Origin: an uncultured Bacteroidales bacterium
GTDB taxonomy: Bacteria > Bacteroidota > Bacteroidia > Bacteroidales > UBA932
Direction of reading: 5' to 3'
Assembly: GCA_944326315.1 (NCBI GenBank)
Contig: CALVDP010000016.1
Location: 1-43,131, forward strand
DNA: 43,131 bases
Shown: positions 1 to 43,131 of the stretch, one piece after another
How the letters are laid out: each line of letters opens with the position of its first letter
Numbering within the stretch: the first letter of the stretch is position 1
Program-made: the position numbers and the translations under genes
The notes under the pieces: model-generated
Databases searched by the model: none
What the model saw: only the letters and a program-made list of their open reading frames with translations
What the model was told of the DNA's origin: nothing

Positions 1-1288
1 CGAAATCTGAAGCTTTCTTCATCTTGACGGCAATTTCCCTGTTGCACAGATTGCCGATGCTTCCTGCATGTGTGTGACGGACAGTTTTTTCCGCGTGGAA
101 CCTGCCCTCGTTTACCTCGATCCCCACACTCTTGTAGGCATCCCTGAACGGCATTCCGGCAAGGGCCCTTCTGTTTACTTCCTCGACTGTGAACAGGTAG
201 TCGTAGATAGGTGAGTCAAGGATGTGCCTGTTCACCCTTATCTCGCGGAGCATGAATTCAGTCATGCGTATGCACTTGTGCATGAGCTCCAGGGCAGGGA
301 AGAGTATGTCTTTCAGAAGCTGGAAGTCCCTGTGGTAGCCGTGAGGCATGTTGCTGCAGAGAAGGGCTATCGAGTTCCCGCACCCGAGAATCCTGTTGCA
401 GTTGCCGCGGATTATCTCCCACACGTCAGGGTTCTTCTTGTGCGGCATTATGCTGGAGCCGGTAGTGAGTTCGTCAGGGAATGAGATGAAGCCGAAGTTC
501 GGACACATGTACAGACAGCAGTCAGACGCGAACTTGTTCAGGGTCAGTGCTATGCTGCCGATGGCGGACGCTACTGCCTTTTCTGCCTTGCCGCGGCTGA
601 GCTGAGCGGCGATGACATTATAGTCCAGGTCCTCGAACTCAAGAAGCCGGGTGGTCATCTCCCTGTCCAGCGGGAAGGAGTTGCCGTATCCTGCAGCCGA
701 GCCGAGGGGATTCTGGTTTACAAGGTGATATGCCCCGTTCAGCATATACATGTCATCAGCGAGGGCTTCCGCATATCCTCCGAACCAGAGTCCGAACGAC
801 GAAGGCATGGCCACCTGGCCGTGCGTGTATCCGGGCAGCATCACATCCTTGTATTTTTCGCTGAGATCCTGAAGCACGCCGAAGAGCTCCAGGACTTCTT
901 CTTTAGTTTTCAGCAGTTCGTCCCGGAGGAAAAGCTTGATGTCCACAAGCACCTGGTCGTTGCGTGACCTCCCCGAATGTATTTTCTTGCCGACGTCTCC
1001 AAGCCTCCTTGTCAGGAGAAGCTCGACCTGGGAGTGAATGTCCTCCACATCGTCTTCGAGCACGAAGCTTCCGGCCTCTATTTCTCCGAGTATATCGTCG
1101 AGTGCCGCAGTGAGCGTGTCAAGCTCTTCCGCAGTGAGCAGTCCGATGGACTCAAGCATCCTTATATGCGCCTTGGACCCGATTACATCATATTTTGCAA
1201 GTGCCATGTCGAGCACCCTGTCATTCCCCACGGTGAAATTTTCCACCACGTCTGAGGCCTTTGTTCCTTTGCTCCAGAGAGTTGCCAT
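1..1288 (-). CDS. argH: Argininosuccinate lyase, C-terminus cut by window edge
   Basis: Last step of arginine synthesis: cleaves argininosuccinate to arginine and fumarate in the cytoplasm. The minus frame is open from the ATG at 1288 to base 1, giving about 429 residues; the family is usually about 440-460, so only a short C-terminal tail is missing. The fumarase/aspartase superfamily signature GSSIMPHKKNP is present, as is HSGRSRNDQV in the N-terminal third, which contributes substrate-binding residues. The start lies 1 nt after the mgsA stop, so translation is probably coupled to mgsA. It is the last visible gene of the argF'-argB-argE-mgsA-argH unit. Identity is secure; the true end is unknown. 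Confidence 0.96.
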   Translation of the reverse strand, partial: MATLWSKGTKASDVVENFTVGNDRVLDMALAKYDVIGSKAHIRMLESIGLLTAEELDTLTAALDDILGEIEAGSFVLEDDVEDIHSQVELLLTRRLGDVGKKIHSGRSRNDQVLVDIKLFLRDELLKTKEEVLELFGVLQDLSEKYKDVMLPGYTHGQVAMPSSFGLWFGGYAEALADDMYMLNGAYHLVNQNPLGSAAGYGNSFPLDREMTTRLLEFEDLDYNVIAAQLSRGKAEKAVASAIGSIALTLNKFASDCCLYMCPNFGFISFPDELTTGSSIMPHKKNPDVWEIIRGNCNRILGCGNSIALLCSNMPHGYHRDFQLLKDILFPALELMHKCIRMTEFMLREIRVNRHILDSPIYDYLFTVEEVNRRALAGMPFRDAYKSVGIEVNEGRFHAEKTVRHTHAGSIGNLCNREIAVKMKKASDF

Positions 1289-1289
1289 A

Positions 1290-1745
1290 TCAGAGTTTCC
1301 TGTTTTTATATGATTCGATACAAGCAGGGATAATACGCTCGTAGCTGTCGTCCCTGTAGAGAGGCGAGGATATTATGAAGTCTGCCGTGCTTCTGTTCGT
1401 GGCGAACGGTATGTTATACAGTGAGGCCAGTCTTACAAGGCTCATCACATCGTTCTGGTGCCCCTGCATGATGAGGTTGTCGCAGAAGAATACGAGCATG
1501 TCCACCTTGCCTTCGGCTATCAGGGCCCCTATCTGCGCGTCTCCTCCAAGCGGTCCGCTGAGGAGTTTGTCGATCACCGGCATATCGTCCCCGAGCACTT
1601 CCGCGAGGGCCTCTTCCACCAGCCGTCCTGTAGTGCCGGTGCAGAAAAGCCTGCAATCTTTCAGAGAGCCGGCATTGAACCTTACCCAGCTCACAAGTTC
1701 CTGTTTCCTGGCATCATGTGCCACGAGTGCTATTTTCTTTATCAT
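1290..1745 (-). CDS. mgsA: Methylglyoxal synthase
   Basis: Converts dihydroxyacetone phosphate to methylglyoxal and phosphate, a cytoplasmic bypass of lower glycolysis. The 151-residue length is normal. The family core SGPLGGDAQIGALI at residues 63-76 carries the catalytic Asp (D69, matching D71 of the E. coli enzyme by eye). The downstream HQND segment supplies the conserved His and Asp (H96, D99), and the N-terminal AHDARK and CTGTTG phosphate-binding segments are intact. It sits between argE (27 nt upstream) and argH (1 nt downstream), so it is co-transcribed with arginine genes. No arginine-related role is known for this enzyme; the linkage may be positional or may reflect triose-phosphate and nitrogen coordination. 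Confidence 0.93.
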   Translation of the reverse strand: MIKKIALVAHDARKQELVSWVRFNAGSLKDCRLFCTGTTGRLVEEALAEVLGDDMPVIDKLLSGPLGGDAQIGALIAEGKVDMLVFFCDNLIMQGHQNDVMSLVRLASLYNIPFATNRSTADFIISSPLYRDDSYERIIPACIESYKNRKL

Positions 1746-1772
1746 AATAATTATAATTTTTTTAAACCGTTT

Positions 1773-2918
1773 TCATTCCGCCACCTGCCGTCTTCTGACC
1801 GTTTCCGCGAAACGATTGATGAAATCAATGTAGCCCCGTATTGCCCCTTCGATTTCGGAGACCAGTATGTACTCGTCCTTCTTGTGCGACCTTCCGGATT
1901 CTCCGGGGCCCATCTTGACGGCGTCGCATCCTATTCTTATCCAGTCGGATGTGGTAGGGGAGGAGTATGTCTCTATGCCGGATTCCGCCAGGCATTCCTT
2001 CAGCGGGGAGTCTCCGAATGTGGCTGAAGACTTGTTTCTGAGATTCCTTGCAGTCAGCCTGCTCCTGCATACGGCCTGAAGCATTTCAAGTATCTCGCTG
2101 TTATCGTACATTTCCGTCGGCCTGATGTCCACCACGAAACGGCACCTGTCCGGTATGACATTGTGTGCCGTGCCTGCTTCTATCTGTGTGACGGAAAGCC
2201 TGACCTTGCCCGTTTCCGGGGAGATCCGGGTGAATTCGAAGTTCCTCAGCCGGTCTATGTCATCCAGTGCGATATAAAGGGCATTGACTCCCTCTCCGCG
2301 TGCGGCATGCCCGCTGACACCTTCCGCTTCCGCGTCAATTACGAGCAGTCCGCGCTCCGATGTGGCGGCTTTCATTCCGGTCGGTTCGCCGACAATGGCC
2401 CAGTCAGGTCTTCCAGCCTTCCCGAAGCCTGGAATCTCATTGTAGTGTTCCCATATCCAGGTCATCCCGTCAGGACCGGACCGTTCTTCTTCACTGCTCA
2501 GAACAAGCACAATGTTGAATGGAAGCTCTTCCTCCATGAAATGTCCGAATGCGGCGCACATTGACACCACTGACCCTCCGTCGTCGTTGCTGCCGAGTCC
2601 GCATACGATTTCATTTTCCGCATGTCCGAGGACTTTTTCTGCGCAGGCATAATCGGGGCGGTACGGGTCGAATGAATATTCGCTGTTGGGAGGGACTGTG
2701 TCCATGTGGGCACACAGCATCAGCGTCTTTTTCTCGGGGTCGAAGCCCTGCCCTGCTGCCACAATGTTGTTCTTTATCATGTGGTGCATGATGCCGCGGC
2801 TTTCAAGCACTTCGGATATGTAGCGGCAGACTTTCCCTTCATCAAAGGATACTGACGGTATCGCCACCATCCCCTTCAGCATGCTGACGGCATCGCTTAT
2901 GGTCTTTTCCATATCCAT
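1773..2918 (-). CDS. argE: M20-family N-acylcitrulline/N-acylornithine deacylase (ArgE-like)
   Basis: A zinc-dependent M20 amidohydrolase that would remove the N-acyl group late in arginine synthesis. In a pathway using ArgF' the substrate should be N-acylcitrulline rather than N-acetylornithine. Metal-ligand and catalytic motifs are present: CAHMDTVPP (H71, D73), GLGSNDDGG (bridging Asp at 112/113) and SSEEERSG (general base and metal Glu at 143/144), followed by GEPTG. A dimerisation domain lies between the two halves, with GHAARGEG and HNVIPDRCRF motifs. It has 381 residues from ATG 2918; an alternative ATG two codons in is equally possible. It starts 8 nt after argB. Acyl specificity (succinyl versus acetyl) cannot be read from this protein and is inferred from ArgF'. 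Confidence 0.9.
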   Translation of the reverse strand: MDMEKTISDAVSMLKGMVAIPSVSFDEGKVCRYISEVLESRGIMHHMIKNNIVAAGQGFDPEKKTLMLCAHMDTVPPNSEYSFDPYRPDYACAEKVLGHAENEIVCGLGSNDDGGSVVSMCAAFGHFMEEELPFNIVLVLSSEEERSGPDGMTWIWEHYNEIPGFGKAGRPDWAIVGEPTGMKAATSERGLLVIDAEAEGVSGHAARGEGVNALYIALDDIDRLRNFEFTRISPETGKVRLSVTQIEAGTAHNVIPDRCRFVVDIRPTEMYDNSEILEMLQAVCRSRLTARNLRNKSSATFGDSPLKECLAESGIETYSSPTTSDWIRIGCDAVKMGPGESGRSHKKDEYILVSEIEGAIRGYIDFINRFAETVRRRQVAE

Positions 2919-2926
2919 TCCCGGTG

Positions 2927-3724
2927 TCAGCTGTGGCAGACTGTCTGCCTGTCGTTCAGTATGTTCCCGGAATTCTTGATGACTACTTCCGCCACACCGT
3001 CCTTTATGGCCTTGAATGCGTTTTCCAGTTTCGGAAGCATTCCGTCTGCCACTGTCCCGTCTTCCTTCAGTTTCCGGAAGATGTCCGGGGTGATCTCAGG
3101 TATCAGGCTGCTGTCATCGTTCCTGTCGGCCAGCACCCCGTCTTTCTCGAAGCAGTATATAAGGCTGGTGACGGCCTTGGAAGCAAGGCTCACCGCTATG
3201 CTTGAAGCCACGGTGTCCGCATTGGTATTCAGCAATTCCCCGTCACGGCTGCATGTTATGGCGCAGAACACCGGTACAAGCCCCATGTCCAGCAGGCTTG
3301 TGATGAAGCCGCTGTCTATGTCTGACGGATCCAGGTCTCCCACGAAACCATAGTCTACCGTCTCGCCGCTTGAGGCTAACCTGACAGGAGGCCTTTTCGT
3401 AGCTTTGATCACGGCTCCGTCCGCTCCGGACAGACCGATGGCATTGCATCCGTTTTTCTGCAGGAGGGCCACAATGCTCTTGTTGCACCAGCCTGCATAG
3501 ACCATGGTCACTATGCGGAGCGTCGCGGCATCTGTCACCCTTCTGCCTTCTATCATTACGGGAGACTGTCCGAGTTCTTTCTGCATGGCGCTTGCTATTG
3601 CCCCGCCGCCATGTATCAGGACCTTGCGTCCCGGGATGGCTGAGAACTCCTCTGCGAATTTTTCAAGGCGCGCACGGTCATCCACGACGTTGCCGCCGAT
3701 TTTGAATACCTTTATCTTTTCCAT
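2927..3724 (-). CDS. argB: Acetylglutamate (N-acylglutamate) kinase
   Basis: Phosphorylates N-acylglutamate in the second step of arginine synthesis. It belongs to the amino acid kinase family: KIGGNVVDD near the N-terminus, LIHGGGAIASAM for substrate/phosphate binding, and a C-terminal nucleotide-site region with DGMLPKLENA. ATG 3724 gives 265 residues, with a purine-rich stretch before it. A GTG at 3745 would add seven residues but lies closer to the upstream gene and adds nothing conserved. It begins 38 nt after argF' and is followed 8 nt later by argE. No long N-terminal helix of the arginine-inhibited type is evident, so feedback sensitivity is uncertain. In a succinyl pathway it would act on N-succinylglutamate. 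Confidence 0.93.
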   Translation of the reverse strand: MEKIKVFKIGGNVVDDRARLEKFAEEFSAIPGRKVLIHGGGAIASAMQKELGQSPVMIEGRRVTDAATLRIVTMVYAGWCNKSIVALLQKNGCNAIGLSGADGAVIKATKRPPVRLASSGETVDYGFVGDLDPSDIDSGFITSLLDMGLVPVFCAITCSRDGELLNTNADTVASSIAVSLASKAVTSLIYCFEKDGVLADRNDDSSLIPEITPDIFRKLKEDGTVADGMLPKLENAFKAIKDGVAEVVIKNSGNILNDRQTVCHS

Positions 3725-3762
3725 TCCAGAATTTCCTTTACTCACTGATGCCGGCCACTGCG

Positions 3763-4716
3763 TTACAGTGACAGGAGTATCTCCTTAATGACGGTCTGTG
3801 CGGACACCACCCTGTTGGCTGCTTCCGGGATCACTATCGACTGCGGACTTTCAATCACCTCGTCGGTGACTATCATGTTGCGCCGTACCGGAAGGCAGTG
3901 CATGAAATATGCGTTGTCCGTCAGGGCCATTTTCCGGCTGTCGACTGTCCAGCTGCGGTCCATGTTCAGGACTTTCCCGTAATTGTCTCCGGAATAGGCT
4001 GCCCAGTTCTTTGCATATACGAAGTCCGCGTCCTCCAACGCCTTTTCCTGGTCATATTCGACCTTCGCATTTCCGACAAATGCCGGATCCAGTTCGTAGC
4101 CTTCGGGATGGGTGATGACAAATTCGTAGTCTGTCATGTTCATGCCTTCGGCAAATGAATTCGGTACCGCCTGCGGCAATGCTTTCGGATGCGGAGCCCA
4201 GGTCATGACGACCTTCGGCCTGTCCTTCTTCTTATATTCCTCTATGGTGATCATGTCGGCAAACGTCTGCAGCGGATGCCTTGTGGCGGCTTCCATGCTG
4301 AATACCGGCTTGCCTGAGTATTCGATGAACTGTGTCAGTATCTTCTCCGTGTAGTCATCCTCCTTGCTTTCGAATTTGGCGAAGGACCTTACTCCTATGA
4401 TGTCGCAGTAGCATCCCATCACCGGTATGGCTTCAAGAAGATGTTCGGACTTGTCTCCGTCCATTATCACGCCACGTTCCGTTTCAAGTTTCCATGCTCC
4501 CTGGTTGACATCCAGGACTATCACGTTCATTCCCAGATTCATGGCCGCCTTCTGTGTGCTCAGCCTGGTCCTCAGGCTTGAGTTGAAGAAAATCATGAGC
4601 AGGGTCTTGTTCTTGCCGAGTCCCTGGTCGGCAAAGGGATGTTCCTTGACGTATTTCGCTTTTGCGAATGCCTCGTCAAGATTGCCCAGTTGGGTTATCG
4701 AAGTGAAATTTCTCAT
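3763..4716 (-). CDS. argF': N-succinyl/N-acetyl-L-ornithine carbamoyltransferase (ArgF')
   Basis: Transfers carbamoyl from carbamoyl phosphate to an N-acylated ornithine, yielding N-acylcitrulline. ATG 4716 gives 317 residues; the longer TTG-initiated frame (4752) runs into the promoter. FFNSSLRTRLSTQKA is the carbamoyl-phosphate loop, and FMHCLPVRRN replaces the HCLP region of ordinary OTCase. The GVIMDGDKS segment lines up, from memory, with the loop holding Pro90 in Bacteroides fragilis SOTCase and Glu92 in Xanthomonas AOTCase. Here residue 90 is Ser, encoded at 4449-4447. Published mutagenesis showed that Ser at this site gives succinyl specificity, so an N-succinylornithine substrate is predicted. 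First gene of the left arginine unit, with a TAAGTTTG promoter box about 35 nt upstream. Confidence 0.95.
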   Translation of the reverse strand: MRNFTSITQLGNLDEAFAKAKYVKEHPFADQGLGKNKTLLMIFFNSSLRTRLSTQKAAMNLGMNVIVLDVNQGAWKLETERGVIMDGDKSEHLLEAIPVMGCYCDIIGVRSFAKFESKEDDYTEKILTQFIEYSGKPVFSMEAATRHPLQTFADMITIEEYKKKDRPKVVMTWAPHPKALPQAVPNSFAEGMNMTDYEFVITHPEGYELDPAFVGNAKVEYDQEKALEDADFVYAKNWAAYSGDNYGKVLNMDRSWTVDSRKMALTDNAYFMHCLPVRRNMIVTDEVIESPQSIVIPEAANRVVSAQTVIKEILLSL

Positions 4717-4749
4717 CTGATGTGAATTTTGTCTGTCAAGTCCAATCCA

Positions 4750-4757
4750 CAAACTTA
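4750..4757 (-). promoter_or_regulatory. Promoter -7 box of the argF' unit
   Basis: TAAGTTTG read on the minus strand matches the Bacteroidota -7 consensus TAnnTTTG. It implies a start near 4743 and a leader of about 27 nt before the argF' ATG. No good -33 TTG was seen. Directly upstream lie the TTCACCCTCA tandem repeats. Confidence 0.6.
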
Positions 4758-4769
4758 ATAAAAATTTTC

Positions 4770-5245
4770 AGAAATCCCTTTCCATTTTTCGCTTCACCCC
4801 CATTCACCCTCAGCTTCACCCTCATTCACCCTCATTCACCCTCATTCACCCTCAGCTTCACCCTCGATGGCCACCCTCATTCACCCTCAGCTTCACCATC
4901 AATGGCCACCCTCTCCGGGGCAGCCCGGATGTCACTTCGGGAATTCGCCTCTCTTGAGCCGGATTTCGTCCCTTATAGAGGTATTTCTCTGAAATTTACT
5001 TCTTTTAACGTCAGTTCGACGAATTTAGGTTGCTCAGGACCAAGGAATTCGTCGAACAGTCGTTAAGGATTTCTGCGAAATCCAATTTTCTTAAACCCCA
5101 GTCGCTGTGGCGACAGCCCCTTTCCAAGGGGCGCCACCCCCTACCGCCCCCTCGCCGGGGGCCCGTCGCAGGACTTGCGTCCTGCTCCTCAGCGGTAGTT
5201 CGATGATTTTCAATAATTAAAATTCATCGAACTCACGTTCTTTTA
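4770..5245. repeat. Mosaic palindromic intergenic repeat, copy A
   Basis: This 584-nt gap between argF' and the AraC gene holds no convincing gene. It shares several blocks with 11741-11955: GAAATCCCTTTCC near 4770; GCCGGATTTCGTCCC followed by TATAGAGG at 4958-4981; hairpin 1 with arms 5006-5025 and 5046-5065 (core GTTCGACGAATT and its complement); a mini-hairpin at 5067-5083; and hairpin 2 at 5198-5232 (core GTTCGATGA). Further GC-rich hairpins lie between 5100 and 5180, such as GCCCCTTTCCAAGGGGC. The block order differs from copy B, so the element is a mosaic. It may be a dispersed, MITE- or REP-like family; no transposase is present. Confidence 0.75.
4791..4914. repeat. Short tandem repeat array, unit TTCACCCTCA
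   Basis: About ten units of TTCACCCTCA, some preceded by GC and some degenerated to ATGGCCACCCTC. The array lies inside copy A of the mosaic repeat, about 35 bp upstream of the argF' -7 box. The corresponding place in copy B has TCACCCC followed by a different hairpin, so this array is an expansion private to copy A. Confidence 0.85.
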
Positions 5246-5269
5246 TTTCACCGAATCCGCGAATATCTA

Positions 5270-5331
5270 TTACATGTGCGCGGAATCCCGCCCCGGACTG
5301 TTACATGTGCGCGGAATCCCGCCCCGGACTG
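5270..5331. repeat. Exact 31-bp tandem duplication across the AraC stop codon
   Basis: Bases 5270-5300 and 5301-5331 are identical (each begins TTACATGTGCGCGG and ends CCCCGGACTG). The AraC-family gene's stop codon (TTA on the plus strand, 5301-5303) is the first triplet of the gene-side copy. The extra copy is therefore downstream of the stop and leaves the protein unchanged. Confidence 0.95.
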
Positions 5332-6182
5332 TGCCCTGTAAGTCTCCTGAATATTTCGCAGAAGTGTTCCATGGAGCAGTAGCCGGTCTCCATGGAGATC
5401 TCCTGGATGCTCTTGTCTGTCCTGCAGAGAAGATTGCAGGCTGTGCAGAACTGTTTCGAACCGATGTATTCCGCTATGCCTTTCCCTGTCTCGCATGTGA
5501 GCAGGTCTTCAAGATAAGCGGCCGATATCCCGAGAGCCCGGGACAGGAACGATGCTGTCGGCAGCCCTTTTTTCAGGACCTGTCCTGTCAGGAAATACTT
5601 GTCCAGGATGCTGTCAGCCTGGCGTATGACGGTACAGTTCTCTTCATGCCTTGTGATGAACTGTCTCTTGTAGAATCTGGCCCCGTAGTCCAGCATGAGT
5701 CTTATCCTTTCCGTGATGATGCCGTGCGAGAACTCATCCGTACCCCAGCGCAGATCCTTTTCGATGCTGTCCATACAGTCCTGCATAGTGCAAAGTTCAC
5801 GTTCCGAGACATGCAGGGCCTCGTTGCACCTGTATCTGAAGAAGCTGTATCCGCGCATGCTTCCTGCAAGGGCGGTCCCTGCGATGAATTCCGGATGGAA
5901 AAGCAGTATCCTGCATTTGTCCTTCTCCCCGGGACCCATGCAGACCGGAGTCCCGGGCTGGGCAAATGCCACCGTCCCTGCGGAGAAGTCGCACTCCTTC
6001 CATCCGGAGCAGCAGCTGCCCGGTTTCCTGTCCAGGATGACGGAATACAGCCCGAGCCTCAGCAGACTGCCAGCGTATTTATCGTCTGGGCGCACGATTC
6101 CGGCGAGCGGCTGGCATGTTCTGTTGGAAAAGAAGCCGCTGCATCCGTGTATGGTGTCTATTTTGCGTATTTCCTTTTGCAT
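5301..6182 (-). CDS. AraC-family transcriptional regulator
   Basis: Predicted DNA-binding regulator. ATG 6182 gives 293 residues; an upstream extension to 6239 would overlap the -7 box and is unlikely. The last ~95 residues form a double helix-turn-helix AraC domain: SFLSRALGISAAYLEDLL (first HTH), then SIQEISMETGYCSMEHFCEIFRRLTGHSP (second HTH with the classic GY-S--HF---FR---G-SP pattern). The N-terminal ~190 residues are cysteine-rich and resemble a cupin-like sensor weakly. It is divergent from the EamA transporter, with about 208 nt between them, which suggests it controls that gene. The ligand is unknown. The C-terminus coincides with a 31-bp tandem duplication. Confidence 0.9.
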   Translation of the reverse strand: MQKEIRKIDTIHGCSGFFSNRTCQPLAGIVRPDDKYAGSLLRLGLYSVILDRKPGSCCSGWKECDFSAGTVAFAQPGTPVCMGPGEKDKCRILLFHPEFIAGTALAGSMRGYSFFRYRCNEALHVSERELCTMQDCMDSIEKDLRWGTDEFSHGIITERIRLMLDYGARFYKRQFITRHEENCTVIRQADSILDKYFLTGQVLKKGLPTASFLSRALGISAAYLEDLLTCETGKGIAEYIGSKQFCTACNLLCRTDKSIQEISMETGYCSMEHFCEIFRRLTGHSPGRDSAHM

Positions 6183-6236
6183 TATATTTCCCGGAAGTCT
6201 CTGAGTCTCACTGGTCCGTGACCTGCTTCCTCGGCA

Positions 6237-6244
6237 CAAAGATA
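6237..6244 (-). promoter_or_regulatory. Promoter -7 box for the AraC-family gene
   Basis: TATCTTTG on the minus strand fits TAnnTTTG and predicts transcription from about 6230, roughly 48 nt before the ATG at 6182. No clear -33 element is visible. Confidence 0.5.
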
Positions 6245-6360
6245 ATATTCCTGATTCTGCCGCGCTGTATGTTTATTACGGAGTCTTGTAACATAATTAC
6301 GGAAAGTTGGCTGTAATTCATCAAAATGACGAATACAGAACGGAATAACGCTAAAAATAC

Positions 6361-6368
6361 TATATTTG
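6361..6368 (+). promoter_or_regulatory. Promoter -7 box for the EamA transporter
   Basis: TATATTTG is a perfect TAnnTTTG box. It lies 23 nt before the ATG at 6391, so the leader would be about 16 nt. The ~117 nt between the two divergent boxes is the likely operator region for the AraC protein. Confidence 0.65.
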
Positions 6369-6390
6369 CGCCCTGAAAAAGAAGGCGAAT

Positions 6391-7326
6391 ATGACAAGTG
6401 AACAGAGAATGGGGCATCTGTCGATGCTCGCGGCAAGCGTCATGTGGGGTATGATGGCCCCTATTTCCAAGGCTGCCATGAATTCGGATGCCGTGTCCGC
6501 CATGCTTGTGGCAGATGTCAGGATATTCGGGGCGGCGGCGCTGTTCTGGATATTATCATTCTTTACCAAAGGGGAGAAAATCCTGGACAAATGGGACTAT
6601 GTGCGCCTGTTTTTTGCCGGACTGTTCGCCATACTGTTGAACCAGGGCGTCTATGTCACAGGGGTCTCGATGACTTCTCCGGTGGATGCGTCGATCATCA
6701 CCACCACACTTCCGATAGTGACCATGATATTCGCCGCCATATTCATCAAGGAGCCTATAACTGGCATGAAGGCCGGGGGTGTCCTCCTCGGTGCCTGCGG
6801 TGCATTGCTGCTGGTGTTCGGCAACCGTCTGATTCCAGGCGCTTCCGAAGCGGTGCAGACGGCGCGTACGTCAAATCTGGCCGGTGACCTGCTCTGCTTC
6901 CTCGCACAATGCTCATACGCCGTATATCTGGTCATCTTCAGGGACCTGATCAGGAAATATTCACCTATAACGCTTATGAAATGGATGTTCACGTTCTCGT
7001 CTGTCGTCATGATACCGGTCTCGGCAAGAAGTCTTGCGCTTACGGGATGGGACTCTATTTCCCTGACAGAATATGCGGAACTGGCCTATGTGCTGGTATT
7101 CGGGACATTCCTGTGCTACCTCATTGTCCCGGTAGGGCAGAAGTTCCTCCGGCCGACACTTGTGGCCATGTACAATTATGTCCAGCCCGTAGTGGCCACA
7201 GTGGTGGCCATAATCTGGGGCATGGACACATTTAATATTCTCAAGATTATCGCCGTCGTGCTTATCTTCGCCGGAGTGCTTCTCGTGAACCGGAGCAAGG
7301 CCAGGTATCCGGAAGACCAGGGGTAG
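6391..7326 (+). CDS. EamA/DMT-superfamily transporter
   Basis: Inner-membrane drug/metabolite transporter of 311 residues with about ten hydrophobic segments in two EamA halves. The first half runs from HLSMLAASVMWGMMAPISK to a glycine-rich helix GVLLGACGALLLVFGN near residue 140. The second half ends in IIAVVLIFAGVLLVNR followed by a short basic tail. The first-half signature TSPVDASIITTTLPI and second-half VAMYNYVQPVVATVVAI are typical. Members export amino acids, purines or other metabolites. Being wedged between two arginine operons, an amino-acid or arginine-related substrate is possible but only inferred. It converges on argD with 6 nt between stops. Confidence 0.9.
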   Translation: MTSEQRMGHLSMLAASVMWGMMAPISKAAMNSDAVSAMLVADVRIFGAAALFWILSFFTKGEKILDKWDYVRLFFAGLFAILLNQGVYVTGVSMTSPVDASIITTTLPIVTMIFAAIFIKEPITGMKAGGVLLGACGALLLVFGNRLIPGASEAVQTARTSNLAGDLLCFLAQCSYAVYLVIFRDLIRKYSPITLMKWMFTFSSVVMIPVSARSLALTGWDSISLTEYAELAYVLVFGTFLCYLIVPVGQKFLRPTLVAMYNYVQPVVATVVAIIWGMDTFNILKIIAVVLIFAGVLLVNRSKARYPEDQG

Positions 7327-7332
7327 AAGGTA

Positions 7333-8469
7333 TCAGTCGGCAAGTTCTTTCACGGCAGTCACGAAGCGATCTGCTGTATCAGTGGAAATTGTCAGCGACG
7401 GCAGCAGCCTTATCACCTTGGGACCTGCAGCGCCTGTGAAGAAATGTCCTTCGAACAGGAGCCGGTCTCTCAGGTTTTCATAGCCGTCCTTGACCTCAAG
7501 GCCGATCATCAGCCCGCGTCCCCTGTACTCCTTGAACGGATGTACCGGATTCCCGCCAGGGCAGAGTGCGTTCCTGAAATATTCGCCTACCTGGGCCGCA
7601 TTCTCTACCAGATGCTCGCTTTCAATGATTTCCAGGACTGCAATGGCTGCGGCACATGCCAGGTGGTTGCCTCCGAAAGTGGTGCCGAGCATTCCGTATT
7701 CAGGCTTGAATGCCGGGGATATCAGTACACCTCCGATAGGGAAGCCGTTCGCCATCCCCTTAGCAGTGGTGACAATGTCTGCCCTGATGCCGGCATGCTG
7801 GTGCGCAAAGAATTGTCCTGTGCGTCCGTATCCTGACTGAATCTCGTCAAGGATGAGCATTGTGCCGGTCTTGTCGCAGATCTCCCTGAGGGCGACAAGG
7901 AAGCCGTCCTCAGGCTCATGTATCCCTGAAACTCCCTGTATGCCTTCTATGATGACGGCGGCGAACTCCCTTGTGTCCAAAGCCTTCTCTGCGGCTTCGA
8001 TATCGTTCAGCGGTACGAGCTCCACATTGGCCGTCGAGTTGAACGGAGCCTGTATCTTCGGATTGTCCGTGACGGCTACGGCACCTGATGTCCTGCCGTG
8101 GAATGCTTTCCCGAATGCGAGGACCTTGGCCCTGCCTGTCTGGAATGATGCCAGCTTAAGTGCATTTTCGTTGGCTTCCGCCCCTGAGTTGCAGAGAAAC
8201 AGGGAATAGTCATCATACCCGCAGGCCTTGCCGAGCTTGCCCGCCAGTTCCTTCTGAAGGGAATTCTGCACGGCATTGGAATAGAAGCCGAGCTTGTTCA
8301 GCTGTTCGGTGACAGCTTTGACATAGTGGGGATGGCAATGTCCGACGGAGATGACGGCATGCCCGCCGTACAAGTCGGTATAGACTTCTCCGTTTTTGTC
8401 CCATAGTGTGGTTCCGAGCCCCTTCACCGGCTCGATATCCCATAGCTTGTATACTTTAAACAGATCCAT
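7333..8469 (-). CDS. argD: Acetylornithine/succinylornithine aminotransferase
   Basis: PLP-dependent class III aminotransferase that converts N-acylglutamate semialdehyde to N-acylornithine. It has 378 residues from ATG 8469. Visible features: LCNSGAEANENALKLA (PLP phosphate site, residues 93-108), FHGRTSGAVAVT, LILDEIQSGYGRTG with the PLP-ring Asp D208, and TTAKGMANGFPIGG with the Schiff-base Lys K237. The active-site region is intact. It is the last gene of the right arginine unit and starts 71 nt after argC, the largest spacing in that unit, so an internal promoter cannot be excluded although none was recognised. Acyl preference cannot be judged from sequence. Confidence 0.95.
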   Translation of the reverse strand: MDLFKVYKLWDIEPVKGLGTTLWDKNGEVYTDLYGGHAVISVGHCHPHYVKAVTEQLNKLGFYSNAVQNSLQKELAGKLGKACGYDDYSLFLCNSGAEANENALKLASFQTGRAKVLAFGKAFHGRTSGAVAVTDNPKIQAPFNSTANVELVPLNDIEAAEKALDTREFAAVIIEGIQGVSGIHEPEDGFLVALREICDKTGTMLILDEIQSGYGRTGQFFAHQHAGIRADIVTTAKGMANGFPIGGVLISPAFKPEYGMLGTTFGGNHLACAAAIAVLEIIESEHLVENAAQVGEYFRNALCPGGNPVHPFKEYRGRGLMIGLEVKDGYENLRDRLLFEGHFFTGAAGPKVIRLLPSLTISTDTADRFVTAVKELAD

Positions 8470-8540
8470 TTCCTTATTCGTTTTATTGTCGGGATGAATA
8501 CCGGCAGAGTCTCCCGGAGAAGGGGCAGGCTTTCAGAGTC

Positions 8541-9512
8541 TTAGAATGCCGAAGCCTTGAGCTTCAGCCCCGCGGTCTCGTCGAAGCCGAACATGAGATT
8601 CATGTTCTGTACCGCCTGTCCTGACGCTCCCTTCACAAGGTTGTCTATTATGGAGCTGATATGTACATAGCCGTCATGCAGCTCGACATGAAGCAGCCCC
8701 TTGTTCGTGTTTATGACTTCTTTCAAGGAAATTCCGTCTTCCGAGTGGAAGACGAAAGGGGAGTCCTTGTAGAAGTCTTTGAAAAGTTCGGTGTATTTCC
8801 TTTCATCCATACCTTCTGCCGCCCTTGTGTACACGCTGGCGAATATGCCGCGGGTGAAATCACCTCTCATTGGTACGAAATTCACCACCGGTTCCTTCCC
8901 GGAGTGCCTTCCCGTGTTTTTCCTTATTTCTGCAAGGTGCTGGTGGGTGAACAGCTTGTATATGGAGATATTGTTGTCCCGATAGCTGAAATGAGAAGTG
9001 CCGGACAGCTTTTTCCCGGCTCCTGTCGACCCGGTAATGGCTGTCACATGTACTTCATCCTGTATCAGTCCGGCATCTGCAAGCGGAAGAAGTGCAAGCT
9101 GTATGGCAGTGGCGAAGCATCCGGGATTGGCAATGTCATGTGCGTTTCTGATATTCTCCTTGTCCCCTTCGCACAGGCCATATACGAAATGACGTCCTGC
9201 ATAGTCTCCGTCAAGCCTGAAATCGTTCCCGAGGTCGATTATCCTGCAGGAATCACTGATATTGTGAGTGTCGATGAATTCCCTGGACAGGCCGTGGCCC
9301 AGACACAGGAAGAGTACGTCAGGGTCTCCGATCTCCGTCCCGAATGTCAGATCCGTCTCGCCGATCAGGTCGCGGTGGACTTCACTTACGGGCGTGCCTT
9401 CGGACGAAGTAGTCGTGGCCGCCGTGATTTCCACTTCAGGATGCCGGAGGAGTATCCTGAAAAGTTCTCCTCCGGTATATCCCGTACCTCCTGCTATTGC
9501 CGCTTTGATCAT
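8541..9512 (-). CDS. argC: N-acetyl(acyl)-gamma-glutamyl-phosphate reductase
   Basis: NADPH-dependent reduction of N-acylglutamyl phosphate to the semialdehyde, third step of arginine synthesis. It has 323 residues. The Rossmann motif AGGTGYTGGELFRIL begins at residue 7, and the catalytic cysteine lies in ANPGCFATAIQLALLP (C132). TGSTGAGKK and a HQH motif in the catalytic domain follow. The length fits the type 1 ArgC group. It starts 12 nt after argG, indicating one operon. Nothing is unusual in its active site. The substrate would be N-succinylglutamyl phosphate if the pathway runs on succinyl intermediates. Confidence 0.95.
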   Translation of the reverse strand: MIKAAIAGGTGYTGGELFRILLRHPEVEITAATTTSSEGTPVSEVHRDLIGETDLTFGTEIGDPDVLFLCLGHGLSREFIDTHNISDSCRIIDLGNDFRLDGDYAGRHFVYGLCEGDKENIRNAHDIANPGCFATAIQLALLPLADAGLIQDEVHVTAITGSTGAGKKLSGTSHFSYRDNNISIYKLFTHQHLAEIRKNTGRHSGKEPVVNFVPMRGDFTRGIFASVYTRAAEGMDERKYTELFKDFYKDSPFVFHSEDGISLKEVINTNKGLLHVELHDGYVHISSIIDNLVKGASGQAVQNMNLMFGFDETAGLKLKASAF

Positions 9513-9524
9513 GATGTCGATGTT

Positions 9525-10736
9525 TTAGTCCTTGACCACGTCTTCGGCATGCGCGCTGTTCACGCTGTAATATATCTTGAGCGGATTCGCAAGCACCTTG
9601 GTGAAGCCCACCACGTCGGCTCCTGTGTAGGACTTGTTGATCTCACCGTATGAGCCGAACTTGGAGCTCATCAGATCATGTCCGCTCGTGCATCCGAGTA
9701 CTGCGAAATGATATGGCATAAGCGCCACTTCCACTTCTCCGCAGACATTCTTCTCCATGCTGTCCATCATGGCTTCCATGTCCCTGAGCACAGGGTCAAG
9801 ATACATGGCCTCGTGCATCTGCTGCCCGTACCAGCCTGCAATCTGGTCTTTCCAGTAGAGCTGGCCTTTGGTCAGGACATGCTTTTCAAGCAGGTGGTGG
9901 GCCTTGATGATGATGAGCGGGGCTGCTGCCTCGAATGCGACACGGCCCTTGATACCTATGATAGTATCACCTACATGAATATCCCTTCCGATGCCGAACG
10001 GCCCTGCGATGTCCTTTACCTTCCGTATGACATCTACAGGAGACATCTTCTCTCCGTTCACGGACACGGGCTCGCCGTGTTCGAAGCCTATCCTGATATG
10101 CTCGGGCGCAGTCTTGGTGACCTTGGTCGGATATGCCTCCTCAGGAAGCCAGCCGTCTGACGAAAGCGTTTCCACTCCGCCTATGCTGGTGCCCCAGAGC
10201 CCCTGGTTAATCGAATATTTGGATTTCTCCCAGGATGATTCATAGCCGTGCTCCTGCAGATACTTGATCTCTTCCTGCCTTGTGATGGAAAGTTCACGGA
10301 TAGGAGCTATTATCTTCACCTCTGGAGCGAGAATCTCGAATACAATGTCGAACCTGACCTGGTCGTTGCCGGCTCCGGTACTTCCGTGCGCTACGTAGCC
10401 TGCTCCAAGCTTCTTCACGAGTTTGAGAACCTCGAGAGCCTGGAACACACGCTCCGAACTTACAGAAAGCGGATATGTGGCGTTCTTAAGTATGTTGCCG
10501 TATATCAGGTATTTGATACCATGCCTGTAGTAGGTGTCCACTGCGTCTATGTTGGTGTGCGAGGCTGTCCCGAGCTGGAGAGCCCTCTGTTCTATGGCTT
10601 TTTCCTCCTCTTTGGAGAATCCGCCTGTGTTCACCATGACGGTATGGACTTCAAGACCTTTTTCGTTTTTCAGGTAAGGCACGCAGAAAGACGTGTCAAG
10701 ACCTCCGCTGAATGCAAGTACGACTTTGTTGTTCAT
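9525..10736 (-). CDS. argG: Argininosuccinate synthase
   Basis: ATP-dependent condensation of citrulline and aspartate to argininosuccinate. The 403-residue length is normal. The PP-loop AFSGGLDTSF lies at residues 8-17, followed by VNTGGFSKEEE. AHGSTGAGNDQVRFD at about 120 is the nucleotide/citrulline segment, and NQGLWGTSIGG is the aspartate-binding region. It is the second gene of the right arginine unit, 52 nt after the GNAT gene and 12 nt before argC. Only one copy is visible. No anomalies were noted. Confidence 0.96.
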   Translation of the reverse strand: MNNKVVLAFSGGLDTSFCVPYLKNEKGLEVHTVMVNTGGFSKEEEKAIEQRALQLGTASHTNIDAVDTYYRHGIKYLIYGNILKNATYPLSVSSERVFQALEVLKLVKKLGAGYVAHGSTGAGNDQVRFDIVFEILAPEVKIIAPIRELSITRQEEIKYLQEHGYESSWEKSKYSINQGLWGTSIGGVETLSSDGWLPEEAYPTKVTKTAPEHIRIGFEHGEPVSVNGEKMSPVDVIRKVKDIAGPFGIGRDIHVGDTIIGIKGRVAFEAAAPLIIIKAHHLLEKHVLTKGQLYWKDQIAGWYGQQMHEAMYLDPVLRDMEAMMDSMEKNVCGEVEVALMPYHFAVLGCTSGHDLMSSKFGSYGEINKSYTGADVVGFTKVLANPLKIYYSVNSAHAEDVVKD

Positions 10737-10788
10737 TTTATTGTGGTTTTATGTCTGTCTGTTTGTCTGATGTGGGAATGTCGAGTGT

Positions 10789-11361
10789 CTATTGCGCCAT
10801 CCGTATGCCGGCATCCTGCACGGCAATGTGTTCCATCGGGTCATACAGAAGCCCGGTGCAGAGGCACATCTTGTAATTGTTGTTCTGGAGGATAGGGAAA
10901 TTCTTGCAGCCCTGGCAGCCTTTCCAGAACTCCGGATCATGCGTCAGCTCCCCGAACGGCACAGGCCTGAAGCCGATCTCATAGTTCATTTTCATGACGG
11001 CAGCTCCTGTGGTGATACTGAATATCTTGGCGTCAGGGTATTTTTCCCTGGACAGCCTGAATATCCTCTGCTTGATCCTTTTGGCAAGCCCGATTCCCCT
11101 AAAGGCGTGAGCCACGATAAGCCCGGAATTGGCTACGTATTTTTTCCCTTCCCAGGTCTCGATATAGGAAAAACCTGCAAATTTCCCGTTCCTGGCGATT
11201 GCAATGACAGATTTCCCTGCCTTCATCTTCTCGATTATGTACTCCGGAGTACGTTTTGCGATTCCGGTGCCTCTTTCCTGGGCAGATATGAACATCTCGT
11301 CACATATCTCCTGCGCGTACTTCGCATGGCCGTTGTTGGCCACAAGAACATCGATTTCCAT
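10789..11361 (-). CDS. GNAT acyltransferase, candidate N-succinyl(acyl)glutamate synthase
   Basis: Predicted first enzyme of arginine synthesis, acylating glutamate's amino group. ATG 11361 gives 190 residues; the longer frame to 11448 consists of leader sequence. A GNAT fold is supported by the acyl-CoA loop in LIVAHAFRGIGLAKRI (residues 81-96, R-G-I-G pattern) and the following beta strand KIFSITTGAAV. The C-terminal quarter carries CQGC (149, 152) and CLC (166, 168), a possible metal-binding cluster unusual for GNATs. It heads argG-argC-argD; in Bacteroides thetaiotaomicron a gene in the equivalent place was assigned by fitness data to N-succinylglutamate synthesis, as I recall. No argA or argJ is visible. 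Function is inferred from context and the succinyl-type ArgF'. Confidence 0.8.
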   Translation of the reverse strand: MEIDVLVANNGHAKYAQEICDEMFISAQERGTGIAKRTPEYIIEKMKAGKSVIAIARNGKFAGFSYIETWEGKKYVANSGLIVAHAFRGIGLAKRIKQRIFRLSREKYPDAKIFSITTGAAVMKMNYEIGFRPVPFGELTHDPEFWKGCQGCKNFPILQNNNYKMCLCTGLLYDPMEHIAVQDAGIRMAQ

Positions 11362-11480
11362 TTCTCTGCTATCTATGATTAACTGGTTTTTATCCTGAAA
11401 AACAATAAAGCCCCTAACGGCAAGACAAACCTCGATTGTCAATTGCAATTAATGCTTTCATATATGTATCTGTACTTTGG

Positions 11481-11510
11481 AAAAGGCGAGGGTTTCCGAA
11501 TGTCACCCTC
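11481..11510 (-). terminator. Possible attenuator hairpin in arginine leader
   Basis: On the minus strand GAGGGT (11510-11505) pairs with ACCCTC (11493-11488) and is followed by GCCTTTTCC. The loop contains ATTCGG (11501-11496), which can instead pair with CCGAAT (11520-11515) at the end of the leader ORF. The two pairings overlap topologically and are probably exclusive. The U-tract is short (four), so this is a weak intrinsic terminator at best. ACCCTCG can also pair, with a bulge, to CGAGGT near 11434-11429. Confidence 0.4.
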
Positions 11511-11570
11511 CTATATTCGGACAAGGACAGATGCCGCAGCCAGGCCTCGTCGGACTCTGTTGCCAGGCAT
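11511..11570 (-). CDS. Candidate arginine leader peptide (19 aa)
   Basis: A short ORF reading MPGNRVRRGLAAASVLVRI lies in the leader of the GNAT-argG-argC-argD unit. Four of 19 residues are Arg, at positions 5, 7, 8 and 18, encoded AGA, CGA, CGA and CGA. In the first half of proS, read by eye, Arg is mostly AGG with some AGA, CGT and CGC and no CGA, so CGA looks rare. An in-frame ATG at 11603 would extend it to 30 residues but sits only about 3-5 nt after the predicted transcription start. The ORF overlaps hairpin arms at 11571-11566/11535-11530 and 11520-11515/11501-11496. No Shine-Dalgarno is seen, which is normal in this phylum. Translation is unproven. Confidence 0.5.
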   Translation of the reverse strand: MPGNRVRRGLAAASVLVRI

Positions 11571-11612
11571 CACTATGATAGATATGTTTTTCCTCAAATC
11601 CATAAAACGGTG

Positions 11613-11641
11613 CAAACATACGAATATTTTTTCAATTACAA
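11613..11641 (-). promoter_or_regulatory. Promoter of the GNAT-argG-argC-argD unit
   Basis: On the minus strand TTG (11641-11639), an 18-nt spacer and TATGTTTG (11620-11613) match the Bacteroidota -33/-7 pattern well. The predicted start near 11606 leaves a leader of about 245 nt before the GNAT ATG, long for this genome and containing the candidate leader peptide. Confidence 0.65.
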
Positions 11642-11740
11642 GCCTTTTTTCGGAAATACTCGTATTTGTCACTGCATATTCGTGGGCCTGTTGTTTTCCG
11701 GATACCGTATTCCCCGATGGAAATCACGGACAGCTACCAT

Positions 11741-11955
11741 AACGTCATTAACGTCAGTTCGACGAATTATTCTGTTCAATATCAGAGATTCCGTCGAACT
11801 GACGTTACGATTTCTTCGAAATCCCTTTCCTTTTTCGTGTCACCCCTCTTAAATTCTCCCCTGCGTAGGGGAGAACTTACGCCGGACTTCGTCCTCTATA
11901 GAGGTAATTCGATGAAATGAATGGAATGAATTTCATCGAATTCACGTTCATTAGG
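11741..11955. repeat. Mosaic palindromic intergenic repeat, copy B
   Basis: Second copy of the element at 4770-5245. Hairpin 1 has arms 11749-11767 and 11788-11807 (core CAGTTCGACGAAT). The mini-hairpin GATTTCTTCGAAATCC follows at 11809-11824, then CCCTTTCC-TTTTTCG-TCACCCC, a perfect 8-bp hairpin at 11854-11875 (TTCTCCCC/GGGGAGAA), the GCCGGACTTCGTCCTCTATAGAGG block from 11881, and hairpin 2 with arms 11906-11918 and 11930-11942. The remaining bases 11642-11740 and 11956-12075 show no gene or clear signal. Confidence 0.75.
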
Positions 11956-12075
11956 AAATTTCATCGCAGGCATGCATCGTCCGGCTGCGATACAGCATCA
12001 TATATGCGCTGTCATGAAGTACAGGAAATATGGTAATTTCCGCGAATAAATGACAATTACCTGAAGACCGACGAT

Positions 12076-13776
12076 ATGAGAACATTCCTGGCGACATTCC
12101 CTGTGGCAATGCTTCTGATACTCTGTTCCTGTACGGACAGAGAGCAGACAAGGATACTCGATGAAGTTCAGTCCTACATTTCGGAAGCTCCTGAACAGGC
12201 TCTCGAAACCCTTGATTCCCTGTCTGCGGCCGGCGACATACGCGGACGGGAAGAACATGCCCGCTTTGCCCTTCTGTATTCCATGGCCTTGGACAAGAAC
12301 GGCATCGATTCCGTGGATGACAGTCTGATCAATGTCGCCGTGAAATGGTACTCCCGGCACGGGAATGCGGACGAACGGCTGAAATCGTACTATTACTATG
12401 GGCGCATCTGCCAGAATGCCGGAAACAATGAGGCCGCCATGGAGAGTTTCGTGAAAGCTGAGCAATATGTCGGAAAGGCCGATGACCATGTGGCGGCAGG
12501 CCTGCTATACATTGCCATGTCCAATATTTCAATGGACATATTTGACACGGAAAAAGTATTGGAATACAGTTTGGCTGCAGAGTCTTGTTTCAAAGAGGCT
12601 GGGGACAAGAACAGGTATGCCCACTCTCTTATAAATACTTCCATATATTATTCCATAAAAGAAAAGTATGAGGACGTTTCCTCTGTTTTGGATACCGTAC
12701 GTATATTATGGGATTATCTTGATATTGAAAACAGAAAAGCCTACTTCCATATATTGCTTGGACTATATTCAGATACAGGAAAATACACTGAATTGCAAAA
12801 GACTTTGGACCAATATATCAGCTATTTCTCTGCAGAAGACATTGATTGGCTGAATGTTTCATCATTCTATCTGGCATTGGGTGACACTGCCAGGGCCGAA
12901 GAAGCCATAAGAAATTACGAAAACAATAATGAGGATTACAGAAATGATCTTAAATATTACCTGTATGCCTCCAATCTATATGATACGCTCCGTCACTCGG
13001 ACACGGCTTTTTCGTTATATAAAAGGTATTCTGAAATTTCAGATTCGTTAGATCTGGTAATTTTCAGCCAGAATACGAAATCAATTAGAAGCACGTACGA
13101 AAAAGAACTCATGATAGAAAAAAGCAAGTACTCGAAGACGGTAATTGCTTTGGTTTCGTTTATTGTTATTATCCTTTTGATTATCATTATCTGCCAAATC
13201 TTGAAAATACTGAAAACCAGGGAAGCCGAAAAAATTGTAGTTGAACAAAAGAATGAAACTTTGTCCGAAGAAAAACGGATACTTGAAGAAGAAGTAAACG
13301 AATATAAAAAGAACTATTCAATTTTAATGAAAGAACGGGATGCACTTTCGAACATGATAGAAAACAACCCGCCAGTAGACAGGCTTTCAATGAAAATAAT
13401 AAGTGACAGGCTAAAACTCTTAAATGACTTTTTTGCAGCAGCCATTGTCGATGATGACAAAACCGACAGTCATACTAGACAAAAACTTTATAAACTGGTC
13501 GAAGACAAGAAAACCTTTATGTCTACGACGAGACTGGCATTTTCTGCTGTCCACCCCCGATTTATAAATTATCTGGAATCCAAAGGGCTATCCGAATGGC
13601 AGATAGAGTTCTGTTGCCTTTTTACGCTTGGCCTGTCCGGGAAAGAGGTTGGCCAGTACATCCAGAACAAGAGGCATTATATCGAAAGTTTTAAAATAAG
13701 GCAAAATCTTGGACTGTCCGAGCACGATACGAATCTTGGAATTTACCTTAGAAAACTGTTGTCAGAAGACGAGTAA
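12076..13776 (+). CDS. Lipoprotein-anchored TPR / transmembrane / HTH regulator
   Basis: A 566-residue putative envelope-spanning sensor-regulator. The N-terminus is a signal peptide with a lipobox-like LCSC (Cys19). Residues ~30-350 are helical TPR-like repeats that would lie in the periplasm. Residues ~355-378 form one strong transmembrane helix, followed by a charged coiled coil (~380-435). The last ~60 residues (LSEWQIEFCCLFTLGLSGKEV and on) resemble a LuxR-type HTH in the cytoplasm. This architecture recurs in Bacteroidota beside secreted-protein genes. The first ~450 nt are GC-richer than the rest, and the composition change lies inside the gene. The following three secreted-protein genes on the same strand may be its targets. 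Target and ligand are unknown. Confidence 0.75.
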   Translation: MRTFLATFPVAMLLILCSCTDREQTRILDEVQSYISEAPEQALETLDSLSAAGDIRGREEHARFALLYSMALDKNGIDSVDDSLINVAVKWYSRHGNADERLKSYYYYGRICQNAGNNEAAMESFVKAEQYVGKADDHVAAGLLYIAMSNISMDIFDTEKVLEYSLAAESCFKEAGDKNRYAHSLINTSIYYSIKEKYEDVSSVLDTVRILWDYLDIENRKAYFHILLGLYSDTGKYTELQKTLDQYISYFSAEDIDWLNVSSFYLALGDTARAEEAIRNYENNNEDYRNDLKYYLYASNLYDTLRHSDTAFSLYKRYSEISDSLDLVIFSQNTKSIRSTYEKELMIEKSKYSKTVIALVSFIVIILLIIIICQILKILKTREAEKIVVEQKNETLSEEKRILEEEVNEYKKNYSILMKERDALSNMIENNPPVDRLSMKIISDRLKLLNDFFAAAIVDDDKTDSHTRQKLYKLVEDKKTFMSTTRLAFSAVHPRFINYLESKGLSEWQIEFCCLFTLGLSGKEVGQYIQNKRHYIESFKIRQNLGLSEHDTNLGIYLRKLLSEDE

Positions 13777-13909
13777 AAGTCCCAATTACTGCTCAATGTA
13801 AAACTTTGCTTCCATCCCTAATTGTCTTGTTTTATAAAGTTGTTGATTATTAATAATTTAATGGTGTAAATTTCTTCATTTTCAAGATACATGTAAAACT
13901 TTATACACA

Positions 13910-13917
13910 TAACTTTG
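13910..13917 (+). promoter_or_regulatory. Promoter -7 box for the small secreted protein gene
   Basis: TAACTTTG fits TAnnTTTG and predicts a start near 13923, about 22 nt before the ATG at 13945. The flanking 13777-13909 is very AT-rich with no gene. Confidence 0.55.
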
Positions 13918-13944
13918 CTAAACATAACAATTAAAAATTTTATT

Positions 13945-14343
13945 ATGAAAGTTTTTATTAAATGTATCAGCACCATTATTGCCGGACTTCTGTTATTGTG
14001 TATCAGTTCGTCAGCCGACGGAAGTAATGCTTCCGTTAATGAAAACCAAAAAAGCATCATTTTAACAAAAGTCCATAGAGGTAAACATAATGGACGTAAT
14101 GTTACTGCTGATGTATCTGCTACCTTTTATATTGAGAAGAATCTCATTGAACTCTTTTGCATGGATACTGACGAGACCTCTGTCTATATCCTTTCATCGA
14201 CAGGCGAGGAAATCTCATGTGACGGTTTCAATTCCGACATGACACCTTCCTATACGGTAGAGGCTCCCGATACTCCGGGGACCTATTGGATAGTCATAGA
14301 TTCTCCTGTCATCTATGCCGAAGGATCCTTTGTTGTAAAATAA
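13945..14343 (+). CDS. Small secreted protein, DUF3244-like
   Basis: A 132-residue exported protein of unknown function. A basic start and hydrophobic stretch (ISTIIAGLLLLCISSSADG) form a signal peptide of about 27 residues; LLLCIS does not make a good lipobox. The mature part is predicted beta-rich, with VSATFYIEKNLIELFC, VYILSSTGEEI and a C-terminal PGTYWIVIDS...GSFVVK segment. This layout resembles the DUF3244 small proteins of Bacteroidales, a match made by memory rather than search. ATG 13945 is preferred over the ATG at 13915, which falls inside the -7 region. It lies between the TPR-HTH regulator and the large lipoprotein. Confidence 0.7.
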   Translation: MKVFIKCISTIIAGLLLLCISSSADGSNASVNENQKSIILTKVHRGKHNGRNVTADVSATFYIEKNLIELFCMDTDETSVYILSSTGEEISCDGFNSDMTPSYTVEAPDTPGTYWIVIDSPVIYAEGSFVVK

Positions 14344-14437
14344 TGATTATTAATTGTTTCAATACTAAAACAACAGCTAAGACAACAGCTGAAACAGCAC
14401 TTGAAACGATGCTTATAAAATAAACTGAAAGCCGAGA

Positions 14438-14465
14438 GCATAGTCCGAACGAGTTCGGACTATGC
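14438..14465. repeat. Perfect 12-bp palindrome with CGAG loop
   Basis: GCATAGTCCGAA, loop CGAG, TTCGGACTATGC lies between the small secreted protein and the large lipoprotein. There is no T-tract on either side, so it is not a standard terminator. The surrounding 14344-14530 also repeats the phrase CAATACTAAAAC at about 14361 and 14512. It could be an operator, RNA-processing hairpin or repeat remnant. Confidence 0.7.
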
Positions 14466-14530
14466 CGAGGCGCAGCGTGATTGTAAACAAAGTTTAAAAT
14501 AAACGATAAACAATACTAAAACATACTTCA

Positions 14531-16225
14531 ATGAAAAAAATCTTTACGTTAGTAATGGTACTGTCTGCGATGCTTACAGTATCATGCCAGAAAGAAAGCG
14601 GGATATCTGAAAGAGAACAGTCACCTGCCAATGAGCAGCAGATTCTGTGTCAGGACCCGGAGTATGTGTACAATGAAGGTCCTATGGTAATGGGTGAAAA
14701 AATCGAGATACCATATTCTGTAAGCAATCTTCGCAAGGCCTTACAGAATGTCTCACCGGAAACAAGGGCCGCCATTCCGGAAGAAAGCATAGTGACGACA
14801 CACTATTATGTCAAGTTCAGCCCGAAAGACGAGGCAGAGCTTTCCATACTGAAGAATAATCCGAAACTGATTCTGTCCGAATACCCGCTTGACAGGGAGG
14901 TGCTTGTAGACGGATGTTCCTATCATGATCCCGAATTGCCTGAAGATGTACCGACATACCAGTATTCCACCATCGAGGCATCCTATTGGAAGGCTTTGTC
15001 GGATACCTTGTCAGTCGGCCATGAAGTCCTGATAGAGGCGTTCATGCCGGACTATTATGATGAAGAAGTTGAGACAAGACTCGGTCAGGATATAGATCCG
15101 GGAGCACTTGAAGAACTGATGGCAGAGGCCTACAGGATGACCGGACAGGAATATGAGCCAAAGACGAAAGCGGCAAAATGGTTTCCTAACGGAAGGATTA
15201 CTGCCTATGACGATCTTGTCGGAGGACAAGTCCCTATAAAAAAAGTCCGAGTTAGAGGAACCCACTTGCTCAAAGTTAGAGAAGGACTAACTGATGACAA
15301 CGGTTACTACTCATTCGAGCATTCATTCCAAAGCAAGGCTTCAATGAAGATTGTATGGGAATCAGACCGTTGGGATATCAGGGACGGAGACATAGGCCAG
15401 GCATATTTCAATGGCCCGACAATAAAAGGTACATGGAACGTCGATATAGCGAATGATGATTCAAAGGCATTGAGATATGCAGCGATACATCGAGCTGCAT
15501 GGAGAGTTGAATACGGAAATAATGGTGGTCTTGAAAGACCTTTAGTATCCGGTGGTGCAAACAAGAAAAAAATTGCTTATAATCATGATAAAGATAAATC
15601 ATTTACAGGAAAGTATTATTGCGAAATTTGGCTGAATGTCGGTCCGGATATAAAAATTATGGGAATGAGTAATGGAAAACGAAGAACACCTTCTGAAATC
15701 TTTGAAACGACAAGTCACGAGTACGGCGGCCATTGGGTACATTACTCTAACCATGCCAATTTCCCATTGACATCAAACCTTATACGAGAAAGTTGGGCAT
15801 GCTGTGCTGCATATATTCTTACTAAACAGGAGTATAGTGAACTTAATGTTTTGAATAAGTTGGAGAGTCCGGTTATATTGAATGTTGACGGGAAAGTTGT
15901 TGAACTTGTGACTCCTAAAACATATAACAGACAGATGAGAATACCAGGTGAAAATAACTATACGCCAATATTTATAGACTTCATAGACAATTCGAATCAG
16001 AGATTATATTATAAGGGATTTGGATATGATAATTACGAACAGTATCCGGATGATGTGATACATGATGTTCCGGTGACAATACTGCAGGACATTGTCCTGA
16101 ACAACCTTGGTTTCGGGAAAATAAAGGACAAACTGAAAGACTATGCCAGAGACAATGCGGCAGAATGTGCCAAATACAATATGACAGGTGATACAGTAAA
16201 ACAGATTATGGATCCATATGAATAG
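14531..16225 (+). CDS. Large lipoprotein with possible metallopeptidase-like motif
   Basis: A 564-residue exported protein of unknown function. The signal peptide ends in LTVSC (Cys19), probable SPII site. Residues ~60-200 hold an acidic region with IPEESIVTTHYYVKFSPKDE. Around 215-260, GRITAYDDLVGGQVPIKKVRVRG then DDNGYYSFEH look like a carboxypeptidase-regulatory/transthyretin-like beta domain. At 396-404 HEYGGHWVH places three His and a Glu together, with E420 in RESWA downstream. The spacing is not the standard HExxH, so peptidase activity is only a guess. The 3' two-thirds are AT-richer than the start. It overlaps the next gene by 8 nt. Confidence 0.7.
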   Translation: MKKIFTLVMVLSAMLTVSCQKESGISEREQSPANEQQILCQDPEYVYNEGPMVMGEKIEIPYSVSNLRKALQNVSPETRAAIPEESIVTTHYYVKFSPKDEAELSILKNNPKLILSEYPLDREVLVDGCSYHDPELPEDVPTYQYSTIEASYWKALSDTLSVGHEVLIEAFMPDYYDEEVETRLGQDIDPGALEELMAEAYRMTGQEYEPKTKAAKWFPNGRITAYDDLVGGQVPIKKVRVRGTHLLKVREGLTDDNGYYSFEHSFQSKASMKIVWESDRWDIRDGDIGQAYFNGPTIKGTWNVDIANDDSKALRYAAIHRAAWRVEYGNNGGLERPLVSGGANKKKIAYNHDKDKSFTGKYYCEIWLNVGPDIKIMGMSNGKRRTPSEIFETTSHEYGGHWVHYSNHANFPLTSNLIRESWACCAAYILTKQEYSELNVLNKLESPVILNVDGKVVELVTPKTYNRQMRIPGENNYTPIFIDFIDNSNQRLYYKGFGYDNYEQYPDDVIHDVPVTILQDIVLNNLGFGKIKDKLKDYARDNAAECAKYNMTGDTVKQIMDPYE

Positions 16226-16667
16226 GTTTTTATCAGTAGTTTCAATATTATTTTGCACGGTCTCATGCGTCGACTATACTTGCATAACGGAAGTGACGCT
16301 TGTCAATGCATCATCACACACGGTAGAACTTTCTAAAGATGAAGAAGACAGACCGAATCCGTACGACAAGATACCTATCACATTAAAAACCGGAGAAGCC
16401 TATACGTATTCGGCAAGTGATATGGGCGACAAGTATAGCAGTTCCTATCTTGATCTGGCCCTTCCGTATGATGCCATAACGGTGACATTCGATGGAAAGT
16501 ACCGAATTGTTCATTCTTTGCCGGAAGGCAAGGATATACCCAACAATCTATGTCGGATGGAGAGCTATACCCAGGTATCGTCGAAGAACAGGTATTCCCT
16601 TTATACCTACACATTCACTGATGCCGACTACGACTATGCCGTATCGCAGTCTTCCGTGAGCGAATAG
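16218..16667 (+). CDS. Small lipoprotein, unknown function
   Basis: A 149-residue exported protein. Its N-terminus RFLSVVSILFCTVSCVDYT has a lipobox-like TVSC (Cys17), suggesting membrane anchoring after SPII cleavage. The rest is a Tyr/Ser-rich, predicted beta-sheet domain with TEVTLVNASSHTVELS, ITLKTGEAYTYSASD and a C-terminal RYSLYTYTFTDADYDYAV. The ATG lies inside the last codons of the upstream lipoprotein gene (8-nt overlap), so the two are translationally coupled and probably act together. No family was recognised. Confidence 0.75.
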   Translation: MNRFLSVVSILFCTVSCVDYTCITEVTLVNASSHTVELSKDEEDRPNPYDKIPITLKTGEAYTYSASDMGDKYSSSYLDLALPYDAITVTFDGKYRIVHSLPEGKDIPNNLCRMESYTQVSSKNRYSLYTYTFTDADYDYAVSQSSVSE

Positions 16668-16686
16668 TATATATCATCTTTTCTTT

Positions 16687-16748
16687 CCCGGGTATGGCAG
16701 AAATCCTTGAATATCAACCTGTACACATCGGATTCTGCCATGTCCGGG
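16687..16748 (+). terminator. Long imperfect inverted repeat, probable terminator of the lipoprotein unit
   Basis: CCCGGGTATGGCAGAAATCC (16687-16706) is almost complementary to GGATTCTGCCATGTCCGGG (16730-16748), starting 20 nt after the small lipoprotein stop. The plus strand continues GATTTTGATT, a modest U-rich tail. It may instead be part of the palindrome group that follows. Confidence 0.5.
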
Positions 16749-16807
16749 ATTTTGATTGCAGTTCATTTGGATTTGACTCTTAAGTTCGGACGCCGACCGC
16801 TGCCGTT

Positions 16808-16861
16808 CAGCCGGATTTGCACTCCGGCTGCAATCATTTCCTGGCAGATTGCAAATCTGCC
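16808..16861. repeat. Pair of REP-like palindromes
   Basis: Two perfect 8-bp hairpins stand 12 nt apart: CAGCCGGA-TTTGCAC-TCCGGCTG (16808-16830) and GGCAGATT-GCA-AATCTGCC (16843-16861). Both centre on a TTGCA-like loop. Paired short palindromes of this type are typical of REP elements mobilised by RAYT transposases. No transposase is in the window. Confidence 0.6.
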
Positions 16862-16914
16862 GGAACAGAACGTGCATTAGTGTCGTCAGACTGTTATTTT
16901 TAAATCCGATATAG

Positions 16915-16922
16915 TATATTTG
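16915..16922 (+). promoter_or_regulatory. Promoter -7 box for the 76-aa protein
   Basis: TATATTTG is a perfect TAnnTTTG box. The predicted start near 16929 is about 11 nt before the TTG start codon at 16940, supporting that non-ATG start. Confidence 0.6.
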
Positions 16923-16939
16923 CCCTAAAATTCCGGATT

Positions 16940-17170
16940 TTGAGAAAGAAGAAGACGATATCGAGAATTGACCCGGATTTCCTGAAAAAGGAAAAGGCTT
17001 CCCTGATCAGGAAGAACAGGCAGGTCATCTATCTGAATGATAAGGAAATGGCTGCAATAAACGAATATTGCAGCCGTTTCAAGGTCAATACCAAATCCGT
17101 TCTGTTCCGTCAGGCCATCATGGAGAAAATCCTCAAGGGCCTTGACTCAAATCCTCCTACATTGTTCTGA
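16940..17170 (+). CDS. Conserved small basic Bacteroidales protein, unknown function
   Basis: A 76-residue protein starting with TTG; no ATG lies in frame until residue ~37. The N-terminus is Lys/Arg-rich (RKKKTISRIDPDFLKKEKASLIRKNRQ). A short strand QVIYLND and two helices follow (KEMAAINEYCSRFKV, SVLFRQAIMEKILKGLD), an order compatible with a ribbon-helix-helix DNA-binding fold. I recall similar ~75-aa proteins in other Bacteroidales but no function. The -7 box just upstream and a coding-like sequence support a real gene. It converges on the YugP-type peptidase gene, 31 nt apart. No toxin partner is adjacent. Confidence 0.75.
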   Translation: MRKKKTISRIDPDFLKKEKASLIRKNRQVIYLNDKEMAAINEYCSRFKVNTKSVLFRQAIMEKILKGLDSNPPTLF

Positions 17171-17201
17171 AGCCTCTGCTGTGCTGCAGGATCTTTTTCC
17201 G

Positions 17202-17873
17202 TCAGTCCCTGCGCGCCAAACCTATATAGTACAGCAGTGTGGCAAGCGAGCCGATTGCGGCTATCACATAAGTGTATGCAGCCCATTTGAGGGCGTCTAT
17301 AGCCATAGGCTGTGTCTGCTCATCGGTTATCCCTGCAGTTCTGAGCCATGTCACTGCCCTGGAACTCGCGTTTATCTCCACCGGCAAGGTCACGAAGCTG
17401 AAAAGCGTGGTAACGGCGAACAGGGCGATACCGAACCAGAGCAAACCAGGGAATACACTCATAAGCAACACACCTACCAGCAGCACCCACTGCACGATAT
17501 TGGATGCAAAGTTGACAAAAGGTACGAGCGCAGTCCTGAATTTAAGAGGTGCATATCCCTTGGCATGCTGTATGGCGTGGCCGCATTCATGGGCGGCAAC
17601 TGCAGCGGCAGCCACAGACCGGCTTGCGTATACGCCTTCGCTCAATGCCACAGTCTTGTTTACAGGATTGTAGAAGTCTGTCAGCATCCCTTTCGTGGGA
17701 ACTACCTGTACATCATATATACCGTTGTCATTCAGCATTTTCATCGCTATTTCAGCTCCTGACATGCCATTGCTTGTCGGTACCTTGGAATATTTGTTGA
17801 ATCTGTTCGTCAGCATCCCCTGCACTATAAGGCTGAGGATCATGATGGCAATAAGAATAAACCAGATATTCAT
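17202..17873 (-). CDS. YugP-type membrane zinc metallopeptidase
   Basis: Predicted neutral zinc metallopeptidase of the YugP/Zn_peptidase_2 family at the inner membrane. ATG 17873 gives 223 residues. An N-terminal transmembrane helix (residues ~2-20) precedes the catalytic domain. AAHECGHAIQH supplies the HExxH motif (H95, E96, H99) plus H103. Two further hydrophobic helices follow (IVQWVLLVGVLLMSVFPGLLWFGIALFAV), then LPVEINASSRAV with the conserved Glu probably acting as third zinc ligand, and a last helix near the C-terminus. The gene is divergent from alr. The physiological substrate is not known for the family. Confidence 0.9.
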   Translation of the reverse strand: MNIWFILIAIMILSLIVQGMLTNRFNKYSKVPTSNGMSGAEIAMKMLNDNGIYDVQVVPTKGMLTDFYNPVNKTVALSEGVYASRSVAAAAVAAHECGHAIQHAKGYAPLKFRTALVPFVNFASNIVQWVLLVGVLLMSVFPGLLWFGIALFAVTTLFSFVTLPVEINASSRAVTWLRTAGITDEQTQPMAIDALKWAAYTYVIAAIGSLATLLYYIGLARRD

Positions 17874-18008
17874 AAAATTTCTCTGCAATTGGATTTCAAA
17901 GATGACCTCCATATACAAAAACTGCGCCTGTCAGACTCTTTCCCTCCGGCGTTGTCAGCAGTCTCGGTACAGTTGCTGCCGGTTGTTTGCCGGATGTTGA
18001 CATAAAAA

Positions 18009-18039
18009 TTGGAACGGACTGCGAAATTTGATATTTTTG
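18009..18039 (+). promoter_or_regulatory. Promoter of alr
   Basis: TTG (18009-18011), 20-nt spacer and TATTTTTG (18032-18039) match both Bacteroidota promoter elements. The predicted start near 18046 gives a leader of about 65 nt. Confidence 0.6.
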
Positions 18040-18110
18040 CATCCGTTTTGGCCGGATGAGCCGGGCATGTCACAGTGGCCGTAGTACATCTGCCTGTAAT
18101 TTTTGCTGGA

Positions 18111-19217
18111 ATGAACGAGAATGATTTTTCGAGACTGGAAATTAATCTTCCGAATTGTCTCAGGAACTACAGATATTTCAGGTCGCGCCTTGATGACAGG
18201 ACAAAGATGCTTGTGCTTGTCAAGGCCAATGCCTACGGCCACGGGGCTGTCGAATTTGCATCAATGATTGAGCAGGCCGGTGCAGACTATCTGGCTGTCG
18301 CTTACCCTGTGGAGGGCGTGGAACTGCGCAAGGCAGGTATCAAAGTGCCGATACTCGTGCTTACGGCTGGTACGGACTTCTTCGAGGAGATAATAGAATA
18401 CGGCCTGGAACCGGGAATCCCTAATCTCGTGACTTTGGTTGAATTCTGTAAAGTACTTGATTCGAAGGGAATAAGTGACTATCCTGTGCATATCAAGCTC
18501 GATACGGGAATGCACCGCCTCGGCTTCATGACAAGTGAGCTGGAGGAACTGGAAGAATTTCTCGGAAAATGTCATAATGTCAGTGTCAGGTCGATATACT
18601 CGCATCTTGCCGCGGCAGAAGATCCACAGAACGATGCGTTCACTCTCGGCCAGATAGAAATGTTCAGGAAAAACGCCGGCTCCCTGACCGGGACACTGGG
18701 GTACAGGCCCATGTATCATATCCTTAATTCCGCCGGAATCGAGAGATTTCCGGAGTACCAGTTCGATATGGTGAGGCTCGGGATAGGTATATACGGGGTG
18801 AGCGCATTGCCTGGCGTGCAGCTTTATCCTGTAGCTTCATTCAAGTGCAAGATACTGCAGATCAAGCATCTGAAGCCGGAAGACGGGACGATCGGTTATG
18901 GCAGGTGCGGACATATCGCTCCGCAGGGAACGGTCATAGCCACAATCCCGGTCGGATATGCTGACGGGATAGACCGCAGGCTTGGCAACGGCTCCGTCTC
19001 TTTCATGCTGAACGGTCATCGTGTGCCGACTATAGGGAATATCTGCATGGACATGTGCATGCTTGACATCACAGGCGTGGATGCGGAAGTGGGGGATACC
19101 GTGACGATTTTCGGGGATGAGCCGACAGCTTCCGAAATCGCCGGCATACTCGGGACAATTCCGTATGAGGTGTTCACTTCCGTTCCGCGGAGGATTGAAC
19201 GTATCATTACACGTTAG
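18111..19217 (+). CDS. alr: Alanine racemase
   Basis: PLP enzyme interconverting L- and D-alanine for peptidoglycan. ATG 18111 gives 368 residues; a GTG at 18075 would add 12 non-conserved residues. LVLVKANAYGHGA holds the PLP Lys (K38). IKLDTGMHRLGF, YSHLAAAEDPQN and VRLGIGIYG are barrel strands. GTIGYGR is in the C-terminal beta domain, and PVGYADGIDRR and GNICMDMCMLDIT complete the signature. It is a stand-alone racemase, whereas Bacteroides commonly carries a MurF-Alr fusion. It is followed 66 nt later by the tyrosine phosphatase gene. Confidence 0.95.
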   Translation: MNENDFSRLEINLPNCLRNYRYFRSRLDDRTKMLVLVKANAYGHGAVEFASMIEQAGADYLAVAYPVEGVELRKAGIKVPILVLTAGTDFFEEIIEYGLEPGIPNLVTLVEFCKVLDSKGISDYPVHIKLDTGMHRLGFMTSELEELEEFLGKCHNVSVRSIYSHLAAAEDPQNDAFTLGQIEMFRKNAGSLTGTLGYRPMYHILNSAGIERFPEYQFDMVRLGIGIYGVSALPGVQLYPVASFKCKILQIKHLKPEDGTIGYGRCGHIAPQGTVIATIPVGYADGIDRRLGNGSVSFMLNGHRVPTIGNICMDMCMLDITGVDAEVGDTVTIFGDEPTASEIAGILGTIPYEVFTSVPRRIERIITR

Positions 19218-19283
19218 CGGACACCTGATTGCAAAACCTGCGTGACGGACAGTCTCCAGCTATGGAAAATAATATATAACGAT

Positions 19284-19784
19284 ATGAATGCCAATAAGAA
19301 ATACAAAATATTGTTCGTGTGCCTGGGGAATATATGCAGGTCTCCGGCAGCGCAGGGTATATTCCAGGCAATCGTGGACAGAAACGGCTGCAGCGACGCC
19401 TTTGCCATAGATTCCGCAGGTACTTATTCAGGCCACAGGGGAGACCTTCCGGACAGGAGGATGCGCAGGGCAGCGGAAGCGCGGGGCTATTCATTGACGC
19501 ACAGGGCAAGGCCTGTATCAATGCAGGATTTTTTTGATTCCGACCTGATCATCGCCATGGACGACAACAATTTTACCGATCTGATGCATCTTGCACCGTC
19601 AGTGGAGACATCAAGGAAAATAAAAAGAATGTCCGCATATTTCAGCGGACATTCGCTTGATTACGTGCCGGACCCTTATTACATGGGTGCCGATGGCTTT
19701 GAACTTGTTCTCGATCTTCTTGAGGACGCTTGCCGCGGATTGTTCGACAGCATCATCCGTGAGGGAATACCCTCCGAATCCTAA
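19284..19784 (+). CDS. Low-molecular-weight protein tyrosine phosphatase
   Basis: Cytoplasmic phosphatase for phosphotyrosine or related substrates. ATG 19284 gives 166 residues. The P-loop CLGNICRSP (C13, R19; C-x5-R-S) is at the N-terminus and the general-acid loop VPDPYY (D130) is near residue 130, both intact. The middle contains IDSAGTYSGHRGDLPDRRM, typical of the family. The gene lies 66 nt after alr on the same strand and its TAA overlaps the DJ-1 gene's stop codon from the other strand. No tyrosine kinase or capsule genes are adjacent, so its partner is unknown. Confidence 0.93.
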   Translation: MNANKKYKILFVCLGNICRSPAAQGIFQAIVDRNGCSDAFAIDSAGTYSGHRGDLPDRRMRRAAEARGYSLTHRARPVSMQDFFDSDLIIAMDDNNFTDLMHLAPSVETSRKIKRMSAYFSGHSLDYVPDPYYMGADGFELVLDLLEDACRGLFDSIIREGIPSES

Positions 19785-20356
19785 AGCATCATTCCGCGTC
19801 TGACTTCGTCTGCGGCATCCTTGCCTTTGAGGAAGGACAGGATTGCGAAGCCGAATTCAAGTGTCAGTCCGGGACCGCGGCCTGTAATGATCCTGCCGTC
19901 TGTCTCGACTCCGTTTCTGGAGTATTTCACGCCTTTCTCCACAAGAGGCCCTTCAAAGCCTTCATAGCATGTCATGGTCTTGCCGGAAAGATCCGGAAGA
20001 AGTCCAAGGACAACACTTGGCGCCGCACATATTGCCGCAAGTGTACCGCCTTCGGCATAGTGGGCCTGCATTATTTCCATCAGGTCTTTCTTTGCGGCAA
20101 GATTGGTCGAGCCCGGGATGCCTCCGGGAAATATCATCACATCATTTGCATCAGTCCCTGACATTTCCGCCGTAGACCGGAATTCTCCGTATGTCATGTC
20201 GGCGATGACAATGACATTGTGCGAGCTTGTCACATATTTGTCATCATGGACAGATACCATCCTGACAGGAATTCCGCCTCTCTTCAGCACATCTGCCGTC
20301 CCAAGGGCCTCGGTTTCCTCGAAACCGTTGGCCAGAAAAAGATAAACACCTTTCAT
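19781..20356 (-). CDS. DJ-1/PfpI family protein (YajL-like)
   Basis: Member of the DJ-1/ThiJ/PfpI superfamily, variously described as protein or nucleotide deglycase, chaperone or oxidative-stress protein. ATG 20356 gives 191 residues. The N-terminal strand GVYLFLANGFEETEALGT supplies the conserved Glu. The nucleophile elbow AAICAAPSVVLG contains the reactive Cys (C110). GITGRG-like IITGRGPGLTLEFGFAI near the C-terminus is typical. An upstream extension to 20410 would run through the infB terminator and is rejected. It converges with the phosphatase gene, stop codons overlapping. It lies downstream of infB but beyond a terminator. Exact substrate is uncertain. Confidence 0.9.
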   Translation of the reverse strand: MKGVYLFLANGFEETEALGTADVLKRGGIPVRMVSVHDDKYVTSSHNVIVIADMTYGEFRSTAEMSGTDANDVMIFPGGIPGSTNLAAKKDLMEIMQAHYAEGGTLAAICAAPSVVLGLLPDLSGKTMTCYEGFEGPLVEKGVKYSRNGVETDGRIITGRGPGLTLEFGFAILSFLKGKDAADEVRRGMML

Positions 20357-20384
20357 AGTTTTTGAAAAATGACTGAAATTCTGA

Positions 20385-20431
20385 TTTATAAAAAAGTGAG
20401 GGTGACGCACAAGTGACTTCCGGTCACCCTC
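20385..20431 (-). terminator. Intrinsic terminator of the rimP-nusA-infB operon
   Basis: On the minus strand a perfect 9-bp stem GAGGGTGAC (20431-20423) and GTCACCCTC (20406-20398), with a 16-nt loop, is followed by ACTTTTTTA. It starts 59 nt after the infB stop. It is the clearest intrinsic terminator in the window. Confidence 0.85.
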
Positions 20432-20489
20432 AAACCTCTTTCTTCGAAAGACAATTCCGGGCCAGCCTGGTATGCCGTTGACACCGGGC

Positions 20490-23420
20490 TTAAAGTGTCC
20501 TCTTGACCTCTACAATCGTATAGGCCTCGATCACATCGCCTACCTTGATGTCGTTGTATCCGCTTATGTTGAGACCGCAGTCCTGGCCGGTGGTCACTTC
20601 CTTGACATCATCCTTGAATCTCCTGAGTGAGCCGAGCTCTCCGGTATATACCACGATGCCGTCTCTGATGACACGGACTTTGGCATTCCTGACCAGCTTG
20701 CCTTCACGTACAATACATCCGGCAATCGTGCCGACCTTGGATATCTTGAATGTCTCCATGACTTCCGCAGTGGCAGTGACCTCTTCCTTCTCCTCAGGTG
20801 CAAGCATACCTTCGATACCGCTCTTCACCTCGTTGATGGCATCGTATATGACCGAGTACAGCCTTATCTCGATTGATTCTTTTTCGGCAAGTTTCCTTGC
20901 GTTGGCAGAAGGCCGCACCTGGAAGCCTATGATGATGGCATCCGAGGCTGCCGCCAGGAGCACATCGGATTCCGATATGGCACCCACGGCCTTGTGTATC
21001 ACGTTCACCCTGACTTCTTCTGTCGAAAGCTTGATAAGCGAGTCGGAAAGGGCCTCGATAGAGCCGTCCACGTCACCTTTCACGATGATGTTAAGCTCCT
21101 TGAAGTTCCCTATCGCAATCCTGCGTCCGATCTCTTCGAGAGTCATGTGTTTCTGGGTCTTTATGCCCTGGATACGTATCAGTTGCTCCCTCTTGTTGGC
21201 GATGTCCTTGGCTTCCTTCTCGTCAGCCATTACATTGAATGTGTCGCCGGCGGTAGGCGCACCGTTGAGTCCGAGTACCGATACCGGTGTCGACGGTCCT
21301 GCCTCCTGCACTTTTTGGCCTCTCTCGTTGAACATTGCCTTCACCCTTCCTGTGTAGCATCCGCTAAGCATGATGTCTCCTACATGGAGTGTCCCGTTCT
21401 GCACGAGGACTGTGGCCAGGTAGCCGCGGCCCTTGTCAAGAGAGGATTCAATCACCGCACCGGTGGCGCGTCTGTCCGGGTTGGCTTTCAGGTCAAGGAG
21501 TTCAGCTTCAAGCAGTACCTTGTCCAGAAGCTTGTCCACATTTATGCCTTTCTTGGCCGATATTTCCTGGCACTGGTATTTGCCGCCCCAGTCCTCCACA
21601 AGGATATTCATGTTGGCCAGCTGCTCCTTGATCTTGTCAGGATTTGCGCCCGGCTTGTCTATCTTGTTGATGGCGAATATCATAGGGACTCCTGCAGCCT
21701 GTGCGTGATTTATGGCTTCGACAGTCTGCGGCATTATGGCGTCATCTGCGGCAATGATGATGATGGCCAGGTCTGTCATCTTCGCTCCGCGGGCACGCAT
21801 GGCTGTGAATGCCTCGTGTCCAGGCGTGTCGAGGAATGTGATTCTCTGTCCGTCAGGAAGCACGACATTGTATGCGCCGATGTGTTGAGTGATTCCTCCG
21901 GCCTCTCCGGCGATGACATTCGATTTCCTTATATAGTCGAGCAGCGAAGTCTTTCCGTGGTCGACATGTCCCATCACCGTGATTACAGGAGGTCTCGAAA
22001 CAAGATGTCCGGAATCATCGTCAGCCTCCTGTTCTATGGCTTCCGTCAGGTCCGCTGTCACGAATTCCACCTCGTATCCGAATTCTTCCGCCACGAGCAC
22101 GAGGGCCTCGGCATCGAGCCTCTGGTTGATTGACACCATGAGTCCGAGGTTCATGCATGCCGCGATGACCTTCGTCACAGGAGTGTTGTTCATAAGGGTG
22201 GCAAGGTCATTGACTGTCACGAATTCCGTGACTTTCAGGACCTTCTTGTCCATCTCCATCATCTCGAACTCTTCCTGCATCTTCTGCGATGCAAGCTCTC
22301 TCTTTTCACGCCTGTGCTTTGCCCCGAGGTTGGTCTTGTTCTTGTTCTCGTTCATCCTTGCGTAGGTCTCCTTGATCTGCTTCTGGATCTCCTTCTGCAT
22401 CTCTTCTTCCTCCGCCTCGGTCAGCTGCTTGAACCTGTCCCGTTTCTTGTTGCCCTTTCCAGAGCCGCCACGGTCTCCGTTGAAGTTGTTCTTTCCGGAC
22501 TTGTCGTTGTTCTTCTTCTTTTTCTGTCCGTTCTCCTGGTCCTCGTTTATCTTGGTGACATCCACTTTCTGGCTGTTACCCTTCGATATTCTCTCCCTCT
22601 TCTTGTTTTTCTTCCTTTCAAACTGTGACAGGTCTATCTTGTCGACGATTTTAGGGCCCTGCAGTTTCTCCACTTCTATCTTGATCTCTCTCACTTCGCG
22701 GGTATTGTTTTCATCCGCGGTTCTGGCATTTTCCTTCTGTTCCACGGCTGCAGAAGTCTTCCCTGTCTCTGCGACGGCTTCCTTCACAGGCTCGTCATGC
22801 CGCTCTTCTCCGGCAGCCGTGACTGTCGTATCCGCCGTTACTGTTGTTGCAGCCGGTGTCTCCGTTTCCTGTTTTGCAGTGCCGGCTGGAGTCTGTCTTT
22901 CCGGTTCTTTCACGGTCTTCTCTTCTTTTGGTTTAGGTTTCTTCTCGAACTGGGACAGATCTATCTCGCCGATGATCTTGAGTCCTCCTTCCTGGTGTTT
23001 TTTCTCAGGCTGGGGTGTAGGCGCCTCATGTGCTTCAACCGGCTCCGGTGCGCTCTTGTCCTCAGCCGGCTGATTTTCATGTATGGCTGGCTGCTGCGGG
23101 GCCTGGACAGACGGTGTTTCCGAAGACAGGTTGGACTTGATGATGACTTCTTTTACATGAGTGTCGGCGTCATCGTCCGCCGGTTTTTTCTTGGACCCGA
23201 GTTCGATGATCTCCTTAAGCTTGATGGCTACCTTCTCGGAATCCTGCTTGAGCTTCTGTTCGTCTCCGAACTTGGCCTCTATTGCTGGCAGATATGAATC
23301 CGATATCTTGGCATTCGGATTCATTTCCACTTCGGCTCCTTTCTCCTTCAGGAAATCCACGAGTGTCTGAAGGCCGATGTTGAATTGTTTGGTAAGTTTG
23401 CTTAATCGTATTTCTGCCAT
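20490..23420 (-). CDS. infB: Translation initiation factor IF-2
   Basis: GTPase that delivers initiator tRNA to the 30S subunit. The 976-residue length fits Bacteroidales IF2. The N-terminal ~55 residues form an IF2_N helix bundle ([21 protein letters not shown]), followed by a long low-complexity charged linker (~100-370, Pro/Glu/Lys-rich, with repeated [14 protein letters not shown] phrases). The G domain has [15 protein letters not shown] (G1), DTPGHEAF (G3) and [11 protein letters not shown] (G4). Domains II-IV run to VEVKRTL. It follows nusA by 51 nt in the conserved rimP-nusA-infB order and ends at a strong terminator. Several long open frames on the opposite strand are shadows. Confidence 0.97.
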
Positions 23421-23471
23421 AAAAAATGTTTAAATCGTCAATATCCAGAAAACGGGCGGTGCCCGTTCCCA

Positions 23472-24719
23472 TTATTCTTCAAATTCAGAGCGGAGGATGT
23501 CGAGCACTTCGGCCACAGTCTCATCCTCAAGGTCGGCTCTCTTGGCAATGTCCTCGGGAGAAAGTGCAAGCACGCTCTTGGCCGTGTCGCATCCTATTGA
23601 CCTGAGCTTCTCTATTATCCAAGGCTCTATCTCGTTCTCGAATTCGGTCAGAAGCACGTCCTCTTCCTCTTCGCTGTTGTCCTGCTTCGGCAGTTCCCTC
23701 CATACTTCTATCTCCTGTCCTACCAGCATGCTTGCCAGTTTGATGTTGCATCCGCCCTTGCCGATGCCCTTCTTCACTTCGTCAGGGAGCATGTACACCT
23801 TTATCTTGCCGTCCTCGCCAGGTACGATGGAGGATATCTTGGCAGGGCTGAGAGCCCTCTGTATCAGAAGCTGGGTGTTGGCCGTCCACTGCAGCACGTC
23901 GATGTTCTCGTTCCTGAGCTCACGCACGATGCCTATGATTCTTGCTCCCTTCACTCCGATGCAGGCTCCTATAGGGTCGATTCTGTCATCGTATGATTCT
24001 ACCGCCACCTTGGCCCTTTCTCCAGGTATCCTGACCACCTTCTTGATGGTGATGAGGCCGTCATAGATCTCAGGTACTTCCTGCTCGAACAGTTTTTCAA
24101 GGAATTCGTCGGATGTCCTGGAGAGCACAATGTACGGAGTGGTGTTGTTCTTCATCTCCACGCTCTTGATGATGGCCTTCACCGTGTCGTTCTTCTTGAA
24201 ATGTTCTCCCGGTATCTGCTCTGACTTCGGAAGTCTCAGCTCGTTGCCGTCCTCGTCAAGGATAAGCACCTCCTTAGACCATGTCTGATATACCTCTCCG
24301 GTGAAGATCTCACCGATCTTGGCTATATACTTGTTGTAGAGGTTGGCTTTCTCTATATCCATTATGCGCCCCTGCAGATTCTGTCTGATATTCAGTATGC
24401 CCCTGCGCCCGAAGCTTTTCATCTCCACCTTCTCGGCGTATGTCTCCCCGATCTCGTACTCGTCCGAATCCTTGTTCACCTCGGCAAGTGCTATCTGCGT
24501 GTTGGGATCTTCGACATTCTCCACCACCTCACGGTTGCGGTAGATCTCGCAGTCACCTTTGTCTATGTTGATGATTATGTCGAAGTTGTCCGAAGAACCG
24601 TATGTTTTGGCAAGCTGTGTCTTGAATACATCCTCAAGCACACCCATCATTGTAGGCCTGTCGATATTCTTCAGATTCTTGAATTCTGCAAACGCGTCTT
24701 TGAGTTCTGTCTTTTCCAT
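23472..24719 (-). CDS. nusA: Transcription termination/antitermination factor NusA
   Basis: RNA polymerase-binding factor acting in pausing, termination and antitermination. ATG 24719 gives 415 residues; the upstream extension to 24869 overlaps rimP and is a shadow. The N-terminal RNAP-binding domain (MEKTELKDAFAEFKNLKNID) is followed by an S1 domain (IFTGEVYQTWSKEVLILDEDG) and two KH domains, including GACIGVKGARIIGIVRELRNENIDVLQW and GKGGCNIKLASML. A short C-terminal helix-hairpin region ends in EVLDILRSEFEE. It starts 46 nt after rimP and precedes infB. Confidence 0.96.
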   Translation of the reverse strand: MEKTELKDAFAEFKNLKNIDRPTMMGVLEDVFKTQLAKTYGSSDNFDIIINIDKGDCEIYRNREVVENVEDPNTQIALAEVNKDSDEYEIGETYAEKVEMKSFGRRGILNIRQNLQGRIMDIEKANLYNKYIAKIGEIFTGEVYQTWSKEVLILDEDGNELRLPKSEQIPGEHFKKNDTVKAIIKSVEMKNNTTPYIVLSRTSDEFLEKLFEQEVPEIYDGLITIKKVVRIPGERAKVAVESYDDRIDPIGACIGVKGARIIGIVRELRNENIDVLQWTANTQLLIQRALSPAKISSIVPGEDGKIKVYMLPDEVKKGIGKGGCNIKLASMLVGQEIEVWRELPKQDNSEEEEDVLLTEFENEIEPWIIEKLRSIGCDTAKSVLALSPEDIAKRADLEDETVAEVLDILRSEFEE

Positions 24720-24765
24720 TGTTATAATCTGTTCTTTTATAATCAGTTTTTGAATGTTGGGTATT

Positions 24766-25233
24766 TTATTCGGTCTTGATCCACGGGATGACTGCATTGG
24801 TCGTTTCCATCGGGAAAATGTCTTCATGCTCCACCGTGACTTTCTTTTTCTTGCCTTCCACGGCTTCACGTGCGGTATATTTGAGCCTTATCCCGTTTTC
24901 GTCAGCCCCGGTAAGGGTCCCCTTGAGCTTTCTTCCGTCTTTCAGCAGCACCTGGACGTCTGTCCCTATGGCCTTGACATATTGTTTAAGCACCTTGAAC
25001 GGCTGGTCAAGTCCTGCCGAGCCCACTGTGAGGGAATAATCCTCTGTCTCCCTGTCGAATTTCTCCTCGAAGCAGCGGCTCAGTTCCACACAGTCGTCAA
25101 GCGAGACTGTCCCGTGTTCGGATTCAATGACTATCTCGACATCGTTGTCCTTGCTGACACTTACATCGACAATGAAGCATCCGCGTGCAACGATTTCTTC
25201 CTGCATTGCATCTATTATCTCTGAAATTTTCAT
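24766..25233 (-). CDS. rimP: Ribosome maturation factor RimP
   Basis: Assists 30S subunit maturation. ATG 25233 gives 155 residues; the frame open to 25287 is upstream leader. The N-terminal alpha/beta domain contains VSKDNDVEIVIESEHGTVSLDDCVELSRCFEE and the characteristic YSLTVGSAGLDQPFKV (SxGLDxPf motif). The C-terminal SH3-like domain has GTLTGADENGIRLKY and a basic KGKKKKVTVE-like stretch. First gene of rimP-nusA-infB and divergent from lpxD. Confidence 0.94.
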   Translation of the reverse strand: MKISEIIDAMQEEIVARGCFIVDVSVSKDNDVEIVIESEHGTVSLDDCVELSRCFEEKFDRETEDYSLTVGSAGLDQPFKVLKQYVKAIGTDVQVLLKDGRKLKGTLTGADENGIRLKYTAREAVEGKKKKVTVEHEDIFPMETTNAVIPWIKTE

Positions 25234-25291
25234 GATGGCACTGTATAACAAATTAAGGGGACTCCCCGTCCCCTTAATCAAACTCACGGTG

Positions 25292-25299
25292 CAAATTTA
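25292..25299 (-). promoter_or_regulatory. Promoter -7 box of rimP-nusA-infB
   Basis: TAAATTTG on the minus strand matches TAnnTTTG and predicts a leader of about 52 nt before rimP. No lpxD promoter was recognised in the same 168-nt divergent gap, only near-matches such as TTTATTTG around 25360. Confidence 0.55.
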
Positions 25300-25401
25300 A
25301 GAATAATTTCAGAATAACGAAAATAATGACGATAAATTTCGTATTTAGACATAAAAATGTTTTATTTGTAGGTTTATAGAATGTAAAATACGAGAAACTC
25401 T

Positions 25402-26391
25402 ATGGAATTCAAGGCAAAAGAGATAGCGGAAATCCTGAAGGGGACTGTTGATGGTGATCCTGAGGCAAGGGTTTCCACATTCGCGAGGATAGAGAGCGGC
25501 AAACCGGGGGCGATCTGCTTTTTCGCCAATCCGAAATATGAACATTACGTGTACGACTGCGATGCCAGCGTGATCATCGTCAACAATGATTTCGTGCCGC
25601 AGAAGCCTGTGAAAGCTACTATGGTCAGGGTTTCCAATGCCTATGCTTCCGTGGCCGAACTTCTGGACTATGTCACGGCATGGAAACGGTCATACAAGAG
25701 ATACCGCGGCTGTCACATCAAGAGATATTTTTCCACCAAAATAGGCCGTAAGGTATATATAGGCAGCGGTTGTTATCTTGGAAGACGCGCCCGGATAGGT
25801 GATTATTCGAAGATATATGAACAGGTATATATAGGAGATGACGTCAAGATAGGGAAGAAGTGCATCATTTATCCTGGAGTCAGGATTTACCCTGGAATGG
25901 AGATCGGGGACAATGTCATTATCCACTCCAATGCAGTGATAGGGGCCGACGGTTTCGGCTTCGCCCCGCTTCCGGACGGATCATACAAGAAGATCGAGCA
26001 TACCGGCAACGTCATTATAGAGGATGATGTCGAGATAGGTGCCAATACTACAGTGGACAAGTCCCAGATGGGGTCCACGATCATCCGCAAGGGGGTCAAG
26101 ATAGACAACCTGTGCCAGATAGCCCACAATGTGGAGATAGGGGAGAATACTGTCATGGCGGCACAGACCGGCGTGGCCGGTTCGACCAGGATCGGGAAGC
26201 ATTGCGTGATTGGCGGTCAGGTGGGCATTTCCGGGCATATCACCATAGCGGACAACACCACTCTTGCTGCACAGACAGGTGTCATAAGCAGTATAAAGGA
26301 GGAGGGACAAGTATTCCTCGGAAGCCCGGCGCTTCCGCACAAGCAGTTCCTCAGGTCCTATGCGGTATTCAGGAGAAACGGAAAAGAATAG
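25402..26391 (+). CDS. lpxD: UDP-3-O-acylglucosamine N-acyltransferase
   Basis: Third step of lipid A synthesis: N-acylates UDP-3-O-acylglucosamine using hydroxyacyl-ACP. The 329-residue length is normal. An N-terminal uridine-binding domain (~1-100) contains [16 protein letters not shown]. It is followed by a left-handed beta helix of hexapeptide repeats (~110-300) with the catalytic His in [12 protein letters not shown] (H242). [10 protein letters not shown] is the family hallmark. A C-terminal helix carries [15 protein letters not shown]. It heads lpxD-lpxC-lpxA-WbqC, all on the plus strand. Confidence 0.95.
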
Positions 26392-26404
26392 GTAAGGTAC
26401 TGGA

Positions 26405-26434
26405 TTGGACATAAAGATTTTTTATATATCTTTG
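26405..26434 (+). promoter_or_regulatory. Promoter between lpxD and lpxC
   Basis: TTG (26405-26407), 19-nt spacer and TATCTTTG (26427-26434) match both promoter elements. The predicted start near 26440 is about 16 nt before lpxC, so lpxC-lpxA may be transcribed independently of lpxD. Confidence 0.6.
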
Positions 26435-26455
26435 CCGTCCGAATTTTGATTGGAG

Positions 26456-27370
26456 ATGAAACAGTTGCAGCATACATTAAGAAAAAGCTATTCTTTTGAA
26501 GGGAAAGGACTGCATACCGGCAAGGTCGCCACGATGACCATAAATCCCGCACCTGAAAATACTGGCATCCTGTTCCGCAGGACGGATGTAAGCAAGGACC
26601 TTTATATCGAGGCTCTTGCGGATTACGTGTCCAGTACAGACAGGTCGACTACCCTTACAAAGGACGGTGTGTCGGTAGTGACAGTGGAGCATCTTCTGTC
26701 CGGGCTCACAGGTATGGGCATAGACAATGCCGTCATTGACCTGGACAATATAGAGGTGCCTATCCTTGATGGCAGCGCCAAGCCTTATATCGATGCCATC
26801 TGGCCTTCGGGAATAGTGGAGCAGAGCGCGCCGAGGAAATACATCGAGCTGGAGGAAGAGGTCGTTGTCACCAGCACGAAGACTGGATCTTCAATAGTGG
26901 TCACACCTTCGGACACCCCTTCATTCGACGTCAAGATAGACTTCAATTCCAAGGTGCTGGGAGTACAGCACGCCCACTGGGATCCATCCATGGTATATGC
27001 AGAAGAGGTCGGTGTCTGCAGGACTTTCGTATTCTTCCATGAGATAGAGTATCTTTTCAAGAACAATCTTATCAAGGGCGGGGATGTGGACAATGCCATT
27101 GTGATAGTGGAGCATCCGGTCTCCCGCGAACAGCTTGAACACATGTCGCGGCTGTTCGACGTGCCTATGCTCGAAAGGTGTGAGAACGGATATCTGAACA
27201 ATCTGCAGCTTCGCTATCCCAACGAATGTGCCAGGCACAAGCTACTGGACCTGATGGGCGATTTCAGGCTTGTGGGAGGCTTCCTTAAGGCGCAGGTGAA
27301 GGCCGTCCGCTCCGGACACACAATCAATACGAACACAGCCAAGGAAATCCGGAAGCTGCTGAAGAAATAG
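26456..27370 (+). CDS. lpxC: UDP-3-O-acyl-GlcNAc deacetylase, not fused to FabZ
   Basis: Zinc-dependent deacetylase, committed step of lipid A synthesis. ATG 26456 gives 304 residues; a TTG two codons upstream is possible. Zinc ligands are visible as H79 in VVTVEHLLSGL, H261 and D265 in ARHKLLDLMGDFRLVG, with catalytic E78 and H288 in SGHTINTN. Bacteroidota usually encode an LpxC-FabZ fusion of about 460 residues; here the frame stops after RKLLKK and lpxA starts 32 nt later. No FabZ sequence is seen in the gap, so this is a genuine stand-alone LpxC unless the base call at the stop is wrong. Confidence 0.95.
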   Translation: MKQLQHTLRKSYSFEGKGLHTGKVATMTINPAPENTGILFRRTDVSKDLYIEALADYVSSTDRSTTLTKDGVSVVTVEHLLSGLTGMGIDNAVIDLDNIEVPILDGSAKPYIDAIWPSGIVEQSAPRKYIELEEEVVVTSTKTGSSIVVTPSDTPSFDVKIDFNSKVLGVQHAHWDPSMVYAEEVGVCRTFVFFHEIEYLFKNNLIKGGDVDNAIVIVEHPVSREQLEHMSRLFDVPMLERCENGYLNNLQLRYPNECARHKLLDLMGDFRLVGGFLKAQVKAVRSGHTINTNTAKEIRKLLKK

Positions 27371-27402
27371 AAATCGTCCTCCGGACGTAAATAATAAGAA
27401 TT

Positions 27403-28215
27403 ATGAGTAATATCCATCCATTAGCGACAGTCCACCCGAACGCGAAGATAGGTGAGAACGTAGAGATAGGCCCGTATGCCTTTATTGATGAATTCGTGGA
27501 GGTAGGTGACGGCTGCCACATTCTTCCTCATGCCACTATTTTCAATTATGTGAAGATGGGCAAAAACTGCCGTATTTTCCCGGGAGCCGTGGTAGGAGCC
27601 ATTCCGCAGGACCTGAAGTTCGAAGGTGAGGTCTCTTATGTGGAGCTCGGCGACAATGTCACTGTCCGCGAATGCGCCACTATCAACAGGGGCACCAAGG
27701 CAAGCGGCAAGGGTGTCACAAGGGTAGGCGACAACACACTGCTCATGTCATACACCCATGTTGCACATGACTGCAATGTAGGTGCACACTGCATTCTTGT
27801 AAGCTATACAGGCATCGCCGGAGAGACAGAGGTGGAGGATTGGGCCATACTCGGTGGAGGGACACTCTCGCACCAGTTCTCGAAAATCGGCCAGCACGCC
27901 ATGGTGGGCGGCGGTTCCAAGATCAACAAGGATGTGCCTCCTTTCATACTCTGCGGCAGGGATCCGCTTTCGTATGCAGGCATCAATATTGTCGGACTTC
28001 GCAGGAGGGGCTTCACTTCTGACCAGATCCGTTCGATCAAGGACATGTACGACCTGATATACAATGCCGGAATGAATGTAAGCGATGCTTGTGCCAAGAT
28101 CGAGGCCGGATTCCCTCAGACTCCGGAGCGTGATGCGATATTGAATTTCATCAAGAATTCCAAGAGAGGCATTGTCCGTGGCATGACTTCGAACTCAAAA
28201 GGCGAACTGGAATAG
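27403..28215 (+). CDS. lpxA: UDP-N-acetylglucosamine acyltransferase
   Basis: First step of lipid A synthesis: 3-O-acylation of UDP-GlcNAc. It has 270 residues. Left-handed beta-helix repeats run from IHPLATVHPNAKIGENVEIG to about residue 190. The catalytic His is in YTHVAHDCNVG (H122). A helical C-terminal region contains INIVGLRRRGFTSDQIRSIKDMYDLIY, typical of LpxA. It is preceded by lpxC (32 nt) and its TAG overlaps the GTG start of the WbqC-family gene by one base. Confidence 0.95.
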   Translation: MSNIHPLATVHPNAKIGENVEIGPYAFIDEFVEVGDGCHILPHATIFNYVKMGKNCRIFPGAVVGAIPQDLKFEGEVSYVELGDNVTVRECATINRGTKASGKGVTRVGDNTLLMSYTHVAHDCNVGAHCILVSYTGIAGETEVEDWAILGGGTLSHQFSKIGQHAMVGGGSKINKDVPPFILCGRDPLSYAGINIVGLRRRGFTSDQIRSIKDMYDLIYNAGMNVSDACAKIEAGFPQTPERDAILNFIKNSKRGIVRGMTSNSKGELE

Positions 28216-28880
28216 TGCCCGTGCTCCTGAATACCGCTTTCTGCCCGCCAGTGGAATATTTCGCCCTGATGGCGAAAGAAATGACGGCGACGCGGAAAGC
28301 CCTGGTCTATATCGAGGCTTGTGAGAACTATCAGAAACAGTCTTACAGGAACAGGTGCCATTTCTATTCCGATACTGGCAGACAGGCACTTTCATTTCCC
28401 ATTGTCCATATAGACGGTTCCCACAACAACATCCCGATCACGGAAGTCGAGGTGGACTATTCCTCCGGTTGGGTGGTCAGACACGAGAGGGCTATCGTCT
28501 CGGCATACAGGACATCCGCGTATTTTGAATATTACGCGGATGAATTTTTTGCCATCCTCGACAGCAGACCCGGGACATTGTTTTCTCTCAACTGGAGCCT
28601 GACAGAATTCTTCATCGCGAAAACCGGCCTCTATGTCGACATGAGGCGGACGGAGGATTTCTGCCCTTTCGGCTCGGAAATGTACGGCGTCGACTACAGG
28701 GAAAAGATCCATCCCAAGAAGGAGAATGCCATATTGCATGAACTGCAACTTGAAAAGCCATACTTCCAGGTGTTTTCCGGGAAGTATGGCTTCATACCCA
28801 ATCTTTCCATTATGGACCTGCTCTTCAATGAAGGTCCGGATTCCATCCTCTGGCTCAAAGAGAAAGGAGGCCTTGTATAG
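28215..28880 (+). CDS. WbqC-like family protein
   Basis: A 221-residue protein matching my recollection of the WbqC family, found near polysaccharide and lipid A genes; biochemical role unknown. It starts with GTG overlapping the lpxA stop (TAGTG); a second GTG two codons in is also possible. Recognisable phrases are LLNTAFCPPVEYFALM near the start, YQKQSYRNRCHFYSDTGRQALSFPI around 40-63, and VDYREKIHPKKENAI in the last third. No signal peptide or membrane segment is seen, so it should be cytoplasmic. The coupled start implies a role with lipid A or surface-sugar synthesis. It converges with the FadL-type gene. Confidence 0.8.
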   Translation: MPVLLNTAFCPPVEYFALMAKEMTATRKALVYIEACENYQKQSYRNRCHFYSDTGRQALSFPIVHIDGSHNNIPITEVEVDYSSGWVVRHERAIVSAYRTSAYFEYYADEFFAILDSRPGTLFSLNWSLTEFFIAKTGLYVDMRRTEDFCPFGSEMYGVDYREKIHPKKENAILHELQLEKPYFQVFSGKYGFIPNLSIMDLLFNEGPDSILWLKEKGGLV

Positions 28881-28919
28881 AAGATCCGGGAGCTGTTTTC
28901 CCGGCAGGCCGCGGCTCCC

Positions 28920-30614
28920 TCAGAATCTGAATCCAAGCGTAAGCATCACATTCCAGAGGCCTCTTCTGTTCAGAATTTCAGGAGTGTATGTGACAATATT
29001 GCCGCTGTCATCGAAAATATAGTCATCATACGGATAGATATATTCATTGGCGTATCTCGTATATGAGGCTGCTATGTCAGCGAAGAACGAGCCGTTCGAA
29101 CTGTAGCCGAGACCGAACGAACCTTTGTGGGTCGAGGTGTTAGGGTATTCTTCCCAGATATATTTAGAGTCTCCATATGCATTAACACCTTTCTGCGGGT
29201 TTGTTGTCAGTCCGTAGCCGACCCTGATGGCGAACTGCGGCACAGGCTTGATTTCTATGCCGGCCCTGAGCATGTGTGACGTACCCATGAAGGTCCTGAT
29301 GTCCTCGTTCTGGTAGTCGAATTCTCCGGACTGCATGTCTATTTCCTTGAATTTCATCGTGCTGTAGTCGCAAAGCTCGTAGTCTACGCTCACAAGTCCG
29401 ATATTGCCGAAGGTCCAGGCAGCACCGAAATTGGCCCGGAACGGTGATATGAGTTTGTATCTGTATTCTCCGAGAGGCGATTCCGAACTCATGTCAAATG
29501 TCGGGTCGGAGTATGTCGTCGCACCGCTTTCCCTCCAGTTCTCTGTTATCATGGTGCTGGTCGGCGTCTGGATTGCCGCACCGAATCTGAGTCCGTTGCC
29601 AGGCGTGACGATTATGCCGAATTTCCCGTATATGCCCGAACCGCTGGCGCTGTATTCATAGTCATACTGCATGTCGTAGAAATATGTGGTGATATCCTGG
29701 CCTTCAGGCGTCCCGTCATCTATATGGTATTCGATGCCGAACAGGTCCGGGTCCACTGCCGCTTCCGTGTACCGGGTGGCGGAGTTGTAATTGAAGGATG
29801 TAATGCCAAGGTTGGCACCTACATAGACATAGTCAGATATATTCATGCCGAGATTGATGACATAGTCGTACTTGAAGCCGCGGGTTACTCTCTGATAGCT
29901 CTGGTCCATCGCTCCCGCCGGATATATGTTCACAGATGTATTTCCTTGTCCGTCATCAATGATCTCCATCTGCTCCGAAGAGCCTATGAACTGATCCGGA
30001 TAGTCTGTGAGGTTGCTGATCATGCCGGACTGCGCGGCTACTATCGTCCTCCACGGGGCGTTGTAGCTGTCATACGCTCCGCTCGCCATAAGCTCGTCAT
30101 AGCTGTAGCCCTGTGCCCAATAGGCTTCGGAGCCCATGAAGGATGTGCCGTAATGTTCTCCGGTTGTCCTGAGGTTTTCCTGGAATCTGTTCGTCGTGTT
30201 GACCACGAAGCCCAGGCTTATATTCTTGACTCCGCTTGTTCTGTGGGTATCAAAATTCAGGGCAACGCCGAAGTTCGGGATATTGAACCTGGTGTCAGAA
30301 CTGGTGAGCCTGTTGCCGAAGCCGTTGGGCGATGATGCCCCTGGAAGCGTAGTGCCACCTGCCGTGTTCACGGAAATATTGAGAGCCGGAGATACTGTGA
30401 TCTGCGAGAACCTGTTCACTGCCGAGCCTGCAGGATTGATAGTGACAGCGCCCAGATCGCCTCCGAGTGCGGTGAACGCATTCCCCATAGCCAGAGTCCT
30501 GGCTGTCCCCTCATAATTGCTTTCGCTGTAGCGCAATGCGTCGTAGATAGTCTGTGCGCTGCCGGCGCCGGCCGCCATAGTCATCAGCGAAAGTATCAAT
30601 GCTGTCTTTTTCAT
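28920..30614 (-). CDS. FadL/OmpP1-type outer-membrane beta-barrel
   Basis: A 564-residue outer-membrane protein, probably a transporter of hydrophobic compounds. The signal peptide (LILSLMTMAAGAGSAQ) is cleaved after AGSAQ or just before it. The segment TARTLAMGNAFTALGGDLGAVTINPAGSA near residues 37-65 is the hallmark N-terminal hatch of FadL/OmpP1 relatives. Many alternating aromatic strands follow, ending in LWNVMLTLGFRF with the C-terminal Phe expected of barrel proteins. It follows the Ser/Arg-repeat lipoprotein gene by 52 nt on the same strand and may be co-transcribed. The transported ligand is unknown. Confidence 0.88.
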   Translation of the reverse strand: MKKTALILSLMTMAAGAGSAQTIYDALRYSESNYEGTARTLAMGNAFTALGGDLGAVTINPAGSAVNRFSQITVSPALNISVNTAGGTTLPGASSPNGFGNRLTSSDTRFNIPNFGVALNFDTHRTSGVKNISLGFVVNTTNRFQENLRTTGEHYGTSFMGSEAYWAQGYSYDELMASGAYDSYNAPWRTIVAAQSGMISNLTDYPDQFIGSSEQMEIIDDGQGNTSVNIYPAGAMDQSYQRVTRGFKYDYVINLGMNISDYVYVGANLGITSFNYNSATRYTEAAVDPDLFGIEYHIDDGTPEGQDITTYFYDMQYDYEYSASGSGIYGKFGIIVTPGNGLRFGAAIQTPTSTMITENWRESGATTYSDPTFDMSSESPLGEYRYKLISPFRANFGAAWTFGNIGLVSVDYELCDYSTMKFKEIDMQSGEFDYQNEDIRTFMGTSHMLRAGIEIKPVPQFAIRVGYGLTTNPQKGVNAYGDSKYIWEEYPNTSTHKGSFGLGYSSNGSFFADIAASYTRYANEYIYPYDDYIFDDSGNIVTYTPEILNRRGLWNVMLTLGFRF

Positions 30615-30666
30615 ACGCGTGTCTGATTGTAAATGATAAATTCCATCGTGTCCTTATCCGGCATGT

Positions 30667-31974
30667 CTACCTTCTGCGGGATACTGATCCTCCGCTGCTG
30701 CGGGAGCCTCCGGAGAAGCCTGAAGACCTGTTGAAGCTATGAGTCGAAGTGCTTCTGCTGAATGAGGAACTCCTGCTGCTGTTGTAGGAAGGTGTTCTGT
30801 TGTACGAACTGCTCCGGTTGCTGTTGTATGAGCCGCTGTCATACTGGCTTCTGTTGTATGTGCCGGAAGTCTGTCCGTTGCTGTAGGATGACCTTGACGT
30901 AGTCCCTGCAGATCTGTCGTAGCTCTGGCTTGTGGCCGGCCTGCGGTAGCTGGATACCCTTGCCGTGCTTCCTGTCGTGCGGGAAACGGTCCCTGTATAA
31001 CGGTTGCGGGCTACCGTACCGGTGGATCTTGAGACTGTCCCGGAAGACCGTGAGACTGTGCCTGATGATCTTGACACTGCTCCTGACGACCGGGAAACCG
31101 ACCCTGATGACCGGGAGACTGTCCCTGAAGTGCGAGATATGCTGCCTGTTCCCCGTGTGGCTGATGACGATATGCTCCTGCTGACACTGCTTCTTCCGGA
31201 TGAAGATACGGACCGGCTGACCTGCCTGATCCCTGTCGCTGTGCTGCGCGATACCCCGGATGTCCTTGCGGACCGGGATACTGTAGTGCCTGTGGCATTC
31301 CTTGATACGGTATTTCTTGACATGGATGATGTCCTCGACCCGTATGAACCTGTCGAGTTCCGGGACCCGTAATAGATATCCCTTCCGCCGTGCCAGATAC
31401 CTCCGCCGTGATATCCGTCATACCATCCGCAATGGTGGTGATGCCAGTAAGGATGATACCATCCGCTCCAGTACGGCCTGTAGTACCAAGGGTCCCAATA
31501 CCAGCTGTTCCAGTACCACGGATTCCAGTACCATGATGTCCAGTACCACGGGTCATAGTACCATCCAAGTCCGATTGATCCGTAGAACCATGGGTCCCAC
31601 CACCTGTTCCAGTAGAATGTCCATGATAAAGGCGTGAATGAGTATCCTGTATACCATGTCTGCTCGAACGGGTCGTCAGTGATGGTAATGGACGTGACAG
31701 AGGAATTGTCAAAGTTGATGACTGCGGATTTGTTCTCAGGAATTACGACAGTATCCGCCTTCTCGTCCCCGAAAAGATAAATTTCCGAATTCCTGGTCCG
31801 TTCTGCAAGTTCGTTTATCTGCTGTGCATCAGTCACGGCGCTGGCCGGCGCTTCTTTCTGGCGTACATAATAGATGCCATCGCTGAAGCGTTGTCCTGAT
31901 GACAGGGAAGCCGTGCTGCCGCATGCTGTGGCTGCAAGCATGGCTGAAATCAATATGATTAGACTCGGTTTCAT
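30667..31974 (-). CDS. W/Y-rich and Ser/Arg-repeat lipoprotein
   Basis: A 435-residue exported protein of unknown function with extreme composition. The signal peptide ends in AATAC (Cys18), a probable SPII site. Residues ~25-105 look like an ordinary small domain. Residues ~107-195 are dominated by Trp and Tyr with repeated WYWxPWYW phrases and a HHHH run near 178-181. Residues ~205-435 are mostly Ser, Arg, Thr and Gly, with a near-perfect 7-residue GTVSRSS repeat at about 280-320 and a basic C-terminus SRRR. The tail is probably disordered and strongly cationic, so it might bind polyanions such as LPS. It precedes the FadL-type gene. Low-complexity DNA makes the length prone to change. Confidence 0.75.
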   Translation of the reverse strand: MKPSLIILISAMLAATACGSTASLSSGQRFSDGIYYVRQKEAPASAVTDAQQINELAERTRNSEIYLFGDEKADTVVIPENKSAVINFDNSSVTSITITDDPFEQTWYTGYSFTPLSWTFYWNRWWDPWFYGSIGLGWYYDPWYWTSWYWNPWYWNSWYWDPWYYRPYWSGWYHPYWHHHHCGWYDGYHGGGIWHGGRDIYYGSRNSTGSYGSRTSSMSRNTVSRNATGTTVSRSARTSGVSRSTATGIRQVSRSVSSSGRSSVSRSISSSATRGTGSISRTSGTVSRSSGSVSRSSGAVSRSSGTVSRSSGTVSRSTGTVARNRYTGTVSRTTGSTARVSSYRRPATSQSYDRSAGTTSRSSYSNGQTSGTYNRSQYDSGSYNSNRSSSYNRTPSYNSSRSSSFSRSTSTHSFNRSSGFSGGSRSSGGSVSRRR

Positions 31975-32011
31975 AATGGAATCTCCTTATTGTTATAGTA
32001 AAATGTCCTTG

Positions 32012-32035
32012 TTAAGGAAAAATTTAGTACCTTCG
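32012..32035 (+). promoter_or_regulatory. Probable promoter of proS
   Basis: TTG near 32010 and TACCTTCG (32028-32035) resemble the -33/-7 pair, the -7 box being a TTCG variant. The leader to proS would be about 185 nt. Confidence 0.45.
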
Positions 32036-32042
32036 CGGTCTT

Positions 32043-32070
32043 GACGGCATGTTCCGTCCTCTTTTTTATT
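32043..32070 (+). terminator. Hairpin with U-tract at the start of the proS leader
   Basis: GACGG-CATGTT-CCGTC followed by CTCTTTTTTATT lies right after the predicted proS transcription start. It has terminator form with a 5-bp stem. A second possible stem, TGACG-CCAAAC-CGTCA, follows at 32078-32093 and shares the GACG/CGTC sequences, so the two could compete. Confidence 0.4.
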
Positions 32071-32228
32071 GCAATAGTGACGCCAAACCGTCATTAATAT
32101 GATGCATAAAAAGATGATATTGTTTCAACAAATATACACAGAAGCCGAGAGCAATGCAAGTTTACTTGCAATTGCCGAAGCGTCACCGTATAAATGACGA
32201 AGTCAAATATAATAAAAAACAGGAAGAA

Positions 32229-33707
32229 ATGGCAAAAGAGGTTACCAAGAGGGCTGAAAATTATTCTCAGTGGTACAATGATCTTGTAGTGAAGGCTGAC
32301 CTGGCAGAAGCTTCTGCCGTGAGAGGGTGTATGGTGATAAAGCCATACGGATATGCGATATGGGAGAAGATGCACGAGGTCCTTGACAGGAAATTCAAGG
32401 AAACTGGACATCAGAACGCGTATTTCCCGCTTTTCATCCCCAAGTCATTCCTGAGCAGGGAGGCAGAGCATGTGGAGGGGTTTGCCAAGGAATGTGCGGT
32501 GGTGACACACCACAGGCTGATGACAAATCCTGACGGTCCCGGTGTCGTGGTCGACCCGTCTGCGAAACTCGAGGAAGAACTTGTGGTAAGGCCGACTTCC
32601 GAGACGATAATATGGAATACGTACAAGAACTGGATCACATCATGGAGAGACCTTCCAATATTGTGCAACCAGTGGGCCAACGTCGTGAGGTGGGAAATGC
32701 GTACACGTCTTTTCCTGAGGACGGCCGAATTCCTTTGGCAGGAGGGCCACACTGCCCATGCCACCCGCCAGGAGGCCGAGGAAGAGGCAATGAAGATGAT
32801 CAACGTATATGCCGATTTCGCGAGAAATACGATGGCAATGCCGGTAGTCGTAGGCCACAAGAGCCCTAACGAGAGGTTTGCGGGAGCCCTGGATACACTG
32901 TGCATAGAAGCGTTGATGCAGGACGGCAAGGCTCTCCAGGCAGGTACTTCGCATTTCCTCGGGCAGAATTTCGCCAAAGCCTTCGATGTCCAGTATACGG
33001 ACAAGTCTGGCAAGCAGGAATATGTATGGGCCACGTCATGGGGCGTGTCCACGCGTCTTATGGGGGCGCTTATCATGGCACACGGCGATGACAACGGTCT
33101 TGTGCTCCCTCCTGCGCTTGCTCCTATCCAGGTGGTCATGGTGCCTATCTACAAGAGTGATGAGGAGAGGACTGCCATACTGGACAAGATGGACCAGCTG
33201 AAGAAAGAGCTTGAGGCTCATGGGCATACTGTCAAGATTGACGACAGGGACACCCTCCGTCCTGGATTCAAGTTCGCCGAATGGGAGCTGAAGGGCGTAC
33301 CTGTGAGGATAGCCATAGGACCTCGCGACCTGCAGAACGGGACGGTGGAGCTGGCCAGAAGGGACACCATGGAGAAGTCTTCCGTGCCGCAGGAAGGGCT
33401 CGGGAAGCATATTGAGGACCTGCTTCCTGAAATGCAGGCGAATATCTATGCCAAGGCGCTCAGGTTCAGGGATGAAAACATAGTCAAGGTGGATACCTGG
33501 GATGAATTCAAGTCCAGGATCGAGGACGGCGGATTCCTGCTTTGCCACTGGGACGGGACTACAGAGACGGAGGAGCGGATCAAGGAGGAGACCAAGGCCA
33601 CGATCAGGTGCATCCCTATCGATTCTGCCGTATGCGAGGAAGAGGGCAAGTGTATATATACCGGAAAGCCTTCTCACAGGAGGGTGCTTTTCGCCCGTTC
33701 TTATTGA
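32229..33707 (+). CDS. proS: Prolyl-tRNA synthetase, short archaeal/eukaryal type
   Basis: Class II aminoacyl-tRNA synthetase charging tRNA-Pro. ATG 32229 gives 492 residues; the upstream frame to 32154 is leader. It is the ProS type lacking the INS editing insertion of E. coli, normal for Bacteroidota. Motif 2 region [11 protein letters not shown] and [20 protein letters not shown] are visible, along with the class II core [14 protein letters not shown] and motif 3-like [26 protein letters not shown]-terminal anticodon-binding domain and the extra archaeal-type tail ending in [11 protein letters not shown] follow. The DUF3078 gene follows by 23 nt. Confidence 0.96.
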
Positions 33708-33730
33708 TTTTGAAATCAGGACCCTCAGTC

Positions 33731-34822
33731 ATGAGACGATTATTGGCATTCCTGGTCTTTTGCGTGCCTGTAGCTGCCGCCGCACAACAGGAGCAGCTCT
33801 CAGGGACATTGAAAATCCTCGATGAAGCCGCCGAGGCGGTGGAATCGGCTTCAAGGGTGGAACAGCAGTCCACTCCTCTACCTAAATATTGGGACACGTC
33901 TCTGATGACGAAGCTCGATTTCGGCCAGACTTCCCTTACCAACTGGGCGGCCGGCGGCTACAATACCGTGACATTGAAGACTTTCATCGATGCCAATGCC
34001 AATTACAAGAAGGATGCTATGTTCTGGACGAACAGGCTGCAGCTTGACTACGGCTTCCTGTATTCGGCTGACAAGCCGGTGATGCAGAAAAGTGATGACA
34101 GGATATATCTGGAGAGCAAATGGGGCTATCAGGCCAAGAACAGTCTCTACTATTCTGCGGAGTTCAGCTTCAAGTCCCAGTTCTCAAACACCAGGGAGTT
34201 CCCTACGCCTTCCGCCAAGGCTGACGGCTCCGCGCTCGGGGAAGGTGAGGAATATACGACAGCGGACTGGATGGAGGCAAGTGTCCTGAAGTCTGGCTTC
34301 ATTTCGCCTGCATATACCAATCTCGCCCTGGGTCTTGATTACAAGCCTCTGAAATGGCTGACCGTCAACCTTGCACCTCTGACCGGAGGTCTTGTCATTG
34401 TGGACAACCCGCTGTTGCGCAAGTCATATTCGATGCCTGTCAGGAAGCAGTTTGACGAGAATTCGCTTACAGATGACCAGAAGACTGCCGGGCATTGCTA
34501 CAAGAAGGTGAGGTTCGAATTCGGTGCGCAGCTTAAGGTGGATTTCAAGGTCAATGTCAATGACAATTTCAGCTATACTTCTCAGGTGGTCCTGTTCTCA
34601 GACTATCTTGACAAACCTCAGAATGTCCGCGTGAACTGGGACAACAGGATTGACTGGAAGCTTACGAAATTCTTCTCGCTCACCTTCACTACAAACCTCA
34701 TCTATGATGACAAGGTGATGATCAAAAATGACAAGGACCTGGACAAGTATCCTGACGGAAGGCAGCGGATACAGTTCAAGGAATCTCTTGCATTCGGCTT
34801 TGTATATACTTTTACCAGATAG
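33731..34822 (+). CDS. DUF3078-family outer-membrane-like protein
   Basis: A 363-residue exported protein of unknown function. ATG 33731 starts a clear signal peptide (RRLLAFLVFCVPVAAAAQ); the frame open further upstream to 33542 is a shadow of proS. The mature protein has WDTSLMTKLDFGQTSLTNWAAGGYNT, the conserved opening of DUF3078 proteins. Many beta strands with alternating hydrophobic residues follow, such as FSYTSQVVLFSDYLDKPQNVRVNWDN. It ends in AFGFVYTFTR, compatible with an outer-membrane barrel. It sits between proS and tilS on the same strand with short gaps (23 and 22 nt). The proximity to translation genes is probably positional. Confidence 0.85.
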   Translation: MRRLLAFLVFCVPVAAAAQQEQLSGTLKILDEAAEAVESASRVEQQSTPLPKYWDTSLMTKLDFGQTSLTNWAAGGYNTVTLKTFIDANANYKKDAMFWTNRLQLDYGFLYSADKPVMQKSDDRIYLESKWGYQAKNSLYYSAEFSFKSQFSNTREFPTPSAKADGSALGEGEEYTTADWMEASVLKSGFISPAYTNLALGLDYKPLKWLTVNLAPLTGGLVIVDNPLLRKSYSMPVRKQFDENSLTDDQKTAGHCYKKVRFEFGAQLKVDFKVNVNDNFSYTSQVVLFSDYLDKPQNVRVNWDNRIDWKLTKFFSLTFTTNLIYDDKVMIKNDKDLDKYPDGRQRIQFKESLAFGFVYTFTR

Positions 34823-34844
34823 CCTGATGGCGGGCTGTTGACAG

Positions 34845-36272
34845 ATGTACCACGAGTTTTCCGGCATATTGGGCGGCATGGGCCTCTGGAATGATGCGGG
34901 CACTGTGTTGCTTGCAGTCAGCGGAGGCATTGATTCTATGTGCATGGCCGACCTGTTCAGGCGGACCGGACTGCCGTTTGCGGTAGCGCATTGCAATTTT
35001 CATCTCCGCGGCGGCGACAGTGATGCTGACGAGGCTTTGGTGAGGGAATGGGCCGCTTCTGCCGGTGTTGAATTCCACAAGGCTGATTTCGATACCGCGG
35101 CTTCCGCTTCTTCCGGGAAGGTGAGTATAGAGATGGCCGCCAGGGAGCTGCGGTACCGCTGGTTTGCATCCTTGTGCCATGAATACGGCTATACCGCCCT
35201 CTGTGTGGCGCATAATGCCAATGACAATGCGGAGACACTCTTGCTGAACCTGTCGAGGGGTACAGGTCTGAAAGGAATTGCGGGCATGGCATCCGATGCA
35301 GTAATCCCTTACCCGGACGGTGAAGGGCCTGTGAGACTGGTGAGACCGCTGCTCGGATTCACAAGAAAGCAGATCGAGGGATATGTCCGTGCCCATTCCA
35401 TCCGATATCGCGAGGACAGGACGAATGCCGAGACGGAATACCGCAGGAACAAGATACGCCATCTTGTTATCCCGGTCATGGAGGAGCTGAATCCGTCATT
35501 CATCAGGACAGTGTCTGATGAGATGGAGAGTTTTTCTCAGGCCGGAGCCATTGCGGATTCTTATTACAGGTCAGTCCTTACCGGCATAGTCCGGCAGGAC
35601 GGAGCAGAGGTATCGCTGGATCTTCCTGCACTCATGGCACTTGAACATTGGGAATACGTGCTGTACCGTTTCATGGACGGCTATGGTTTCAACAGGTCTG
35701 CAGTGTCGGCCGTTACCGGACTTCTCAAAAGCGGCAGGACTGTCTCCGGAAAGCGTTTCTCCAGTCCTGGATACATATTGCTGACGACATCTTCCAGACT
35801 GCTTGTGAAACACGCGGTCTCTGCCGGCGTGCTGCCTGGTTCATTCCCTGATCTCTCGGATGACAGCTTCATGGCAGTCAGGGGGGAAGGACGATACCGC
35901 TGCAACGGTGTGTCATTCTCTGTATCAGTTGTGGACCGTGCTTCGCTTTCTTCGCTCAGACAGCCGCACGGCACCCTCATTTTCGATGCTGATCTCCTCC
36001 GTTTCCCTTTTGCATGCAGGGGCTGGAAAGAAGGGGACTGGTTCGTCCCGTTCGGAATGAAAGGAAAAAAGAAGGTCAGCGATTTCTTCACTGACCTCAA
36101 ATATGATATTTTCCGTAAGGAAGCTTCCGTGATGATTGTGGACTTATCCGGTACTGCCGGTGACAGCCGTCGTGTCGCTGCCGTACTCGGTGAAAGGTCC
36201 GACGACCTCTACAAGGTGACTCCGTCTACGTCGAGGGTGCTTGTGCTCAAGGTGTCGGCGACCGGAAAGTGA
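34845..36272 (+). CDS. tilS: tRNA(Ile)-lysidine synthetase
   Basis: Modifies the wobble C34 of the CAU-anticodon tRNA-Ile to lysidine, needed to read AUA. It has 475 residues. The PP-loop ATPase motif AVSGGIDSM (residues 24-32) is followed by AHCNFHLRGGDSDAD and AHNANDNAETLLLNLSRGTGLKG, the TilS-specific core. NKIRHLVIPVMEELNPSF marks the end of the N-terminal domain. The C-terminal domain contains WKEGDWFVPFGMKGKKKVSDFFTDLKYDIFRK, the tRNA-binding TilS_C signature. It begins 22 nt after the DUF3078 gene. The convergent sppA gene ends 16 nt downstream. Confidence 0.95.
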   Translation: MYHEFSGILGGMGLWNDAGTVLLAVSGGIDSMCMADLFRRTGLPFAVAHCNFHLRGGDSDADEALVREWAASAGVEFHKADFDTAASASSGKVSIEMAARELRYRWFASLCHEYGYTALCVAHNANDNAETLLLNLSRGTGLKGIAGMASDAVIPYPDGEGPVRLVRPLLGFTRKQIEGYVRAHSIRYREDRTNAETEYRRNKIRHLVIPVMEELNPSFIRTVSDEMESFSQAGAIADSYYRSVLTGIVRQDGAEVSLDLPALMALEHWEYVLYRFMDGYGFNRSAVSAVTGLLKSGRTVSGKRFSSPGYILLTTSSRLLVKHAVSAGVLPGSFPDLSDDSFMAVRGEGRYRCNGVSFSVSVVDRASLSSLRQPHGTLIFDADLLRFPFACRGWKEGDWFVPFGMKGKKKVSDFFTDLKYDIFRKEASVMIVDLSGTAGDSRRVAAVLGERSDDLYKVTPSTSRVLVLKVSATGK

Positions 36273-36288
36273 CCGGGAACATCCGGCA

Positions 36289-38064
36289 TTATCTGATATC
36301 AATCTCATAAGGTATCCTCGCGAAGACTTTCCCGCTCTGGGTGTAATCCCAGTTCCTGAAGGCTGTTTCCACATTTTCCAGAGGTGTTCCCTTGAAAACT
36401 TTGGCTGAGCCTGAGTTGTTCATGCTTTTGGCGAGTATTTCAAGTGTAGTGAGAGGTTTCGGGTACTCGGTAATGTTCCATTGTGACAAGTCCTGTCCTG
36501 CCCCGCTGGCCGTGACTGCGTAATGCAGCGCATCGGAAAGCGTTCCCTTGCAGTCGGCAAGCTTCAGCCTGACTGCATCGTCTCCTGACCATACCCTGCC
36601 CTGGGCGATGCTGTCCACATATTCCTTGTCCAGTGAACGGCCGTCAGCCACCACGGATGTGAATGTCCCGTAAATATTTTCTACGGAAGCCTGCATGTAG
36701 GCTGTCTCCTTGTCGCTGAGCGGTCTCAGACAGGAGTATATGTCTCCGTGTCTGTTGGAGTTCACGGAGGTGATGTTGACGTGTGCGATGTCGTCGAGTG
36801 TCTTGCTGAAGTCAGGTATCATGCTGAACACACCGATGGAGCCGGTAAGCGTGCTGCTGTTCGTGAATATATAGTCGCATCCTGCTGAAATCCAGTATCC
36901 TCCGGAAGCTGCATAGTCACCGAATGATGCTATCACGGGCTTCTCTTCTGAAAGGAGCCGGATCTCGTCCCTGATCTTTTCGGATGCCAGTACGCTGCCT
37001 CCCGGAGAATTGACCCTGAAGACCACGGCTTTCACGTTCTTGTCTTTCCTGACCTCGGATATTATCCTGACGAAACGGTCTCCCGCCACCTGCTGGTCGG
37101 CGTTGCCGTCGATAATGTTCCCGTTGGCGAATATCACGGCCACAGTGTTGTCTGCCCTGAAATTCTGCCCGACCGTCAGCCTGGCATAGTCTGACAGGGT
37201 TATCATCGAAGCCTTATCGAAGCTTGATGCGTTGAAAAATTCCGTGAGTCTTGTCTCCAGGTCGTCGAGGGTCAGAAGCTCGTCCACAAGTCCGGCATCT
37301 ACATAATCCTGGGGAAAGTTCAGCTCCAGATTGTCGATGGCAGAATTGAGGCTTTCGGCTGATATGCCCCGGCTTGAAGCGATGTCCGCGGTCCATGCTT
37401 TCCAGATGGACTCTATCAGCTCCTTGTTCTGGGCGAGGTTTTCCGGGCTGGCTTCGTTGCGTACGAACATTTCGCCGGCAGACTTGTATTTGCCGTGTCT
37501 TATCAGCTGGACATTCACCCCGAGGCGCGCCAGAATGTCCTTAAGGAAGAACATCTGGCTGGAGATGCCTGTTATCATGTTCATTCCGCCGGCGTGAGGC
37601 GTCATGTATATCTTGTCCGCCGATGATGCAAGGTAGTATCCTGCATTTGTGGGATTTTCCATGTACGCGATCACTGCCTTGCCGCTCTTCCTGAAATCCG
37701 ACAGAGCCTTGCGCAGCTCTTCTATCTCCGCCATCCCTCCTGTGACCATGTCCGGCTTGAGGTAGATGTATTTGATGGCAGGATCGGCGGCTGCAGCGTC
37801 AATCGCCCTTACCGCATCAAGAATGCCGATAGTATGTGTCTGGCTGCCCGATATTGCAGTCAGTATGTTTGTTTCTTCGGTCTGTTCTGCAATCTGCACT
37901 GTGGACAGGTCTATCCTCAGTATCGCAGAGGACGGCATGGCAGGCTCATGGCTGCCGAACAGGGACACTGTCCCGAGAAATCCGAAAAGCAGGAGGCTTT
38001 TCACTATTCCAAGAATAAGGCAGCCCACAATCACTGCCAGTGTTATCTTGAGAAAATCTTTCAT
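36289..38064 (-). CDS. sppA: Signal peptide peptidase SppA, 67-kDa type
   Basis: Membrane-bound serine protease that degrades cleaved signal peptides. It has 591 residues. One N-terminal transmembrane helix (residues ~7-36) anchors it. Two tandem S49 domains follow. The general-base Lys is in RHGKYKSAGEMF (K194 of the N-terminal domain), and the nucleophile Ser is in ASFGDYAASGGYWIS (S387 of the C-terminal domain), matching the K209/S409 arrangement of the E. coli enzyme. VFRVNSPGGSVLASE and SSTLTGSIGVFS are further S49 hallmarks. The gene is divergent from the TonB receptor gene with 91 nt between the starts. Confidence 0.95.
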   Translation of the reverse strand: MKDFLKITLAVIVGCLILGIVKSLLLFGFLGTVSLFGSHEPAMPSSAILRIDLSTVQIAEQTEETNILTAISGSQTHTIGILDAVRAIDAAAADPAIKYIYLKPDMVTGGMAEIEELRKALSDFRKSGKAVIAYMENPTNAGYYLASSADKIYMTPHAGGMNMITGISSQMFFLKDILARLGVNVQLIRHGKYKSAGEMFVRNEASPENLAQNKELIESIWKAWTADIASSRGISAESLNSAIDNLELNFPQDYVDAGLVDELLTLDDLETRLTEFFNASSFDKASMITLSDYARLTVGQNFRADNTVAVIFANGNIIDGNADQQVAGDRFVRIISEVRKDKNVKAVVFRVNSPGGSVLASEKIRDEIRLLSEEKPVIASFGDYAASGGYWISAGCDYIFTNSSTLTGSIGVFSMIPDFSKTLDDIAHVNITSVNSNRHGDIYSCLRPLSDKETAYMQASVENIYGTFTSVVADGRSLDKEYVDSIAQGRVWSGDDAVRLKLADCKGTLSDALHYAVTASGAGQDLSQWNITEYPKPLTTLEILAKSMNNSGSAKVFKGTPLENVETAFRNWDYTQSGKVFARIPYEIDIR

Positions 38065-38088
38065 AAACGCAAAAAATTCAATTTATGC

Positions 38089-38125
38089 CAAAATTATGAA
38101 AATTCCTTCAATAATGCTAAATTTG
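38089..38125. promoter_or_regulatory. Divergent -7 boxes for sppA and the TonB receptor
   Basis: TAATTTTG on the minus strand (38096-38089) fits a promoter for sppA with a leader of about 20 nt. TAAATTTG on the plus strand (38118-38125) fits one for the TonB receptor, about 30 nt before its ATG. The boxes are 21 bp apart, so polymerases on the two promoters would interfere. Confidence 0.5.
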
Positions 38126-38155
38126 TCAATTTCAGTTCAAATTAAATCGTTTCGG

Positions 38156-40279
38156 ATGAGAAGGGAAATTTCTGTACTTTCCATAATGATGCTGGCTGGG
38201 GCGCTGACCCTGGACGCACAGGTCACAGGTCCTGACGGACAGGTGATTGACACTGCCGGTATATACAAGGAAAGGAACGACAGTCTTGAAGCAGCGGTAT
38301 TCGTTTCCAGCCAGGACGGGAACTATCTTTCCAAAGGCAAGGAAATAAGAACGGAGGTGATATCGTCGGCCGGGCTCAACAAGATGGCATGCTGCACGCT
38401 TGCGGAGAGTTTCGAGAATTCGGCAAGCGTCACGGTGGGATATTCCGATGCTGTCACAGGGGCGAGGCAGATACGCCTTCTTGGCCTTTCAGGGGTGTAT
38501 ACCCAGATGCTTGACGAGGCCAGGCCGGTTATGAGGGGGTTTGCCGCCCCTTTCGGACTTTCCTATGTACCGGGGCAGTGGCTTGAAAGCATACAGATTG
38601 CCAAGGGATCATCGTCTGTGGTGAGCGGGGTGGAGTCAATGACTGGACAGATAAACCTGGAGCACAGGAAGCCGCTTGACGAGAAGCCGCTGTTCCTGAA
38701 TGCATCTGTCATGAGTGATACGCAGATGGACCTGAACATAGCGTCGTCACTCCAGATGGGGGACAAGTGGAGCACGGTGATACTTGGCCATGTGTCCGGC
38801 AATATTGTCAGTGAAGACCATAACCATGACGGCTTCATGGATATGCCGGAACAGCTGCAGTTCAATCTTGCAAACCGCTGGCTTTATCTTGCCGATAACG
38901 GTGTGCAGGTGAGATTCGGAGTCCGTGCCCTGCAGGACACGAGAAAGGGAGGTCAGGAGGGATATGATCACAATACATATTCCCTTTCCGGGTCTGGCCC
39001 TTGGGGCTCTGATATTCTGAACAGGTCGTTGAACGGGTATCTCAAGGTGGGGATTCCGCTTGAGGCGGACAATTCTCAGAATATAGCCATAGTGGCCGAT
39101 TATTCTTTTCAGGACATGGATTCCTGGTTCGGTTCCACATCATATATGGGTGAACAACATTCCGGTTTCCTGAATATCCTGTACCATAATGATATAAATG
39201 AATCCCACAAGATCATGGCGGGATTGAACGGGGTGTATGACAGGTATTTCGAGGATTTAAGCCGCACGGTGTGGATGCTCGGGCCTGTCACTTCGGCCAT
39301 GAACGGTGTCACTCCCTTGTGGAATGCCGGGATATTCGGAGAGTACACTTTCCATGCCGGCGAGAAGTTCACTTCGATTGTGGGACTCAGGGGTGACTGG
39401 TACAACAGGGAAGGGCTGAAGGTTTCCCCGCGTGTCACGGTCAAATATTCCCCGGTGGAGCAGATCGTGATACGTGCCAACGGAGGTCGCGGACTCAGAT
39501 ATGCCACGCCTCTTGTGGACAATATCGGAGTGTTCTCGACAGGGAAGGTATTCAACGGGAACTATGATTCCCATACTCTTGAGGATGCCTGGACTTTCGG
39601 CGGCAATATCACTTACTATTTCCCTTTCGGGGCGTCATCGGACACTTATCTCAGTTTTGATTATTTCAGGACACAGTTCACCCAGCAGATGGTGGTGGAT
39701 TACGAGCGTGGGGCCAATGCGATATGGTTCTACAACCTTGACGGCAACAGGTCCTATACGGATAATTACCAGCTGGATTTCTCTGTGGATCCTGTCGAGA
39801 GGTTTACCGTGTCCCTGACATGCAGGTACACCAACGCGAAGATAGAACTTCCGGGCAAAGGTCTGGTGGAGAAGCCGATGACCAGCAATTTCAAGGGCGT
39901 GCTCAATCTTCAGTATGCCACGAGGCTCAGCAAGTGGATATTTGATTTCACGGCTTCCCTGAACGGTTCTTCCAGGGTATATGATTTTATGCTGGATGCG
40001 GTGGACGCGGACGGCAATCTGCTTTACCCGGATGGCCGCACTCCTGTGTATCCTCTTCTGTATGCGCAGGTTACAAGAAGATTCAAGGGCGTGGACATCT
40101 ATGTGGGCGGTGAGAACCTTACCAATTTCCGGCAGAAGTATGTGGTGCTTGGCACGCGTGGCAGTGACGGCTTTGTGAATCCGAGAATATCATCTTTTGA
40201 TGCAAGTGCCGTGTGGGGCCCGATAATGGGGATAAAGGTCTATGCCGGTGTCAGGTTTACATTATGGAAGAAGGCCTGA
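38156..40279 (+). CDS. TonB-dependent outer-membrane receptor, metal-associated type
   Basis: Outer-membrane active transporter. ATG 38156 gives 707 residues with a signal peptide (MRREISVLSIMMLAGALTLDAQ); the frame open back to 37766 overlaps sppA and is rejected. The plug domain includes LAESFENSASVTVGYSDAVTGARQIRLLGLSGVYTQML and SVVSGVESMTGQINLE, followed by a ~22-strand barrel ending in VYAGVRFTLWKKA. The usual N-terminal carboxypeptidase-D regulatory domain of this class is absent, replaced by about 65 residues of unclear sequence. The HMA gene directly downstream suggests a metal, perhaps copper, as cargo or signal. No TonB box was pinned down. Confidence 0.88.
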   Translation: MRREISVLSIMMLAGALTLDAQVTGPDGQVIDTAGIYKERNDSLEAAVFVSSQDGNYLSKGKEIRTEVISSAGLNKMACCTLAESFENSASVTVGYSDAVTGARQIRLLGLSGVYTQMLDEARPVMRGFAAPFGLSYVPGQWLESIQIAKGSSSVVSGVESMTGQINLEHRKPLDEKPLFLNASVMSDTQMDLNIASSLQMGDKWSTVILGHVSGNIVSEDHNHDGFMDMPEQLQFNLANRWLYLADNGVQVRFGVRALQDTRKGGQEGYDHNTYSLSGSGPWGSDILNRSLNGYLKVGIPLEADNSQNIAIVADYSFQDMDSWFGSTSYMGEQHSGFLNILYHNDINESHKIMAGLNGVYDRYFEDLSRTVWMLGPVTSAMNGVTPLWNAGIFGEYTFHAGEKFTSIVGLRGDWYNREGLKVSPRVTVKYSPVEQIVIRANGGRGLRYATPLVDNIGVFSTGKVFNGNYDSHTLEDAWTFGGNITYYFPFGASSDTYLSFDYFRTQFTQQMVVDYERGANAIWFYNLDGNRSYTDNYQLDFSVDPVERFTVSLTCRYTNAKIELPGKGLVEKPMTSNFKGVLNLQYATRLSKWIFDFTASLNGSSRVYDFMLDAVDADGNLLYPDGRTPVYPLLYAQVTRRFKGVDIYVGGENLTNFRQKYVVLGTRGSDGFVNPRISSFDASAVWGPIMGIKVYAGVRFTLWKKA

Positions 40280-40307
40280 TGGTGTCGTGTGATGCACAGT
40301 GTCAGGA

Positions 40308-40315
40308 TATTTTTG
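40308..40315 (+). promoter_or_regulatory. Possible -7 box for the HMA protein gene
   Basis: TATTTTTG fits TAnnTTTG and would start transcription near 40322, about 31 nt before the ATG at 40353. No -33 element is clear, so read-through from the receptor gene is equally possible. Confidence 0.4.
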
Positions 40316-40352
40316 TAAATTTACATGATTTGTAATTCAAATGGGTTTTGCC

Positions 40353-40682
40353 ATGAAGAGAATATTTATAATGAGTGTCTGCGCCATGCTTGCATTGTCC
40401 CCGGCTGTGGTGATGGCGGGCAATGCGGACAGCGGGATGGCGGAAATCGTTTCTGCCAAGCCAGAGAAGAAGTTCAAGGAAGTGACATTCTCGGTGTCGA
40501 TGCATTGTGAGAAGTGCGTCGGAAAGATTACCGAGAATATTTCATTCGAGAAGGGGGTGAAGGATCTGAAGGTTTCGCTCGACGAACATACGGTATGGAT
40601 AAAGTATGATGCGTCCAAGACTTCGGAGGAGGCCCTCAAGGCAGCCATAGAAAAGCTCGGATACGAGGTGTCAAGGCTTTGA
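40353..40682 (+). CDS. Exported heavy-metal-associated (HMA) domain protein
   Basis: A 109-residue periplasmic metallochaperone candidate. ATG 40353 is preferred; an ATG at 40341 adds four residues. Residues ~1-22 form a signal peptide (RIFIMSVCAMLALSPAVVMAG). The mature part is a single HMA fold: FKEVTFSVSMHCEKCVGKITENIS with the metal-binding MHCEKC (C52, C55), then GVKDLKVSLDEHTVWIKYD and a C-terminal helix/strand EEALKAAIEKLGYEV. The CxxC plus preceding His suggests Cu(I), although Zn or Hg cannot be excluded. It is 73 nt downstream of the TonB receptor, and the pairing recurs in Bacteroidota. Cys-cluster export makes disulfide state relevant. Confidence 0.88.
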   Translation: MKRIFIMSVCAMLALSPAVVMAGNADSGMAEIVSAKPEKKFKEVTFSVSMHCEKCVGKITENISFEKGVKDLKVSLDEHTVWIKYDASKTSEEALKAAIEKLGYEVSRL

Positions 40683-40703
40683 TGCCGCTAAAACGATCCG
40701 GTT

Positions 40704-41552
40704 ATGTATAGGATATTGTCAAAAGAGATGCTGTCACCTGCGATATGCAGGATGAGAGTACATGCCCCTCGCGTGGCTGCTTCCGCCCATCCTGGACAGT
40801 TCCTGATAGTCAGGGTAGACGAGCATGGGGAAAGAATACCGCTGACCATAAGTGATTTCGATCCGGTCGAAGGTTCGGTGACCATAGTTACACAGAAAAT
40901 AGGTGCATCCACGAAGGAGATATGTGCCCTGGAGGAGGGCGAATTTTTCGAGGATGTTGTCGGTCCTCTTGGCCTGCCGTCGGATTTTGTCGACAAGACA
41001 GATGACGAACTGAAGGCATCGCGCTACATTTTCATTGCGGGAGGTGTGGGGACAGCCCCGGTGTATCCTCAGGTCAAGTACCTCAAGTCAAGAGGTGCGT
41101 ATGTGGATGTCATCATCGGAGCCAAGACTGCCGATCTGCTCATATATAAGGATGAGATGTCGGCATTGTGCGACCATCTGTATATCTGCACGGATGACGG
41201 AAGCGAGGGCTTCAAGGGGATGGTGACAGGCCTTCTGGAGAAAGTGGTCCTGGAAGACGGCAACAACTATACGCAGGCTGTGGCGATAGGGCCCATGATC
41301 ATGATGAAATTCGCTACACTGACAGCCAGGAAGCTCGGCCTTCCGATCGTGGTGAGTCTCAATACCCTTATGGTGGACGGTACCGGGATGTGCGGTGCAT
41401 GCCGTGTCACTGTAGCTGGAAAGACTCGTTTCGCATGTGTCGAGGGACCGGAATTCAATGGATATGACGTGGATTTCGACGAGGCCATGCGCCGTCAGGG
41501 AATGTTCAGAAACGAGGAGATCGAAGAAGACCACAAGTGCAAGATACGTTAA
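40704..41552 (+). CDS. nfnA: NfnA-like FAD/NAD-binding oxidoreductase subunit
   Basis: Small subunit of the NADH-dependent ferredoxin:NADP+ oxidoreductase type, also annotated sulfide/dihydroorotate dehydrogenase-like FAD/NAD-binding protein. It has 282 residues. The N-terminal FAD domain has IPLTISDFDPVEGSVTIV. The NAD domain has YIFIAGGVGTAPVYPQ. A C-terminal [2Fe-2S] site includes VDGTGMCGACRVTVAGKTRFACVEGPEF (C230, C233, C245, with D225 as a likely fourth ligand, as in Thermotoga NfnA as I recall). The nfnB-like partner starts 10 nt downstream. As a pair they would interconvert NADPH, NADH and ferredoxin by electron bifurcation. The alternative is a sulfide dehydrogenase-like enzyme. Confidence 0.85.
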   Translation: MYRILSKEMLSPAICRMRVHAPRVAASAHPGQFLIVRVDEHGERIPLTISDFDPVEGSVTIVTQKIGASTKEICALEEGEFFEDVVGPLGLPSDFVDKTDDELKASRYIFIAGGVGTAPVYPQVKYLKSRGAYVDVIIGAKTADLLIYKDEMSALCDHLYICTDDGSEGFKGMVTGLLEKVVLEDGNNYTQAVAIGPMIMMKFATLTARKLGLPIVVSLNTLMVDGTGMCGACRVTVAGKTRFACVEGPEFNGYDVDFDEAMRRQGMFRNEEIEEDHKCKIR

Positions 41553-41562
41553 CGGAAAGAAT

Positions 41563-42969
41563 ATGGCAAACAGGATACCGCGGGTGCCTGTAAGGGAGCA
41601 GGACCCGGCAGCAAGAGCAAGGAATTTCGAGGAAGTGTGCTACGGCTATAATGAAGAGGAGGCGGTGCTTGAGGCATCCAGGTGCCTTCACTGCAAGAAT
41701 CCGAGGTGTGTTTCGGCATGTCCGGTCTCGGTGAAGATACCTGCTTTCATAGCAGCCGTGGCTGCAAGGGATTTCAACACGGCTGCGGATGTGATAGCTG
41801 AGGATTCGTCCCTGCCGGCAGTGTGCGGACGCGTATGTCCTCAGGAGACACAGTGTGAAGGCAGCTGCATACTCGGTGTCAAGGGGGAGCCTGTGGCGAT
41901 AGGGAAGCTGGAGCGATTCGTGGCTGACTGGTCAAGAAGCAATGGGGACCGGAAAGTGAGGAAGGCTCCGTCAAACGGTCTGAAGGTGGCTGTGGTCGGC
42001 AGTGGTCCTGCCGGGCTTGCATGTGCATGTGACCTTGCCAGGATGGGATATGAAGTCACGGTGTTCGAGGCTCTGCACAAGCCTGGCGGAGTCCTTGAAT
42101 ATGGAATACCGGAGTTCAGGCTTCCTAAGGAAAGGGTAGTGGCGGCTGAGATAGCTGATGTGAAGGCGATGGGTGTCAGGATTGAGACCAATGTGGTGGT
42201 CGGAAGGACAGTCACGGTCGATTCCCTCCTGGACAAGGAAGGCTTTTCTGCCGTGTTCATCGGTTCCGGTGCCGGACTTCCGCGTTTCATGAATATCCCG
42301 GGAGAGAATCTGAACGGGGTATTCTCTGCAAATGAGTTCCTTACCAGGAACAATCTGATGGATGCATACAGGGAAGATTATCTGACCCCGGTGATGCATG
42401 CCAGGAAGGTCGTCGTGGTGGGTGGAGGCAATGTGGCCATGGATGCCGCGCGTACGGCCTTGAGGCTTGGCGGTGATGTCACCATTGTGTACAGAAGGAC
42501 AGAGACCGAGCTGCCGGCAAGACGGGAGGAGGTGCATCATGCCAAGGAAGAGGGCGTCAAGTTCATGATGCTGTCGAATCCTGTGGAAATCATCGGCGAT
42601 GACAAGGGCTGGGTGAAGAAAATCAGATGCATCCGCATGGAGCTTGGAGAGCCGGACGAAAGCGGAAGACGTTCTCCTGTCCCTGTCCCGGATTCTGAGT
42701 TCGAGATAGAGACGGATTCGGTCATCATGGCCCTGGGAACATCACCCAATCCGCTGATTGCCCGTACTACTGCAGGTCTTGAAACGAACAGACGCGGCTG
42801 CATCACGGCTGATGATGACGGAGTGACTTCTCGTCCAGGCGTATTTGCCGGCGGGGATGCTGTCACAGGTGCGGCTACAGTCATTCTTGCTATGGGGGCA
42901 GGGCGCAAGGCTGCTGCGGCTATTGACAAGTATATCAAAGGAACAGTTTCCGGAGACGGAACTTGCTGA
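41563..42969 (+). CDS. nfnB: NfnB-like / glutamate synthase small-subunit-type NADPH oxidoreductase
   Basis: Large subunit partner of the preceding gene, often annotated NADPH-dependent glutamate synthase. ATG 41563 gives 468 residues; the frame back to 41437 overlaps nfnA and is a shadow. Two [4Fe-4S] sites are visible: RCLHCKNPRCVSACPVSV (C41, C44, C49, C53) and CGRVCPQETQCEGSCILG (C88, C92, C98, C102). The FAD motif VVGSGPAGLACACDLAR follows near 130, and the NADPH motif VVVGGGNVAMDAARTALRLGG near 285. TRPGVFAGGDAVTGAATVI closes the fold. The large glutamate synthase subunit is absent here, so bifurcating NfnAB is favoured over GOGAT. Confidence 0.88.
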   Translation: MANRIPRVPVREQDPAARARNFEEVCYGYNEEEAVLEASRCLHCKNPRCVSACPVSVKIPAFIAAVAARDFNTAADVIAEDSSLPAVCGRVCPQETQCEGSCILGVKGEPVAIGKLERFVADWSRSNGDRKVRKAPSNGLKVAVVGSGPAGLACACDLARMGYEVTVFEALHKPGGVLEYGIPEFRLPKERVVAAEIADVKAMGVRIETNVVVGRTVTVDSLLDKEGFSAVFIGSGAGLPRFMNIPGENLNGVFSANEFLTRNNLMDAYREDYLTPVMHARKVVVVGGGNVAMDAARTALRLGGDVTIVYRRTETELPARREEVHHAKEEGVKFMMLSNPVEIIGDDKGWVKKIRCIRMELGEPDESGRRSPVPVPDSEFEIETDSVIMALGTSPNPLIARTTAGLETNRRGCITADDDGVTSRPGVFAGGDAVTGAATVILAMGAGRKAAAAIDKYIKGTVSGDGTC

Positions 42970-43021
42970 AGACAAGACGACCCGGCGGATGCCGGATGAA
43001 ATGAAGGAGAATGGGTCAAAA

Positions 43022-43131
43022 GTCCCGAAGGGACCGCGACCGGAGGAAGCGAGATCCCCCTAATAGGGGTCGTGAGCGGTTTATGAGAATGTCCGGTGGA
43101 CATTCGAAAGCGAGCAGAGGGGGTTAGGATG
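43022..43131. repeat. Cluster of short palindromes, truncated by window edge
   Basis: Downstream of nfnB are three hairpins: GTCCCGAAGGGAC (43022-43034), GATCCCC...GGGGTC (43053-43071), and a perfect 8-bp GAATGTCC-GGT-GGACATTC (43087-43105). The phrase GCGAG recurs between them. The element appears to continue past base 43131. It resembles an intergenic repeat family, not a gene. Confidence 0.6.

Follow-up and report, generated by a model that had tools for sequence, protein, structure and literature searches.

A predicted arginine-codon leader peptide ahead of an arginine operon in Bacteroidota genomes without ArgR

Overview

The GNAT-argG-argC-argD operon of an uncultured Bacteroidales bacterium is probably regulated by a leader peptide whose arginine codons stand in for the repressor ArgR, a reading that we draw from sequence comparison. 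The operon lies in the window, the whole 43,131-nucleotide stretch of DNA that was analyzed. By comparison of leaders and genomes, we show a short upstream ORF, its Arg codons, two hairpins downstream of it, and a near-exclusion between this leader and ArgR. An earlier note on this DNA had proposed arginine attenuation of the his/trp kind; the core of that proposal held (the ORF, the Arg codons, the hairpin at the stop codon, and the occurrence in genomes lacking ArgR), but its his/trp-like details did not. The leader suggests a way in which Bacteroidota that lack ArgR could regulate their arginine synthesis, and its features are concrete and testable: an ORF near the 5' end, rare CGA codons, a stop codon at a hairpin, and an invariant second hairpin.

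Promoter and arginine operon

The promoter and genes of the operon are as follows.

11641-11639, minus strand: promoter -33 TTG, read from the sequence
11620-11613, minus strand: promoter -7 box TATGTTTG, with an 18-nt spacer from the TTG
10792-11361, minus strand: GNAT-family gene, the first gene of the operon (PF00583, 22.8 bits versus a cut-off of 20.7)
9525-10736, minus strand: argG (TIGR00032, above the cut-off)
8541-9512, minus strand: argC (TIGR01850, above the cut-off)
7333-8469, minus strand: argD (TIGR00707, E 6e-114; 381 bits, below the cut-off of 410, and clear)

The promoter TTG-N18-TATGTTTG that the earlier note had named is present at that place when the sequence is read (for the Bacteroidota promoter consensus, see PMC7366714), and the NCBIfam and Pfam profile matches bear out the gene order GNAT-argG-argC-argD downstream of the leader. 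No NCBIfam family matched the operon-opening GNAT gene. In the window this gene stands ahead of the arg genes, and its relatives are found in many Bacteroidota. A second promoter look-alike, TTG-N18-TATTGTTT, lies inside the leader at 11428-11400 in the window and its close relatives and is lost in more distant leaders of the hairpin-bearing type, such as L016 to L019.

The leader ORF and its arginine codons

The ORF at the start of the leader has three parts that matter here.

11603-11511, minus strand: leader ORF MDLRKNISIIVMPGNRVRRGLAAASVLVRI, 30 codons plus TAG, with frame, Arg codons, and stop conserved
11547-11552, minus strand: tandem Arg codons CGA CGA (codons 18 and 19), Arg-Arg in 15/15 close relatives
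11517-11519, minus strand: Arg codon CGA (codon 29), the second-to-last sense codon, kept across hairpin-bearing leaders

The 19-codon ORF that had been described previously, MPGNRVRRGLAAASVLVRI, is a real sequence but is only the 3' part of this 30-codon frame. Its supposed start Met is codon 12, which encodes Met in just 5 of the 15 close relatives; the upstream start codon (11603-11601) is ATG in all 15. The Arg codons, placed earlier at 5, 7, 8, and 18, are at 4, 16, 18, 19, and 29 in the full ORF. The ATG lies 9 nt downstream of the -7 box in the window, and this gap was 7 to 9 nt in 43 of the 50 ORFs that were picked automatically from the 53 leaders carrying the second hairpin described below. 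Since the ATG follows the box this closely in most leaders, the predicted mRNA would probably be leaderless or close to it. In Bacteroides thetaiotaomicron, approximately 3.7% of 5' untranslated regions (UTRs) are shorter than 10 nt, and short ORFs are mentioned in its long 5' UTRs (PMC7366714).

Among the 15 close relatives, codon 18 is always CGA, codon 19 is CGA in 11 and CGG in 4, and the V-R-R and the Val-Arg pair at positions 28 and 29 are invariant, with codon 29 always CGA. The other residues vary freely: pairwise codon differences among the 15 close ORFs numbered 1501 nonsynonymous versus 465 synonymous, and the indels among L001 to L017 (alignment A1) were all multiples of three. The peptide drifts while its Arg positions stay invariant, which indicates that codons are being kept and not the peptide. 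The hexamer GTCCGA is nucleotide-invariant in close relatives, and the constancy of the GTC ahead of CGA suggests an RNA-level constraint outside the leader-peptide model. Aligning the leaders of GNAT-argG orthologues, the check that the earlier note had recommended, thus found the ORF frame, the Arg codons, and the stop-codon hairpin conserved.

Across the 50 automatic picks, CGA was the second-to-last sense codon in 47, or in 48 when the true ORF of L112, read by eye, replaces a wrong pick. The three leaders outside the picks are L009 and L102, in which the TAG is lost and the ORF ends three codons later, and L129, in which the ORF is cut by the end of the contig. CGA accounted for 103 of the 180 Arg codons in the picked ORFs versus 5 of 112 in seven genes of the window. 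Some upstream ORFs contain a single Arg codon, such as MKKIGNIIFVRL (followed by a stop). That of L120, MIAVGVSSLR and a stop, is 10 residues long with one Arg; it abuts the second hairpin, and the first hairpin is absent. Judged by its sequence, the window's ORF has the features that a leader ORF of an attenuator would have, being short and enriched in codons for the end product. Near the start of otherwise dissimilar leader peptides, [TR]-G/N-x-I recurs at codons 4 to 7 (11594-11583 in the window); the DNA there is often ACATA or similar, and the Ile codon 7 is ATA in 15/15 close relatives.

Arginine-rich leader ORFs are also present in more distant Bacteroidota. From the best 80 of 111 GNAT loci, a promoter box is followed in 30 of the nearest 32 (L001 to L032) by an ORF whose C terminus contains Arg; the GNAT gene is present and the upstream ORF absent in L025 and L027. 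In the 48 distant loci of the same best 80 of 111 (L033 to L080), a short Arg-dense ORF, defined as having at least 3 Arg in 8 residues, preceded GNAT at 39, compared to 7.0 expected from Markov shuffles. Examples are SRRPRI, RHRRPFMPRV, RRRRIRE, and SPRRFRP, each followed by a stop, and a few of the Arg-dense matches, such as that of L053 near GNAT, are perhaps due to chance. Arg was second to last in 27 of 36 C-termini from other clades, chosen by eye. The records with Arg-rich leader ORFs before GNAT bear the names Bacteroidales, Flavobacterium, Pedobacter, and Chitinophaga, among others, and the nearest named relative among the matches listed was Candidatus Cryptobacteroides merdigallinarum (L001). 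Among the papers listed from the PMC literature on leader peptides or ArgR, we found no arginine leader peptide described in Bacteroidota. For Flavobacterium psychrophilum, strong clues for leader-peptide attenuation before amino acid operons have been reported in PMC9723704, whose supplement may include arginine.

A hairpin at the stop codon

The ORF runs directly into a hairpin.

11488-11510, minus strand: stop-codon hairpin GAGGGT (11510-11505)/ACCCTC (11493-11488), beginning at the base after TAG

Three stems had been set out for the leader in the earlier note. Their inverted repeats all exist where they had been placed, but two of the three are poorly conserved. For the stem 11571-11566/11535-11530, 3 of the 16 close rows were fully paired (66/96 cells, with 11 changed on both sides), and for CCGAAT/ATTCGG, 5 of the 16 were (82/94 cells, none changed on both sides). 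The GAGGGT/ACCCTC stem is kept, with GGAGG and a downstream CCTC in 24/24 A1 leaders when read row by row; as aligned in A1 its 3' arm is misaligned, hence just 58/96 cells in the 16 closest rows. An H-type pseudoknot combining CCGAAT/ATTCGG with GAGGG/CCCTC was rejected on the 5/16 count of fully paired CCGAAT/ATTCGG rows. The AGGAGG was also rejected as a Shine-Dalgarno site, as no constant start codon follows it by eye, and a CCCU/AGGG complementarity linking the two hairpins, sought by eye, was not general.

In several clades, a hairpin has the stop codon at or within its 5' arm. At 36 loci chosen by eye from the best 80 of 111, the region around the stop codon folded more strongly than a control stretch did in the same leaders (mean z of -1.26 versus -0.58, p 0.004), with single-locus values from -3.8 (clear) to +0.4 (none). 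A hairpin covered the stop codon in many folds from other clades, including TGATAGC...GCTATC in Chitinophaga, and L052 and L070 carry the variants TGATAGG/CCTATCA versus TGACAGG/CCTGTCA. The hairpin is placed where a ribosome at the regulatory codons would be expected to affect the fold.

The U-tract and terminator logic of his/trp attenuators, on which the earlier note had also relied, found no counterpart, as the window leader has no intrinsic terminator. No terminator-like hairpin with a T-run was found in 11300-11750, and mutually exclusive antiterminator and terminator folds with a U-tract were not found in this leader, which is without a terminator-like site. Such sites were seen in 12 of 53 other leaders (L022, L024, L028, L031, and L032 to L080, from the best 80 of 111).

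A second, nearly invariant hairpin

Between the ORF and the GNAT gene lies a second hairpin.

11400-11466, minus strand: second hairpin element, match of model R1, with its paired part at 11458-11407
11420-11446, minus strand: hairpin core GCAA-[UU]-GACAA-(UCGAGGU)-UUGUC-UUGC with a TAR/7SK-like bulge, in 53 leaders

This almost invariant hairpin at 11458-11407 is the strongest RNA feature of the leader, and it was missing from the features that the earlier note had listed. In the window, its sequence, AATTGCAATNGACAATCNMGGTTTGTCTTGCCRTTAGGG, and the stop codon are 64 nt apart; the distance was 30 to 112 nt in other picks, with that of L120 abutting and the value for L112 coming from the wrong pick. 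Across the 53 leaders, the core is invariant except for the second bulge base (T in 46, C in 4, and G in 3), two loop bases, a base R that yields a U-G or U-A pair, and one pair in L104, where C-G is replaced by U-A. This near-invariance is partly selected, since the 53 leaders were collected by a pattern with 3 substitutions allowed, and four pairs of them are near-duplicates. A looser scan of 86 GNAT loci (6 substitutions) found 30 with the element, all of them close, and no more divergent form.

The structure AAU-u-GCAA-[UN]-GACAA-(UCNMGGU)-UUGUC-UUGC-c-RUU plus outer pairs left 82.6% of the cells paired, compared to 35 to 45% when the pairing was slid. This was measured on alignment A2, which holds 43 of 47 stretches; L009, L010, L113, and L124 were left out, and one base is deleted from the 3' flank of the hairpin in L124. 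Pairs changed on both sides numbered 7 of 19, mostly in the outer helix, a value reached by 5 of 500 shuffles. Eight core pairs never vary, and neither the covariation score nor the count of double-changed cells was above shuffles (120/500 each). The outer flanks formed 10.2 pairs with their own partner versus 8.5 with a swapped one (p 0.0014, uncorrected), with 13 of 47 showing the opposite.

The element is present as a single copy in the 2.4-Mb genome at up to 3 mismatches, and this, together with an architecture that recurs in relatives, demonstrates that it is not due to chance. It was found in 3 of 393 genomes of an order sample, all of the same genus, and in 20 of 299 genomes of a family sample, from 3 of 25 genera; each carrying genome, the window's included, had one copy. 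In a phylum sample of 395 genomes, R1 matched the window's genome only, plus two weak hits at E ~0.005. Both were rejected: that of L195 is core-like, yet antisense inside a 639-residue open frame, and that of L194 is an A/T-rich inverted repeat. Rfam had no match in the window, with just two weak, unrelated hits (E up to 5) at 11340-11660. Copies of GTCCGANNNTAGGAGG were sought in 16 genomes, where the 12 exact matches were all at the arg locus and one-mismatch hits elsewhere were fewer than in a reversed control.

Two other readings of the element were rejected. A second peptide, IAIDNxGLSCR and a stop, would have its variable loop bases sharing one codon and altering the residue, and its stop is sometimes lost. 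The 5-bp stem and 7-nt loop resemble an anticodon arm, but a mimic of one would carry A at the center of its anticodon in 33/53 leaders and thus have no constant Arg anticodon. Other shared elements occupy the same place in other leaders. The leaders of L022 and L024, approximately 150 nt upstream of GNAT, have an upstream ORF ending in RVRR and a stop, and a different element, AAGCCAG..GATTTCAGCTCGC..CAGGCTT followed by ACAGCAGAATC, replaces the second hairpin. Judged by eye, a common second hairpin with a GGTGNGTCC-like loop lies between the upstream ORF and GNAT in L041, L046, L057, L065, L067, and L074.

Proposed mechanism and alternatives

We propose that the short ORF, whose start all but coincides with the 5' end of the mRNA, would be translated, and that scarcity of charged tRNA-Arg would make the ribosome pause on the Arg codons, chiefly the second-to-last CGA. 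A ribosome of standard footprint with the last CGA in its A site would extend over the stop codon and into the beginning of the first hairpin. The leading edge of the paused ribosome would thereby cover the 5' arm of the stop-codon hairpin. When arginine is plentiful, the ribosome would finish and leave, and the hairpin could form. The second hairpin may then act as the output module that lowers expression under arginine-rich conditions, although both this role and the direction of control are inferred. Since the window leader has no intrinsic terminator, Rho-dependent termination, control of GNAT translation, and mRNA decay are all candidate routes.

The ORF might instead be untranslated and conserved for RNA structure alone, as the nucleotide invariance of GTCCGA in close relatives could suggest. 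We give this reading almost no credence, given that start, stop, and frame are kept, that length changes in close relatives are multiples of three, and that dissimilar Arg-rich C termini recur in other clades. The fungal arginine attenuator peptide senses arginine as a nascent chain in the exit tunnel, and a similar arrest could be imagined here, as the Arg codons adjoin the stop codon and arginine is the likely signal. However, the residues between the Arg positions are not conserved, and the L120 peptide has 10 residues and one Arg, so arrest of this kind seems highly improbable. The second hairpin could be bound by a protein, either as RNA or as the DNA operator of a repressor, with arginine or a product of the operon as the signal and the ORF secondary. 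Specific recognition by a protein typically leaves a sequence almost wholly invariant and with few compensatory changes, as here, and each carrying genome has a single copy, but no candidate protein was found and the ORF has a wider distribution than the hairpin. In addition, the hairpin varies only in the bulge, the loop, a mismatch, G-U/A-U exchanges, and a single core pair whose change is compensated; this confined variation, taken with the better pairing of the outer flanks with their own partner than with a swapped one, fits an RNA structure better than a DNA site. We regard a protein site of either kind as unlikely.

The same hairpin could be an arginine aptamer of the sandwich type, which free arginine would stabilize to lower expression, with the ORF as a second input. 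A G-C pair adjoins the bulge in such a sandwich. A bulge pyrimidine and a pair of the stem form a triple (U23 and A27-U38 in TAR; U40 and A43-U66 in 7SK), the base preceding the bulge forms the floor (A22 and A39, respectively), and the two bulges are called identical in secondary structure (PMC6189040). The hairpin has this motif at the level of secondary structure, with an A-U pair, a bulge pyrimidine, and a G-C and then an A-U pair above, so that its A-[U N]-G-A opposite U-C-U matches the TAR/7SK arrangement. The bases that the sandwich requires are invariant in the 53 leaders, the spare bulge base varies, and the hairpin precedes an arginine operon. Against this, the motif was recognized after seeing the sequence, and by a rough count a given 2-nt bulge would match by chance about 1 time in 250; the sandwich has no need of the invariance that the loop and stem also show; and the hairpin was found in one family only, whereas the leader ORF occurs without it. 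On balance, an aptamer appears somewhat less likely than a protein site. In its fullest form, this reading would make the leader a natural arginine riboswitch, pairing a TAR/7SK-type sandwich with the Arg-codon ORF and reading both free arginine and tRNA-Arg charging. Free arginine binds TAR weakly. With this and the post hoc recognition of the motif in mind, we hold such a riboswitch to be a shade more doubtful again. If true, it would place two arginine inputs in one leader, in bacteria that lost or never had ArgR; the only paper that the PMC literature listed for an arginine riboswitch was unrelated.

Relation to known systems

Bacteroid-trp RNA is of the leader-peptide type. Like it (RF01692, PMC2864571) and the his/trp attenuators, the leader described here has an ORF rich in product codons and then hairpins; unlike the his/trp attenuators, it has no intrinsic terminator that we could see, a stop codon at a hairpin, a clade-specific invariant second hairpin, and arginine as the amino acid concerned. 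The nearest worked example is orf34 of Salmonella speF, likewise an upstream short ORF with consecutive Arg codons, where arginine sets ribosome progress and mRNA fold, and where Arg codons, Rho, and the fold interact (PMC6386406). It differs in controlling ornithine decarboxylase, in its use of Rho, ribosome binding site (RBS) unfolding, and RNase G, and in lineage and sequence (PMC6386406). In Staphylococcus aureus, the leader ORF rbfL also senses arginine limitation through rare Arg codons, but it occludes the RBS of a biofilm regulator and not that of a biosynthetic operon (PMC13009471). The cys leader peptides and LEU element of Actinobacteria resemble the present leader in having regulatory codons near the stop and no obvious terminator and differ in amino acid, phylum, and RNA folds (PMC1262725). 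HIV TAR and 7SK share the bulge secondary structure A-UN-GA/UCU, but they bind arginine side chains of proteins, have a different loop, and have no link of descent to the hairpin (PMC6189040). Finally, ArgR with its ARG boxes serves the same operon, and presumably the same signal, in sister genomes, but it is a protein with a DNA site and is missing from the window's genome.

ArgR and the RNA leader across genomes

The earlier observation that no argR lies near the operon holds genome-wide, as neither PF01316 nor PF02863 was found in the window's genome (G000, 95.6% complete). We compared ArgR and the second hairpin element in a genus sample of 120 genomes, each at least 85% complete, of which 84 have the GNAT gene and 53 have ArgR. 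Of the 83 genomes with a parsed locus, 29 had the element only, 46 had ArgR only, 7 had neither, and 1 had both (Fisher p 1.1e-14, which, like the other statistics here, ignores kinship). These 83 genomes derive from 86 loci. Three GNAT matches in the genus were left aside, namely G733:C50 (a fragment at a contig start), G720:C3 (a match with a stop), and G735 (a short fragment); 6 of the 86 loci have less than 420 nt of upstream sequence, and L122, from a genome with GNAT and neither ArgR nor the element, has just 203 nt. Where argR lies beside the GNAT locus, it is just upstream on the same strand in 34 cases and divergent in 7, and the element is present in none of them. These results demonstrate a near mutual exclusion of the element and ArgR within the genus, so that sister genomes with one or the other amount to a natural exchange of a protein repressor for what would be an RNA-ribosome sensor.

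In the distant set (L022, L024, and L032 to L080 minus L039, from the best 80 of 111), ArgR was found in 0 of 50 genomes, and the control genomes of this search matched as expected. An Arg-rich ORF was detected in 42 of the 50. As the other 8 are also without ArgR, this set agrees with the proposed leader-peptide control and provides no contrast.

The sole genome with both is G739, which is 88% complete with 2% contamination. Of its two GNAT loci (L147 and L190), one has the RNA leader and the other lies next to argR; either a double system in nature or contamination could explain this. ARG-box-like sites discriminated poorly, occurring at 15 of 41 ArgR-adjacent loci versus 2 of 30 element loci. 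At L122, L133, L137, L138, and L140, in genomes where ArgR is elsewhere or was not found, ARG-box-like palindromes of the TGCATAATATGCA type, recognized by eye, lie at promoters that have no RNA leader.
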